A program made the position numbers and the translations under genes. From Candidatus Angelobacter sp. Gp1-AA117 (GTDB lineage: Bacteria; Acidobacteriota; Terriglobia; Terriglobales; Acidobacteriaceae): DNA of 53,062 bases. The stretch lies in contig QHVI01000035.1 of the NCBI GenBank assembly GCA_003223515.1, forward strand, positions 1 to 53,062, in the 5' to 3' direction. The notes beneath the pieces were generated by a model. The model saw only the letters and a program-made list of their open reading frames with translations, was not told the origin of the DNA and did no database searches. Below are positions 1 to 53,062 of this stretch, piece by piece; within the stretch, counting starts at the first letter, position 1, and the number at the start of each line of letters is the position of its first letter.

Positions 1-181
1 TGTCCCAGACCGCATGCCCGCTATGTCGATAGTCCACCATCCCGCTCTACTCTAGCAGGTTGGCTGGAAGCTGACCGCCTGAAAGGCGGTGGGCTTAGAC
101 CCGGTGCGAGGAACTAAATAATGCTCCTTCCGCTTGCATGACAAAAGCGGCAGAGTGTTTTGATGTTTATACGATTACCTC
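1..181. other. Leading non-coding stretch with a small hairpin
   Basis: I see no convincing gene before the stop codon of the solute-binding protein at 182. A hairpin with stem ACCGCCT/AGGCGGT and loop GAA lies at 74-90. It has no adjoining T-run on either strand, so it looks more like a palindromic repeat than an intrinsic terminator. Confidence 0.4.
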
Positions 182-1660
182 TCAATATTTCAGCGCCGCA
201 TGCGCACCGGTTTCAGTGGCTCCGGCACGCGTCTGCGCGCTCTCCGGCAGTTCCACCTGTGACAAGAATGCTCCTGAACCGAAATCGCGCGGAAAGTTTC
301 TTGCCCGCCACGAAACCACGGCGATGCGGGGACCATACATCAGCGGGAAGAGCGGCACTTCGTTCTTCACCAGCTCACAGATGCGCTGCCAGTTGGCCGT
401 TTCGGGCTTGACCCGTTGCTTCTGGATTGCGGCATCCATTTCGGCATTCCGCCAGCGGCTGTAATTGCTGCCGCGCGTGGCGTGGTTGCTTCCTGAGGGT
501 ATGTTATGACTGGCCAGCAGTGATTCGGCAAAATCCAGTTGGTTGGGCGTATCGGGAATCCAGCCGGCGAGCAGCATGTCATAGGCGCCGCGCTGGGTAA
601 CGTCGACGTATTCCGCGATGTCCTTCGGCATGCGCACATCCACCTTCAAACCAAGCTGGCGAAGCTGTGCAGCAATCAACTCCAGCGTGACCTTCGGATC
701 CGGCAGGTATGGACGTGGCACGGGAATGGAACTGAGCACCAGCGCACCGTTCGTTCTGGCATTCGCTTTGGCCAGCAGGTCACGGCCGCGGGCGAGATCG
801 TGGGTAATAAGATCAGGCGTGCTGCCCAGCACCGGTGGAATCATTCCGGTTGCCGCAAAGGCCAGCGCATTGGAATACGACTGGGCCGCGAGCGCCTTCC
901 TGTCTATAGCGCAGGCCAGCGCCAGCCGCACGCGGGTATCCTGGAAAACAGGTTGTTCCGCATTGAAGAAAAGCAGCGCGGTGCAGTAACCGAGATCGAT
1001 GCACTTGCGCATCTTCTCTACTTTATTCAGCTCGTCACGGGCCAGTTCGTCGGTGAAATCCACCTCCCCGCGGTTCACGGCATTCAGCAGCTTCTTGCGG
1101 CTGCCATCGCCATCGAGCGGATAGATGCGGCACTCGATCTCCTGCAGGCGCACCGGGTCTCTGTAGTGAGGATTACGCGCCAGCCGGAAGCACTCCGGCT
1201 GCGGATTCGGTGCAAACATGTAGGGCCCTGTGCCAAGCAGTTCGCGGCCCCGCTCCAGCACAACACAGTGGTCGAAGCGGGAGAGCACCAGCTCAAAAGC
1301 AGCATTGGGCTGCTTCAGCCGGAAGAACACGCGAGTTCCCCTGGCCGACGCGCTGGCGTGTACCTTGAACGCAGGGGTCTTTTCCAGCGAGGCGGCAACG
1401 TGCTCGGCGGTCAGCTCAGTCCCGTCAGAAAACCGGATTCCGGGGCGCACATGCGCGGAATAAAGCAGTCCGCTGGCATCCATCTCCTTGACTAGGGGAT
1501 ATTCGAGCAGCCCCGGCTTTACCTGGCTGGTCTGTGCGGAAAAACGATACGGGGGTTCATAAATATGCCACTGGACCAGAAAACTGGCGTAATTCAATCC
1601 CGTGCGCGGATCACGGCGCTCCCAGCGGTTTACAAAACCGACGCGAAATGCCTCGCTCAT
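182..1660 (-). CDS. ABC transporter substrate-binding protein, SBP_bac_5 (oligopeptide/nickel) type
   Basis: This 492-residue protein has the build of family 5 extracellular solute-binding proteins, which deliver peptides, opines or nickel to an ABC importer. Visible hallmarks are the N-terminal LLEYPLVKEMDASG segment followed by IRFSDGTELTAEHVAASLE, the typical 'conditions for the bound ligand' strand-helix of DppA/OppA proteins. A central RVRLALACAIDRKALA helix and a C-terminal YDMLLAGWIPDTPNQLDF segment also match. The ATG at 1660 is preceded by AAGGAAGG, so the start is well supported. Oddly, the N-terminus (MSEAFRVGFVNRWERRD) has no signal peptide or lipobox, and no permease or ATPase gene lies nearby. 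It may be an orphan, cytoplasmic or sensory member. The family call is firm; ligand and location are unknown. Confidence 0.85.
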   Translation of the reverse strand: MSEAFRVGFVNRWERRDPRTGLNYASFLVQWHIYEPPYRFSAQTSQVKPGLLEYPLVKEMDASGLLYSAHVRPGIRFSDGTELTAEHVAASLEKTPAFKVHASASARGTRVFFRLKQPNAAFELVLSRFDHCVVLERGRELLGTGPYMFAPNPQPECFRLARNPHYRDPVRLQEIECRIYPLDGDGSRKKLLNAVNRGEVDFTDELARDELNKVEKMRKCIDLGYCTALLFFNAEQPVFQDTRVRLALACAIDRKALAAQSYSNALAFAATGMIPPVLGSTPDLITHDLARGRDLLAKANARTNGALVLSSIPVPRPYLPDPKVTLELIAAQLRQLGLKVDVRMPKDIAEYVDVTQRGAYDMLLAGWIPDTPNQLDFAESLLASHNIPSGSNHATRGSNYSRWRNAEMDAAIQKQRVKPETANWQRICELVKNEVPLFPLMYGPRIAVVSWRARNFPRDFGSGAFLSQVELPESAQTRAGATETGAHAALKY

Positions 1661-1931
1661 TGTGCCTTCCTTAAGTTGTTTGAATTCATGGGCAAAATTG
1701 TGCCCAATATAAGCTGGAGGGCGTTGGCGGGCAACGTTACTCTAATAACCATGCACATGATGGCGTTTCTAATACTGCATCGCTTGAATCTGGCTTCGCC
1801 TGGGGATGGTTGTCTGGGTGATGAGCATTAGAGAATTCTAAGTTTCTCTAAGGTGTTAACAAAGAAGGTTGTTAGCAACGCTAAGCCGCCGGATTTCATC
1901 CTAGAACAGGCAAGCAGCACCCGGATTCAGT

Positions 1932-3230
1932 ATGCCTTCCAGCGCTATCGGCCCCCTCGTTCTTTTCCTCACAATTCTTCTTACCGGCGCTCATTTGCTG
2001 GGTTATCTTTTTGCAAAATTGCGCCAGCCGCGGGTAATTGGGGAGATTCTGGCGGGGATCCTCCTGGGACCGTTTGTGCTGGGTAAGTGGCCGGCTTACG
2101 TTCATCTGCTGCAATTGGATGTAGCAGCCGCGCCCAAAAAAGCCGCGCTCGACCTGATCTACTACATGGGCCTGCTGATGCTCATGTTCATTTCCGGCGC
2201 CGAAACCAAGGCGCTCTTTCAGAAGCATGAACGCAAGCAGATTGCATGGCTGGCAACCATAGGAACCGTGCTGCCCTTCTTCATCATGCTGGCGCTGGCA
2301 TTGTTGCTGCCGCTGAGCTGGTTCATGGGCGTAAAGGCCAACCGCACGGCGCTGCTGCTGGTGATGAGCATTGCGGTAGCCGTGACTTCCATTCCGGTGA
2401 TCTCGCGCATCTTCTTTGACCTGAAGATTCTCCACACCCGCTTTGCCCGGCTGGTGCTGGGAGTAGCGGTACTCGAAGACATTGGTTTATGGGCGGTGCT
2501 GGCTGTGGCCACTGCGTTGGCTGAATCCGCAGGCCTGCCGCGGACAAAGATCGCCGCTCACATTATTATTAGCCTGGTTTATTTCGGGCTGGGGCTGACC
2601 CTGGTTCCCCGCGCCTTCAAGCGCATCTCCAAGTCGCGTTTCAACCTGCTGGCCATCAACTCGCCGGTTACCTTCACGCTGTTGATCGCCTTTGGCTACG
2701 TGGCGGTTGCGGGCCTTCTGGATGTCAATCTGGTCTTTGCGGCATTCCTCGCCGGCTTTGCTGTTTCGCGCAAGAAGCTGGGCGAGGCGATGGAAACCAT
2801 TTCTTCCTTTTCGTTTGCTCTCTTCATTCCGGTGTACTTCGCGCTGGTGGGTTACAGCCTGATCTTCGGCAAGAGCTTCTCCCTGGCAATGCTGCTGGCA
2901 TTCCTTGCCGGAGCCTGTCTGCTGAAGCTGGCTGCTGTGGCCCTGGGTGCGCGGCTGGCAGGATTCAAAGGACTCGATGTGATCAATCTCGCTGTGGCTA
3001 CCAATGCGCGCGGTGGACCGGGAATCGTCCTGGCCAGTGTGGCTTACGAAGCCGGAATCATCAGTGCTGCGTTTTATACCACACTGGTTTTGGTAGCGGT
3101 GCTGACCTCACAAGCCGCAGGCGCATGGCTGGAGTTCGTGCTGAGGAAGGGATGGCAGTTGCTGTCGGCGGACGCAATGAGTACGAAAGCTGCTGTCGCG
3201 GAATCTGCGCCTGAGACTTTGGTCGCGTAA
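1932..3230 (+). CDS. Cation:proton antiporter (Kef/CPA2-type membrane protein)
   Basis: A 432-residue, very hydrophobic protein with about 12 predicted membrane spans. It matches the Na+/H+ exchanger (CPA2, KefB-like) family, which trades Na+ or K+ for protons across the inner membrane. Family signatures are the early LRQPRVIGEILAGILLGP helix, the GLLMLMFISGAETK segment and the ATNARGGPGIVLASVAYEAG helix near the C-terminus. The protein ends shortly after the last span, so the cytoplasmic TrkA-N/RCK regulatory domain of full KefB/KefC is missing. This makes it a short CPA2 member. It is transcribed away from the solute-binding gene across a 271-bp gap. No strong ribosome-binding site precedes the ATG. 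Substrate ion cannot be told from sequence alone. Confidence 0.88.
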   Translation: MPSSAIGPLVLFLTILLTGAHLLGYLFAKLRQPRVIGEILAGILLGPFVLGKWPAYVHLLQLDVAAAPKKAALDLIYYMGLLMLMFISGAETKALFQKHERKQIAWLATIGTVLPFFIMLALALLLPLSWFMGVKANRTALLLVMSIAVAVTSIPVISRIFFDLKILHTRFARLVLGVAVLEDIGLWAVLAVATALAESAGLPRTKIAAHIIISLVYFGLGLTLVPRAFKRISKSRFNLLAINSPVTFTLLIAFGYVAVAGLLDVNLVFAAFLAGFAVSRKKLGEAMETISSFSFALFIPVYFALVGYSLIFGKSFSLAMLLAFLAGACLLKLAAVALGARLAGFKGLDVINLAVATNARGGPGIVLASVAYEAGIISAAFYTTLVLVAVLTSQAAGAWLEFVLRKGWQLLSADAMSTKAAVAESAPETLVA

Positions 3231-3276
3231 AGGAACTAGATCAGCGTCATCAGCGTTGATCAGCGGCAAAAAGGGT

Positions 3277-4227
3277 TTACTGGATTGCCGATTGCTCCCG
3301 CAGATGCGTCTGTGTAATCCGGTCGTGCCAGCCGAGTGTGTCCTCATCCACGAACGCCCACACGAAGCCCAGCCCGATAGAGCATCCTGAGAGCAGGCTG
3401 GCCAGGGCGCGCCAGCGGCGCAAGGCGACCGAGACGTGTTCGCCCTTGAAAGTGCAAAGCTCAAGCTGGGCCATCTGCATTCCCGGCGTGCCGGTGGAAT
3501 AAACAAGGAACAGGTATTGATACAGCAGCCAGAACGTTGCGCCCACGATCGCTCCGCACAGCAGCACCATGCGTGTCTGGGGCAGTCCGCTCGACGTTAC
3601 TGTGAAGGTGATGGCGAAAATGGCGCCGGCAATCAGCACAACCAGGGCATCCACTAATCCGGCAAAGACGCGCTGTTGCAGCGGCGCAGGATGAATCGGC
3701 AGTTCTTCCTCAAAATTTGTCCGGCTCTCCTCCGGTTCCAGCCGGATGTCGGCAAATGAAGAGAGCAGGTCCATCTGCTCGGCGGGAGGCTCAGGCGCAT
3801 CCAGAATTCGTGGTGTATCGAGCACCGGCTCCGCCAGTTCCAGATCTTCCATCGGCACACGCGGTTGCGGTGGCGCCGGTACCGGCCGCACCGGCAATGG
3901 ACGCGGAAAGGCAATAATCTTAGGCGGCTCCGGCCTATACCGAGGTATTGGTGGTGGCGGAACGGGTTCTGCTGCGGCAACTGATTCATTCTGCGGCAAC
4001 GCGTCTGCCTGGAAATCCAGTTCCATGGTGCCGTCCGCATCATTGCGCTTGCGGCGGCGGGCGCGGTGCTGCTGCACACACGAAACCACTTCATCACGCC
4101 AGAACTGGTCATTCGGTGAAGCTGCGGGCTGCGAAGTGCGGTAATCCTGCTGCGGCTCAAGAAGAGCGGAGGAGCGCATGGTTTGGTGTGCGCAGGGAGA
4201 GGATTTACCGCAGACAGGACAGGCCAT
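3277..4227 (-). CDS. RDD-family membrane protein with N-terminal Cys motif
   Basis: This 316-residue protein has three parts. Residues 1-14 (MACPVCGKSSPCAH) contain a CxxC followed by a Cys and a His, which could form a small zinc site. A long proline-rich hydrophilic region (roughly 60-180) follows, with PEPPKIIAFPRPLPVRP-like sequence. The C-terminal third is an RDD domain: LQQRVFAGLVDALVVLIAG carries the conserved Arg and Asp in the first membrane span, followed by two more hydrophobic spans and a GTPGMQMAQLELCTFKG segment typical of the family. RDD proteins are integral membrane proteins of mostly unknown function; some act as transporters. It is divergent from lptD, with only 61 bp between the two starts, so their promoters must share that gap. 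Confidence 0.8.
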   Translation of the reverse strand: MACPVCGKSSPCAHQTMRSSALLEPQQDYRTSQPAASPNDQFWRDEVVSCVQQHRARRRKRNDADGTMELDFQADALPQNESVAAAEPVPPPPIPRYRPEPPKIIAFPRPLPVRPVPAPPQPRVPMEDLELAEPVLDTPRILDAPEPPAEQMDLLSSFADIRLEPEESRTNFEEELPIHPAPLQQRVFAGLVDALVVLIAGAIFAITFTVTSSGLPQTRMVLLCGAIVGATFWLLYQYLFLVYSTGTPGMQMAQLELCTFKGEHVSVALRRWRALASLLSGCSIGLGFVWAFVDEDTLGWHDRITQTHLREQSAIQ

Positions 4228-4288
4228 TTTGTAAAGTATTGTGTGAGCTTCGCCGGCCGGATCTGCTGCCGCACGGAGAGAGAACGTT

Positions 4289-6760
4289 TTGCCTTACAAA
4301 AGCTGGCGTGTTACCTTGCCCGTTCACCTCTTTTACAGCATGCAGGCCCGACATAAGTTTGTTATCACAGCATCATTGCTTTGTCATCTGTTTCTGATGG
4401 CGCCGCTAGTTATAAGTCAGGCGCATCCACAAACGGCTGCTGCGCAAGAGAGCGACAGCGGCCTTGCGGCCTCCGGCAAAATTCAGCTCTCTGCTTCTGA
4501 AGGCGAGCCGGTGACCATCTCGTCGCGGCAGCAGGAAAAAAATGGTGAGGTGTTCACTCTGCGCGGCGAGGTTGAGATCACCTTCCGCGGCTACGTGCTG
4601 CATGCAGACACCATCACTTACAACCGCGAAACAGGAGATGTCACAGCCGAGGGCCATATCACCTTCGATGGCGGACCGCATGACATGCACCTCACTGCCG
4701 ACCGGGGAACCTACAACATCCATTCCCAGACGGGAAAATTCTTTAACGTTGCCGGAACAACCGGCGCGCGTTTCAAGGGGAAGAACGTAACCCTCACTTC
4801 ATCGAACCCGCTGGCATTCTCCGGCAAGGAAGTAGATAAGACAGGCGAGAGCCGCTATGTGATCCATAATGGCTCGGTTACTTCCTGCGAGTTGCCGCAT
4901 CCCAAGTGGACGTTCAGCGCCGCCAAGATTGTGGTTGACGTGGGGAACTCAGCCAGGATTTACAATACGGTTTTTCGCGTCAAAGGTGTTCCTGTACTCT
5001 ACCTGCCATTTGCCGCGCCGCCGGTAGAAAAACTCGGCCGCCAGAGCGGGTTCCTGGTGCCCACCTTCGGCACCTCATCCCGCAAAGGCACAATCTTTGG
5101 AGATTCGTTTTACTGGGCCATCAACCGCAGCATGGACGATACGATTGGCGCGGAATACTTCTCCAGCCGTGGATGGGCGCTGCACGACAGCTTCAGGGCG
5201 CGCCCCAGCCAGCAGTCGTATCTCAATTTCGATTACTTCGGCGTGATGGATCGCGGCATTCCCGGAACAGGACAGGATCAGGGCGGTGAAGATATCAAGC
5301 TGAACGGCGAAGCCATTTTCCCGTATGGTTTTCGCGGCGTCGCTTCGCTCAACTATCTCAGTTCTTTCGTCTTCCGGCTGGCTTTTACCGAGAACTTCAC
5401 GCAGGCAGTGAATTCTGAGGTGAAATCCGTCGCGTTTCTCTCTAAAACGATTGAAGGATTCTCACTGAACGGCTTTGCCTCGCGTTACCAGAATTTTCAA
5501 AGCATCAACAATGGCGACCTGGTCACCATCTTTCATGCTCCGGGACTGGAGGCATCCAGCGTAGAGCGCCGGTTGGGCCACTCGCCGCTGTACTGGTCGT
5601 TTGATACGTCGCTCGAAGGATTGCGACGCACCGAGCCGGGGTTCGATACGCCGAACCTGGTGGGCCGTTATGATTTGCAGCCCGATCTGTCATTGCCGCT
5701 CTTCTATCAAGGATGGACATTCCGTCCTGCGGTTGCGTTGCGTGACACCTTCTATACCGAACAGCGGGTGCCCAATAGCGGAGTCGGTCTTGCGGTTCAG
5801 GATTTGGTCAACCGCCGCGCGATTGAAACCAGCGTGGAAATGCGTCCGCCGACACTCACCAGGGTTTTTGACCGCACCATCAAGGGCCGCAAGATCAAGC
5901 ACACCATTGAACCAATTGTGACTTACCGCTACGTAAACGGTGCGGACAACTTTTCTTCCATCATCCGCTTTGATTACCGCGACATTCTCAGCGATACCAA
6001 CGAGCTGGAATACGGGCTCACTCAGCGGCTTTATCTGAAGCATGAGAACCACGATTGCGATGCGGAAACCAAGCCTGACTCCGGAAGTCCAGACCAGGCC
6101 GTTGCTGCGGCGCTCAATTGCACTCCAGCAGGAGCCAATGAATTCATCACCTGGGAGGTAAAGCAGAAATATTTCCTGCAGCCGGATTTTGGAGGCGCGG
6201 TAGTGAATGGCCGCCGCAACGTTCTGGAAACGACTGCGGACTTTGCCGGCATTGCTTTCCTGACCGATCCTCGCAGATTTTCGCCGCTTGTCTCCCGTCT
6301 GCGCATGCGTACCACGGCCAACAGTGATTTGCAGTGGGAGCTGGATTATGACAGCAAGAAGGGAAAGATCAATGCCAGCACCTTCTTCAGCACACTCCAC
6401 TTCGGAGACTTCTTCATTGGCGGCAGCCATGCTTACCTGCAGGTTCCGGGAGAATTGTTCGTCACTAATCCTATTCCAGCCCCCACTCAGTTCAATCAAG
6501 TCAGGGCAATTTTCGGCTATGGAAGTCCCAGCAAGCGCGGGTTGAGCGCGGCCGCCAACATCGGCTTTGATTCCGCTTTTAATTTCCTGCAATACTCAAG
6601 TGGCCAGGCTTCTTATAACTGGGATTGCTGCGGCCTCAGCCTCGAATACCGGCGCTTCGCCCTTGGCGCTGTACGAAACGAAAACTCCTTCCGCTTCGCT
6701 TTTACGCTGGCCAATATCGGGACCTTCGGGAATCTGCGCAGGCAGGAAAGACTGTTCTGA
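4289..6760 (+). CDS. lptD: LPS-assembly protein LptD (OstA/Imp)
   Basis: An 823-residue outer-membrane protein of the LptD family, the beta-barrel that receives lipopolysaccharide from the periplasmic bridge and inserts it into the outer leaflet. After a hydrophobic signal segment (about residues 24-44), an OstA/LptA-like jellyroll (about 60-200) is visible, with ITFRGYVLHADTITYNRETG and the DVTAEGHITFDGG repeat. The rest is barrel strands containing the family's LYLPFAAPPVEK..GFLVPTFGTSS signature. A TTG at 4289 has a GGAGAG site at good distance. The in-frame ATG at 4340 would give a neater signal peptide (MQARHKFVITASLLCHLFLM) but lacks a ribosome-binding site. Its presence supports a diderm cell with LPS. 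Confidence 0.92.
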   Translation: MPYKSWRVTLPVHLFYSMQARHKFVITASLLCHLFLMAPLVISQAHPQTAAAQESDSGLAASGKIQLSASEGEPVTISSRQQEKNGEVFTLRGEVEITFRGYVLHADTITYNRETGDVTAEGHITFDGGPHDMHLTADRGTYNIHSQTGKFFNVAGTTGARFKGKNVTLTSSNPLAFSGKEVDKTGESRYVIHNGSVTSCELPHPKWTFSAAKIVVDVGNSARIYNTVFRVKGVPVLYLPFAAPPVEKLGRQSGFLVPTFGTSSRKGTIFGDSFYWAINRSMDDTIGAEYFSSRGWALHDSFRARPSQQSYLNFDYFGVMDRGIPGTGQDQGGEDIKLNGEAIFPYGFRGVASLNYLSSFVFRLAFTENFTQAVNSEVKSVAFLSKTIEGFSLNGFASRYQNFQSINNGDLVTIFHAPGLEASSVERRLGHSPLYWSFDTSLEGLRRTEPGFDTPNLVGRYDLQPDLSLPLFYQGWTFRPAVALRDTFYTEQRVPNSGVGLAVQDLVNRRAIETSVEMRPPTLTRVFDRTIKGRKIKHTIEPIVTYRYVNGADNFSSIIRFDYRDILSDTNELEYGLTQRLYLKHENHDCDAETKPDSGSPDQAVAAALNCTPAGANEFITWEVKQKYFLQPDFGGAVVNGRRNVLETTADFAGIAFLTDPRRFSPLVSRLRMRTTANSDLQWELDYDSKKGKINASTFFSTLHFGDFFIGGSHAYLQVPGELFVTNPIPAPTQFNQVRAIFGYGSPSKRGLSAAANIGFDSAFNFLQYSSGQASYNWDCCGLSLEYRRFALGAVRNENSFRFAFTLANIGTFGNLRRQERLF

Positions 6761-6917
6761 AATGGATAAATGAGTAAATTAGCAAATGGGTAAATGAAAC
6801 CCAGACTTGCTTTCTTTGCGCTCTTTGCGTCCTTTGCGGTGAAATCCGGAATTCCGCAAAACCACGGAACTGTTTTGTCCCCCACTTCGAGGCAATCTTC
6901 TGATTTAGAATTTTTGC
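6761..6917. repeat. Phrase-repeat intergenic region upstream of serA
   Basis: The gap carries two dispersed repeat types: a GTAAATGAGTAAAT-like run at about 6765-6796, and a CTTTGCGCTCTTTGCGTCC-type run at about 6811-6840. Both recur elsewhere in the window (8.5, 14.6, 18.1 and 51.4-51.6 kb). No gene is visible. Confidence 0.6.
6906..6911 (+). promoter_or_regulatory. Candidate -10 box giving a leaderless serA transcript
   Basis: TAGAAT stands exactly 6 bases before the serA ATG. There is no Shine-Dalgarno sequence in between, so transcription would start at or next to the start codon. No good -35 match is seen at normal spacing. Confidence 0.4.
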
Positions 6918-8507
6918 ATGAAGATCGTGATTGCCGAAAAAGTTGCTGCCAATGCTGTCCAACTGCTGAAAGATGAACCCGGTTGGACGGTGATCACGCA
7001 TGACCAGCTCAACGGGAATCTTGCTGGAGCCCTGCCGGATGCCGACGCACTCATCGTCCGCTCGGCTGTGGATGTGAATGCAGACGTGCTGCGCCACGCC
7101 CGCAAACTGCGGGTGATCGGCCGGGCCGGCGTAGGCGTGGACAACATCGATCTTGCAGCCGCCACCAAGGCCGGCATTGCGGTCATGAACACCCCGGGCG
7201 CCAACGCCGTGGCGGTGGCGGAACATACGCTGGCACTGATGCTGGCGCTGGCGCGGCATCTCTCCCGCGCTGATTCCACCACGCGCGCCGGCAAATGGGA
7301 GAAAAAATCCCTGCAAGGGACAGAGCTTCGCGGCAAAACTCTGGGTATCGTCGGCCTCGGCCGCATCGGGATGGAGGTCGCCAAACGCGCCAAGGCGTTC
7401 GAGATGAAGATCATTGCCCACGATCCCTTCGTCGCCGCGTCGGTGGCCCGCGAGCGTGAGATCCAGTTGGGTGAACTGGATGAAGTTTATGCCGCCGCTG
7501 ATTATCTAACACTGCACGTGGGTCTCACCCCCCAGACGGCAGGCATGATCAATGAGAAGTCGCTGGCTAAAATGAAACGTGGCGTGCGCATCATCAACTG
7601 TGCCCGTGGTGAATTGATCGACGAAGGGGCCTTGGCCGCAGCCATTTCGAGCAAGCAGGTGGGCGGGTTGGCCCTGGATGTATTTGCCGAAGAGCCGCCC
7701 AGGAGTTCTCCGCTGCTGGCGCTCGAAAACGTGATTGCCACGCCCCACATTGCCGGTTCCACCAATGAGGCGCAGGATGCCGTGGGAGTTCAGATTGCCG
7801 GACAAGTGCGCGAGTATCTCAAGCGCGGCGTAATCCAGAATGCCGTGAACATGCCCTCCATCGATGACCAGCAATACCAGCAAATGCAGCCTTACATGGC
7901 CCTCGCCGAGAAGCTGGGCGCTTTTCTTGCCCATGTGATTTCCGGTTCTGTACAGGAGATCACCATTCAGTACGGCGGACGCTTGGCGGAATGGAAGACG
8001 GAATTGATTCGCAACTCAGCCATTCAGGGTGTTCTCAATCAGAGCGTGGCGGATCGCGCCAACGTGGTGAATGCCGCCGCAATTGCGCAGGAGCGGGGCA
8101 TTCAGGTGCACGAACTCAAGCAGGACAAAGCGGCCAGCGCCGGTTCACCCGATGTGATTACCTTGCAATTGAAGACCTTGTCAGATCTGCACACCGCTAA
8201 AGGCGCGGTGCTGCGCGGAACCTCAACCCGGCTGGTCGGCGTGGATACCATTGACATCGAGGCTCCCCTGGAAGGCAAGCTGATCTTCCTGCGTAACCGT
8301 GACGTGCCCGGAGTAGTCGGCAAGGTTGGAACGATCCTGGGCCGCCACAACATCAATATCGCAAACTTCGCTCTGGGACGCAGTAGCCAGGAACACGCGA
8401 GCGAGGCGGTTGCCGTCGTGCAGGTAGATAGCACAGCGCCGGAAGAGGTCCTGCAGGAACTGCGCCAGGCGCCGGAGATTCAAGAGGTCAAGAGCATTCA
8501 GGTTTAG
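6918..8507 (+). CDS. serA: D-3-phosphoglycerate dehydrogenase (long form with ACT domain)
   Basis: A 529-residue enzyme that oxidises 3-phosphoglycerate to 3-phosphohydroxypyruvate, the first step of serine synthesis in the cytoplasm. The N-terminal substrate-binding part is followed by the NAD-binding Rossmann motif GIVGLGRIGMEVAKRAKAF (about 143-161). The catalytic INCARGELIDEGAL (Arg) and ATPHIAGSTNEAQ (His) segments follow. The length matches the long, three-domain form: after the catalytic core comes an intervening (ASB) domain and then a C-terminal ACT domain beginning near FLRNRDVPGVVGKVGTILG, the serine-sensing module. The ATG has no Shine-Dalgarno sequence and sits 6 bases after a -10-like box. 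It stands alone, flanked by repeat-rich gaps. Confidence 0.96.
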   Translation: MKIVIAEKVAANAVQLLKDEPGWTVITHDQLNGNLAGALPDADALIVRSAVDVNADVLRHARKLRVIGRAGVGVDNIDLAAATKAGIAVMNTPGANAVAVAEHTLALMLALARHLSRADSTTRAGKWEKKSLQGTELRGKTLGIVGLGRIGMEVAKRAKAFEMKIIAHDPFVAASVAREREIQLGELDEVYAAADYLTLHVGLTPQTAGMINEKSLAKMKRGVRIINCARGELIDEGALAAAISSKQVGGLALDVFAEEPPRSSPLLALENVIATPHIAGSTNEAQDAVGVQIAGQVREYLKRGVIQNAVNMPSIDDQQYQQMQPYMALAEKLGAFLAHVISGSVQEITIQYGGRLAEWKTELIRNSAIQGVLNQSVADRANVVNAAAIAQERGIQVHELKQDKAASAGSPDVITLQLKTLSDLHTAKGAVLRGTSTRLVGVDTIDIEAPLEGKLIFLRNRDVPGVVGKVGTILGRHNINIANFALGRSSQEHASEAVAVVQVDSTAPEEVLQELRQAPEIQEVKSIQV

Positions 8508-8803
8508 CGCCCAGCCCGAAAAAATGCGTAAATAAGTAAATGAGTAATTTGGTAAATGGGTAAATGGGGGTAGATGGGTCAAGAAAAGCTGTGTCCCATT
8601 CTTCAATGTACTCATTGACCAAACTACCCATTTACCCATTACTGTGATCTGATCTCCCAAAATCTTTGTTTATCAGTGCTGATCTGTGGGTAGATTTTGC
8701 TTTTTTCAGCGTCGATCAGCGTTCTTCAGCGGCAAAAACTTGGACTAACTCCCCTACGCCGCCTGCGTGGCTGCGTTTCCCCTGTAAAATAGTGACAATA
8801 CGC
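8508..8803. repeat. Repeat-filled gap between serA and mnmG
   Basis: About 300 bases without a gene. Positions 8523-8575 consist of GTAAATG/GTAATTTG words, and 8605-8641 carries the reverse-complement words (ACCAAACTACCCATTTACCC), so the two arms could fold on each other. Positions 8675-8746 hold a second family built from GATCAGCG/TTCAGCGGCAAAAA, also present at 3240-3272. A TAAAAT box at 8785-8790 lies 13 bases before the mnmG ATG and may be its -10. Confidence 0.6.
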
Positions 8804-10852
8804 ATGTTTTGCTTTACCGAACAATATGACGTAGTGGTCGTAGGCGCAGGGCACGCCGGATGCGAGGCGGCCATGGCTGCAGCCCGCATGGGGTTGAAGA
8901 CTGCCCTCTTTACCCTCAACGTCGACCTGATCGCCCAGATGTCCTGCAATCCCGCCGTAGGCGGCATCGCCAAAGGGCACCTCGTTCGCGAGGTAGACGC
9001 TCTCGGCGGAATCATGGGTGAGGTCACCGATGCCGTCGGCATCCAGTTCCGTCTTTTGAATACCTCTCGCGGACCCGCAGTGTGGTCTCCACGCGCCCAG
9101 TGTGACAAGCAGCAGTATCGCATCAAGATGCGCGAAGTCCTCGAAAGCCAGCAGAACCTGCATATCAAGCAGGCAGAAGTGGCTGAGTTGCTGGTGGATG
9201 AAGTTTCCAGCACAGCCGAGGGCGGCTGTGCCACACGTATTGCCAGGGGAATTAAGCTCCGTGACGGCCGCACCGTCGGCGCGCAGGCAATCATCATCAC
9301 CACCGGAACATTCCTGAATGGCCTGATTCATTGCGGCGAGCAGACCTATCCCGCGGGACGCAGCGGCGAACCGCCATCCCAGCTTCTGGGCGAATCGCTC
9401 AAGCTTCTCGGCCTGCGCGGATGCCGCCTCAAGACCGGCACGCCGCCGCGCCTCGATGGACGCAGCATTGACTGGTCGCGCTTCGAACTGCAGCCCGGCG
9501 ACGTCGATCCAACCCCGTTCAGCTTCCGCACCCGCAAGATCACGCAGAAGCAGGTGCCTTGCTACATCGCCTTCACCACTCCGGAGACGCACCGCATTAT
9601 CCAGGAGAATGTGCACCGCTCGCCCATGTACTCCGGGCAGATTCAGAGCATCGGGCCGCGCTACTGTCCCAGCATTGAAGACAAAATCGTCAAGTTCCCC
9701 GGCAAGACCACGCACCAGCTCTTTCTCGAACCTGAAGGGCTGAACACACATGAAATCTATGTCAACGGCATGAGTACATCCATGCCCATTGACGTGCAGC
9801 TTGCAGTGATCAAATCCATCCCCGGCTTGGAAAAGGCCGAGATGCTGCGCCCCGGCTATGCCATTGAGTATGATTCCATTGATCCCACCGAACTGGAGCG
9901 CACGCTCGAAACCAAAAAGATCGGGCGGCTCTTCCTTGCCGGGCAGATCAACGGCACCTCCGGCTATGAAGAAGCGGCTTGCCAGGGAATCATGGCCGGC
10001 GTCAACGCCGCCCTGAAAATAAAGGACGAGTCGCCGCTCATGCTCGACCGTACCGAGGCATACACGGCCATCCTGATCGACGACCTGATCAGCAAAGGCA
10101 CCAATGAGCCTTACCGCATGTTCACCTCGCGGGCCGAGTTCCGCCTGCATCTGCGCATCGATAATGCCGACCGCCGCCTCACGCCTTATGGCCGTCGCAT
10201 CGGACTCATCCACGATGCCGCCTGGGCTGAGTATCTTGCTAAGCAGGAGCGGGCACAAAAGCTCAGCATGCTGCTGGAGAAAACCAAAGCGTCGTCTGAG
10301 ATTCTGGAAAAGATCAGCCGTGCCCGCGAAGAACGCCTGAAAATGCTGGCACCGGGAGAAACTGAATCTGCGGGCGGGGCCAATCTGGCGGGCGCCGCCG
10401 GATCATCACTGGCCCAGCTTCTGCGCCGTCCGGAGATCGTCATTGAGGATTTCACTCCGGTGATTGCGGAACATTATCCTGAATTCTTTGCTCAAGTTGC
10501 CGCGTTGAGCGCAGAGACTTCCGGGGAGCGTCTCTCGTCTGCTGCCCGTAACGAGTTGAAGACCGTGGAAACCGAAATCAAGTACGCCGGCTACCTCGAC
10601 CAGCAGCGCAAGTCGATTGAGAGGCTCAAGAAAGCCGAGCAGCGCAGCATTCCTGAATGGTTCGACTATTCGCAGGTCAGCGGCCTCTCCCGCGAGATGA
10701 ATGAGAAGCTCCAGCACGTCCGCCCGCGCACCCTGGGGCAGGCCTCACGCATCCCCGGCGTAACCCCAGCCGCCGTCTCGCTGATCAATGTCTACATCGA
10801 GATTCAGGCAAAGCGGTTCGCACAATCTGCCGCTTCTGAATCCCTGGTGTAA
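8804..10852 (+). CDS. mnmG: tRNA uridine-5-carboxymethylaminomethyl modification enzyme MnmG (GidA)
   Basis: A 682-residue FAD protein that, with MnmE, installs the carboxymethylaminomethyl group on wobble uridine 34 of certain tRNAs. The N-terminal dinucleotide fold [20 protein letters not shown] is followed immediately by the MnmG signature [20 protein letters not shown]. Further on are [35 protein letters not shown] and the [16 protein letters not shown] motif. The helical C-terminal domain ends normally. I chose the ATG at 8804 because the FAD motif follows within ten residues, as in the family; the open frame runs upstream to 8666 but that part is repeat-derived. mnmE is not in the window. 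It converges on the DUF1906 gene with a 15-bp gap. Confidence 0.96.
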
Positions 10853-10867
10853 CCATCTAAGGTTTAT

Positions 10868-11548
10868 CTACGATCCGGCCCCCGCCCTGGCAGCCTTCGT
10901 GGCACGCGCCAGCCACTGCACCTGTCCTTTTTTGTAGTCGCTCTGGGTTACGTCGATATCGATGCCGATCCCGTTCTTTGTGACCTCCGGGAACAACTGG
11001 ATCATCTGGTAGCCCCGGCTGCGCACATTGGGAACGTTGCTCTGCGAGCGCCAGTAATGCTGGAACTTCAGGCTCATAAGCTGCCCGTCATCGAGAATGC
11101 AGCTATCGCCTACGTACAGCCCAGGGATGAATCCGGCATTGGCTACTTCGGCGAACCAGTTATTGCAGTAGTCGATCACGGCTTGGGCGCTGGTGCCCTT
11201 CAGTACCCCTTCCAGGTCACACCAGATATTCACGCCCGCAGGAAATCCGACGAGGGCGGCATTCTTGGCGGCGGCAGCGCCATCCTGTTGGCCAAGGTCG
11301 GCCGTGGGTTCCCATCCGGGCTTGCGCACGTGCTGTACTGCCATGAGCGCCAGCCCGGCGTCCAGAATGATGTTTGCCTCAGCCGCGCTCAGGTCGCTTC
11401 TGCCTTGCGTGGTGCGCGAGAGATATCGCACGCAGAAGCTGTAACCCGACGATACAAATGCCTGTGCAACTTTTGCTGTAACCGGGGTATTGCAATCAAA
11501 TCCCAGCAGCCCGGGAGCCGCACCTTGAACTTTTCCTGCAAGTGCCAT
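10868..11548 (-). CDS. DUF1906 (Rv2525c-like glycoside-hydrolase-like) protein
   Basis: A 226-residue protein matching the DUF1906 domain, a TIM-barrel fold related to GH25-type lysozymes. Signatures are the opening GLLGFDCNTPVTAKVAQAF, the YSFCVRYLSRTT strand, an FPAGVNIWCDLEGV strand with acidic residues in the active-site position, and PGLYVGDSCILDD. The family includes cell-wall-associated and secreted proteins whose substrate is unknown. This copy has no signal peptide. The ATG is preceded by AAGGAGG at ideal spacing. A 155-bp gap separates it from the S41 protease downstream on the same strand, so co-transcription is possible but not shown. Confidence 0.82.
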   Translation of the reverse strand: MALAGKVQGAAPGLLGFDCNTPVTAKVAQAFVSSGYSFCVRYLSRTTQGRSDLSAAEANIILDAGLALMAVQHVRKPGWEPTADLGQQDGAAAAKNAALVGFPAGVNIWCDLEGVLKGTSAQAVIDYCNNWFAEVANAGFIPGLYVGDSCILDDGQLMSLKFQHYWRSQSNVPNVRSRGYQMIQLFPEVTKNGIGIDIDVTQSDYKKGQVQWLARATKAARAGAGS

Positions 11549-11703
11549 TCCGCCTCCTTGAGATCAGCCAGATAAGGAGCATACGAAGTATTGCCGGCTG
11601 GTATATGTGCTGCTTTATATACTCCGGTTCTGCGGCAGGAGCAACGGAAATCGCTAAGAGGTATCAGTAATAATCAATGAAATCGTGTCCAACTTGCCGT
11701 GGA

Positions 11704-12906
11704 TCACTGTTGAGGTTTTGCCTTTTCCAATTCTGTCTCTGCCCGCACGAACTGGCGGTCTCGGACGCTGCCCAGATCTTTTTCCGGCAAGAGGCTTTGT
11801 AACACATCCAGGCCGGGGGCGATTCCGGTATCCTTGAAGCCTTTTCCCGTGAGAGTGAGCAATTCCACCGAGGGAACCTGGAGGCCATAGTCGTCGCCCA
11901 GCGGAAAGAATATCTGTGCCCGGCCACGGCCATAAGTTTTCGTACCCACCAGGATTGCGCGGTGCAGCCCTTGCAAGCCGCTGGCAACAAACTCGGCTGC
12001 GCTGGCGGTTCCGCCGTTGATCAAGATCGCCAGAGGCTTATCCGTGAGCGGCTTGCCCGTGGCGTCCACCGGTTCACGTTTATTATCAGGGCTGCGCTTG
12101 TAGCCCAGGGTTCCAGTGGCAAAAATTCCGGCAACCTCGCGGGCAGCATTCAGGAATCCCCCGGGATTGTTTCTCAGGTCAAGGACGTAAGCGGCTACTC
12201 CGCTCTGCTCCAGATTGCTGATTGCGTTCTTTACCGCTGCTGCCACATCCGGGGTGAACTGTGCAATGCGAATGTAGCCGATCTTTTCCTTGCGCGCGGG
12301 TCTCACAAAAAATTCCACCGCACGTAACTTTTCTGCCGAAGGCTGCAGCGTAACCTGCATTCGCTGGTCGCCGCGATGAATCACCAGATGTGCAGGCCCG
12401 GCGCGCAATGCATGCATAATCTGTTCGTGGGTCATGTCATTCGTGCCCTTGCCATTGATGGAGGCAATCACATCGCGGGGTTCAATCCCGGCCTGCATAG
12501 CCGGTGATCCTACAACGGGCGTCACAACCCGCGCCTCTCCACTGTCAATATTGCGGTCAATGGCGAAATCAGGCAGGCCTATGCCGATCTTTTCGCCCAA
12601 AGCCTCCCTCTGGGTCGCTGCCATCTCGACAGAGTTCAGCAGGTTCAGTTCGGAATCTTCAAGGATCGCAAGCTGTGTCTGGATGCCCTGGAACGCCTCG
12701 GCGGGGTTGTGGTAATCACCCGCCAGAATCTTTTCTTTGGCAAGGTTCCACAACGGGTTGGCCTGGGCTCGCAGGTAATGCTCGTCGATGATCTTGATCA
12801 CGGCCAGCGCCATCGGTGCGGGTCCGGAGGGTGCAGAGTCTTTCTGCGAAAACAGGTAAGGAGAGAAAACCAGCAGTGCAGCGAGTATGGTTAACTTTGT
12901 CCGCAT
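11704..12906 (-). CDS. S41-family C-terminal processing peptidase with PDZ domain
   Basis: A secreted protease of about 400 residues. From the ATG at 12906 the protein opens with a signal peptide (MRTKLTILAALLVFSPYLFS). A helical region is followed by a PDZ domain (IEPRDVIASINGKGTNDMTH) and the S41 catalytic core. The core has YVLDLRNNPGGFLNAAREVA, then INGGTASAAEFVASGL with the nucleophilic Ser, and VGTKTYGRGRAQ with the likely general-base Lys. Such tail-specific proteases trim or degrade exported proteins in the periplasm. In-frame ATGs also exist at 12918 and 12927; none has a clear ribosome-binding site. It follows the carboxylase gene with about 35 bp between the two frames, so the two may be co-transcribed. 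Confidence 0.9.
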   Translation of the reverse strand: MRTKLTILAALLVFSPYLFSQKDSAPSGPAPMALAVIKIIDEHYLRAQANPLWNLAKEKILAGDYHNPAEAFQGIQTQLAILEDSELNLLNSVEMAATQREALGEKIGIGLPDFAIDRNIDSGEARVVTPVVGSPAMQAGIEPRDVIASINGKGTNDMTHEQIMHALRAGPAHLVIHRGDQRMQVTLQPSAEKLRAVEFFVRPARKEKIGYIRIAQFTPDVAAAVKNAISNLEQSGVAAYVLDLRNNPGGFLNAAREVAGIFATGTLGYKRSPDNKREPVDATGKPLTDKPLAILINGGTASAAEFVASGLQGLHRAILVGTKTYGRGRAQIFFPLGDDYGLQVPSVELLTLTGKGFKDTGIAPGLDVLQSLLPEKDLGSVRDRQFVRAETELEKAKPQQ

Positions 12907-12940
12907 GAGTCGAATCATTGTCGGCAACTGGGCCGGAACA

Positions 12941-14524
12941 TTACAGAGGAATATTCCCGTGTTTTTTCGGCGGGTTTTTGTCGCGCTTGGTCTGCAGCAT
13001 CTCCAGCGCGTCGATCACCCGCTTGCGCGTATCTCGCGGACGGATCACCGCGTCCACATAACCGCGCTCTGCCGCCACATAAGGATTGGCAAACCGGTCC
13101 CGGAACTCTTCCACCTTCTGCTGGCGCATCCTGTTCATTGCTTCCAGCTTCTCTGCTTCTGATGTCCCGCCTGTTGCCGCCCTTTCCAGTTCGCGCTTGT
13201 AAACGATGTTGACCGCGCCTTCCGGTCCCATCACCGCAATTTCGGCCGTTGGCCAGGCATAGTTCACATCTGTGCGGATATGCTTGGACGACATGACGCA
13301 ATACGCTCCACCATAAGCCTTGCGCGTAATCACAGTAATTTTGGGAACAGTGGCTTCGGCAAAGGCAAAAAGCAGCTTGGCTCCATGGCGGATGATTCCG
13401 CCGTACTCCTGCTGCGTTCCCGGCAGAAAGCCCGGCACATCTTCAAAGGTGACCAGCGGAATATTGAAGGCATCGCAGAAGCGCACAAAGCGCGCGCCTT
13501 TGGTAGAAGCATTGATGTCGAGCACTCCCGCCAGAAACGCCGGCTGGTTGGCTACAATTCCCACCGGACGCCCATTCATCCGCGCAAACCCCACCACGAT
13601 GTTTCGCGCATAGTGCTCATGCACCTCGAAGAAGTAGCCGTCATCGATGACCCTCGTAAGCACGTCCTTGATGTCGTAAGGCTGGTTGGATTCCGCCGGA
13701 ACGATGTTGTCTATCTCGGCGTCAGCACGGTCCATCGGGTCGGTGCATTCACGGCGCGGTGGATCATCGAGATTGTTAGAAGGAATAAAGCTGAACAGCT
13801 CACGGATCATCGAGAGACACTCGGCATCGTCATGAGCCATAAAGTGGGCTACGCCGGACGCCTCGTTGTGCGTGGTGGCCCCGCCAAGCTGCTCTTTTGT
13901 GACCTCCTCGTGAGTCACAGTCTTGATTACCTCCGGCCCGGTCACGAACATGTACGCCGTTTTGTCCACCATGAGGATGAAATCTGTAATCGCCGGAGAA
14001 TAGACTGCCCCACCTGCGCACGGCCCCATAATGGCAGAGATTTGAGGGATCACTCCGCTGGCCAGCGTGTTGCGCAGGAAGATGTCGGCGTATCCGGCCA
14101 GCGACATCACGCCTTCCTGGATGCGCGCCCCGCCGGAATCGTTCAGCCCGACCACCGGTGCGCCCACCTTCATGGCCATATCCATGATCTTTACGATCTT
14201 GGCTGCATTGGCTTCAGAGAGCGAGCCGCCGAAGACGGTGAAGTCCTGGGCAAAAACAAAAACCAGGCGGCCCTCGATGCGTCCGTAGCCGGTAACAAAG
14301 CCGTCACCATAGGTTTTTTGCGCCGCCATGCCGAAATCGGTGCAGCGGTGGGTGACCATCTTGTCGAATTCTTCAAAGGTGCCTTCGTCGAGAAGGAATT
14401 CGATGCGCTCCCGCGCCGACATCTTGCCGTCTTTGTGCTGCCGCGCGCGCCGCTCTTCTCCGCCGCCGGCCTCAGCCAGCGCGTCCCGGCGCTTTAACTC
14501 TGCAAGCTTCCGTTCCAGATCCAT
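12941..14524 (-). CDS. Acyl-CoA carboxylase carboxyltransferase (beta) subunit, propionyl/methylmalonyl-CoA type
   Basis: A 527-residue biotin-dependent carboxyltransferase of the PccB/MmdA family. It moves a carboxyl group between biotin and an acyl-CoA such as propionyl-CoA. Typical segments are [19 protein letters not shown] near the start, the acyl-CoA site [22 protein letters not shown], the oxyanion-hole glycines in [17 protein letters not shown], and [24 protein letters not shown] in the second half. The length is normal for PccB and about twice that of AccD. The ATG at 14524 gives the family start ([14 protein letters not shown]); a longer upstream frame has no support. The biotin carboxylase subunit is not nearby, so substrate is inferred only at family level. 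Confidence 0.92.
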
Positions 14525-14552
14525 GGCAGGAATTATAGCCGCACAGCAGAGC

Positions 14553-14700
14553 GAACGGCCTAACCGCAGAGAACGCAAAGCACGTGGAGGATTTATTTCG
14601 ATTTTTCCAAGCCCACTCTGCGTCCTTTGCGTCCTCTGCGGTAAAAGGTTTTGGTTGTGGCTACGCTACGTTGCGTCCTATGCGGTTTCGCTAGGAGCTA
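14553..14700. repeat. CTTTGCGTCC-type dispersed repeat, two arms
   Basis: The left arm (about 14563-14590, CGCAGAGAACGCAAAGCACG) and the right arm (about 14613-14690, with CTGCGTCCTTTGCGTCCTCT) are inverted relative to each other around a short spacer. Positions 14636-14662 are identical to the reverse complement of 51272-51298 over 27 bases. Confidence 0.65.
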
Positions 14701-14721
14701 GCAGCCAGCCGCTAGTAGCTA

Positions 14722-14727
14722 TATAAT
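14722..14727 (+). promoter_or_regulatory. Possible -10 box of the M14 peptidase gene
   Basis: A perfect TATAAT lies 35 bases before the ATG at 14763. A TGAGG ribosome-binding sequence lies between them. No clear -35 is visible at normal spacing. Confidence 0.35.
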
Positions 14728-14762
14728 CCCGCGCTTACACTTTCATTCTGAGGTTTTCGCCG

Positions 14763-17597
14763 ATGAAACGCATCCTGCTCGCAGTCGCTCTCTGCTTTTT
14801 TTGTGGAAGCTGCCTTGGCCAGTCTGCCTGCACCCTGAGTGAGCATACCGAATACAACAAGAAGATCAAGGAATATACTACCGAGCCATTCTTCATCACC
14901 GAACTGGTGGATCATCTGCCGCTCAGCACCTGTGTGCCTGCGCCGGATGCCTTCCTTCATCACATTGTGGGCGCGCCTGATGTGCTTGACTATACGAAAG
15001 ACATCAACGCTTACATGCGGCTGCTGGCCAGCAAGAGCCCGCGTGTGAAGGTATTCAGCATCGGCACTTCAGAGGAAGGCCGCGAGATGCTGGCCGTGAT
15101 CGTCACCGATGAAGCGAACATGGCCGAACTGAACCGCTACAAGGAAATCAATGCCCGCCTTGCCGATCCTCGCGGTCTGAGTGAGGCCGAGGCGCAGAAG
15201 CTGATCGCCGAAGACAAGCCGATTTACTGGGCAGATGGCAGCATCCACTCACCCGAGACCGGCGCGCCGGAAATGCTGATGGAACTCGCCTACCGGCTGG
15301 CTGTGGAAGAGACGCCGTTCATCCAGAAGATCCGCAAAGATTCCATTGTGATGATTACGCCTATCGTCGAAGTAGACGGCCACGACCGCATGGTGGATGT
15401 CTACTTGCAGCACAAGAAGCACCCTGATGATCAGCCTTATCCGCTCGTCTGGTGGGGCCATTACGTGGCGCATGACAACAACCGTGACAATCTCGGCGTG
15501 AACCTGGCGCTCTCCCGCAACATGCTCAAAAATTTTCTCGACTGGCACCCGACCGTAATGCATGACCTGCATGAGAGCGTGCCATATCTCTACATCATGA
15601 CCGGCACCGGCCCGTATAACGCCTGGCTCGATCCCATTGTGATCAGCGAATGGCAAGAGATGGCCTATCACGAGATTGAAGAGATGACTAAGCGTGGCGT
15701 GATTGGCGTGTGGACGCACGGCTTCTACGATGGATGGGCGCCCAACTACCTGCTCTCCATCGCCAATAACCACAATGCCATCGGCAGGTTCTACGAGACG
15801 TTTGGCAATGGCGGCGCTGACACCCGCGTTCGCACCCTGCGCCCGCCGGACACCAACCGCGAATGGTACCGTCCCAATCCACCGCTGTCCAAAGTGAAAT
15901 GGTCGGCGCGCAACAACATCAACATGCAGGAGAGCGCCATACTCTTCGGCATGAATAACCTCGCCTCCAACGGCCAGAAGTTCCTCAACAACTTCTATCT
16001 CAAGAGCAAACGTTCGATAGAGAAAGCCAGAAATGAAGGTCCGGCGGCGTGGGTCTTCCCCGCAAACGATCCCCGTACCGGCGAGCAGGCCAGCATTTTA
16101 AACCTGCTCGAACTCCAGGGAGTAGAGGTGCACCGCACGGAGAAAGAAATCCGCCTGCCTGCCACTGCCACTGAAGCGCGGCGCGAATCTCCTCGTGGAC
16201 AGCGGAAAGCCGGTGAAGACGACGCAGCGCAGAAGAAGCCGCAGGAAACCGTGATCCCTGCCGGCAGCTACGTCATCCGTATGGATCAGCCTTACAGTCG
16301 TCTCGCAGACATGGTGCTCGATACGCAGTACTACAGCCCGCGCGATCCGCGCTCCTATGACGATACCGGCTGGACCCTCGGCGCATTGCGTAACGTGAAA
16401 ACCATGCGTATTGCCGATACTGCGGTGCTCGATGCGCCCATGAAGAAGATGGCGAAGATCGAACTTGCGGGAGGGATTGATGGCCAGGGCAAGGTCTACC
16501 TCATCAACCACAATGCTGACAACACTCTCGCGACCCTGCGCTTCCGCCTTGCCAATACGCAGATGGAAGCTGCTGAAGACAGCTTTGAAGCCGACGGCGT
16601 GAAGTTCAAGCCGGGCAGCTTCGTGATCCGCAATACCAATCGTGATGAACTGGACAAGGCAGCCAGGGAGTTGGGCGTCAAAGTGCACGCCAGCAATGTA
16701 GACTTGAAAGTCGCTACGCATCCGCTGGCAGCGCCCCGCATCGCGCTGGTGCATAACTGGCAGAACACGCAAAACGACGGCTGGTACCGCATCGCCTTTG
16801 AAGACCTCAAGATTCCTTACACCTACGTCGCTGATACCAGGCTGCGCGAGACTTCCAACCTGCGCGAGAAATTTGACGTGATCATCCTGCCTCCCATGGG
16901 ACAAGGCGGCGCTGCGGGCCTGAGTGCCATGATTCGTGGCCTGCCCCTGCGCGGCAAAGCCATGCCATGGAAGAACTCTGACGAGACGCCTAATTTCTCG
17001 GCATCAGGGCTTGATACAACCGACGACATTCGCGGAGGTCTTGGCTACAGCGGGCTTTCCAATCTCGAGCAATTCGTTCGCGATGGCGGCCTGCTCATGG
17101 CTGCCCAGACCAGCGCGGCGCTTCCGGTTGCGGGTGGCATGACCGATATGGTGAATGTCTCGGATGCGCGCACCATGCAGGCTCCCGGCAGCGTGGTGCT
17201 CTCCAGCGTGGATGACAAGAAGAGTCCCATCGCTTACGGCTATGACGACAAACTCTACCTCTACTTCCGCCAGGGGCCGATCATCACAGTCGGCCTGAAT
17301 CTGCCCGGTGCAGGCGGAGGCGGTCCGGGCGGCGGTGGCGAAGAAGGGCGCTCCAGCGGACGCGGCTCACCCAGCGATCCTGATGTAATCCAGGGCCGCC
17401 CTTATATGACTCCCGAAAGACCCGTAAAGCGCACCCCGCGTGAGCAGGAACTTTTCGTACCTGAGGAAGTGCGCGAGTTTGCCCGCTGGGCCATTCCGCG
17501 CAACGACGAACAGCCGCGAGTCATTTTGCGCTTTGCTCCTGAAAAAGAATTGCTGCTGAGCGGCATGATCACTAGTGCTCTGACCGCATGGAAATAG
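14763..17597 (+). CDS. Secreted M14-family zinc carboxypeptidase, 3' end cut off by an insertion
   Basis: This 944-residue product starts with a signal peptide (MKRILLAVALCFFCGSCLG) and is a large M14-type metallopeptidase. The zinc-binding HxxE appears in DGSIHSPETG, and the second His region is VMHDLHESVPYLYIMTG. A long C-terminal part includes a GATase1-like stretch around the LREKFDVIILPPMGQGG segment. The natural gene is longer. At codon 937 a 182-bp inverted-repeat element enters, and translation runs only seven codons past the TS codons (937-938) at the junction, to TAG at 17595-17597. The missing 72-residue tail lies just beyond the element, in frame (17763-17981). The truncated protein still contains the whole peptidase domain and may be active. 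The zinc peptidase call is good; the substrate is unknown. Confidence 0.85.
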   Translation: MKRILLAVALCFFCGSCLGQSACTLSEHTEYNKKIKEYTTEPFFITELVDHLPLSTCVPAPDAFLHHIVGAPDVLDYTKDINAYMRLLASKSPRVKVFSIGTSEEGREMLAVIVTDEANMAELNRYKEINARLADPRGLSEAEAQKLIAEDKPIYWADGSIHSPETGAPEMLMELAYRLAVEETPFIQKIRKDSIVMITPIVEVDGHDRMVDVYLQHKKHPDDQPYPLVWWGHYVAHDNNRDNLGVNLALSRNMLKNFLDWHPTVMHDLHESVPYLYIMTGTGPYNAWLDPIVISEWQEMAYHEIEEMTKRGVIGVWTHGFYDGWAPNYLLSIANNHNAIGRFYETFGNGGADTRVRTLRPPDTNREWYRPNPPLSKVKWSARNNINMQESAILFGMNNLASNGQKFLNNFYLKSKRSIEKARNEGPAAWVFPANDPRTGEQASILNLLELQGVEVHRTEKEIRLPATATEARRESPRGQRKAGEDDAAQKKPQETVIPAGSYVIRMDQPYSRLADMVLDTQYYSPRDPRSYDDTGWTLGALRNVKTMRIADTAVLDAPMKKMAKIELAGGIDGQGKVYLINHNADNTLATLRFRLANTQMEAAEDSFEADGVKFKPGSFVIRNTNRDELDKAARELGVKVHASNVDLKVATHPLAAPRIALVHNWQNTQNDGWYRIAFEDLKIPYTYVADTRLRETSNLREKFDVIILPPMGQGGAAGLSAMIRGLPLRGKAMPWKNSDETPNFSASGLDTTDDIRGGLGYSGLSNLEQFVRDGGLLMAAQTSAALPVAGGMTDMVNVSDARTMQAPGSVVLSSVDDKKSPIAYGYDDKLYLYFRQGPIITVGLNLPGAGGGGPGGGGEEGRSSGRGSPSDPDVIQGRPYMTPERPVKRTPREQELFVPEEVREFARWAIPRNDEQPRVILRFAPEKELLLSGMITSALTAWK

Positions 17598-17757
17598 GAA
17601 TCGAGGCATTCCGATTGGAATGAGGGCGCATTACAGCTATGGCGCTGGCTTCGCCAGCTCTGTTCCTTGTCTATTTCTATACCCACAGCTTGCGCTGTGG
17701 GCTAGAAGAATGCCGCCAGCTTCGCTGGCTATACCCCAAAATCACACGGTCAGAGCA
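17576..17757. mobile_element. MITE-like element inserted in the M14 peptidase gene
   Basis: Perfect inverted ends ACTAGTGCTCTGACCG (17571-17586) and CGGTCAGAGCACTAGT (17747-17762) bound a short non-coding piece. If CTAG (17572-17575 and 17758-17761) is the duplicated target, the element is 182 bp with 11-bp terminal inverted repeats. A YTAR-like 4-bp target is known for IS5-group transposases. Inside are three hairpins: 644-658 (GCTGGC/GCCAGC), 682-701 (CCCACAGC/GCTGTGGG) and 715-729 (GCCAGC/GCTGGC), each offset by 17,000. It encodes no transposase, so it would need one in trans. Confidence 0.8.
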
Positions 17758-17762
17758 CTAGT

Positions 17763-17981
17763 CCGAATGAAATTGCGGAAAAGCCTGCGGTGGTGGACGT
17801 TCCTCACGGCAAAGGCCACGTGGTGCTTTTCGCCAATAATCCCATGTGGCGCGGTGAAACCATGGGCAGCTTCTTCCTGGTGTTTAACGCCATCATAAAC
17901 TATGACCACCTGAATGCCGGCCGTCCGGCGGAATCAACCACGAACGTAAGCGCAGCAGGTGAAGGAGAGGACGAGGACTAA
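17763..17981 (+). pseudogene. Detached 3' end of the M14 peptidase gene
   Basis: Reading in the same frame as the upstream peptidase (offset 186 bp, exactly 62 codons) gives PNEIAEKPAVVDVPHGKGHV followed by VLFANNPMWRGETMGSFFLV and an acidic end GEGEDED. This is the expected end of the large peptidase: a gene-product strand about keeping or hiding a site, with no start codon or ribosome-binding site of its own. Removing the element and one target copy would restore a 1010-residue protein. It is therefore a severed fragment rather than an independent gene. Confidence 0.8.
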
Positions 17982-17984
17982 GCA

Positions 17985-18130
17985 GATCGGGAAATCCGGT
18001 GATCGGGTGATTTGGAGATCGGGTCATCCGGTCATCGGAATCTGGTAAATGAATAATTTGGTAAGTGGGTAAATTGAAGTAAAAGATGGGTTTCATTTAC
18101 CTACGTACCAAATTACCCATTTACCCAATC
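17985..18130. repeat. Two phrase-repeat families side by side
   Basis: Positions 17985-18042 are built of GATCGGGTGAT / CATCCGGTCATC words, related to 42507-42556. Positions 18044-18126 are GGTAAATG / GGTAAGTGGG words followed by their reverse complement (TACCAAATTACCCATTTACC). No gene is visible. Confidence 0.6.
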
Positions 18131-18137
18131 GTCCGGT

Positions 18138-18746
18138 TTAGTTCGATTGGTCCAGCATGCTGCCCGGCTCCCAGCGCCATTTCTTGCCGTCCCAGTACAC
18201 CGCCGATTCCATGACCTGCTTTTCCTGGGCCTTGATGACCCAGATAGGCGGTTTTTTCTTTTTCAGCAACATGCGTCCCGTAACAATGCTGTCAAAAGGC
18301 ACATTGATCAGGACGAACTTGGCCTTGGGTGTGGCTGCGTGCCATGCATCGGAGCCGATGCCAAAGATCACCAGCAGGTCATGGTCACGGTGCGGATCAT
18401 TGGCGCTGAAGGCGGAACTCATCTGCGGATCGCTCAATCCAAAATAAGAATTGTAGGGATCGAAGATGCGGTACTTCAGCTCAAAAGAATCCGGGAACGG
18501 CTCTTTGCTCTTGGCCACAATGGCAATGTCTTCAATGCCATCTCCGTCAAAATCGGCAACGATGGCGGGCGTGACAAAGTTCGCGGGCACATTGAAGGTG
18601 GACCCAAACTGCTGCTTTACCAAGGCAGTAAGCTGTTCGGCAGAAAGGCTGGCTGGCGGCGTGTTTGCAGGCGGAGACGTCTGTCCGCCCGCCACGCAGG
18701 CTGCCAGAATGTATACCAGTAGTGCGGCCCTGCTTTTGGAGTTCAT
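18138..18746 (-). CDS. Secreted protein of unknown function with a DxDGDG calcium-type motif
   Basis: A 202-residue protein with a signal peptide at its start (MNSKSRAALLVYILAACVAG), then a proline/threonine-rich linker. A helix (SAEQLTALVKQQFG) leads to IVADFDGDGIEDIAIVAK at about residues 66-83. That sequence has the DxDGDGxxD calcium-loop pattern of FG-GAP/VCBS-type repeat proteins, present here only once. Later parts (DLLVIFGIGSDAWHAATPKA, VYWDGKKWRWEPG) look like beta strands. I do not recognise the family. It is likely exported to the periplasm or surface. A single integrin-like blade is too little for a propeller, so the motif may simply be a calcium site. Confidence 0.7.
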   Translation of the reverse strand: MNSKSRAALLVYILAACVAGGQTSPPANTPPASLSAEQLTALVKQQFGSTFNVPANFVTPAIVADFDGDGIEDIAIVAKSKEPFPDSFELKYRIFDPYNSYFGLSDPQMSSAFSANDPHRDHDLLVIFGIGSDAWHAATPKAKFVLINVPFDSIVTGRMLLKKKKPPIWVIKAQEKQVMESAVYWDGKKWRWEPGSMLDQSN

Positions 18747-18767
18747 GAGCAGAGTCTACACTGCTTT

Positions 18768-18974
18768 TCAGGCCGCTTTCTTCAGAATTTCAGCCTTTGT
18801 ATCACCTTCGATAACAGCCTTTGGTTTATGCTTCATTCCAAAACCGATAGTTACGGCCGTCCCGGAAGCCAGCGCGGCAAACAGGATCACCATCACGGGA
18901 ATAGGAAGTAAATAATGCATGCTCAGAATCCAGAGCGCGAATAAAACCAGCAGACTTGCCATTGATCTCTTCAT
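18768..18974 (-). CDS. Small two-span membrane protein
   Basis: A 68-residue protein with two hydrophobic stretches, MASLLVLFALWILSMHYLL and VMVILFAALASGTAVTIGF, and a basic/acidic tail (MKHKPKAVIEGDTKAEILKK). I chose the ATG at 18974 because GGAAGGACC stands just before it; the frame extends further upstream only through a duplicated non-coding sequence. It is divergent from the DoxX-like gene. No family recognised. Confidence 0.6.
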   Translation of the reverse strand: MKRSMASLLVLFALWILSMHYLLPIPVMVILFAALASGTAVTIGFGMKHKPKAVIEGDTKAEILKKAA

Positions 18975-19039
18975 GGTCCTTCCATTCATCTGGCAGCTAC
19001 TTAGGTTTGGATGGGTGCTCTGGACGGCGGGTTTACTCG

Positions 19040-19112
19040 AAGGTAAACACCGGCTCTCTTTGCATCCGGTAATCAAGGTAAACACCGGTTCTCTCTTTTG
19101 CATCCAGTAATC
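19040..19112. repeat. Tandem duplication just upstream of the DoxX-like gene
   Basis: Two adjoining imperfect copies of about 35 and 38 bases (19040-19074 and 19075-19112) both begin AAGGTAAACACCGG and end with GCATCC.GTAATC. The second copy runs directly into the ribosome-binding site GGGAGG of the next gene. The core GTAAACACCGG occurs a third time at 47626-47636, just before another start codon. Confidence 0.75.
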
Positions 19113-19123
19113 AGGGAGGATTT

Positions 19124-19549
19124 ATGCATCGCGAAGGACATCTGGATGACGTGTATTGGGCCTTGCGGGTGGGCCTGGGCAGCACCGCTTTTCTTGCCGG
19201 CCTCGACAAGTTTACTGATTTGTTGACCCACTGGGAGAAATATCTGGCGCCCCAGGTCAGGGAGAAACTGCCCGTAAGCGGCAAGACCTTCATGTATGGC
19301 GTGGGCGTGATCGAGATGCTGATAGGGTTGGGCATCCTCTCGAACAAGCCCCGGCTGGCCAGCTATGCCGCATCCGCATGGCTGCTCTCCATTGCCGGAA
19401 ATCTGGCCTTGAATGGCGACTATGACATAGCTGTTCGCGACGTGAATATGGCTATTGCGGCCTATGCCCTGGCGCGCTCCGAAGGCAGGCGCCGGCAATC
19501 AGAAGAACGTGAATACTTTGCCGAAGATTCGGCCCTCGAAGCCGCATAA
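19124..19549 (+). CDS. DoxX-like small integral membrane protein
   Basis: A 141-residue protein with about four hydrophobic segments: ALRVGLGSTAFLAGLDKFTD, FMYGVGVIEMLIGLGIL, YAASAWLLSIAGNLAL and AVRDVNMAIAAYALAR. The arrangement, including GLDKF after the first span and a late VRDV...AAYALAR segment, resembles the DoxX/DoxD-like family of membrane proteins. Members are linked loosely to redox and thiol metabolism, but no reaction can be assigned here. The ATG is preceded by GGGAGG at ideal spacing. The gene is monocistronic as far as can be seen, and its upstream region carries a 73-bp tandem duplication. Confidence 0.75.
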   Translation: MHREGHLDDVYWALRVGLGSTAFLAGLDKFTDLLTHWEKYLAPQVREKLPVSGKTFMYGVGVIEMLIGLGILSNKPRLASYAASAWLLSIAGNLALNGDYDIAVRDVNMAIAAYALARSEGRRRQSEEREYFAEDSALEAA

Positions 19550-19671
19550 CCAGGGGCGTGCTCGCCACGCCTCATGAATTTCCGGCGCTTGGGGTTTCGG
19601 ATCTGCCTAATGCCGCCAGCACCGCAAATACATTGGGCGACATGCTGCAATAGCATTTCAGGGGAAGAATA

Positions 19672-19757
19672 GCGCCGGAGGCGCGAAACAAGTTAGCCCA
19701 GCGTGAGCGCTGGGTTCAACCAAAAATGAAAGATATAAAGATAGATGAGCCCCAGAG
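19672..19757. repeat. Three-hairpin palindromic repeat element
   Basis: Three GC-rich palindromes follow one another: GCGCC-GGA-GGCGC (19672-19684), CCCAGCG..GCGCTGGG (about 19695-19712) and GCCCC-AGA-GGGGC (about 19748-19760). The spacing, with an AT-rich middle, is like REP/BIME-type extragenic elements. None is followed by a T-run. Confidence 0.6.
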
Positions 19758-19769
19758 GGGCGGCACGGG

Positions 19770-19877
19770 TTATCGTGTAACCTTGAACTCCAGCCTTACA
19801 TTGACGGTTTTCGTGGCGTCATCGATATGCTCGTGCGCGATCCATTCGAGCTTGTTGGAGTGGACTGTACGATAACT
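19770..19877 (-). pseudogene. Coding-like in-frame extension after the DUF2461 stop codon
   Basis: Directly after the TGA at 19880-19878 the same frame stays open for 35 codons to a TAA. It reads SYRTVHSNKLEWIAHEHIDD and then ATKTVNVRLEFKVTR, a plausible amphipathic beta-strand sequence. It has no start codon. It may be the remnant 3' end of a lost gene, or an extension reached by readthrough. No family recognised. Confidence 0.35.
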
Positions 19878-20594
19878 TCAAAAGCTGAAGGCTGTAAAGG
19901 ACATCTTCTTCGGCCTGGCTTTCTCCGTGAATGGCCGGTTCAGGAATTCCACCAGCGGAGCCATGATGCGGAAGTATTTCACCAGTTCCGGCAGCAGCCT
20001 GGGCGAAGTGACAATCTTCGAGTCCACTGCGGTTTCCAGATACCAGTGCCGCTGGCGCAGGATCGCCTCGGCCGGATGGTCAACCGGAAAACCCTTGGGC
20101 ATACGCGAGAGGCGCTCTCCCTGAAGCTGGCCCACAGCCCGGCGCAGCTTCTTATCGCTCAGGATCTCGCTCAACTCTTCATGGTGCTCCTGGATCAGGG
20201 AGCGGATAGCCAGCAACGCTTCGCGTTCCGGCGTCCACACGCCCCCAAAGACCAGTAACTGGTCGGGGTTGAAGTGGAAGTAATATGCGGCGCCTTCTTT
20301 CTTCGAGCCGTTCTGCGGATGAAAGATTCCGGCCACATGTGTCTTGTAAGGGGTCTTGTCTTTGGCAAACCGGGTATCGCGGTAAATGCGGAACACCGCT
20401 TTTTGCGGAGGAGTAATGTAATTCGGGGCAAAATCCGCAAATTCTTCGTTGAGACACGAGATCAGCTCCAGCATGGGCATGCGAATGAGCGAATCGTATT
20501 TCTCTTTGCGCGGCTGGAACCACTCGCGCCGATTATTGCGCTTCAGGTTGCGAAGAAAAGTAAGTGCTTCAGGAGTGAAACCGGGAAAAGGCAT
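19878..20594 (-). CDS. DUF2461 (TIGR02453) family protein
   Basis: A 238-residue protein of the DUF2461 family, small soluble bacterial proteins without a known activity. The family pattern is clear. It opens with FPGFTPEALTFLRNLKRNNR and EWFQPRKEKYDSLIRMPMLE, followed by FRIYRDTRFAKDKTPYKTHV and GAAYYFHFNPDQLLVFGGVW, then the ERLSRMPKGFPVDHPAEAIL segment. I prefer the ATG at 20594; a TTG two codons earlier falls in flanking repeat sequence. No ribosome-binding site is seen, because an AT-rich repeat (20600-20626) lies immediately upstream. The frame continues after the TGA with coding-like sequence. Function unknown. Confidence 0.85.
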   Translation of the reverse strand: MPFPGFTPEALTFLRNLKRNNRREWFQPRKEKYDSLIRMPMLELISCLNEEFADFAPNYITPPQKAVFRIYRDTRFAKDKTPYKTHVAGIFHPQNGSKKEGAAYYFHFNPDQLLVFGGVWTPEREALLAIRSLIQEHHEELSEILSDKKLRRAVGQLQGERLSRMPKGFPVDHPAEAILRQRHWYLETAVDSKIVTSPRLLPELVKYFRIMAPLVEFLNRPFTEKARPKKMSFTAFSF

Positions 20595-20599
20595 AAACA

Positions 20600-20626
20600 A
20601 GTATTTAGTACTTAGTATTTAGCTAA
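20600..20626. repeat. Left inverted repeat of the four-helix-bundle cassette
   Basis: AT-rich repeat made of AGTATTTAGTACTTAG words ending in TTTAGCTAA. Its reverse complement matches 21040-21059 apart from one missing 7-base unit. It ends six bases before the DUF2461 start codon. Confidence 0.65.
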
Positions 20627-20630
20627 TTCA

Positions 20631-21020
20631 CTACACTTTTGCAGCTGCTTTGGCCTTCAATTCGACTTGTTCCTCAACGCTGCTCAAAAGTGATGTAAGC
20701 ATCTTTCGCACTTCTACTAAATCTCTCGTCGTACGCTTAAAATCATCGTCTTTCATGAATTCCAAGTCGCGACTCAAGAGAAGATGATAATCGAGTTCAC
20801 TGGCAGAACCCATTGCAATCCGAATGAAGCGAGCAAGTTCACTGCTAGTCCGGCGTCCACAACCCTCCGCAAGATTTGCTCCAATAGAAGCAGCGGCTCG
20901 CCAAAGCTGAGCGGTAAGACCATACATTTCTTCGCGAGGGAAAGCGCGTGAGATTCTGTAAAGATCAAGAGTCAACGCGTGCGCCTTTGTCCATACCTGC
21001 AAGTCTCTATAATTGCGCAT
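20631..21020 (-). CDS. Four-helix-bundle protein (23S rRNA intervening-sequence / S23 family)
   Basis: A 129-residue helical protein of the four-helix-bundle (IVS-encoded 'S23') family. Members were first found inside intervening sequences of 23S rRNA genes but usually sit as lone genes. Signatures are the start MRNYRDLQVWTKAHALTLDL, the middle LTAQLWRAAASIGANLAEGC and GRRTSSELARFIRIAMGSAS ELDYHLLL. The ATG is preceded by GAGGAGGAAA. The gene is bracketed by inverted AT-rich repeats (20600-20626 and 21040-21073). These also supply the stop codon of thrS and abut the DUF2461 start, so the gene and repeats look like an inserted unit. The molecular role of the family is not known. Confidence 0.9.
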   Translation of the reverse strand: MRNYRDLQVWTKAHALTLDLYRISRAFPREEMYGLTAQLWRAAASIGANLAEGCGRRTSSELARFIRIAMGSASELDYHLLLSRDLEFMKDDDFKRTTRDLVEVRKMLTSLLSSVEEQVELKAKAAAKV

Positions 21021-21039
21021 CAGCGTTTCCTCCTCAGGT

Positions 21040-21073
21040 TTAGCTAAGTACTAAATACTAAAAACTAAGTACT
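21040..21073. repeat. Right inverted repeat of the four-helix-bundle cassette
   Basis: TTAGCTAAGTACTAAATACT followed by AAAAACTAAGTACT. It mirrors the left repeat at 20600-20626. The TAG stop codon of thrS (21067-21065) lies inside it. Confidence 0.65.
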
Positions 21074-23137
21074 CGCTGTCAATCCTACAGACTTGTCCTC
21101 AATTAATCTCTTTACCCGCTCAACAAATTGAGAAATCGGCACCGTCCCTTCCGGCTGCTGCTGGCCGCGCACGCGTACGTTCACCGTTCCTGCTTCGGCC
21201 TCTTTCTCGCCCACCACCAGCAGGAATGGCACTTTCTGCAGGGTGTGCTCGCGGATTTTGGCGTTCATCTTTTCGTTACGGGCATCGAGTTCCGCGCGGA
21301 TGCCTGCGTCTTTGAGCTGCTGCCAGACTTTGGTTCCGTATTCGGTATGTTTCTCGCTGATGGGAATCACCGCCACCTGCACGGGCGAGAGCCATACGGG
21401 AAAAGCGCCGGCATAGTGCTCGATCAGCGTGCCGAAAAAGCGCTCCATCGAGCCATAGAGGGCGCGGTGCACCATGAGCGGCCGCTTGCGCGTGCCGTCT
21501 TCCGCAACGTATTCAAGCTCAAAGCGCTCCGGCAGGTTGAAGTCGAACTGCACGGTAGAAAGCTGCCACCGCCGTCCAATGGCGTCCACCAGCTTGATGT
21601 CGATCTTGGGACCATAGAACGCTGCTTCGCCGGGGATAGTCTTGTAGGGAATGTTACGCCGATTCAACGCATTCTCCAGCGAGCGGATGGCCAGCTCCCA
21701 TTTTTCATCGCCACCCAGGAAGCTCTTCTTGTCGTTGGGATCCCAGATGCTCAGTTCGACGTTGAACTCCTCGAAGCCAAAGGCCTTGAGCACAGCCAGC
21801 GCAAAATCGATGCAACCGACAATCTCATCTTCGATCTGCTCCGGAGTGCAGAAGATGTGGGCGTCATCCTGGGTGAAGCCACGGACGCGCATCAGCCCGT
21901 GCATCACGCCGGAACGCTCGTAGCGATACACAGTTCCCAGTTCGCCCAGGCGCACCGGCAGGTCGCGGTAAGACCGCAACGCATCCGCGTAGATCAGGAT
22001 ATGCCCCGGACAGTTCATGGGCTTCACGCGATAATCCGCGTCGTCCAGCTCCATGGGAGTGAACATGTTTTGCGCGTAATAGCCTTCATGTCCGCTGGTT
22101 TTCCAGAGGTTCACACGGAAGATATGAGGCGTATAGACCAGGGAATAATCGCGGCGCAGGTACTCATCGCGCATCCAGTCTTCCATCAACTTGCGCATGA
22201 TGCCGCCCTTGGGATGCCAGAAGATCAGCCCCGGCCCGGCCAGCTCCTGGATACTGAACAGGTCAAGCTGCTTGCCTAGTACGCGGTGATCACGTTTTTT
22301 TGCTTCTTCAAGCTGGTGCAGGTACTGGTCAAGGTCCTTCTTGTTGAAGAATGAGGTGCCATAGATGCGCTGGAGCTGCGGGTTCTTTTCGTCGCCCAGC
22401 CAGTAGGCTCCGGCGAGGTTCAGCAGCTTGAAAGCCTTGATGCGCCCGGTCGATGGAATGTGCGGCCCGCGGCAGAAGTCCACAAACCTGCCGTTGCGAT
22501 AGGCGGAGATCGGCTCACCGGACTTGGTGAACTGCTCGATGAAGTGCACCTTCATGAAATCGTTTTCGGCCTTGTAACGGGCTAATCCTTCTTCGCGGGG
22601 GACAAGCTCGCGCTGGAACTTTTCGTCGCGGCTCGCTACCTCACCCATGCGCTTCTCGATCTTCTCCAGGTCTTCGGGAGTAAACGGCGTGGGGCGGTAA
22701 AAATCATAGAAGAAGCCGGTTTCAGTCGGCGGCCCATGGCCCAGCTTGGCCTCAGGGAAGAGTTCCAGAACGGCAGTAGCCAGCAGATGGGCGGAAGAGT
22801 GGCGATAGACCTCAAGGGCCTCAGGATCTCTATCAGTCAGCAGGCGCAGCTCAATGTCTTGCTCCAACGGCTTGGAAAGATCGGCAAACTGCCAGCCGTC
22901 TTTCGACTGCGGCGCATGCATGCTGGCCGGCGCATTTCCATGGCCATCGGTCGCAGCAGCCGGTGGCTGAGCGCTGGCTCCCAGCGGCTTGACTTTTGCG
23001 ACCAGCGCCGCTTCCGCCAGCCTGGGGCTGATCGATTTCGCAATGTCATAAGGCGTAGTGCCCTGAGGCACTTCGCGCTTGCTGCCATCCGGCAGGGTAA
23101 TGTTGATCATGGTGCTGGTCTGGAGGGTCTGGGACAT
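21065..23137 (-). CDS. thrS: Threonine--tRNA ligase
   Basis: A 690-residue class II aminoacyl-tRNA synthetase that charges tRNA-Thr and edits serine. Domains in order: TGS (from about residue 11, INITLPDGSKREVPQGTTPYD), an editing domain with HSSAH (113-117) and FCRGPHIPSTG, and the catalytic core with HPKGGIMRKLMEDWMRDEYL. The core also has the zinc Cys in MNCPGHILIYADALRSYRDL and motif 2 RYERSGVMHGLMRVRGFTQD. An anticodon-binding domain ends the protein. An unusual low-complexity linker (about 52-81, rich in Ala, Pro and His) splits the TGS domain from the rest. The ATG at 23137 follows ACAGGATGAAGC, a modest ribosome-binding site. The C-terminal Ser-Thr-stop is encoded by the flanking AT-rich repeat. 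No T-box leader is visible upstream. Confidence 0.97.
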   Translation of the reverse strand: MSQTLQTSTMINITLPDGSKREVPQGTTPYDIAKSISPRLAEAALVAKVKPLGASAQPPAAATDGHGNAPASMHAPQSKDGWQFADLSKPLEQDIELRLLTDRDPEALEVYRHSSAHLLATAVLELFPEAKLGHGPPTETGFFYDFYRPTPFTPEDLEKIEKRMGEVASRDEKFQRELVPREEGLARYKAENDFMKVHFIEQFTKSGEPISAYRNGRFVDFCRGPHIPSTGRIKAFKLLNLAGAYWLGDEKNPQLQRIYGTSFFNKKDLDQYLHQLEEAKKRDHRVLGKQLDLFSIQELAGPGLIFWHPKGGIMRKLMEDWMRDEYLRRDYSLVYTPHIFRVNLWKTSGHEGYYAQNMFTPMELDDADYRVKPMNCPGHILIYADALRSYRDLPVRLGELGTVYRYERSGVMHGLMRVRGFTQDDAHIFCTPEQIEDEIVGCIDFALAVLKAFGFEEFNVELSIWDPNDKKSFLGGDEKWELAIRSLENALNRRNIPYKTIPGEAAFYGPKIDIKLVDAIGRRWQLSTVQFDFNLPERFELEYVAEDGTRKRPLMVHRALYGSMERFFGTLIEHYAGAFPVWLSPVQVAVIPISEKHTEYGTKVWQQLKDAGIRAELDARNEKMNAKIREHTLQKVPFLLVVGEKEAEAGTVNVRVRGQQQPEGTVPISQFVERVKRLIEDKSVGLTAST

Positions 23138-23300
23138 GCTTCATCCTGTCTATTACAACAGGATAAAGTTTGCGGATGGATACGTCTAGCGACGGAATTT
23201 CAATTGTGCTGGCTGCAGGCATGCCGGCTACTTTGCTTTGTACATACATAAGTATTTACATAGCGTACAGTCTGATTTAGTCTGGTCCTGCTGGCACTGC

Positions 23301-23642
23301 ATGCGCTTTGAATGGGACGAAAACAAGAACCAAACGAACTTAGAAAAGCATGGCATTGAATTTAAGACGGCTGCATTGGTTTTCAACGATCCGAACGCTG
23401 TAACGCTTCTGGATCACGGCTCAGAAGACGAGGAGCGCTGGATCATTATGGGAATGCTGGAGTTGAGTGCAGCCATTCTCGTTGTGGTACATACAGTTCG
23501 TGAAAGTGGATACGAAGAAATCATACATATTATTTCGGCACGTACTGCCACTAGCCGGGAAAAGAGGGTTTATGAAGAAGCTCACGAAAACCCAAAGAAG
23601 GCAGATACAAACTATCGCAGCAAAAAAAGACGAGGATATTAA
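23301..23642 (+). CDS. brnT: BrnT-family ribonuclease toxin
   Basis: A 113-residue protein starting MRFEWDENKNQTNLEKHGIE, the diagnostic opening of BrnT toxins (RelE-fold ribonucleases that block translation). The family pattern continues: F.TAALVFNDPNAVTLLDHGS, then ERWIIMGMLELSAAILVVVH and IIHIISARTATSREKRVYEE, whose Arg residues near the C-terminus are typical of the catalytic part. I chose the ATG at 23301 because the family starts at this point; the open frame extends 63 bases further upstream. The antitoxin gene begins inside its 3' end with a 71-bp overlap, the usual brnTA layout. Both lie between thrS (divergent) and valS. Confidence 0.9.
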   Translation: MRFEWDENKNQTNLEKHGIEFKTAALVFNDPNAVTLLDHGSEDEERWIIMGMLELSAAILVVVHTVRESGYEEIIHIISARTATSREKRVYEEAHENPKKADTNYRSKKRRGY

Positions 23643-23895
23643 TTTTTCTGATATCCCTGAAATCGTTGATTGGAGTGGAGCTGAGATCGGGAAATTCTAT
23701 CGTCCTCCCAAGAAGGCCGTAACTATCCGCCTCGATATGGACATAATCGACTGGTTAAAAGCCGATGGCCCAGGTTATCAAACCAAGGTGAATTGGCTTT
23801 TGCGGCATGCCATGACAGATGCAATTGGGAAGAAAACTATCCAGCGGGAGATGCATCCTCCCCCAAAAACTATCCGTGCCAAGAAGAAAGCCTGA
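23572..23895 (+). CDS. brnA: BrnA-family antitoxin
   Basis: A 107-residue DNA-binding antitoxin that should neutralise BrnT and repress the brnTA promoter. The basic N-terminus (MKKLTKTQRRQIQTIAAKKD) leads to IPEIVDWSGAEIGKFYRPPK, and then a ribbon-helix-helix type segment KKAVTIRLDMDIIDWLKADG and PGYQTKVNWLLRHAM, as in BrnA proteins. The ATG has GAGGG just upstream and overlaps the toxin gene, so translation is probably coupled. The C-terminus is longer than in many BrnA proteins and ends with a lysine-rich tail (RAKKKA). Confidence 0.88.
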   Translation: MKKLTKTQRRQIQTIAAKKDEDINFSDIPEIVDWSGAEIGKFYRPPKKAVTIRLDMDIIDWLKADGPGYQTKVNWLLRHAMTDAIGKKTIQREMHPPPKTIRAKKKA

Positions 23896-23979
23896 GCAGG
23901 TTACGCACAGGTATTCCTGCAGTTTGCCCATTCTCGCTTGTGGCTTGTAATATCGTGATTTAGCCTTCTTTTACACCGA

Positions 23980-26670
23980 ATGCCACAAGAACTCCCCAAA
24001 ACTTATGATCCCAGCGCCATAGAGGAACGCTGGGCGGAATACTGGGTCACGGAGAAGCTCTTCTCCGTGAAGACGCCCCCGCTTGACTCGCCGGACGCGC
24101 AGCAACCCGTCTTCACCCTGCTGCTGCCGCCTCCCAACGTGACCGGGGTGCTGCACATGGGCCACATGCTCAACCAGACGGAGATGGACATCGTCATCCG
24201 CTGGCGCAGGATGCTCGGCTACCTCACGCTTTGGCTGCCCGGCACCGACCATGCGGGAATCGCTACCCAGATGATGGTAGAGCGGCAACTGGCAGCCGAA
24301 GGCGGCAGCCGCCAGAAGCTGGGCCGGGAAGCATTTATCGAGCGCGTCTGGAATTGGAAGAAGCACTACAGCGGCGCCATCCAGGCACAGATGAAGCGCC
24401 TGGGCGCCTCCGTCGACTGGGACCGCGAGTACTTCACCATGGACGAAAACCTCTCGCGCGCGGTTGTCGAGAGCTTCGTCCGCCTGCATGAGCAGGGGCT
24501 GGTCTATCGCGGTAAGTACATCGTCAACTGGTGTCCGCGCTGCGTGACCGCCATTTCCGATCTCGAAGTCGTTCATGAGGAACTGCCGGGCAAGCTGTAC
24601 CAGATTCGTTATCCGGTCGCCGGAGATGAGAGCCAGTCCATCATCATTGCCACTACACGGCCTGAGACCATGCTTGGCGATGTCGCTGTCGCGGTCAATC
24701 CCAAAGACCAGCGCTACACGCACCTGCAGGGCAAGAAGCTGCGCCTGCCCTTGATGAACCGTGAGATTCCGATTATTGCCGACGACATGGCCGATCCTGA
24801 ATTCGGCACCGGGGCGGTAAAAGTGACGCCTGCGCATGATCCGAATGATTTTGAGATGGGGCTGCGCCACAACCTGCCGCAGATCAACATCATGGACGAT
24901 CAGGCCATGATCAATGAGAATGGCGGCCCCTATGCCGGCCACGACCGCTATGAGGTGCGCGAGCGCGTGCTGCGCGATCTCCAGGACCAGGGACTGCTGG
25001 TCGGGACCAAAGATCATATACATGCCGTCGGCAAGTGTCAGCGCTGCAAAAACATTGTTGAGCCCCGTCTTTCGACGCAGTGGTTCATCAAGATTGAGCC
25101 GCTGGCAAAACGTGCTATTGAGGCAGTGGAAAAAGGCGAGATCGTCTTTGTTCCGGAGAACTATGCCAAGACTTACTTCGAGTGGATGCGCAACATCCAT
25201 GACTGGTGTATTTCGCGCCAGCTCTGGTGGGGCCATCGTATTCCGGCATGGCATTGCCTGGATTGCCGTGAGATTACCGTGGCGCGCACCGCTCCCGATA
25301 AATGCCGCAAGTGCGGCGGCAGCAAGCTGGAGCAGGACCCGGATGTCCTCGATACCTGGTTTTCTTCCGGACTGCTGCCGTTTACGGGCTTTGGATGGCC
25401 GGAGAAGACGCGCGATCTGGATGTTTTTTATCCCACGTCCCTGCTGATTACCGGCTTTGACATCCTGTTCTTCTGGGTTGCGCGCATGATTATGCTGGGT
25501 TGTCACTTCATGGAAGGGCACCCGCAGGGCAGTGTTCCCTTCAAGCAGGTTTATATTCATGGTTTGGTGCGTGATGCCGAGCGCCAGAAGATGTCAAAAA
25601 CCAAAGGCAACGTCATGGATCCTATAGAGGTCACGCAGCGCTATGGTACCGATGCGGTGCGCTTTACCCTGGCGGCCATGGCCTCACCCGGCACCGACAT
25701 TGCTTTCTCTGAAAGCCGCACTAAAGGTTACCGCGATTTTGCCAATAAAATTTGGAATGCCGCCCGCTTCATGTTCATGAACGCTGACCGCGCCGGCGGC
25801 ACGAAGGCTTTGGCCCACGGCATCCAGGGCAAGGAGATGAAGTTCCTCGAGAACCGCTGGATTCTCTCGCGCTTCATCACTACTGCTGCACTGGTCAATG
25901 AGAACCTGGCAGATTTTCGTTTCCACGAGGCTGCCAACCAGATTTACAACTTCTTCTGGGGAGAGTTCTGCGATTGGTACCTGGAGATCATCAAGCCGCG
26001 TTTGGCAGCCGCTGGAGAAACTGACAACAGCGCGCTGGGCTTCCTGGGATACGTCTTTGAAGGAGCGCTCCGCCTCCTGTCTCCCTTTATGCCATTCATC
26101 ACCGAGGAGATATGGAACGCCATGCACGCGGACGTGCCGCATCTCAAATCGATTGCGCTGGCCCGCTACCCGGGCCTTGACCGGCGCTGGCTTGATCCAG
26201 AGGCGGAAGAACAGATGTCGGTGCTTCAGGACATCATCGTCAACATTCGCCAGATTCGTGCGGACTTGAAGATTGAACCCAGAGTCAAGCTTCGGGCGCA
26301 GCTTTACGCCGGAGTCCAACTGCGCAACCTGGTCGATGAAAGCCGCTCGATGATCGAGCGGCTGGCCACGCTGGAAGAATTGGAGTTCGCACACGCCCCG
26401 CTCTCACACACAGCCGGATTGAGAAGTACACCCCGGTTTGAAGTGGCCGTTATCTACGAAAAGAAGGTTGATGCGGAAGTGGAGCGCGAGCGGCTCACCA
26501 AAGAGCTGAAAAAGCTTGAGGGGCAGGTGGCCAGCGCCCAGCGGCAGCTTGGAAACGAGCACTTTCTCGGCAAGGCTCCTTCCCAGGTGGTGGAAGGATT
26601 GCGCAAGCAGGCCGCCGACAACGAATTACTATTACAAAAGACACGCGCAGCTTTGGAAAAGCTGGGGTAA
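23980..26670 (+). CDS. valS: Valine--tRNA ligase
   Basis: An 896-residue class I aminoacyl-tRNA synthetase for valine. The HIGH motif is HMGH (residues 59-62) in PPPNVTGVLHMGHMLNQTEM, and the KMSKS motif reads KMSKT in AERQKMSKTKGNVMDP near residue 540. The editing domain (TTRPETMLGDVAVAVNPKD, then GTGAVKVTPAHDPNDFEMG) is complete, including the threonine-rich and HDPND segments. A small zinc-ribbon-like insert follows WHCLDCREI (CRKCGG). The C-terminus ends in the coiled-coil arm typical of ValRS (VERERLTKELKKLEGQVASA). No ribosome-binding site is visible before the ATG. nadC follows after 16 bp and is likely co-transcribed. Confidence 0.97.
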   Translation: MPQELPKTYDPSAIEERWAEYWVTEKLFSVKTPPLDSPDAQQPVFTLLLPPPNVTGVLHMGHMLNQTEMDIVIRWRRMLGYLTLWLPGTDHAGIATQMMVERQLAAEGGSRQKLGREAFIERVWNWKKHYSGAIQAQMKRLGASVDWDREYFTMDENLSRAVVESFVRLHEQGLVYRGKYIVNWCPRCVTAISDLEVVHEELPGKLYQIRYPVAGDESQSIIIATTRPETMLGDVAVAVNPKDQRYTHLQGKKLRLPLMNREIPIIADDMADPEFGTGAVKVTPAHDPNDFEMGLRHNLPQINIMDDQAMINENGGPYAGHDRYEVRERVLRDLQDQGLLVGTKDHIHAVGKCQRCKNIVEPRLSTQWFIKIEPLAKRAIEAVEKGEIVFVPENYAKTYFEWMRNIHDWCISRQLWWGHRIPAWHCLDCREITVARTAPDKCRKCGGSKLEQDPDVLDTWFSSGLLPFTGFGWPEKTRDLDVFYPTSLLITGFDILFFWVARMIMLGCHFMEGHPQGSVPFKQVYIHGLVRDAERQKMSKTKGNVMDPIEVTQRYGTDAVRFTLAAMASPGTDIAFSESRTKGYRDFANKIWNAARFMFMNADRAGGTKALAHGIQGKEMKFLENRWILSRFITTAALVNENLADFRFHEAANQIYNFFWGEFCDWYLEIIKPRLAAAGETDNSALGFLGYVFEGALRLLSPFMPFITEEIWNAMHADVPHLKSIALARYPGLDRRWLDPEAEEQMSVLQDIIVNIRQIRADLKIEPRVKLRAQLYAGVQLRNLVDESRSMIERLATLEELEFAHAPLSHTAGLRSTPRFEVAVIYEKKVDAEVERERLTKELKKLEGQVASAQRQLGNEHFLGKAPSQVVEGLRKQAADNELLLQKTRAALEKLG

Positions 26671-26686
26671 GCTCAAGAGAAGCAAT

Positions 26687-27565
26687 ATGGACTGGCATAG
26701 CCGCAGAATCACTGCTATTCTCGAGCATGCATTGCTGGAGGATAAAGCCACGAGTGACGCTACCTCGCGCGCCTGTATCTCCGCGCAGCAGCGGGCTACG
26801 GCAACCATCCTGGCCAAACAGGACTGCATTCTCGCCGGGGTAGGCGTGATCTCCCGCATCCTTGAAATATACGAGCGGCTCGACCAGAACGCTATCGGCC
26901 ATCCTGAGGTCATCAGCCACGGCGAGATTTTCGATGGCGTCCGCCTGCACAAGGGACAATCGATTGCCGTTATCAGGCACAATGCCCGGGTGTTGCTCTC
27001 CTGCGAGCGCGTGGTCCTGAACGTACTGCAGCGTTTGGGCGGCATTGCCACACTCACGCGGAAATTTGTAGATGCCATTCAGGGAACCAACACCCGCATT
27101 CTCGACACACGCAAGACGGCGCCGGGGCTGCGCATCCTTGATAAATATGCGGTGCGTTGCGGAGGCGGCCACAATCACCGCCTGGATCTTTCCGATGGCG
27201 TGCTGATCAAGAACAACCACATCGCTCTGGCGGGTGGAGTGGCAGCGGCCCTGCAAAAGGCATTGCAAAACCGGCGCGGCGAGCAACCTGCGGAAATCGA
27301 AATTCACAGCCTTGCCGAACTGGAAGAAGCTCTCAACAATGGAGCAGAAGCGGTGCTGCTCGACAACATGAGCGTGGAAGACGCGCGTACTGCTGTGGCC
27401 CGCGTTCGTGGACACTCACGCCGCCTGCCGGTAGAAATCTCCGGAGGCATCAAGCTCGAGAACGTCCGTGCCTACGCCGAAACCGGCGCTGACTATATCT
27501 CCGTCGGCGCGCTCACCCACTCTGCCCCGGCAGTGGATCTAAGCATGAGAATTGTTCCCGCATAG
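26687..27565 (+). CDS. nadC: Nicotinate-nucleotide pyrophosphorylase (carboxylating)
   Basis: A 292-residue quinolinate phosphoribosyltransferase. It combines quinolinate with PRPP to give nicotinate mononucleotide in de novo NAD synthesis. The diagnostic central stretch is RILDTRKTAPGLRILDKYAV followed by RCGGGHNHRLDLSDGVLIKN NHI, with Arg, Lys and His residues that bind the two substrates. The late EISGGIKLENVRAYAETGAD and YISVGALTHS strands are also typical. The ATG at 26687 was chosen as the family start (MDWHSRRITAILEHALLEDK); AAGAGAAG just upstream is a modest ribosome-binding site. The gene sits 16 bp after valS, so the two probably share a transcript. Confidence 0.96.
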   Translation: MDWHSRRITAILEHALLEDKATSDATSRACISAQQRATATILAKQDCILAGVGVISRILEIYERLDQNAIGHPEVISHGEIFDGVRLHKGQSIAVIRHNARVLLSCERVVLNVLQRLGGIATLTRKFVDAIQGTNTRILDTRKTAPGLRILDKYAVRCGGGHNHRLDLSDGVLIKNNHIALAGGVAAALQKALQNRRGEQPAEIEIHSLAELEEALNNGAEAVLLDNMSVEDARTAVARVRGHSRRLPVEISGGIKLENVRAYAETGADYISVGALTHSAPAVDLSMRIVPA

Positions 27566-27633
27566 CTTTGCATCTGATGTAGTGTCAGAGGCCGAACAAT
27601 AGCGGAATTCATCCAAATTGACTAAAATTTGAG

Positions 27634-27658
27634 TTGCTTTGCGGAGAAGGCAAAGCAA
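27634..27658. terminator. Hairpin downstream of nadC
   Basis: A perfect 9-bp stem TTGCTTTGC/GCAAAGCAA with a 7-base loop lies 68 bp after nadC, in the 243-bp gap before birA. There is no good T-run after it, so it is only a possible terminator. The rest of this AT-richer gap shows no gene. Confidence 0.35.
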
Positions 27659-27808
27659 ATATGAGTAATCCTTAAGGGATAAGTTTGAACGGCTCGAACA
27701 ATTTCTTAGCCTTGATGTAACGTTCATTTCCCGGCCAAAATCTTCAGGAATTGTTGTCGCCATTCAAAGTTACAGGAATAAACGCCGCCAGACTGTGTTA
27801 TTGAGAAC

Positions 27809-28660
27809 GTGGAACAGGAACTCTTAGTACCGGAATTGCTGGCGCCGCTGGTGCGCAACACCATCTTCTCAGGCCACATTCATCATTACCTCCAGGTTGA
27901 ATCCACCAATCTACTGGCCAAGGCGGCTGCGCTGGGCGCTTCTGAAGCGGCATCAGAAGGGGAAGTCTTTATTGCCGAGGAACAGACGGCTGGTCGTGGA
28001 CGAGGCAGTCATCAATGGTATTCAGAGCGGGAAGCAGGCATTTACTGCTCCGTGGTGCTGCGCCCGCAGATTAAGGCTGCCGATATTTTGTGGCTATCAC
28101 TGATTGCGGCTGTCGCTTTGCAGGATGCCATGAAGGAAGTCACTGGCCTGTCCCCCGATATCCGCTGGCCCAATGATCTGCTCATCAATGACAAGAAATT
28201 CTGCGGGATTCTGACCGAGGTGCACACGGAGTCGGACCGGGTGCATCATGCTATCGTGGGGATTGGCATCAACGTGAATCATCGCGCACTACCCGCTGAC
28301 CTGGAAAGCACGGCCACCTCGTTGCACCTGGAGACCGGCAAGGAATGGTCACGTTTGCAGTTGACCGCCTCATTGTTGAAGGCCCTTGATCGCGAATATC
28401 GCGCACTGCTGCGGGCCGTGAATAGCCCGGTTCCCAGCTCTACGGCGCGTTTTGAATCAATTTTGAAGCGCGTCGAGGCCCGTTCATCGTATGCTCGGGG
28501 AAAACATGTGCATGTAGATGAGAATGGCGGCTTCAGCGGCATCACCGATGGCCTGGATACCCGCGGCTTCCTGCGCGTGCGCACCGAACAGGGGTTGCGC
28601 ATGGCCATTTCCGGCAGCGTTCGTCCCCTGGCAAGGAGAACCGATGCTGCTGGTGATTGA
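27809..28660 (+). CDS. birA: Biotin--[acetyl-CoA-carboxylase] ligase
   Basis: A 283-residue enzyme that activates biotin with ATP and attaches it to a lysine of carboxylase carrier proteins. The ligase core is clear: YLQVESTNLLAKAAALGASE near the start, AEEQTAGRGRGSHQWYSERE with the adenylate-binding glycines, and DIRWPNDLLINDKKFCGILT with the active lysine region. A small C-terminal SH3-like domain ends it. There is no N-terminal helix-turn-helix, so this is a monofunctional (non-repressor) ligase. A GTG start at 27809 is the family-consistent choice; no clear ribosome-binding site precedes it. Its 3' end overlaps coaX by 17 bp. It likely serves enzymes such as the acyl-CoA carboxylase encoded at 12.9-14.5 kb. 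Confidence 0.93.
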   Translation: MEQELLVPELLAPLVRNTIFSGHIHHYLQVESTNLLAKAAALGASEAASEGEVFIAEEQTAGRGRGSHQWYSEREAGIYCSVVLRPQIKAADILWLSLIAAVALQDAMKEVTGLSPDIRWPNDLLINDKKFCGILTEVHTESDRVHHAIVGIGINVNHRALPADLESTATSLHLETGKEWSRLQLTASLLKALDREYRALLRAVNSPVPSSTARFESILKRVEARSSYARGKHVHVDENGGFSGITDGLDTRGFLRVRTEQGLRMAISGSVRPLARRTDAAGD

Positions 28661-29468
28661 TGTCGGCAATACCAATACGGTTCTTGGCGTTTACGCGTTG
28701 CATTCCACCGGCTTTGTGAAGTCCCCCTCCGGGCCCCGCATGATTGCCCACTGGCGCGTGGCTACCATCAAAACCCATACGGTGGATGAGTACGGTGTAT
28801 TGTTCCGTAACCTCTTTGCCATAGACAAAATCGAGGCCGCCGAGGTGCGCGGCATCATCATCTCGTCTGTGGTTCCTTCCATGGATTCCACCTTGCGTGA
28901 GGTCTGTGAGCGCTATTTCCACCTGAAACCGCTGTTCGTTGAACCGGGTGTGAAGACCGGCATGCCGGTTCACTATGACAATCCATCTGAGGTGGGCGCG
29001 GATCGTATTGTGAACGGCGTAGCGGCCATTGAGAAATATGGCGGTCCCTGCGTGGTTGTGGATTTCGGCACGGCGACCACCTTTGATGCAATTTCAAAAA
29101 AGGGCGAATATATGGGCGGCGTGATTGCTCCCGGCATCGGCATCTCGGCCCAAGCCTTATTCGAACATACTGCCCGTCTTCCACTCGTAGATATTCGCCA
29201 GCCCGGCAAGATCATCGGCACCAACACTGTGGCCAGCATCCAGGCCGGATTGTTCTTCGGCTATCTCGGATTGGTGGATGGCATTATAGAGCGCCTCCTG
29301 GAACAGCTTGGCCCTGATACCAAGGTCGTCGCCACTGGTGGTCTGGCCAAGCTCATTGGCGAGCATTCCAAATACATCAAAACTGTGGATGACCTGCTGA
29401 CCCTTGATGGCCTGTGCATCATCTGGGAGCGCAATGCCGCCAGCCAGAAGCAGAAAAGCTCTTCGTGA
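28644..29468 (+). CDS. coaX: Type III pantothenate kinase
   Basis: A 274-residue enzyme that phosphorylates pantothenate in the first step of coenzyme A synthesis. Type III features are present: the N-terminal phosphate-binding MLLVIDVGNTNTVLGVY, then PVHYDNPSEVGADRIVNGVA, the metal-binding VVVDFGTATTFDAISKKGEY, and MGGVIAPGIGISAQALFEH. A late VVATGGLAKLIGEHSKYI completes the ASKHA fold. The ATG at 28644 is preceded by AAGGAG and overlaps birA, so translation is probably coupled. The birA-coaX pairing is common in bacteria. A longer upstream frame from 28518 lies inside birA and is rejected. Confidence 0.96.
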   Translation: MLLVIDVGNTNTVLGVYALHSTGFVKSPSGPRMIAHWRVATIKTHTVDEYGVLFRNLFAIDKIEAAEVRGIIISSVVPSMDSTLREVCERYFHLKPLFVEPGVKTGMPVHYDNPSEVGADRIVNGVAAIEKYGGPCVVVDFGTATTFDAISKKGEYMGGVIAPGIGISAQALFEHTARLPLVDIRQPGKIIGTNTVASIQAGLFFGYLGLVDGIIERLLEQLGPDTKVVATGGLAKLIGEHSKYIKTVDDLLTLDGLCIIWERNAASQKQKSSS

Positions 29469-29525
29469 CATCCCCCGTTCTTTCCCGTCATTCGCGGCTT
29501 GTTTTCCCTGTGGTAAAACTAGAAT

Positions 29526-30209
29526 GTGGAGAATTACTTCAACTACTTCACCGAGGTGGAGATGCATTTCTGCCAGCGGCGTGGAAGAGGGTTGCAGGTT
29601 TCTCCCCTTGACTGGGAACTGATTGGCACATGGAAGGATGCGGGTATCCCGCTGGAGGCCGTGCTGCGGGGCATCGATTCCACCTTTGATCGCTATGATC
29701 GCCGTCCTTCGAAGACCAAAAAGGTAAATGGGTTGGCTTACTGCTCCCAGGAAATACTGGCGGCCGCCGAGGAGATGAAAGAGGCGGCTGTAGGAGCCAG
29801 CCGCGAACAGCCCAATGCCGCTCCGGGCATGCAAGCCGGCGAGATAGAGAAATTCTTTCGTGAGAACGCGCAGAAGCTGCGTCAGGCGGAGGTTCCGGCA
29901 ACCGTGAAGGCGGTTGCGGAAGATTGCGCGAATACGCTTGAGAACCTGGCTGAAGATTTCAAAATGCCGGCTCGCCTGGAAGACATGGAACGCCATCTCA
30001 CCGTGCTGGAGGAAAAGCTTCTGGCTGCTTTGACCATCAGCGCCTCTGAATCTGATTTAATCAGGATTCGAGCCGAGGCCGACCGCGAGATCGCTCCGTA
30101 TCGCAGCAAGATGCCCGCAGTGCAGATCGAGCAACTGATGAAGCGCTTTATTCACCGTCGGCTCTTTGAGCAGTTTAAAATTCCACGCCTGAGTCTCTTC
30201 TACCTGTGA
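29526..30209 (+). CDS. Conserved helical protein of unknown function in the coaX operon
   Basis: A 227-residue protein I cannot assign to a named family. It opens MENYFNYFTEVEMHFCQRRG and continues with SPLDWELIGTWKDAGIPLEA VLRGIDSTFDRYD, which I remember as a recurring start in acidobacterial genomes. The central and C-terminal parts are helical and acidic (LENLAEDFKMPARLEDMERH LTVLEEKLLAAL), possibly a coiled coil, and end with LMKRFIHRRLFEQFKIPRLS. Translation starts at GTG (29526). The stop codon overlaps the next gene's GTG by four bases (GTGA), so the product is translationally coupled to the RNA methyltransferase. This suggests, but does not show, a shared role in RNA metabolism. Confidence 0.7.
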   Translation: MENYFNYFTEVEMHFCQRRGRGLQVSPLDWELIGTWKDAGIPLEAVLRGIDSTFDRYDRRPSKTKKVNGLAYCSQEILAAAEEMKEAAVGASREQPNAAPGMQAGEIEKFFRENAQKLRQAEVPATVKAVAEDCANTLENLAEDFKMPARLEDMERHLTVLEEKLLAALTISASESDLIRIRAEADREIAPYRSKMPAVQIEQLMKRFIHRRLFEQFKIPRLSLFYL

Positions 30210-31480
30210 ACCTTACTATTGAAAAAATGATCTATGGCGGTGATGGGCTGGCGCGCAGCCCTGAAGGCAAGACCGTCTTCGTTCCCCTGGTGCTCCCCAG
30301 CGAAGAAGTAAGTGTAAGTGTGACGGAGGAGAAGCCCGGCTTCATGCGCGCCAACCTCGACCAGGTACTGAAGCCTTCGTCTAAAAGAACAGAAGCGCCA
30401 TGTCCCTACTTTGGACGTTGCGGCGGCTGCCACTATCAGCATACCGATTATCAGACGCAGCTTGAGTTCAAGCAGGCCATCCTGCGTGAGACCTTTCGCC
30501 GCACTGCCAAATTCGAATGGCAGGGTGAAATCGCCGTCCATTCCTCTGGGCCTTGGAATTATCGCAACCGCACGCGCATGAAAGTTCATGCTGGCGACGA
30601 CTTTGCGCTGGGTTATTATCGCCTGAATTCTCATGAACTGCTGCCGGTGGAAAAATGTCCTATCAGTTCCCCTGCCATCAATCGGGTGGTATTTCACCTG
30701 TGGCAGCTTGGCCGGGAACAGCGCATTCCGCAGGGTGTAAGCGAGGTCGAGTTCTTTGCCAACCATGATGATTCCGCCATGCTGCTGGAAATCTATGGAG
30801 GTCACGAGAGCCCGAATCTCAAGGAGTTCGTGAGAGACCTTCAGGTGCGTGTGCCTGAAATCAAGGGAGTAGGTTTGTTTACAGCGCCGCCCGCAGGCCC
30901 ACATTCCGCTCTGCCGGAACTGAAACAGACCATCGGTGATGGTTTCCTGACTTATCAAGCCGGAGAACGATCATTTCGTGTCAGCCTGGGCTCGTTCTTT
31001 CAGACCAATCGTTACATGGTGAATGAATTAGTCAAGACTGTGGTTTCTGACTATGGCGGGGGCACGGCGCTCGATCTGTACGCCGGTGTTGGGCTTTTCA
31101 GTAATCACCTGGCCAAGCGCTTTGACCGGGTATTCGCGATTGAATCGGCCCCCGCTTCAGCCGCAGACTTGCAGGCCAACGCGCTCAAAAACGTTACCGC
31201 CATGAAGGCCACAACGGAGCAGTTCCTGCCCAAATCACATAACCTGAAACCCGAACTGGTAGTGGCCGATCCGCCTCGGGCCGGCTTGGGAGATCTCGCG
31301 GCAAAAATGCTGGCAGCACTGCGGGCGAAGAAGATCATCTATCTTTCCTGCGATCCCACCACGCTGGCCCGCGATCTCCAGATAATGCTCGAATTTGGCT
31401 ATCGCGTGGAAGAGGTTCACCTGATCGATCTTTTCCCGCAGACATTCCATATCGAGAGCATGGTGAAGTTGGCGCGCTAA
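30206..31480 (+). CDS. TrmA/RlmD-family RNA (uracil-5-)-methyltransferase with Fe-S cluster
   Basis: A 424-residue SAM-dependent enzyme that methylates carbon 5 of uridine in rRNA or tRNA. An N-terminal TRAM domain (about residues 1-57, LTIEKMIYGGDGLARSPEGK) is followed by the [4Fe-4S] cysteines in CPYFGRCGGCHYQH plus a later Cys in EKCPISS, which places it with RlmD/RlmC rather than plain TrmA. The methylase domain has LGSFFQTNRYMVNELVKTVV, the SAM site LDLYAGVGLFSNHLAKRF, DPPRAGLGDL, and the catalytic Cys of YLSCDPTTLARDLQ. The GTG start overlaps the preceding stop by four bases. The exact target (U1939, U747 or other) cannot be read from the sequence. Confidence 0.93.
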   Translation: MNLTIEKMIYGGDGLARSPEGKTVFVPLVLPSEEVSVSVTEEKPGFMRANLDQVLKPSSKRTEAPCPYFGRCGGCHYQHTDYQTQLEFKQAILRETFRRTAKFEWQGEIAVHSSGPWNYRNRTRMKVHAGDDFALGYYRLNSHELLPVEKCPISSPAINRVVFHLWQLGREQRIPQGVSEVEFFANHDDSAMLLEIYGGHESPNLKEFVRDLQVRVPEIKGVGLFTAPPAGPHSALPELKQTIGDGFLTYQAGERSFRVSLGSFFQTNRYMVNELVKTVVSDYGGGTALDLYAGVGLFSNHLAKRFDRVFAIESAPASAADLQANALKNVTAMKATTEQFLPKSHNLKPELVVADPPRAGLGDLAAKMLAALRAKKIIYLSCDPTTLARDLQIMLEFGYRVEEVHLIDLFPQTFHIESMVKLAR

Positions 31481-31532
31481 TCCCTGGTTACGCGATTCAC
31501 GCGTTCTGCACTACAATTTGCCCTTACCTTTC

Positions 31533-34127
31533 ATGACCAAACCTCTGCAATCGAACCCGCGTGCGCCGCTGGCCCTGGCTGCTGTAGTGTTCGGTTGCGG
31601 CATATGGATGGCCGGGCATGTGCATCGACCGGCATGGCTCTGGGCTTCTGCCGCTCTCACGTTCGTTGCTTGTGCGGTATTTTCTGCGATCAGAAACAGC
31701 ATCTATTTGGGTTACATCTCCGCCGTTGGTGCACTTGTCTGCGCAGGTTGTGTCAGTTGGATATGGATGCCCTCTCCCAATCTTGCTACTCCTCCGCAGG
31801 ACTTCCTCTACAACAATGATGTAGAGATTATAGGCCATGTCACCTGCGACGGTGAATTGCTGGCCGGATCGGAGCCGCGTGAACGCTTTGATCTTGAGAG
31901 TGAGAGCATTCAAATCGAGGATCAGCGATTTACCCAGCCGGTCGGCATGCGCGCCACCCTGTTCATCAAGCAATCACAGGATGATGAGGAGGACGCACAA
32001 GACCGCGCAGCCTTTCCGAAGCTGGCTTATGGCGACCGGGTGAAATTCACGGCGAAGCTGCGGCTTCCGCGTAACTTTCGCAATCCCGGAGCGTTCGACT
32101 ATGAGGGCTATCTCCACGGGCTGAGTATCACCACGCTGGCATCTGTGCGGACCGATAATGTGGAACTCCTGCCCGGCAAGATGGGTGGATGGCTGGGCTT
32201 CTGGCGCAGCCGCAGCCGCCGCAGCATTCTCGAGCACCTTCATAATCCCAGGCTGTGGAGCGAAGAAGACGCCGCCCTGTTTGCCGCCATGGTGGTCGGT
32301 GACGACTCTCTCCTGCTGCGGCATGTGCGCGAAGAGTTTCAGGAAACCGGCGTATATCACCTGCTGGTTGTCTCGGGGATGAACGTGGGCCTGCTGGCAT
32401 TTGCAGTGTTCTGGCTGGCGCGGCGGCTGCGTGCTCCGGAGTGGGCCGCCTCTCTGGTGACCATCGGCTTGTCACTGTTCTATGCCTTTGTGGCTGGCAT
32501 GGGAACACCGATCCTGCGTGCCGTTTTCATGCTGGCATTGTTCCTGCTGGCGCGGCTGTTCTACCGCGAACGCGCCGCCCTCAATGCCACTGGCTTTGCT
32601 GCCTTGGTGGTGCTGGTCTTATCACCACAGGCGTGGTTCGATCCGAGCTTCCAACTCACATTCCTGGCATTACTGGCCATCTCCGGAATCAGCCTTCCTC
32701 TGCTGGAGCGGACTTCCACGCGCTACAAACGCGCCCTTGTGCACCTCGATTCCACGAATTACGACCTTACTCTGGAGCCGAAGCTGGCCCAGTTTCGCCT
32801 GGACTTGCGTTTGATGATCGGCAGGATTGCGCGATTTATCGGCAAGCTGCCGGCACGACTGCTGGTGCTCGGCATTCTTCAAGTTGTACTGATGGTCTTT
32901 GACCTGCTCCTCGTTTCTTCGATCACCCAAGCCGTGATGGTATTGCCTATGCGTGTGTATTTTCATCGCGCTGCCATCATCGGCTTGCCTGCGAATATCC
33001 TGGTGCTCCCATTGGCAGGCATCATGATGAACGCCGGTGTTGTCGCTATCGCGTTGAGCTACATCTTCATGCCATTGGCGCGCATCGCCTCGTGGCTGGC
33101 TGTCATCTCCCTTCGCTGGACACTCTTCTGCATCGTCTCGCTTTCACACTGGAAGATTTCCCTATGGCGGATTGCCAATCCCGGCATTCTGATTTCTCTG
33201 ATTGCTGTAGCTGGCATCTTCCTCACCCTCACTGCTGTGCGCAGACGGAAGCTGGTTGCTCTTGGAGGCATTGTCCTGCTGTTTGCCTCGGCAGTCTTAG
33301 CTGCTTTCTACAGGCCGCAGCCCAGAGTTGAGCCCCGCAAGCTGGAAGTCACGGCCATCGATGTAGGTCAGGGAGACTCCCTCCTGGTCGTCTCACCGGA
33401 AGGACGCACCATGCTCATCGATGGTGGCGGGCCGCTAGGGCCTTATCGCGGGGAGTTCGATTATGGCGAAGACGTGGTCTCACCGTATCTCTGGTCGCGT
33501 GGCATCGACCGGATTGATGTGATTGTGCTGACTCACGCTCATGGTGATCACATCAGCGGACTGCCGCGCGTGATCCAGAATTTTCATCCGCGTGAGTTGT
33601 GGCTGGGAATCAATCCTGAAACTCCGGCACTGCATTATCTCTACAAGGCCGCTGAACTGAATCATGTGGAAATGCATCACTATAAAACAGGCGACACTTT
33701 CGGTTGGGCAGGTACGCATATCCGGATACTCTCGCCACCTTCAGACTGGCAGCCAAAGCCGCAGCCCAAAAATGACGACTCGCTTGCCTTCCTGATCTCC
33801 TATGGTCACACCACGGCGCTGCTGGCCGGTGACCTGGAAAAGAAGATGGAAAGATTCATCGCGGAGGAATCACCGCAGGCTGATCTGCTGAAGGTGGCGC
33901 ATCATGGCAGCGCCACATCTACAACCCCGGAGCTGCTGGATGCCGCTCAGCCGCGCTTTGCTGTGATCTCAGTGGGTGCTCACAACAATTTCGGACATCC
34001 GCGCCAGGTGGTGCTGGAGCGGCTCCAGCAAGCTCACGTGAGAACCTGGCGCACAGACATGCTGGGCACAGTCACATTTCTGCTCGATGGAGCAAATGTG
34101 GAACCCCGGCTGGCCCATGCAGACTAG
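31533..34127 (+). CDS. comEC: ComEC/Rec2-family DNA uptake channel protein
   Basis: An 864-residue inner-membrane protein of the ComEC family, which carries one strand of transforming DNA into the cell. After N-terminal membrane spans comes an OB-like region (VEIIGHVTCDGELLAGSEPR and RVKFTAKLRLPRNFRNPGAF), then the Competence domain with YHLLVVSGMNVGLLAFAVFW and further spans. A C-terminal metallo-beta-lactamase domain has AIDVGQGDSLLVVSPEG, VIVLTHAHGDHISGLPRVI and LKVAHHGSATSTTPELLDA, keeping the HxHxDH metal motif. I prefer the ATG at 31533; a TTG at 31518 is also in frame but overlaps a TACAAT box. Its stop overlaps the stop of the convergent DUF2007 gene. Full length, so competence for transformation is possible. 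Confidence 0.93.
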   Translation: MTKPLQSNPRAPLALAAVVFGCGIWMAGHVHRPAWLWASAALTFVACAVFSAIRNSIYLGYISAVGALVCAGCVSWIWMPSPNLATPPQDFLYNNDVEIIGHVTCDGELLAGSEPRERFDLESESIQIEDQRFTQPVGMRATLFIKQSQDDEEDAQDRAAFPKLAYGDRVKFTAKLRLPRNFRNPGAFDYEGYLHGLSITTLASVRTDNVELLPGKMGGWLGFWRSRSRRSILEHLHNPRLWSEEDAALFAAMVVGDDSLLLRHVREEFQETGVYHLLVVSGMNVGLLAFAVFWLARRLRAPEWAASLVTIGLSLFYAFVAGMGTPILRAVFMLALFLLARLFYRERAALNATGFAALVVLVLSPQAWFDPSFQLTFLALLAISGISLPLLERTSTRYKRALVHLDSTNYDLTLEPKLAQFRLDLRLMIGRIARFIGKLPARLLVLGILQVVLMVFDLLLVSSITQAVMVLPMRVYFHRAAIIGLPANILVLPLAGIMMNAGVVAIALSYIFMPLARIASWLAVISLRWTLFCIVSLSHWKISLWRIANPGILISLIAVAGIFLTLTAVRRRKLVALGGIVLLFASAVLAAFYRPQPRVEPRKLEVTAIDVGQGDSLLVVSPEGRTMLIDGGGPLGPYRGEFDYGEDVVSPYLWSRGIDRIDVIVLTHAHGDHISGLPRVIQNFHPRELWLGINPETPALHYLYKAAELNHVEMHHYKTGDTFGWAGTHIRILSPPSDWQPKPQPKNDDSLAFLISYGHTTALLAGDLEKKMERFIAEESPQADLLKVAHHGSATSTTPELLDAAQPRFAVISVGAHNNFGHPRQVVLERLQQAHVRTWRTDMLGTVTFLLDGANVEPRLAHAD

Positions 34128-34387
34128 GCCACCCCTGTCTCTTCTTCCGGAGCGGAGTTGTTCTTGAATTCTTCGATGATCTGGCGGGCCTGTTCTGCAT
34201 CCTCAGGCGCTACGCGCACCAGAACGCCGCCTACTCCGGGAAATACATCCTGCGGAGCATCGAGATTGGTGATGATTGCCTGAATTCCAGCGGCCTCAAG
34301 CAGGCCATGCACCACCATGGCTTCGGATTCCTGCTGTGTATCGAATACTTCCACCAATTCAGTATCATCCTGGGGTTGTGTAGCCAT
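34124..34387 (-). CDS. DUF2007 putative signal-transducing protein
   Basis: An 87-residue protein with the DUF2007 ferredoxin-like fold: ELVEVFDTQQESEAMVVHGL LEAAGIQAII, then VLVRVAPEDAEQARQIIEEF. The family is small, cytoplasmic and poorly understood, related in fold to PII-like/ACT domains. I chose the ATG at 34387 because GGAG stands before it and the family begins there (MATQPQDDTELVEVF). The gene is convergent with comEC and their stop codons overlap. Confidence 0.85.
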   Translation of the reverse strand: MATQPQDDTELVEVFDTQQESEAMVVHGLLEAAGIQAIITNLDAPQDVFPGVGGVLVRVAPEDAEQARQIIEEFKNNSAPEEETGVA

Positions 34388-34540
34388 ATTGTTCTCCGTT
34401 TTGCCTGGATGCAGCCCAGCCGGTTGAGCCTTGCCTGTGCAGCACATCCATGCTCTATTTCATCTAACTATACAGAAAATTAAGGCGGAATAGGGCTACA
34501 GCAGACCCGGCGCTGCACGGTTGCACCTTAAGGAGTACGT

Positions 34541-34825
34541 ATGTTTCTGAAGCGCAACGAACAGGATATCCAGCCTCAACTCTCGCAAAGTCCAGCAGAA
34601 AAACAGGAAGAATTGCGCAAGATCCGGCGGCTTCAATGGATGGTGGATATGGTGCTTTCCGTGCTCTGCCAGGACCCGAATCTCACGCTTTTGGAAGCCA
34701 CAGAAATGATTACCAACTGCAAGAATGCAGCCTTGGCAATGTTTCCGGACAAAGAGCTTGCCTTCGATCTGATCTACAAACCGCGCCTGCAAAGGGTGCT
34801 GGTGGAGAGATTCCGGCTGCAATAA
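34541..34825 (+). CDS. Small helical protein of unknown function
   Basis: A 94-residue protein with a good ribosome-binding site (AAGGAG before the ATG). It begins polar (MFLKRNEQDIQPQLSQSPAE) and then forms helices: IRRLQWMVDMVLSVLCQDPN and LTLLEATEMITNCKNAALAM, ending FDLIYKPRLQRVLVERFRLQ. No family is recognised. No membrane span or signal is evident. The hydrophobic-face pattern and conserved-looking Pro/Arg spacing suggest a real, folded small protein. It is convergent with selD, 21 bp apart. Confidence 0.65.
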   Translation: MFLKRNEQDIQPQLSQSPAEKQEELRKIRRLQWMVDMVLSVLCQDPNLTLLEATEMITNCKNAALAMFPDKELAFDLIYKPRLQRVLVERFRLQ

Positions 34826-34846
34826 AGAAGAACCTTATCGCTGATT

Positions 34847-35896
34847 TTACATAACCTGTATCACCGGTTTGTCAGCAGGAATGACTTCCCCGATTTCTAC
34901 AGCACCTACACCTCCAGCCTTGAGCGCCATCAGCAAGGGATTCGCATCATCGCGTGCTACCGAGAGCAACAGGCCACCCGCGGTCTGCGGGTCGTAGAGA
35001 AGAGTTTTGATTTCCTCGGGAATTCCATCAGCGTAGCCGACCATGCATTCGGCAAATTCGCGGTTGGCTTTGAGACCGCCGGGAATAAAGCCGGCGCGCA
35101 CGCATTCGTAAGCTCCTTCGAGCAGTGGAACGTTACCGGAATTGATGCGAATGCCCACGCCGCTGCCCAGTGCCATCTCGCGGGCATGACCAATCAGGCC
35201 GAATCCTGTGATGTCCGTGGCGGCATGGACTTTGAATCTGCGGGTGCTCACCACTTCTGCCGCCATAGAGTTCAGCGTAGTCATGGCCCTGGTCGCTGCC
35301 TCAATCCACGCGGTTTCCGCCAGGCCTTTCTTGATTGCGGTCGAGATTACCCCGGTTCCCAGAGGCTTAGTAAGAATCAGTGCGTCGAGCAACTGTGCGT
35401 TGGAATTGGTGAGCACGTGCTGCGGATGAATCATTCCGGTCACGGCATAGCCAAACTTGATCTCAGGATCGCGCACGCTGTGACCGCCAATGACCGTGCA
35501 GTGCGCCTCCATCATCTTGGAGAGCCCGCCTGCGAGTATCTGCTCCAGAACTTCCAAGTCGCCTTTCTCCGGGAAGCAGAGCACGGCCAGCGCGCTGAGC
35601 GGACGCCCGCCCATGGCATAAACATCGCTCAGTGAATTGGTGGCTGCAATCTGGCCGAAGGTATAGGGATCATCGACCACGGGCGTGAAGAAATCCACGG
35701 TTTGTACCAGGGCCTGCTCGGCAGAAATCTTGTACACTCCGGCGTCGTCGGACTTATCAAAGCCGACCAGGACATTAGGATCATGCTGCCGGGCTAATTT
35801 CCCAAGCACCGTGTCCAGCACCGCCGGACTCAGCTTGCTCGCTCAACCCGCCGCTTTCACATGCTCCGTAAGCCGGATTGTTTTGGTCTCTGCCAT
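34847..35896 (-). CDS. selD: Selenide, water dikinase SelD, itself a UGA-encoded selenoprotein
   Basis: A 349-residue enzyme that makes selenophosphate from selenide and ATP for selenoprotein and selenouridine synthesis. Reading from the ATG at 35896 gives MAETKTIRLTEHVKAAG, then an in-frame TGA (35845-35843, codon 18), then ASKLSPAVLDTVLGKL. This aligns with the catalytic start of other SelD proteins (IRLT......GCxxKLSP), with the UGA exactly at the active-site Cys/Sec and the essential Lys at residue 21. The remaining fold is normal: FDKSDDAGVY, VDFFTPVVDDPYTFGQIAAT, IGGHSVRDPEIKFGYAVTG and LLYDPQTAGGLLLSVARDD. A stem-loop follows the UGA. Naive gene callers would start at a GTG (35821) and lose the active site. 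A TAGAAT box stands 6 bases before the ATG, with no Shine-Dalgarno site. Confidence 0.92.
35804..35845 (-). promoter_or_regulatory. Candidate bacterial SECIS element of selD
   Basis: Downstream of the UGA codon (35845-35843), on the minus strand, AAGC (35836-35833) pairs with GCTT (35807-35804), and GTCC (35829-35826) with GGAC (35816-35813). This leaves a 9-base apical loop GGCGGTGCT with leading Gs, about 17 bases after the UGA. The layout fits the SelB-binding hairpins of bacterial selenoprotein genes. Folding was done by eye. Confidence 0.55.
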
Positions 35897-35902
35897 GTGA
35901 GC

Positions 35903-35908
35903 ATTCTA
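35903..35908 (-). promoter_or_regulatory. Candidate -10 box giving a leaderless selD transcript
   Basis: On the minus strand TAGAAT lies exactly 6 bases before the selD ATG, the same spacing as in front of serA. No Shine-Dalgarno sequence is present between them. Confidence 0.4.
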
Positions 35909-36086
35909 AAACAGAAAAAGCAGTCCAATAATCTAATCTCGAGCCAATTCACCAAGCAAAACTCGTGTAGTACAACGCTGGCCGAGTCATAGCCGGATCA
36001 ATAAGTTTTCCCTTATAAAAAGTGATACAGTACCTTGCACTTAGTCACTACCAAATGCCAGCCTTTCTAGGCCCTCTGGAGGCGAA

Positions 36087-37343
36087 ATGGATGCTGCTCA
36101 GGCTCCTAAAAAAGCACCGATGCTCGAAAGAGCACCAATGCTCGCGGATTTTGCTGGAATCCAAGATAAAGACGAAAGGGGAAGAATGCAGGTTGAGTTA
36201 TATAAGCTGCGCGCCGAGGAATACCGAGACCGTTATCAAGATGCCCGTAGCGTCGAATGGAATACATTATTCCAGGTATATGCTGCCTATGCTGGTTTGG
36301 CGATTGCCTTCAAATATGTATTTGAGCAAGAGGGCAAAACACATCCTAAACTTATTTGCTTACTGGCAATTGCCGCAACCACAGTCTTTTATGCTGTGAG
36401 CCGCTATTTGAATTACCGCGTGCAGGAACGTCTCCTCATATTCGACACAACTCGCGAGAATTATGTGCATCAACTTGATGCTGCCTTTCATATTCCGGAG
36501 GCCAATCCGGGAAGAAAAGTCTTAGGAGATCGATACTTCTGGACCTTTCGCACACACTTAATTCTGAGTACATTTACTTTCACCATTCTATTAGGATACG
36601 AAATCAGCAAAGCTCTAATCACCAATCCCTTTCCCCTATTGATTTGCCTTTTTCTGATCGGATGTGCATTGCTCGAAATCGGATTGATTTGCGTTCCAAA
36701 GCTGCCGGTTAATAGGATCTGGTATGCCAGCTATGGCTCGAATCTGAGCTACCAAAAGCGTTTTATGTGTTACATCGCAGGTGGCAGGCCCGAGGGTTCA
36801 CAGAAGATTAATCCGGGATGCAGAGACAAAACGCCGCCGATTGATAATAAAGCAATCCCCGTTCCCTTCGAATTGTATTTTGCCGAATATTCAGACTTGT
36901 GGGGCGGCGGGGTGGCATTCGTCAAGCGCAGTCGTAAGAGTGCAAATACGCTAGGCCGGATGTATCTCATCACAGAAGATCAATTCAATGATGTTGTGTT
37001 GCAAGAGAATTCACGCCTTGTGAATGGCCAACGCGTTTTGCCGCCACTGGAACAGATGGTAGAGCAATCCGAATTTTTGTTACCTGACATCAAGATGTAT
37101 GGACGGCTACTTAGTCTCGGGAATCAGGATGGCTATCCGATTTTTACTTTCACCAACTCAAGCGATGATCTTGAGACTCGCGCGCCCAGCGAAGCTTACG
37201 TAAAGATTATCATCAGGGGGATCAAGGAAAGTTATCCCACGATGACGACTGGGGAAATCGGTAAATACCTGCTGGATCTGGACGGCATTCAGAACCAGAT
37301 TTCATCAGAAGAAATTAAGCGCTGGATAGAAGAGGTGCGCTGA
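36087..37343 (+). CDS. Four-span membrane protein fused to a GGCT-like (YGSN) domain
   Basis: A 418-residue protein of two parts. The N-terminal half has a helical lead (ELYKLRAEEYRDRYQDARSV) and four hydrophobic spans at about residues 60-78, 88-106, 155-172 and 181-203. The C-terminal half begins IWYASYGSNLSYQKRFMCYI, whose YGSN (216-219) is the substrate loop of the gamma-glutamylcyclotransferase/AIG2 fold. It continues GGRPEGSQKINPGCRDKTPP and ELYFAEYSDLWGGGVAFVKR, which I recall as a recurring bacterial hypothetical family. The ATG has GGAGG four bases upstream. Base usage is visibly more AT-rich than in flanking genes, hinting at transfer. Enzyme activity is not established. It converges on rplI with a shared hairpin terminator. 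Confidence 0.7.
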   Translation: MDAAQAPKKAPMLERAPMLADFAGIQDKDERGRMQVELYKLRAEEYRDRYQDARSVEWNTLFQVYAAYAGLAIAFKYVFEQEGKTHPKLICLLAIAATTVFYAVSRYLNYRVQERLLIFDTTRENYVHQLDAAFHIPEANPGRKVLGDRYFWTFRTHLILSTFTFTILLGYEISKALITNPFPLLICLFLIGCALLEIGLICVPKLPVNRIWYASYGSNLSYQKRFMCYIAGGRPEGSQKINPGCRDKTPPIDNKAIPVPFELYFAEYSDLWGGGVAFVKRSRKSANTLGRMYLITEDQFNDVVLQENSRLVNGQRVLPPLEQMVEQSEFLLPDIKMYGRLLSLGNQDGYPIFTFTNSSDDLETRAPSEAYVKIIIRGIKESYPTMTTGEIGKYLLDLDGIQNQISSEEIKRWIEEVR

Positions 37344-37353
37344 TCCAACAGCA

Positions 37354-37383
37354 AGAAAGGCTGAAGACAACTCCAGCCTTTCT
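37354..37383. terminator. Bidirectional hairpin terminator between the GGCT fusion gene and rplI
   Basis: A perfect 10-bp stem AGAAAGGCTG/CAGCCTTTCT with a 10-base loop lies in the 56-bp gap between two convergent genes. It is followed by TCTTC on the plus strand and by TTGCTG on the minus strand, so termination strength is moderate. Confidence 0.6.
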
Positions 37384-37399
37384 CTTCACTGAATCGAAA

Positions 37400-37855
37400 T
37401 TACGCTTCCGCCGCTTCCTTCTCGATCACCACTTTCACCCGGCTGGTTACATCGCGGTGCAGGCGCACTGGGACGTCGAACTCTCCAAGGCTCTTCAGCG
37501 GATCCTGAAGCTGAATCTTGCGGCGGTCGATGTTGAAGCCTTTGTGCTCCAGGGCATCGGCTATGTCGCTGGATGTGACGGAGCCGAACAGGTGGTCTTT
37601 CTCGCCAGCCTTACGCTGGAAGGAAAGAGAAACCGCCTCAAGCTGCTTCGAGAGAGCTTCGGCATCGGCCTTCTCGCTGGCGAAGCGGCGCACCGCAGAC
37701 GCTTTCATCTGCTCGATCACAGCTTTGTTGGCCTGGGTGGCCTCAATGGCCAGTTTGCGCGGCAGCAGGTAGTTGCGGCCATAACCTTCAGCCACTTTCA
37801 CCACATCGCCACGGTGACCCAACTTAGGAACATCTTCTTTCAGGATGACTTCCAT
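37400..37855 (-). CDS. rplI: 50S ribosomal protein bL9
   Basis: A 151-residue ribosomal protein that binds 23S rRNA near the L1 stalk and reaches toward the neighbouring subunit. The N-terminal domain MEVILKEDVPKLGHRGDVVK VAEGYGRNYLLPRKLA is the textbook signature. It is followed by the long central helix and the C-terminal domain (LFGSVTSSDIADALEHKGFN, then KSLGEFDVPVRLHRDVTSRV). The ATG at 37855 starts the family sequence; the upstream frame is rejected. It is the last gene of the rpsF-rpsR-rplI run, in the usual order, about 40 bp after rpsR. Confidence 0.97.
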   Translation of the reverse strand: MEVILKEDVPKLGHRGDVVKVAEGYGRNYLLPRKLAIEATQANKAVIEQMKASAVRRFASEKADAEALSKQLEAVSLSFQRKAGEKDHLFGSVTSSDIADALEHKGFNIDRRKIQLQDPLKSLGEFDVPVRLHRDVTSRVKVVIEKEAAEA

Positions 37856-37893
37856 TTCAGATATCTCCAATAAGAACTTTTTGCTTTTGGCTT

Positions 37894-38238
37894 TTACCTT
37901 GCCGCAAAGGGCAGCAGGGCGATGTTGCGTGCCCGCTTGATGGCCGCAGTCAGGCGGCGCTGGTGAGGCGTGCACACGCCGGTCAGGCGGCGAGGCACAA
38001 TCTTGCCGCGCTCAGCCACAAACTGCTGCAACAGCCGCACGTCTTTGTAGTTGATGTCGTCAATCTTCTCCACGCAGAACTTGCACACCTTCTTGCGGCG
38101 GAAGAATTTGCGTCCACCCTCGCGGCCCGCTCCTCCGGGACCACGTTCGCCCCGGTCAGGGCGGTCGCCCCGCTCACCGCTCTTGGATTGCGGTCGTCCC
38201 GCTGGTGTTGAAACTTCCTGGTTCACTTCGTCAGCCAT
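37894..38238 (-). CDS. rpsR: 30S ribosomal protein bS18 with extended N-terminus
   Basis: A 114-residue protein of the small-subunit platform, partner of bS6. The core is clear: [34 protein letters not shown] and [20 protein letters not shown]. Before it is a Gly/Arg/Asp-rich tail of about 45 residues ([20 protein letters not shown]), giving a protein longer than the usual 75-90 residues. The CKFC pair suggests a possible zinc-type bS18, but only two Cys plus one later Cys are seen. GGAG precedes the ATG. Confidence 0.96.
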
Positions 38239-38291
38239 AACTCTCCTTCAATGGGCCTGCGGAACTCTCCCCGCACGCCTGATCTTTTGTT

Positions 38292-38690
38292 TTACGCGCT
38301 CACCGCGGGATTTTCGGTTTCCGTCGGGGCAGCAGCCTCAGCCGGAGGACGCTTTGCCCGTGACTCGCGCAGCTTGCGTACTTTATCCAGCCGCTGCTGC
38401 TCTTCATCGGTGCGCACGGTGATGAACTTGATCACCTGCTCGGCCACCCGCATGCGGCGCTCCAGTTCATGGATAGCTTTGCCATCGGCCAGCAGCGTAA
38501 GCAGCACATACGTGCCTTCGCCGAACTTCCTCACGTCATAAGCCAGGCGGCGCTTGCCCATCTTCTCCACATTCTGGATTTGCGCGCCGGCATTGGTTGC
38601 ATGCGTCTGCAGGGTGGAGATCAGCTTGTCGCTGTCTTCCTCGGTCAGGTCAGGACGCATGATAAACATCACTTCATAGCTACGTTGCAT
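38292..38690 (-). CDS. rpsF: 30S ribosomal protein bS6
   Basis: A 132-residue ribosomal protein of the platform that pairs with bS18. The start MQRSYEVMFIMRPDLTEEDS, the middle KMGKRRLAYDVRKFGEGTYV and the EQVIKFITVRTDE end are typical. The C-terminal Ala/Pro-rich tail adds some residues. The ATG at 38690 has GGAGAG just before it; an upstream frame to 38765 overlaps pth and is rejected. It lies in the pth-rpsF-rpsR-rplI run. In many bacteria bS6:bS18 regulates this operon through its leader, but I could not see such a leader. Confidence 0.96.
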   Translation of the reverse strand: MQRSYEVMFIMRPDLTEEDSDKLISTLQTHATNAGAQIQNVEKMGKRRLAYDVRKFGEGTYVLLTLLADGKAIHELERRMRVAEQVIKFITVRTDEEQQRLDKVRKLRESRAKRPPAEAAAPTETENPAVSA

Positions 38691-38739
38691 TTTCTCTCCA
38701 TCTTTTCCTTCCGGCATTTCTTTACCGGACTTAAATCTC

Positions 38740-39339
38740 TTAGGGCTTCGGTTCTTCCGGTTCATCCGCCTTGTTTTTGCGGTTGAACCGGTTCATCGCC
38801 GGCCCGCTGCCTTCATTCAGGATCACGTTCACTGCCTGGGCAGCGGTCTCCAGCATTTCATCCAGAGCCACAAGCTGTGACTTCTTAAATTGTCCGAGCA
38901 CATAACGTGCTCCATCTTTCACCGGGTGGTCAGGAGCAATTCCCAGCCGGATACGCAGGATTTCCTGGCTGCCTATGGCACTGATAATCGACTGCATGCC
39001 ATTGTGCCCGGCGGAGGAGCCGCGCTCGCGGATGCGGATCGAACCCAGCGGAAGGTCCAGCTCGTCATAAATCACGATCAGGTCCTTCTGCGGATCGATC
39101 TCGTACTTCCTCGAAAGCTCCTGCACTGACAAGCCGCTCAGGTTCATGTACGTTTCAGGCTTGGCCAGCAAAATTTCTTCTTTGCCAATCCTGGCCCGTG
39201 CGGTAAGCGCCTTGCAGTGCCGGTTATCGATGGTCACGCCGCATTGCTCGGCAATCCGGTCAAGGGCCAGAAAGCCGATATTGTGCGGCGTGAACTGGTA
39301 TTCGATACCGGGATTGCCAAGCCCGACGATCAGCTTCAC
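38740..39339 (-). CDS. pth: Peptidyl-tRNA hydrolase
   Basis: A 199-residue enzyme that frees tRNA from peptidyl-tRNA dropped by ribosomes. The start MKLIVGLGNPGIEYQFTPHN IGFLALDRIA holds the catalytic His and conserved Asn residues. LLAKPETYMNLSGLSVQELS, IVIYDELDLPLGSIRIRERG and SAGHNGMQSIISAIGSQEIL follow, all family hallmarks. The start is GTG at 39339, five bases after the rplY stop codon, so translation is coupled. The C-terminal tail (KNKADEPEEPKP) is acidic and slightly longer than average. Confidence 0.97.
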   Translation of the reverse strand: MKLIVGLGNPGIEYQFTPHNIGFLALDRIAEQCGVTIDNRHCKALTARARIGKEEILLAKPETYMNLSGLSVQELSRKYEIDPQKDLIVIYDELDLPLGSIRIRERGSSAGHNGMQSIISAIGSQEILRIRLGIAPDHPVKDGARYVLGQFKKSQLVALDEMLETAAQAVNVILNEGSGPAMNRFNRKNKADEPEEPKP

Positions 39340-39344
39340 GCCAG

Positions 39345-40031
39345 CTACTTCTTGGCCTCAGCCGTCTCTTCGGTCGTTTCCTGCTTGCCTTTCTTGATGA
39401 CCTCAGGCTCGGCAGGAGCAGCGGTAGCTTCAGCCGCCGCCGCATCCGGTGTTGCCACGACTTCTTCCTTCACCGAGGTGACATGGGCCACAGCCTGGTT
39501 CTCGTCGGTAATGAACTTGAGCGAGCCGCCATGGGGCAGATCAGCCACGCGCAGTACCTGTCCGAAAGCCAGATGACTGATATCGGCATCGATGCTGCTG
39601 GGGATGTCACCCGGCAGACACTCGATTTCCACTTCACGCATGACCTGGTCAAGAATGCCGCCCTGCTGCTTTACTCCCGTTGCTTCACCTGTAAGGTGGA
39701 CGGGAACGCTCACGCGGATCTTCTCGTCCATGGCGATGCGCTTCATGTCGATGTGCAGCAGCTTGCCTTTGAGCGGCTCATACTGCCAGTCAACAATCAT
39801 CACCTTGGTTTTCTCGCTGCCCAGTTCCAGATCAAAGATCGTGTTGTGGCCGGAAGCGGAATGCAGAATCCGGGTGATCTGCTTGGGATCGACGCTGATC
39901 GCTGCAGAGGCCTTTTTTGCGCCGTACACCACGGCCGGTACGCGGCCGCTGGCGCGCAGACGCCGCGCTTCATTTTTTCCGCGCGAGCTGTCTTCTCTGA
40001 GTTCGGCTTGAACTATTTCCTGTGACGTCAT
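39345..40031 (-). CDS. rplY: 50S ribosomal protein bL25 (CTC/TL5 long form)
   Basis: A 228-residue 5S-rRNA-binding protein of the long, two-domain CTC type. The N-terminal L25 domain reads VQAELREDSSRGKNEARRLR ASGRVPAVVYG and TRILHSASGHNTIFDLEL. The C-terminal beta domain has ISVDPKQ earlier and RVSVPVHLTGEATGVKQQGG ILDQVMREVEIECLPGDIP later. An Ala/Glu/Lys-rich tail ends the protein. AAGGA precedes the ATG. It is followed immediately by pth, the usual pairing. Confidence 0.96.
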   Translation of the reverse strand: MTSQEIVQAELREDSSRGKNEARRLRASGRVPAVVYGAKKASAAISVDPKQITRILHSASGHNTIFDLELGSEKTKVMIVDWQYEPLKGKLLHIDMKRIAMDEKIRVSVPVHLTGEATGVKQQGGILDQVMREVEIECLPGDIPSSIDADISHLAFGQVLRVADLPHGGSLKFITDENQAVAHVTSVKEEVVATPDAAAAEATAAPAEPEVIKKGKQETTEETAEAKK

Positions 40032-40070
40032 TTCTTCTGTCCTTCTTCTAACGCATCAATCTTCCGTGGC

Positions 40071-41114
40071 TTACGCGAACAAGCTGCTCACGGAAGTCTC
40101 CTCATGTATGGATTGAATTGCGCGACCCAGCAGGCCGGCAATGGATAAAACTTGGATCTTGGGTTCTTCCTTCGCCTTTTGGGTCAAAGGAATGGTATTC
40201 GTGACTACCACCTGTTCCAGCTTCGATTTCGAAATGCGGGAGATTGCCTCGCCGGAAAGTACCGGATGCGAGGCACAGGCAAAAACTTTGGCGGCTCCCG
40301 CATTGACCAGCGCCTCAGCCGTTTTCACCAGCGTTCCGGCCGTATCGATGATGTCGTCGATGATCAAACAGGTGCGTCCCCTCACGTCTCCAATCACGTG
40401 CATCACTTCGGCCACGTTCATGTCTGTGCGCCGCTTGTCCACAATGGCCAGGGCTGCATCCACTTTCTTGGCGAAGAAACGCGCGCGCTCCACGCCACCC
40501 GCATCAGGCGAAACCACGGTCAGATGGGGCAACTTCATCTTTCTGAAGTGGTCCACCAGCACCGGTGAGGCAAACAGGTGATCCACCGGAATATTGAAAA
40601 AGCCCTGAATCTGCGGCGCATGCAAATCTACCACCAGTGCCCGGTGTGCTCCCGACGTGGTCAGCAGATCGGCCACCAGCTTTGACGACACTGGAACGCG
40701 CGGCTTGTCCTTGCGATCCTGGCGGGCATACCCATAGTAGGGAATGACCGTGGTGATGCGCCGGGCCGAGGCGCGCTTGAGCGCGTCCACCATCAGGAGC
40801 AACTCCATCAGGTGCTCATCTACAGGAAAGCACGTGGGCTGTACCACAAAAACGTCGGCGCCACGCACGTTCTCCATGATCTGGATGTAGACCTCGCCAT
40901 CAGAAAAGCGTGTGACTGTGGCTTTGCCGCGCTCCATGGCAAGAAAGGCGCAAATCTCGTCCGTAAGCGCCTCATTGGCGGTGCCACAGAAAATTCTGAA
41001 CTTGTCATCTTGCCGAGCCCGGTGCGGTTTGTGGTCGCTGCGGGGATCGCTTTGATGATTGCGTTTCTCGCTTTTGTCTGCTGCTGTTGCTGCTGTTGTC
41101 GCCATGTTATTCAC
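40071..41114 (-). CDS. prs: Ribose-phosphate pyrophosphokinase
   Basis: A 347-residue enzyme that makes PRPP from ribose 5-phosphate and ATP, feeding purine, pyrimidine, His, Trp and NAD synthesis (NadC in this window uses PRPP). Motifs in order: FRIFCGTANEALTDEICAFL, ATVTRFSDGEVYIQIMENVR, RITTVIPYYGYARQDRKDKP, VVSPDAGGVERARFFAKK, and the PRPP loop CLIIDDIIDTAGTLVKTAEA. The N-terminal 35 residues are a non-conserved polar extension. A GTG at 41114 or an ATG at 41105 could start it; neither has a clear ribosome-binding site. It lies between rplY and tRNA-Gln on the same strand. Confidence 0.96.
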   Translation of the reverse strand: MNNMATTAATAADKSEKRNHQSDPRSDHKPHRARQDDKFRIFCGTANEALTDEICAFLAMERGKATVTRFSDGEVYIQIMENVRGADVFVVQPTCFPVDEHLMELLLMVDALKRASARRITTVIPYYGYARQDRKDKPRVPVSSKLVADLLTTSGAHRALVVDLHAPQIQGFFNIPVDHLFASPVLVDHFRKMKLPHLTVVSPDAGGVERARFFAKKVDAALAIVDKRRTDMNVAEVMHVIGDVRGRTCLIIDDIIDTAGTLVKTAEALVNAGAAKVFACASHPVLSGEAISRISKSKLEQVVVTNTIPLTQKAKEEPKIQVLSIAGLLGRAIQSIHEETSVSSLFA

Positions 41115-41188
41115 CCGTTCGAAGCTGGTTTGCTACAACGAGAGATCGTTGGTTGAAACGATGCGATAAAACATCGTTCAGTTTTCAT

Positions 41189-41230
41189 CCATAAGCACAG
41201 TGCTTATGGAGCGCAGCCGCCCTCGGCTGC
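41189..41230. repeat. Twin palindromes between prs and tRNA-Gln
   Basis: CCATAAGCA-CAG-TGCTTATGG (41189-41209) and GCAGCCG-CCCT-CGGCTGC (41213-41230) sit back to back, just downstream of tRNA-Gln on the minus strand. Neither has a T-run, so they may be an extragenic palindromic repeat or RNA-processing hairpins rather than a classic terminator. Confidence 0.55.
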
Positions 41231-41254
41231 GGGCATAGACTTCATACAAAACTC

Positions 41255-41328
41255 TGGCTGGGCGGCTAGGATTCGAACCTAGACAAAGTGCTCCAAAGGC
41301 ACTTGACCTACCATTAGTCGACCGCCCA
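41255..41328 (-). tRNA. tRNA-Gln (anticodon TTG)
   Basis: The minus strand folds as a tRNA. The 7-bp acceptor is TGGGCGG/CCGCCCA with discriminator G and encoded CCA. The D arm is GAC..GTC with TAATGGTAG, and the anticodon stem AGTGC/GCACT has loop CTTTGGA (anticodon TTG). The T arm contains GGTTCGAATCC. UUG reads glutamine CAA and CAG codons. It lies between ispE and prs. Confidence 0.95.
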
Positions 41329-41407
41329 ACAAACTGCCTCTTACTTCACATCAAACCGTTGCGGTCAGGGTTCCCGACACGCACCGTTTTTGCGCGTGTG
41401 GGGATGG

Positions 41408-41442
41408 AAAGGCACTTGACCTACCATTAGTCGACCGCCCAA
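41408..41442 (-). pseudogene. Duplicated 5' half of tRNA-Gln
   Basis: 35 bases identical to the first half of the tRNA-Gln gene (41295-41329), from the acceptor strand through the D arm and anticodon stem into the anticodon, lie 113 bp upstream on the same strand. The 3' half is absent. The spacer carries a hairpin (ACACGC..GCGTGT, about 41377-41400). Confidence 0.85.
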
Positions 41443-41479
41443 TAAAACTACTTCTGCCGGTTAAAAACTTAGTGGGAAC

Positions 41480-42463
41480 CTATAGTTTACTTGGAAACAG
41501 TTCTTTCCAGTACCCCGATCTTGGCAAAGTGACAGTGGTTTGCGCCGGAACTCCGGTTTCATTCAGCTTGCGGGCCGCTTCCGTAGCCGTGGCTTCATCG
41601 GCGAACAATCCATAAACTGTTGACCCCGAACCGGATAGCGATGCATAACGCACGCCATTGCGTTCCAAAACACGTTTGACCTCGCGAATTGCGGGATATC
41701 TGGGAAAGACGACACTTTCGAAGTCGTTTTCAATCCCGGCACGGACAAGGTCGAGAAGCAGTGCCTCGGCCCGGTCCCAGCCCTTGTCTGGGACACCGGA
41801 TGGGGAAAAACTACTGCCATTCAGCCATTCATAAACAGAATGACTGAACTTATTTATTTTATCCGAGTGGCTGGAGCCCGTCAATTTAGGCTGCTCGGCC
41901 AGCTTCTTGTCCCACTCGGCGAAGGCTGTGGGGGTTGAAACGCCAACTTCAGGCGTGGCGATCACACAATGCAATACCGGGAGCTCATCCAGGGGATAGA
42001 CCTGCTCACCCCGGCCTGTGCCCAGCACGGTGCCGCCGACCAGAAAAAGCGGCAGATCAGAGCCGACCTCATAGGCAATACGTAAGCGCTCTTCGGGCGG
42101 AAGCTGAAGCTTCAATGCTTTCTCCAGCGCGAACATGGTGGCAATGGCATTGGAAGAAGCGGCGCCGAGCCCGCCCTGTACCGGCAGTTTTTTTTCAATG
42201 CTGATGCGGACCTTGCCGCGGACTTTCAATGACCTGAGGACACGGTCAGCCACGCGCCAGCAGGTGTTGCTCTCGTCGGTTGGCACCTTGGGATGCTTAC
42301 AGAAGACTTCAATGCCGACACCTTTACCGGCATCCACTTTGACCACATCATGAACAGCCAGGGTTTGATAGATGGTCCGCAGATCGTGGAACCCATCGTC
42401 ACGCAAGGGCCCAATCCTCAAACCTATATTGATTTTCGCAAACGAGCGGCAGGAGACGGCCAT
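41480..42463 (-). CDS. ispE: 4-diphosphocytidyl-2-C-methyl-D-erythritol kinase
   Basis: A 327-residue GHMP-family kinase that phosphorylates CDP-methylerythritol in the MEP route to isoprenoid precursors. The start RSFAKINIGLRIGPLRDDGF HDLRTIYQTL, the ATP loop KKLPVQGGLGAASSNAIATM and VGSDLPLFLVGGTVLGTGRG are diagnostic. SLSGSGSTVYGLFADEATAT near the end is the third GHMP motif. The insert before YEWLNGSSFSPSGVPDKGW is common in long IspE forms. Its place upstream of tRNA-Gln and prs matches a widespread gene order. The ATG at 42463 has no strong ribosome-binding site. Confidence 0.95.
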   Translation of the reverse strand: MAVSCRSFAKINIGLRIGPLRDDGFHDLRTIYQTLAVHDVVKVDAGKGVGIEVFCKHPKVPTDESNTCWRVADRVLRSLKVRGKVRISIEKKLPVQGGLGAASSNAIATMFALEKALKLQLPPEERLRIAYEVGSDLPLFLVGGTVLGTGRGEQVYPLDELPVLHCVIATPEVGVSTPTAFAEWDKKLAEQPKLTGSSHSDKINKFSHSVYEWLNGSSFSPSGVPDKGWDRAEALLLDLVRAGIENDFESVVFPRYPAIREVKRVLERNGVRYASLSGSGSTVYGLFADEATATEAARKLNETGVPAQTTVTLPRSGYWKELFPSKL

Positions 42464-42785
42464 ATCAAAGATGGGCCATGATAAATCAGCTACCAGCTTC
42501 TGGCTACCGGGTCATCGGGAAATCGGGTCATCTAACCCCTATCTCGTTACTGGTCATCTCCGGATTTGCATTGCTCCTGAATTCGGCGTTGCTCCTTTCA
42601 ACCTGAGAATCTAAGGTGGGCGGCTTAGTGCAGTTCATAATGCGGATGGTTAGACTTGCAAGCAATCATTTCATTCCGTTCCCGCCCCGCCGAGGCGGTT
42701 ACTTTAGAGTTAACTGAGGACCGGAAAACGGGGAATTCCGGTATACAATTTTTCTTCCCCTCCCCTGAGACGTTTTCACCCGCGG
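42464..42785. other. Intergenic region of about 320 bases between ispE and the cyclase-like gene
   Basis: Divergent promoter region. Positions 42488-42556 hold AGCTACCAGC and GGTCATCGGG words related to the repeat at 17985-18042. A short GC hairpin (CCGCC-GAG-GCGG) lies near 42688. TATACAAT at about 42741 is a possible -10 for the cyclase-like gene; no good -35 was found. No coding region is visible. Confidence 0.45.
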
Positions 42786-45026
42786 ATGCCGTTTCCATTC
42801 CTCCAACGCGCAAGTTTGCCGGAGTCTGCCCGCCAGCTCTCGCTTACCAGCTATGTCCCTTCAATTGTGCTGGAAAACCTGGTGGCCGGAATTGACAACC
42901 TGCGCCATGACGTCTTCATCAGTCCCAGGTTCACCGAGGCGACCAGGCAGCACATCTTCCGCCTGATTGCCAAGCACGGCAACGTGGAGGACCTCACCGC
43001 CGATGACTTGCTGGCCTCGCGAGCAGCCGGACGGCCCAATGAACGCATTCCGGGAGCATCGCCGAATCATTCGTCGAAGAGCACTGAACCGGCCGAATTC
43101 AAGCGCCAATTGACCGAGCTGCACGTAACCGCCTTGAACCGGGCCAAGAGTGATAACAATCCTTCAGCCGATCTGCTTTTCCGGCTGGCAGTGTTGAAGT
43201 TTCAGCGTGCCGAGTTGCTGCAACAGTTTACCCAGGTGCTTGACCGCTGCCGCGCCCGCGTAAAGCAATATGAAGGGCCACGGCAAAGCGTACCCAGCAA
43301 AGCGGTAGAGGTCCGTGACCGTTTTGCGCGCTTTCAGATCAATAAGAAAAACGTGCTGCGGCGTGTAGGACAAGACCTCTTCCTGACCATGCGCGACGTG
43401 GAGAAGGAATCGCTCTCCCGGACGCGGCGCTCGCTGTTCGGCGATATCGTTCCCATGTCCTACGATCTTTTCCTGAACCGCCTGATCTTTACCGAAGATG
43501 GCCGCGACGATTATCTCAACGCCGAGCATTACGTAATGCTCGGCAACTATGACCGCGATCCTGACCGTTTTCAGACCATGCAGGAGATTGCCGGGCAGTT
43601 TCTGAAGTCGCTGGGAGTGGTCGGGGATGATGAAGAAGACATTGATGCGCTGTTGAGCGCCCCGGAAAATGCGCAGGAGATCATGGCGGGCGGCGCGCCG
43701 GACGAAGCCACCCCGCGCGGCAAGACCCAGCGCGCCATGCTAAATGCCTGGGTTGATCGGCTGGAGCGCGAGAGCGTGATGGAAAACGTAATCGCCTCCT
43801 ATGAAGTGGTCTCACTGCTGGGACAATACTCGCCGCCTATCAATCCACAGCAGTTGAAGAACGCGTTGATTTCCCGCACCGAGCGCAAACGCGTGGAGAC
43901 CCTGCTGGAAGAGCAAGGCAAGATATCGCCGGTTAACCTGCATGCAGCCGTAAAAAAAGTGGAAAACTGCAAGGGCGGGGAGCGCGCCAAGATTGCAGGA
44001 AGGTTCCTGAGCGACTTCACCCGTTATCACCGTGACCTGCGGCGCATGGAAGCCCTGCTCTCGGCCATGGACAACGTGAACGTAATCACCACCGAGAAAT
44101 TCCGGGAACTGTCTTCCATCAACAACACGCTCTATGAGTTCCTGCTGGCCGAAGAGCAGAAGCCCTCGGAAGACAAGGTCATTCACCATGTAATTCTCAA
44201 GGCCGACATTCGTGAATCCACCACTCTGACACGCACATTGATCGAGCGCGGGTTGAACCCGGCTTCCTATTTCAGCCTGAATTTTTACGATCCTATCAAC
44301 AAGCTGCTGCCGAAATACGAAGCGACCAAAGTCTTCATTGAGGGTGATGCCATCATCCTGGCGCTGTTTGAACATGAAGGCGAGCCGGGCGTAGGCGTAG
44401 GACGCACCTGCGTTCTGGCCCGAGAGATCATCGAGATTGTTACGGCTTATAACGAACGCTCACGCGCATCCGGGCTGCCCATTCTGGAATTAGGCATCGG
44501 CATTTCCTACCAGGATTCCGCTCCGCTGTACCTCATGGACGGCTCGCAGCAGATCATGATTTCCAAGGCGCTCAATGAGAGCGACCGCCTGTCTTCTTCC
44601 AGCAAAGGCATGCGCAAGCAGTTGGAAAACCTTGATCTGCTCTTCAATGTGTTCTCGTTCAAAACGGTTGAAGACCAGCACACCGGCGGCAATCCTGATG
44701 AATTCCTGCTACGCTATAACATCGGCGGCATTCACATCAACGAGGCGGCATTTAAAAAGCTGCAAGCGGAAATTTCTCTTCAACCGCACGACCTGATGCT
44801 GCCGCTGATCTGGGACCGCCGCCAGGTGCGCCTGTACAGCGGCGTAGTCCCCATTGGCCAGGGACTCTTCCATAAGATCGTAGTTCGTGAAGGAATCATT
44901 CCGCACGTTGAGGCGCGGGATTTTGGATTGAAGCAGTACACCGACCGCCGCTATTATGAGGTCTGCACCAATTCCATGATCTACAAGGCCATAGAAGCCA
45001 GCCAGGCGAATGCTGCAGGAGCTTGA
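42786..45026 (+). CDS. Large protein with a divergent class III nucleotidyl-cyclase domain
   Basis: A 746-residue soluble protein. The first 450 residues are mostly helical and unlike any family I recognise. They include FGDIVPMSYDLFLNRLIFTE and EHYVMLGNYDRDPDRFQTMQ. Residues about 467-605 match the class III adenylate/guanylate cyclase fold: HHVILKADIRESTTLTRTLI with metal Asp D474, KVFIEGDAIILALF with second metal Asp D521, ILELGIGISYQ, and KALNESDRLSS with the Asn-x-x-x-Arg pair (N597, R601). The substrate-choosing Lys/Asp positions are not clear, so the product (cAMP, cGMP or none) is open. A C-terminal 130-residue region follows. No membrane span is present. The gene is monocistronic, with convergent toxin-antitoxin genes downstream. 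Confidence 0.72.
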   Translation: MPFPFLQRASLPESARQLSLTSYVPSIVLENLVAGIDNLRHDVFISPRFTEATRQHIFRLIAKHGNVEDLTADDLLASRAAGRPNERIPGASPNHSSKSTEPAEFKRQLTELHVTALNRAKSDNNPSADLLFRLAVLKFQRAELLQQFTQVLDRCRARVKQYEGPRQSVPSKAVEVRDRFARFQINKKNVLRRVGQDLFLTMRDVEKESLSRTRRSLFGDIVPMSYDLFLNRLIFTEDGRDDYLNAEHYVMLGNYDRDPDRFQTMQEIAGQFLKSLGVVGDDEEDIDALLSAPENAQEIMAGGAPDEATPRGKTQRAMLNAWVDRLERESVMENVIASYEVVSLLGQYSPPINPQQLKNALISRTERKRVETLLEEQGKISPVNLHAAVKKVENCKGGERAKIAGRFLSDFTRYHRDLRRMEALLSAMDNVNVITTEKFRELSSINNTLYEFLLAEEQKPSEDKVIHHVILKADIRESTTLTRTLIERGLNPASYFSLNFYDPINKLLPKYEATKVFIEGDAIILALFEHEGEPGVGVGRTCVLAREIIEIVTAYNERSRASGLPILELGIGISYQDSAPLYLMDGSQQIMISKALNESDRLSSSSKGMRKQLENLDLLFNVFSFKTVEDQHTGGNPDEFLLRYNIGGIHINEAAFKKLQAEISLQPHDLMLPLIWDRRQVRLYSGVVPIGQGLFHKIVVREGIIPHVEARDFGLKQYTDRRYYEVCTNSMIYKAIEASQANAAGA

Positions 45027-45051
45027 GTCCTATTCGATAATTCCAGGGAAC

Positions 45052-45405
45052 TCATGCAGCAGTATGTTTCAACGTGACAGTTGTTTTTGCTGATTCCCGG
45101 CGGTTGCTCTTAGGCTTGATTGTTATTTCAACATCGTTGTCCATAGCTAAAAGAAAATCGATAAGGCGCTCAACCGAAAATATTTTCAATTTGTAGTTTT
45201 GCAGGGATGAAACATCTGGCTGGCTGCAATTCATGAACGCGCTCGCCTCTTTCTGCGTGAGCTTCCGAAGCCGGATGATTTCATTGATTGCAACGGCGAG
45301 TTGCACTTTCGCATTCTTCTCGGTTGCATCGGGAAGGCCGAAATCCGCGAACAGATTTGGCCCAGCTTCTTTAACGATTTCTTTTGCCTTTGAACGTTTC
45401 TTCAT
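45052..45405 (-). CDS. HTH (XRE/HigA-like) antitoxin
   Basis: A 117-residue DNA-binding protein with a helix-turn-helix of the XRE/HTH_37 kind: AINEIIRLRKLTQKEASAFM NCSQPDVSSLQNYKLKIFSV, then ERLIDFLLAMDNDVEITIKP. The combination is typical of antitoxins paired with Gp49-like toxins. The ATG overlaps the toxin's stop codon by four bases (ATGA), so both come from one transcript with the toxin first, as in higBA-type systems. The N-terminus is Lys-rich (MKKRSKAKEIVKEAG) and the C-terminus is likely disordered. Confidence 0.85.
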   Translation of the reverse strand: MKKRSKAKEIVKEAGPNLFADFGLPDATEKNAKVQLAVAINEIIRLRKLTQKEASAFMNCSQPDVSSLQNYKLKIFSVERLIDFLLAMDNDVEITIKPKSNRRESAKTTVTLKHTAA

Positions 45406-45779
45406 AGTGCCTCTCTGCAGCTTTCAGCCGCTGTTGCACCTTGTATGTCGGGTGACGGAGTCTTGATTCCACTCTTGGATTTCTTTTGGAACACATGGAG
45501 GACATACATCGCTTCCTTGAAACGCACCAGATAGACAGCCCGATACGTGTCTCCAGCGTGATCTTTCTTAAGCTCGTATACGCCTGAACCGCAGCCCTTC
45601 CAGGGTTTCATGTTCGGCGGAGTTCCACCTAATCGGGCAATTGTCAGCTCAGTTAGCAACTCTTCTCTTACCTCTTCCGGCAGATCTTCCAAATCTGCTT
45701 CAGCAGACGCTATGTAGAAAAGCCGACGCCGGCTGAAAACATGCTGAGTGCTTATATCAGTTCTGATATATTTCGTCAA
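45402..45779 (-). CDS. Gp49-like (RelE/HigB-type) toxin
   Basis: A 125-residue protein of the phage-derived Gp49-like family, RelE-fold toxins that usually cleave mRNA. Diagnostic segments are FYIASAEADLEDLPEEVREE LLTELTIARLGG, KPWKGCGSGVYELKKDHAGD TYRAVYLVRFKEAMYVLHVF QKKSKSGIKTP. The start is uncertain. The TTG at 45779 is the only suitable codon upstream of the family's first strand, and an inverted repeat lies inside the first codons. The open frame suggests no alternative ATG or GTG. The toxin precedes the antitoxin, with a 4-bp overlap. Confidence 0.85.
   Translation of the reverse strand: MTKYIRTDISTQHVFSRRRLFYIASAEADLEDLPEEVREELLTELTIARLGGTPPNMKPWKGCGSGVYELKKDHAGDTYRAVYLVRFKEAMYVLHVFQKKSKSGIKTPSPDIQGATAAESCREAL
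45753..45770. promoter_or_regulatory. Palindromic candidate operator of the toxin-antitoxin pair
   Basis: A perfect inverted repeat TATATCAG-TT-CTGATATA overlaps the first codons of the toxin gene. Antitoxin/toxin complexes usually bind such sites at their own promoter. No other copy was seen in the window. Confidence 0.5.
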
Positions 45780-45849
45780 ATAGTTTATCTCTGGATTTTT
45801 GTTGCCGCGTTTGAAGATCGTGTGAGGGTGGGATACTTGCGAATAATTT

Positions 45850-47568
45850 TCAGAAGACTGTCTTTGGCGCGCGGAATGGAATTTTGATCACGGCTTCCAG
45901 ATCGACCGGCGCGCCGTTCTTGGTTCCCGGACGGAAATGCCACTTCTGTAGCGCTGCTTCGGCATTTTCATCGAGGGTGTCATTGAGGCCTTGCAGCACA
46001 CGGATCTCGCCCACGCTGCCGTCGCTTTTAATCACTGCCCGCAGCACCACCGTGCCTTCCACTTTGTCGCGCATCAGCGCTGCCGGATATGCCGGATCAA
46101 CCTTGCTGACGGCTACCGGAGCGCTTACGCCTTCCACAGTTCCGGGCGTGGGATTCAATTCCGCGAAGCGCATGATCCAGCTTCCACCTGAAGAAGTGAA
46201 GTTCGGCATGTTCAGCGCCATTGAGTAATACTTGCGGCCGGCAAAAACCCGGTCTTCGATTTTTCCCGAGGGCACGTCCGGTGCGCCCGTGGCGTCGGTG
46301 CTGTGAGTATCAGGCCTGGGCAACGGCGCGGCCACAACTACATCAGAGGCGATCTTTTTGGGCGGGGCCGCTACGTAGATGTTTGCCGGGAATGAAGAAT
46401 TGCTGCCGGAAGGATTGCCTGCGGGTGATTTCGTATCAGCGGCTGCAATTTCTGGCCGCGCGGTTGCGCCCGGACGTCCACCGGGGCCAGCCGCGAATTC
46501 TCCCCGCCGATTTCCTTCAGGCACGGTGAGCGGAGATGTAGGCGCGACCGGCTGGACATTCAATGCCAGCAGTTGACCCACCGCCTGCGCCTGGCTCTTG
46601 CCGGTCCCGGCAGTTACGGGCGCCGATGGTGGAACACTGGGAGCAGCGGAGGCGGCCTGCCCCTGCTCCTGTCCGTTGCCAACCTGCTGCTCCGGCGTGG
46701 GCAGCTTAGGCGCTTCGACGGTGGGAGCGTTCAATGCGATGTTGATGTCACCCAGATTGCGCTGGGCAGTGCTCGGGGCGGGCGGCACGGCGGCCTGCGA
46801 TTGCGCAGGCATGTTCAGCACGGACAGGTCTCTAGCTACTGGCTGTGCTGAAGGCGCCACCGCCTGCTGCTGGAGCACAGGAAGCTGCAAAGCATTGAGG
46901 TTGCGCCTGGTCACCTCCTGCGCGGGTGGAACGACCACCGGAGCGGCCAGCGGCAATGGCTGGTTCAACGCATGGCGCGGCGCTACGGGCGCTGTGCTGG
47001 GAACGGGTGTCCAGGCGACTATATTCGGAAGCGGAGTGTCCTGCGCCAGCAATTTGGGCGCAGCCGGGTTCACGATCGTCTGCCGGATGCTGTCAGGATT
47101 TTCGTTAACGGAGACGATCTCCTGCGGGGCATATTCAGGATCAGCCTCCTGCGCCACGCGCCGGACCGGCGGCTTGGGCCTCTCCTGCTCCGGCCTGGAG
47201 TTGACCCCCGGCAGGTATTCACTCAATTCATAATGATTCAACCGATGGATTGGCGGAAGCTTGTCGGCAATGATATGCGGCTGGTGCATCCAGAGCAGCG
47301 TAAGGCCATAGATGGCTGCCAACGCCAGGCCGTGCCCCAGGAATGACTTGCTCATGGCCGCCCACGCCACAGGACGGTTGACCAGCGCATCGGCCCAATA
47401 CTCCCCCGGACGCGATGTCATCCATACCTGGGGTGGACTGGGGCGAAACAGGTCACCCAAGTTGCGCAGGAACACCCGTGGCCAGGGCTCCGGCTCGATC
47501 AGGAAGTGGAAATCCCGTTGGCAACCAGGGGCTGGGTCTGGGGGATTCGCATTCGCTACAAACTGCAT
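45850..47568 (-). CDS. TonB-family energy-transducer protein with proline-rich repeats
   Basis: A 572-residue inner-membrane protein. A cytoplasmic lead of about 70 residues is followed by one span (SFLGHGLALAAIYGLTLLWM) and a very long periplasmic Pro/Ala/Val-rich region. This holds degenerate repeats (RRNLNALQLP, ARDLSVLNMP, QRNLGDINIA). The C-terminal TonB domain has VSKVDPAYPAALMRDKVEGT VVLRAVIKSDG, then GLNDTLDENAEAALQKWHFR PGTKNGAPVDLEAVIKIPF. TonB proteins couple the proton gradient to outer-membrane transporters. The long cytoplasmic N-terminus is unusual for a TonB. No ExbB/ExbD genes are nearby. The start is the ATG at 47568, without a clear ribosome-binding site. Confidence 0.85.
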   Translation of the reverse strand: MQFVANANPPDPAPGCQRDFHFLIEPEPWPRVFLRNLGDLFRPSPPQVWMTSRPGEYWADALVNRPVAWAAMSKSFLGHGLALAAIYGLTLLWMHQPHIIADKLPPIHRLNHYELSEYLPGVNSRPEQERPKPPVRRVAQEADPEYAPQEIVSVNENPDSIRQTIVNPAAPKLLAQDTPLPNIVAWTPVPSTAPVAPRHALNQPLPLAAPVVVPPAQEVTRRNLNALQLPVLQQQAVAPSAQPVARDLSVLNMPAQSQAAVPPAPSTAQRNLGDINIALNAPTVEAPKLPTPEQQVGNGQEQGQAASAAPSVPPSAPVTAGTGKSQAQAVGQLLALNVQPVAPTSPLTVPEGNRRGEFAAGPGGRPGATARPEIAAADTKSPAGNPSGSNSSFPANIYVAAPPKKIASDVVVAAPLPRPDTHSTDATGAPDVPSGKIEDRVFAGRKYYSMALNMPNFTSSGGSWIMRFAELNPTPGTVEGVSAPVAVSKVDPAYPAALMRDKVEGTVVLRAVIKSDGSVGEIRVLQGLNDTLDENAEAALQKWHFRPGTKNGAPVDLEAVIKIPFRAPKTVF

Positions 47569-47638
47569 GTGTACGTGAACTTCGGGTACTTGCGCTTCTC
47601 TAGAGAGTAGAAGGATTATATCTCAGTAAACACCGGAC

Positions 47639-48154
47639 ATGACCTTTATTCACAAAACCGCTGTGCTGGCCCTGGCCTCAATCATGGCCGCCAACTCCCA
47701 GAAAACCCACGACAAGAAACCCGTTGGCGATTCGGTCAGACCGGTGGCCGCCGCCGGAAGCAATGCCGCCGCTGAAGATATCTCAGGGATGTATACCTTC
47801 CTTCAGGAAGGCGAGTTTGTGCAGATCAACCTGGAGAAGGGCGGCGTCTCCGGTTACGTTTCGAAGATGGGTACGCTGGAAAGCGACAAAGGCGCGTTTC
47901 TGGATATGTTTTTTACCAAGGCCGCTGTGACCGGGCACGATGTGTCATTCACCACCCGTCCCGTTCATGGAATCTGGTATGAATTCAAAGGACGCTTCGA
48001 TCGCGGCAATGCCAAGACCAAGGCCGACGACGGCTATTACGTGGTACGTGGCACCCTCACCGAATTCTCCATGGACGCGGCCAAGCAGAACACCTTGTCC
48101 CACTCGCGCGCAGTCGAATTCAAATCATTAGCCCAGCCCGACGACGACCAGTAA
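47639..48154 (+). CDS. Probable exported protein of unknown function
   Basis: A 171-residue protein with a short signal-like start (MTFIHKTAVLALASIMAANS), a variable linker, then a beta-rich region: SGMYTFLQEGEFVQINLEKG GVSGYVSKMGTLESDKGAFL DMFFTKAAV and HGIWYEFKGRFDRG. The strand pattern and lengths suggest a small beta-barrel or sandwich, but no family is recognised. It is divergent from the TonB gene across a 70-bp gap. GTAAACACCGG, also seen twice before the DoxX-like gene, sits just before its ATG. Genuine coding is supported by length and a codon pattern like its neighbours. Confidence 0.65.
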   Translation: MTFIHKTAVLALASIMAANSQKTHDKKPVGDSVRPVAAAGSNAAAEDISGMYTFLQEGEFVQINLEKGGVSGYVSKMGTLESDKGAFLDMFFTKAAVTGHDVSFTTRPVHGIWYEFKGRFDRGNAKTKADDGYYVVRGTLTEFSMDAAKQNTLSHSRAVEFKSLAQPDDDQ

Positions 48155-48191
48155 GTCCCTGTACTTTCCTTAGCGACCTTTGCGGTTGCCT

Positions 48192-50309
48192 TTACGGCAC
48201 AAAAGATGAAGCATGGCAGGTACCGCCCACTGCCGGCGGCACTGGCACTTCCGCCTGCGGCGGCGGAGTGGCCCACGGCTTGTTCGTGAAGTCAAAGAAG
48301 TCCAGCAGGTTCGGCTGTGCTGCGTCACGGTTGGTCAGCGCAGGCAGGTTGAACCGCTGCTCCAGGAAATGGATGACCGCAGTGTGGTCCATCGCCGCGT
48401 GTCCTACATAGTGTTTCTTCACAAAAGGCGAAATGATGAAATTGGGAATGCGGAAGCCAAGCTGTGCCGCCCAGCCCTTTTGCGCTGGAGCATCTGCGGG
48501 ATTTGCCCCGGGCGTATTCGGACGTAGATCGCAATGGTTGGTGTAAACACCTGCCGTAGCTGGCGGACACGGCAGGAAACCGTCAGGATTCACGGCAATA
48601 GGCGTAATCTCACCCTCAAGGCTCACCAGCGGCGCCAACGTATTCTTATTGGTAAACCCCGGCACCGGAGGAACGTGATCATAAGGCCCGCCGCCTTCGT
48701 CAAAGCCGAAAAAGAATACCGAGTCATTCCACGAAGGGCTGAACATTAGCGCGTTGATAATCTGGGCAACTTGCTGCTGCCCTGTCAGAATGGACTGTCC
48801 CGAGCCAGGATGCTCGTTCGTTCCAGAATTGGCTTCGATGAATGCAAACTGCGGCAGCGTGTTGTTCTGTACATCGGTGAAGTACTGCGAGAGCGGAGCG
48901 ATGTGCTTGCTGTCTACCACCAGCACACCGGAAGAATTCTTGAAGATGAAATTGTGGCTGTAGGTAAAGTATTTGAATACCGTTGAGGGGCTTCCATCCG
49001 GATCATTCTGCGCATAGTAAATCTTCCATGAGATTCCGCCGCCATCCAGCAGCTCAAAAACAGTCCTGGCATTGAGCTGCGGGGCGTGGTCGTCACTGCC
49101 CGGATCCCATGCATAGCCCTGCGTGGTGCCGCCCGAGAGTGTCGCCAGGCGGTTGGGAATCGTCTTGCTTGAAACCGGAGAGAACCAGCGGTCCGAGAGC
49201 GCAAACTGCGAGGCCATGTAGTAGTAATAATTCAACTCCGGATTGGCTCCGGTGAAATCCACGTCCATGTAATACCCCATGGCCCGCTGCCCCTTGAGAT
49301 CGGTGAACGAACCGCTGCCACTGGCGAACTTGGCGGTTCCTTCGGCGGTATGCACAAACCCATCCATGTTGATGGGCCGTGTGGGCGTGAAATCCCAGCG
49401 GCTCACATCGCCGTAGCTCTCCAGCCACGCGGAGCTCATGTCATCGAGGCAACTGCTGGCTGAATGGAAGAGCTTGAAGATATCCCCTTCGTCATCCACG
49501 TTGCTGATGGTGTTGAGCTTGTCGTCAATTCCGTCCACATCATATTGCTGTCCATCAGAGCCGATATTCCAGCCATGGGCGCGACGATACGGGTTCAGCA
49601 TGCCAAAGTAGCTGTCGAAGCTGCGGTTTTCCTGCATCATGAACAGCACGTGGTTCACGGCTGTAATGTTGCCGGTAGCTCCCACCGTGACTGTCGTCGA
49701 GGCCGTTGCTGCCGTCCCGCTCGACGATGTAGCCGTGGCTTTGTATGTGGTGGTCTGCGTGGGTGAGACGCTGACCGTGCCGCCCGTGTTCGGCATGTTG
49801 ATGGTGCTGGAATCCACGTTGTTGCTGATGATTACCGGGCCGGCATTCTGCGCTGTTACCGTGAGCACCGAGTTTTGTCCTGAGGAGATCTGCGCCGGAT
49901 TGGCGCTGATCGTGACGGTCGGCGCAGGCGGTGGCGGCGGGGCAGCGCTTACCGTAAAGCGTTCAGTAGAAGAAAAGAAGAAGCCGCTCGAATCCCAGGC
50001 ACGAATGATAGCTGTATGTGTTCCCGCTGCGAGCGCGACCGATGCCGTAAACGTCACCGAGTTGGCCAGGAAGCTGGCCGATCCTTTTTCTACGTTATCC
50101 ACGTAGAGCTTCATGGCCGTGATCCGGTGATCGGTATCGAGCGCTGAAGCTGTAAACTGCACTGGCGAACTCACAGTCGAGCCCGCCGCCGGCGCACAGA
50201 TCTTCACCGTCTTGTTCACCGTGGGTGCAGGACAGGAGGTCTGGGCAATGGCAATGGAGTTGAACAACAGAAAGGAAACAGCAACAGCAAGAAAATGACG
50301 AAGTGACAA
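48192..50309 (-). CDS. Secreted phosphoesterase (phospholipase C / acid phosphatase family) with Ig-like domain
   Basis: An exported protein of about 705 residues. From the TTG at 50309 it opens with a good signal peptide (MSLRHFLAVAVSFLLFNSIA) and AGGGG stands at suitable distance; a longer frame from 50339 is less likely. One or two Ig-like beta domains follow (KICAPAAGSTVSSPVQFTAS, then VTISANPAQISSGQNSVLTV). The phosphoesterase domain (PF04185 type) starts NHVLFMMQENRSFDSYFGML and later has DRWFSPVSSKTIPNRLATLS, FIEANSGTNEHPGSGQSILT and FFFGFDEGGGPYDHVPPVPG. Such enzymes release phosphate from phospholipids or other phosphoesters outside the cytoplasm. It is divergent from the TetR gene, which may control it; this is inference from position. 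Confidence 0.9.
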   Translation of the reverse strand: MSLRHFLAVAVSFLLFNSIAIAQTSCPAPTVNKTVKICAPAAGSTVSSPVQFTASALDTDHRITAMKLYVDNVEKGSASFLANSVTFTASVALAAGTHTAIIRAWDSSGFFFSSTERFTVSAAPPPPPAPTVTISANPAQISSGQNSVLTVTAQNAGPVIISNNVDSSTINMPNTGGTVSVSPTQTTTYKATATSSSGTAATASTTVTVGATGNITAVNHVLFMMQENRSFDSYFGMLNPYRRAHGWNIGSDGQQYDVDGIDDKLNTISNVDDEGDIFKLFHSASSCLDDMSSAWLESYGDVSRWDFTPTRPINMDGFVHTAEGTAKFASGSGSFTDLKGQRAMGYYMDVDFTGANPELNYYYYMASQFALSDRWFSPVSSKTIPNRLATLSGGTTQGYAWDPGSDDHAPQLNARTVFELLDGGGISWKIYYAQNDPDGSPSTVFKYFTYSHNFIFKNSSGVLVVDSKHIAPLSQYFTDVQNNTLPQFAFIEANSGTNEHPGSGQSILTGQQQVAQIINALMFSPSWNDSVFFFGFDEGGGPYDHVPPVPGFTNKNTLAPLVSLEGEITPIAVNPDGFLPCPPATAGVYTNHCDLRPNTPGANPADAPAQKGWAAQLGFRIPNFIISPFVKKHYVGHAAMDHTAVIHFLEQRFNLPALTNRDAAQPNLLDFFDFTNKPWATPPPQAEVPVPPAVGGTCHASSFVP

Positions 50310-50463
50310 AGTACAGCCCCTGGGGAAATGTAAAAGCAATTACTCTGATGCAATTATAGGATTCAGTTCTGTCCCGCCACTTACCTGTCGGAGTTACACA
50401 CCTAGAAGAAAAGCAGGACGCCCGAACCGCCAGTCGGAAGATACTGAGAATTCACCCTGGCTA

Positions 50464-50528
50464 TGAACATGTTCAAATTTCTTTGACAAGGCAGCCGGGC
50501 GGGGTTATCTTGTGTTTGAACATGTTCA
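50464..50528 (+). promoter_or_regulatory. TetR gene promoter with two flanking operator palindromes
   Basis: A sigma-70-like promoter has TTGACA (50483-50488), a 16-bp spacer and TTATCT (50505-50510). TGAACATGTTCA occurs at 50464-50475, just upstream of the -35, and again at 50517-50528, on the expected transcription start. The centres are 53 bp apart, about five helical turns. Repressor binding to both would block this promoter. The site lies in the gap to the divergent phosphoesterase. Confidence 0.75.
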
Positions 50529-50552
50529 AGGAACAGTATCGGATTATCTGCG

Positions 50553-51233
50553 ATGACGACTGCCATGAAACCCCATGTTACGCCACGGGCGGAAGAGACC
50601 CGCAAGCGCATCTATGAGGCCGCGCTGGAACTCTTCCGCGAAAATGGTTTTGAGCAAACCACCATGCGCGACATTGCCCGGAAAGCAGATGTCGCCCTGG
50701 GAGGAGCTTATTATTATTTCTCTTCCAAGGAAGCCATCGTCCTTGCCTTCTATCACGAGATGCAGCAAAGCAACCACGACCAGATCCTGGAACTGATGGA
50801 CAAATCAAAAAAGCTGAAAGACCGCCTGCGCACCATCATCGAAAAGCGCCTGGAGTTGCTGATGCCGAACCGCAGGTTCTGTGACGCGCTCTTCCGGCAC
50901 GCGCCGGACAGCACCGATCCGCTCTCGCCTTTCAGTGAAGAAACGCATTCCATCCGTGAACGCGCTATCCAGCACATGCAGATTGCCGTGGAGGGCAGCG
51001 ATACCAGGATGCCTACCGACCTGAAGCGGCACCTGCCGTATCTGCTCTGGCTTTACCAGATGGCCATTATTCTCTTCTGGCTCTACGACCGTTCATCGGG
51101 GCAGCAGCGCACGCAAAAGTTGATCGATAAGAGCCTCGGACTGGTCGTCAGCCTGATTCGTATTTCAGGATTGCCCCTGATGCGCCCCCTGCGTAAGACC
51201 GTGCTGGAATTGGTGGAGACGGTTACACCGTAG
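50553..51233 (+). CDS. TetR-family transcriptional regulator
   Basis: A 226-residue repressor-type protein. The N-terminal helix-turn-helix is complete: TRKRIYEAALELFRENGFEQ TTMRDIARKADVALGGAYYY FSSKEAIVLAFY. The C-terminal ligand/dimer domain (about 80-226) has no recognisable ligand signature. The ATG at 50553 or the in-frame ATG at 50565 could start it; the ribosome-binding site is weak. Two identical palindromes flank its promoter, so it is very probably autoregulated. The divergent secreted phosphoesterase is the likeliest other target. The inducer is unknown. Confidence 0.92.
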   Translation: MTTAMKPHVTPRAEETRKRIYEAALELFRENGFEQTTMRDIARKADVALGGAYYYFSSKEAIVLAFYHEMQQSNHDQILELMDKSKKLKDRLRTIIEKRLELLMPNRRFCDALFRHAPDSTDPLSPFSEETHSIRERAIQHMQIAVEGSDTRMPTDLKRHLPYLLWLYQMAIILFWLYDRSSGQQRTQKLIDKSLGLVVSLIRISGLPLMRPLRKTVLELVETVTP

Positions 51234-51744
51234 CGGAGATACGCCCAAAAAGCCTTTACCATAGCGCGGCGAGCCACAACCAAAACCTTTTACCGCAGTC
51301 GGACATGGGACTAACGTCCCACCCAGAAAACATGAAAATTGCGCTTCGGGTTAAGGTATCCACCGTAAGCACCCAGCTATTTTTAGGGCAGCTATTTTTA
51401 GGGCAGAGGACGCAAAGGACGCAGAGGTAACAAAAGTAGTTGATGTGTATTGAACTTGGCGGTGTGTTGCTCCCTGTGGACGGTACCCGCGTTTGGCTGC
51501 GCGGGAGAATTCGTCGCAAGCAGAGAAGAATTCGAACGTTAGCAATGCAGAGGGCGCAGAGAACGCAGAGAGAGAGAGATTCAAAAATCAGAAGGCCAGA
51601 ATTTTTGATTCCCCTGCGGCCTCTGCGTTCTCTGCGGTGAACCAGAAAATGCGTCTGCTCACATTACACTTGAGGACAAAAAGAATGTTCAGGGGCTGAG
51701 TGCTGAGTGCTGATGGCTGAGTGCTTGTGTATACTTTCTCCGCC
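51234..51744. repeat. Repeat-rich 510-bp gap between TetR and aspartoacylase genes
   Basis: No gene. It holds a 27-base stretch (51272-51298) matching 14636-14662 in inverted form, a hairpin GGGAC-TAAC-GTCCC (51307-51320), and two exact 15-bp tandem copies of CAGCTATTTTTAGGG (51374-51403). GCAGAGGACGCAAAGGACGC and AGAGAACGCAGAG runs follow (51404-51425, 51548-51572), with their inverted CTCTGCGTTCTCTGCGG at 51620-51638. GCTGAGTGCTGAGTGCTGAT words lie at 51694-51724. TATACT at 51730-51735 may be the -10 of the next gene, 9 bases from its ATG. Confidence 0.6.
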
Positions 51745-52794
51745 ATGAAGACACCTCGCCTGCTCCTGTTCATGATTCTGTGCGCCATTACTGTTGTTGC
51801 TCAGCAATCCAGCTTCACCGTAGGCACTGCCACGGCTGCGGCCGGTCAAAAAGCCACCGGCTACATCGAAGTGCCTGCGGGAGTAGACGCGGCCACCGGA
51901 ATCCCGGTAATTGTCGTGCGTGGCAGCAAGCCAGGACCGGTCCTGGCGCTGGTTTCCGGCGCGCATGGCACCGAGTACGCCTCCGTGATTGCCCTCGAAA
52001 AGCTGATACCGGTGCTTGATCCGGCACAGATTTCAGGCACGGTCATCATTCTGCCGCTGGTCAACATCCAGTCATTCCAGCAGAAGGTGCCGCATGTAAA
52101 TCCGGTGGACGGCAAGAGCATGAACCGCTTTTATCCCGGCAAGCAGGATGGCACCCAAACCGAGCGTGTCTCTTACCTGATCACGAAACAAGTTGTCGAG
52201 CGCTGCGATTACCTCATCGACTATCATGGCGGCGACCTGGATGAGAACCTGCGTCCCTACAGCTACTGGCCTAAGACCGGTGATCCTAAGCAGGATGCGA
52301 TTACGCGCGACATGACATTGGCCTTCGGTCTGGACCACATCATCATCACCACCGACCGCCCCAAAGATCCCGCAGCCTCGCGTTATCTGGATAACACCGC
52401 CAATACCCGCGGCAAGCCCGCCATAGCCGCAGAAGCCGGATACTCAGGCACCGTGGAACCCGCCGACGTCTCCGCCCTGGTGAACGGCACATTGAACGTA
52501 ATGCGTTACCTGAAGATGCTTCCGGGAAATGCGCTCATGGTTGAGCATCCGGTGTGGATCGGCAAGGTGGATACCGTCACCAGCGACCAGAACGGCATCT
52601 TCTACCCGCTGGTCCAGCGCGGGACGTATGTTGAACAGGGAATGAAGATCGGCTACGTGACCGACTATTTCGGCAACACCATCTTCGAAGCCCACGCACC
52701 CGCACCCGGAGTCATTCTCTACATCTGTGGCGTGCCATCAATGAAAAAGGCCGACACCGTGGCCAACGTGGGAGAGGTTGCGAAAAATCCGTAA
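51745..52794 (+). CDS. Secreted succinylglutamate desuccinylase/aspartoacylase-family protein
   Basis: A 349-residue exported protein of the M14-related AstE/AspA family, zinc enzymes that split amide bonds of N-acyl amino acids. The signal peptide is MKTPRLLLFMILCAITVVAQ. The zinc pair HxxE appears in ALVSGAHGTEYASVIALEKL, and the third ligand region is YLIDYHGGDLDENLRPYSYW. NPVDGKSMNRFYPGKQDGTQ is the Asn-Arg substrate-binding stretch. A C-terminal beta domain (VGKVDTVTSDQNGIFYPLVQ-like) follows. I chose the ATG at 51745; an upstream frame to 51721 has no basis. No ribosome-binding site is seen. The natural substrate is unknown. Confidence 0.88.
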   Translation: MKTPRLLLFMILCAITVVAQQSSFTVGTATAAAGQKATGYIEVPAGVDAATGIPVIVVRGSKPGPVLALVSGAHGTEYASVIALEKLIPVLDPAQISGTVIILPLVNIQSFQQKVPHVNPVDGKSMNRFYPGKQDGTQTERVSYLITKQVVERCDYLIDYHGGDLDENLRPYSYWPKTGDPKQDAITRDMTLAFGLDHIIITTDRPKDPAASRYLDNTANTRGKPAIAAEAGYSGTVEPADVSALVNGTLNVMRYLKMLPGNALMVEHPVWIGKVDTVTSDQNGIFYPLVQRGTYVEQGMKIGYVTDYFGNTIFEAHAPAPGVILYICGVPSMKKADTVANVGEVAKNP

Positions 52795-52815
52795 TTAGCC
52801 AATTGATCGTCTGGC

Positions 52816-52833
52816 ACAGCTGTCCCCAGCTGT
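52816..52833 (+). terminator. Possible terminator after the aspartoacylase-like gene
   Basis: Stem ACAGCTG/CAGCTGT with loop TCCC, 22 bp past the stop codon, followed by TCTCCTTTG. The T-run is interrupted, so the strength is doubtful. The rest of the gap to 53019 shows nothing I recognise. Confidence 0.45.
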
Positions 52834-53019
52834 TCTCCTTTGCCCTGCACCAATTGTCAAATTCCTGTTCTGCGCCGGGTGCAATTAAAAGTGCGAGTCA
52901 ATGCCTGACGGACAATGCCGGGGGAGGTGACTTGCGAGGTTCTTGCAACAGTTAAGGCTGAACATTTCCTGGCGAATGAGATAAATCAACATGGGTGAAT
53001 CCATTTTCGAGGAGCACCT

Positions 53020-53062
53020 ATGACCGAACGTTTTTCCGATAGGGAGAAGACTTGTCCAAGCC
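53020..53062 (+). CDS. Start of a gene that runs off the window
   Basis: An ATG at 53020 is preceded by GAGGAG at good spacing and opens MTERFSDREKTCPS, open to the window edge. Too little remains to name it. Confidence 0.55.
   Translation, partial: MTERFSDREKTCPS

Follow-up and report, generated by a model that had tools for sequence, protein, structure and literature searches.

The window, i.e., the whole analyzed stretch of 53,062 nucleotides from Candidatus Angelobacter sp. Gp1-AA117, carries on its minus strand (35896 to 34847) a complete gene for selenide, water dikinase (SelD; Table 1). The frame starts with the ATG at 35896, passes through MAETKTIRLTEHVKAAG, an in-frame TGA and ASKLSPAVLDTVLGKL, and then remains open up to the TAA at 34849-34847; it comprises 349 residues if the TGA is counted as residue 18. 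As an in-frame TAG (35908-35906) is located four codons 5' of this ATG, with no ATG, GTG or TTG in between, ATG 35896 represents the sole start upstream of the TGA. These observations agree with the original prediction, which had the frame run from ATG 35896 through the TGA into a full SelD and had cautioned that an automatic call from the GTG at 35821 would lose the active site and misplace the start; the standard-code ORF list indeed starts at this GTG (ORF 34847..35821, 324 aa) and loses residues 1 to 25. Standard annotation of selD can lose the active site, and gene finders can miss such an arrangement.

When the TGA was translated as a residue, the protein matched the NCBIfam SelD model TIGR00476 (curated cut-off, 125 bits), and its best relative among solved structures was 3u0o, a chain which we take to be the Cys-containing SelD of E. 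coli. In the alignment to 3u0o, the TGA falls on Cys17 and Lys21 falls on Lys20, and the in-frame UGA is thus found at the predicted catalytic position; Cys or Sec at position 17 and Lys at position 20 (E. coli numbering) are presumably the catalytic residues of SelD. The second residue past the Sec is Ser in the window protein and Cys in 3u0o. No sel genes were found among the scanned neighbors of selD in the window. A 418-aa ORF divergent from selD (36087-37343, plus strand) had no Pfam match at E 0.001, and the Acido-Lenti-1 RNA family was matched at 19671-19714 on the minus strand, with 44.3 bits against a gathering score of 37.

Table 1. Features of the selD locus (positions refer to the window)
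Feature	Position	Strand	Evidence
selD coding sequence, UGA predicted as Sec at residue 18, TAA included	34847..35896	-	TIGR00476, 378.2 bits; 3u0o, E 1e-76
In-frame UGA, codon 18, probable selenocysteine, aligned with Cys17 of 3u0o	35843..35845	-	TGA in 103/110 loci
GTG taken as start by the standard-code ORF list	35819..35821	-	Would drop residues 1-25
Predicted SECIS hairpin; apical stem 35829-35823 / 35819-35813, loop GGU 35822-35820	35803..35841	-	Fold; 420/420 cells paired
5' arm of proposed lower stem, CGGGUUGA, with UGA	35843..35850	-	81-nt fold; 61/206 loci; 474/480 cells paired
3' arm of proposed lower stem, UUAGCCCG	35790..35797	-	Synonymous identity 0.97-1.0 for codons 34-36 (59 genes)

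Codon 18 was compared among 110 fetched homologous selD loci, i.e., the best 30 of the matches in a family sample (including the gene in the window) and the best 80 of the matches in named records; near copies are present among these loci, which contain 83 distinct 60-nt stretches. TGA was found in 103 loci and a Cys codon in 7, and the residues preceding the TGA are conserved (RLT...KAAG in near loci). The named-record matches were mostly from Acidobacteriota (Terriglobia, Terriglobales, Acidobacteriaceae), and the lower-ranked ones included Deltaproteobacteria, Syntrophales, Clostridia, Chloroflexota and others. The presence of TGA in so many loci excludes a sequencing error at codon 18 (35843-35845), an objection that had been raised along with the original prediction.

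The original prediction had also supposed that the organism has SelA, SelB and tRNA-Sec, and a search of its genome (G000; 6.48 Mb, 206 contigs) found all three over the curated cut-offs, i.e., selB on contig C196 (399.7 bits; cut-off 242.25), selA on C157 (547.3 bits; cut-off 267.9) and, on C158, a gene for tRNA-Sec that has the UCA anticodon and scored 71.9 bits (gathering score, 47). A second tRNA-Sec(UCA) is located on another contig (C190:14815-14909, or L011 1497-1595; 57.9 bits); it has diverged from the first at many places, including, as judged by eye, one exchanged anticodon-stem pair, while the acceptor end of both is CGCTTCCGCCA. Pairing in the variable arm and T stem of the C190 gene appeared poorer by eye, and this gene directly precedes a lipoprotein-like ORF; G072 also has a second tRNA-Sec. 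A SelB-like fragment (C78:2-355; 103.8 bits), which adjoins genes for tRNA-Gly/Tyr/Thr, was taken as a probable EF-Tu and set aside.

Single in-frame TGA codons were also found in two formate dehydrogenase alpha frames of this genome (NQARIUH on C173 and NQARVUH on C60, where the frame ends with the fetched stretch) and at CEYULASH in an AhpD-like frame. A hairpin is predicted past each of these TGA codons, with raw fold energies of -17.5 kcal/mol (C173) and -18.0 kcal/mol (C60) over 48 nt in the formate dehydrogenase frames and of -21.2 kcal/mol over 51 nt in the AhpD-like frame. As two families were searched, these three further UGA candidates represent a lower bound. SelU, which was sought as a second user of selenophosphate, had no match in the genome and was rejected; this agrees with PMC1794560, in the available part of which the selenouridine trait is absent from sequenced Acidobacteria.

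The presence of a second tRNA with UCA anticodon could also be taken to indicate that UGA is read as Trp or Cys, either because the genetic code is altered or by means of an opal suppressor tRNA, particularly as Cys tRNAs with an opal anticodon and the shape of tRNA-Sec have been described (e.g., in Desulfobacterales; PMC7609411, in excerpt). However, the C190 tRNA itself scores as a tRNA-Sec and shares its acceptor end with the first, SelA and SelB are encoded in the genome, and TGA occurs at known Sec/Cys sites in SelD, the formate dehydrogenases and the AhpD-like frame, as Sec decoding predicts; we consider decoding as Trp or Cys very improbable.

Downstream of the UGA, the selD transcript is predicted to fold into a hairpin (-20.8 kcal/mol) whose apical stem comprises 7 bp and whose GGU loop is located 20 nt after the UGA. 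A hairpin with a G-rich loop at the right distance had been anticipated, and the folding bears this out: the distance falls within the range of 16-37 nt given for SECIS loops in the available part of PMC10778597, and the loop contains a G, a conserved G in the SECIS loop being mentioned in a figure legend of PMC1794560 (seen in excerpt). Among 60 UGA genes from the window's group, the apical stem was completely paired (420/420 cells); among 13 UGA genes from elsewhere, 85/91 cells were paired and both bases of one pair had been exchanged (GC to AT in 12 genes).

Four overlapping stretches were folded and compared with 200 dinucleotide shuffles each, of which 3, 12, 31 and 3 folded equally well; in the stretch with 31, a different fold wins because this stretch cuts the hairpin. 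When the 48 nt past codon 18 were shuffled among synonymous codons, the mean z was -2.16 for 54 distinct UGA stretches of loci L018-L102 (one of which, L101, is a Binatia record) and +0.36 for 7 Cys stretches (from four near and three distant relatives). The Cys relative L084 reached a z of -2.3 (2/200 shuffles as low) through a different hairpin, and many distant Sec-type SelD genes among L103-L127 showed no excess folding over synonymous shuffles. For the gene in the window, 5/200 synonymous shuffles were as low. Under a stricter shuffle (own codon usage, 78 nt) the mean z was -1.34 for 60 UGA genes, 24/300 shuffles were as low for the gene in the window, and only 5 of the 60 UGA genes had 1/100 or fewer shuffles as low. 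The hairpin energy is thus only moderately better than that of synonymous shuffles and alone is no proof of a SECIS. As fold energy is weak under the strictest shuffle, we rejected it as sole proof, and the argument for a SECIS rests on synonymous conservation, which represents stronger evidence than fold energy.

Among 59 UGA genes, the synonymous identity of codons 23 to 36 ranged from 0.87 to 1.0, with codon 29 at 0.74 (frozen codons: AGT CCG GCG GYG CTG GAC NCG GTG CTT GGG AAA TTA GCC CGG), and the GCG and GGT directly before the UGA had synonymous identities of 0.81 and 1.0, respectively. In these genes, each of the twelve best 8-codon stretches begins at one of codons 20-31, and their excess of synonymous identity is 0.53-0.62, as compared to a median of 0.06 (sd 0.13) for 8-codon stretches. 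A weaker peak lies beyond the SECIS (starts at codons 48-49, excess 0.35-0.36; codons 48-56, about 35755-35729 in the window). Taking codons 16, 17 and 21-37 as the element and counting same-residue codons equal to the consensus, we found 1077/1159 consensus codons in the element as compared to 8121/13929 in codons 61-340 for 66 UGA genes, and 51/113 as compared to 848/1547 for 8 Cys genes. The least conserved UGA genes (L086-L097), which belong to another clade, matched the consensus in 0.38-0.54 of codons; this clade has the element with other letters.

A true stop at codon 18, i.e., a sequencing error or a dead gene in which the working protein, if any, is made from GTG 35821 without the active-site segment, would account for the standard-code ORF that starts there but not for TGA at the same codon of 103 loci behind conserved residues, nor for a synonymous freeze that flanks the TGA on both sides. 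The internal start would also remove residues 1-25, and we regard a true stop as very improbable.

The frame, the position of the UGA, the machinery genes, the conservation of the UGA, and the synonymous constraint together with its loss in most Cys relatives are directly established. Building on these observations, the in-frame TGA of selD very probably encodes selenocysteine at the active site, and the gene product is almost certainly a selenocysteine-containing selenophosphate synthetase, with Sec inserted at codon 18 by means of SelB and the hairpin. Sec insertion and SelB binding, which we infer from the machinery genes and the RNA element, would involve binding of SelB-GTP with Sec-tRNA-Sec to the hairpin 3' of the UGA, delivery of Sec at codon 18 and continued reading by the ribosome into the full SelD. 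SelD forms selenophosphate from selenide and ATP, and Sec18 and Lys21 would constitute the active site for this reaction; SelA would then use the selenophosphate for the synthesis of Sec-tRNA-Sec, which would serve SelD itself as well as the two formate dehydrogenase frames and the AhpD-like frame.

The 5' arm CGGGUUGA (35850-35843), which includes the UGA, can pair with UUAGCCCG (35797-35790) to form a lower stem of 8 bp, and 61 of the 206 loci that were fetched contain exactly this pattern. This stem was paired in 474/480 cells across the 60 UGA genes that represent the window's group, as compared to fractions of 0.64 and 0.49 when the pairing was slid by one; in 8 Cys genes, 30/64 cells were paired. 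Outside this group, 13 UGA genes had 48/104 paired cells; other acidobacterial clades do without the stem. No covariation was found in the lower stem among the 60 UGA genes, in which the pairs hardly vary, and the freeze is accounted for just as well by a requirement for these particular nucleotides. We consider it rather unlikely that selD in the window's group is recoded through a composite element of approx. 62 nt with an almost invariant sequence, whose lower stem extends 5' of the UGA and sequesters this codon. If such a stem does form, ribosomes could be delayed by it, or release factor could be kept off the UGA before SelB binds; SelD output could thereby be coupled to the selenium supply, because the synthesis of Sec for SelD itself depends on SelD. 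According to the partial description available in PMC4513850, the SECIS of fdhF is likewise a stem-loop directly 3' of the UGA, the lower part of which has to open on the ribosome; as compared to that description, the proposed lower stem differs in extending 5' of the UGA and in including this codon among its paired bases.

As compared to the Cys-containing SelD proteins (3u0o and those of genomes G176, G022, G024 and G028), the window protein belongs to the same family and has the same active-site position, which is encoded by a Cys codon there and by UGA here. The RNA element was lost in 7 of the 8 Cys genes examined, in which 33/94 element codons are consensus codons. The remaining one, L183 (the SelD gene of G176, whose protein is 68% identical to the window protein), keeps 18/19 element codons and an intact apical hairpin along with a TGT codon. 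L183 shares 87% identity with L067, a relative that has UGA, and G176 keeps SelA and a tRNA-Sec(UCA); this gene appears to represent a recent UGA-to-UGU (Sec-to-Cys) switch with a fossil hairpin. While recoding of sense codons to Sec has been described (PMC10778597, in excerpt), a reading of UGU as Sec in G176 was rejected, as the one tRNA-Sec examined has a UCA anticodon, which makes plain Cys the likelier reading.

A quick tree, in which 37 of the 79 inner branches were open, required at least five Sec/Cys changes, two of them forced by starred branches. As most Cys rows fell inside Sec-type groups, loss of Sec is the simpler direction, which is also the direction favored in the available part of PMC1794560, where SECIS-like remnants behind Cys codons are reported. 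With several UGA/Cys switches in one group and a synonymous freeze that tracks the Sec codon, these relatives represent a natural experiment.

Among 200 sampled genomes of the family (including the window's own), 137 had a match at E 0.001, a number that includes weak and possibly non-SelD matches. An in-frame TGA within the SelD match was found in 92 of the 200 (by hand tally, with its position at codon 18 confirmed in the fetched loci only), and Sec-type SelD is thus common in the family. SelA was over the cut-off in 90 of these 92 genomes, the other two being G120 (100% complete) and G185 (83%). SelA was also present in all 15 tabulated genomes with a near-full-length non-TGA match; these 15 were hand-picked, with the residue checked in G176, G028, G022, G024 and G065 (coordinates match L080), and partial or divergent matches (e.g., G009, G019, G073, G076, G084) were left out. 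Four further fetched non-TGA selD genes, beyond the 110 loci, all encode Cys, and the non-TGA family matches outside the fetched set include one with TAA (G048:C113).

The selD gene described here resembles other bacterial genes for Sec-containing SelD in family, Sec position, a hairpin just downstream, and the presence of selA, selB and selC in the genome, and it comes from the same phylum as Sec users in Acidobacteriota, for which Sec decoding is already known. The available part of PMC1794560 (2006) lists Acidobacteria with 3 selenoprotein families and 4 selenoproteins, and that of PMC12013277 (2025) lists 3 selenoprotein genes for Occallatibacter riparius, which is assigned to Acidobacteriota there. 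Previous publications already cover SelD of the Sec type, the use of Sec by Acidobacteria, and fossil SECIS elements; the Sec-type selD reported here is well supported yet ordinary for a known class, and the frozen element that spans the UGA is a modest new detail. Among open-licence PMC papers, none on an acidobacterial selD element was found by title or start of abstract, and nothing was found on Terriglobales together with selenocysteine.

Twelve further places in the relatives scored high as tRNA-Sec. Six of them are tRNAs of 84-85 nt with a UAU anticodon (L161-L165 and L167, from G157, G196, G063, G011, G041 and G198), and the other six comprise one tRNA-Sec (G072), one Tyr, one Leu and two Ser tRNAs and one place that gave no tRNA call. 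The six with a UAU anticodon were rejected as further tRNA-Sec genes; they fit the acidobacterial allo-tRNA(UAU) described in PMC7609411 (in excerpt).

In some twenty genomes of the family, the SelD match was split into pieces near residues 1-220 and 217-348; in the cases inspected, the pieces were mostly in the same frame length and <200 nt apart, and the splits were read as small inserts. Nine genomes (G040 at C3:711964-714636, G070, G072, G129, G141, G142, G169, G186 and G191) have tRNA-Sec, a non-TGA selD and selA side by side in a compact cassette, and a TGA-containing selD adjoins selA in G046, G132 and G152.
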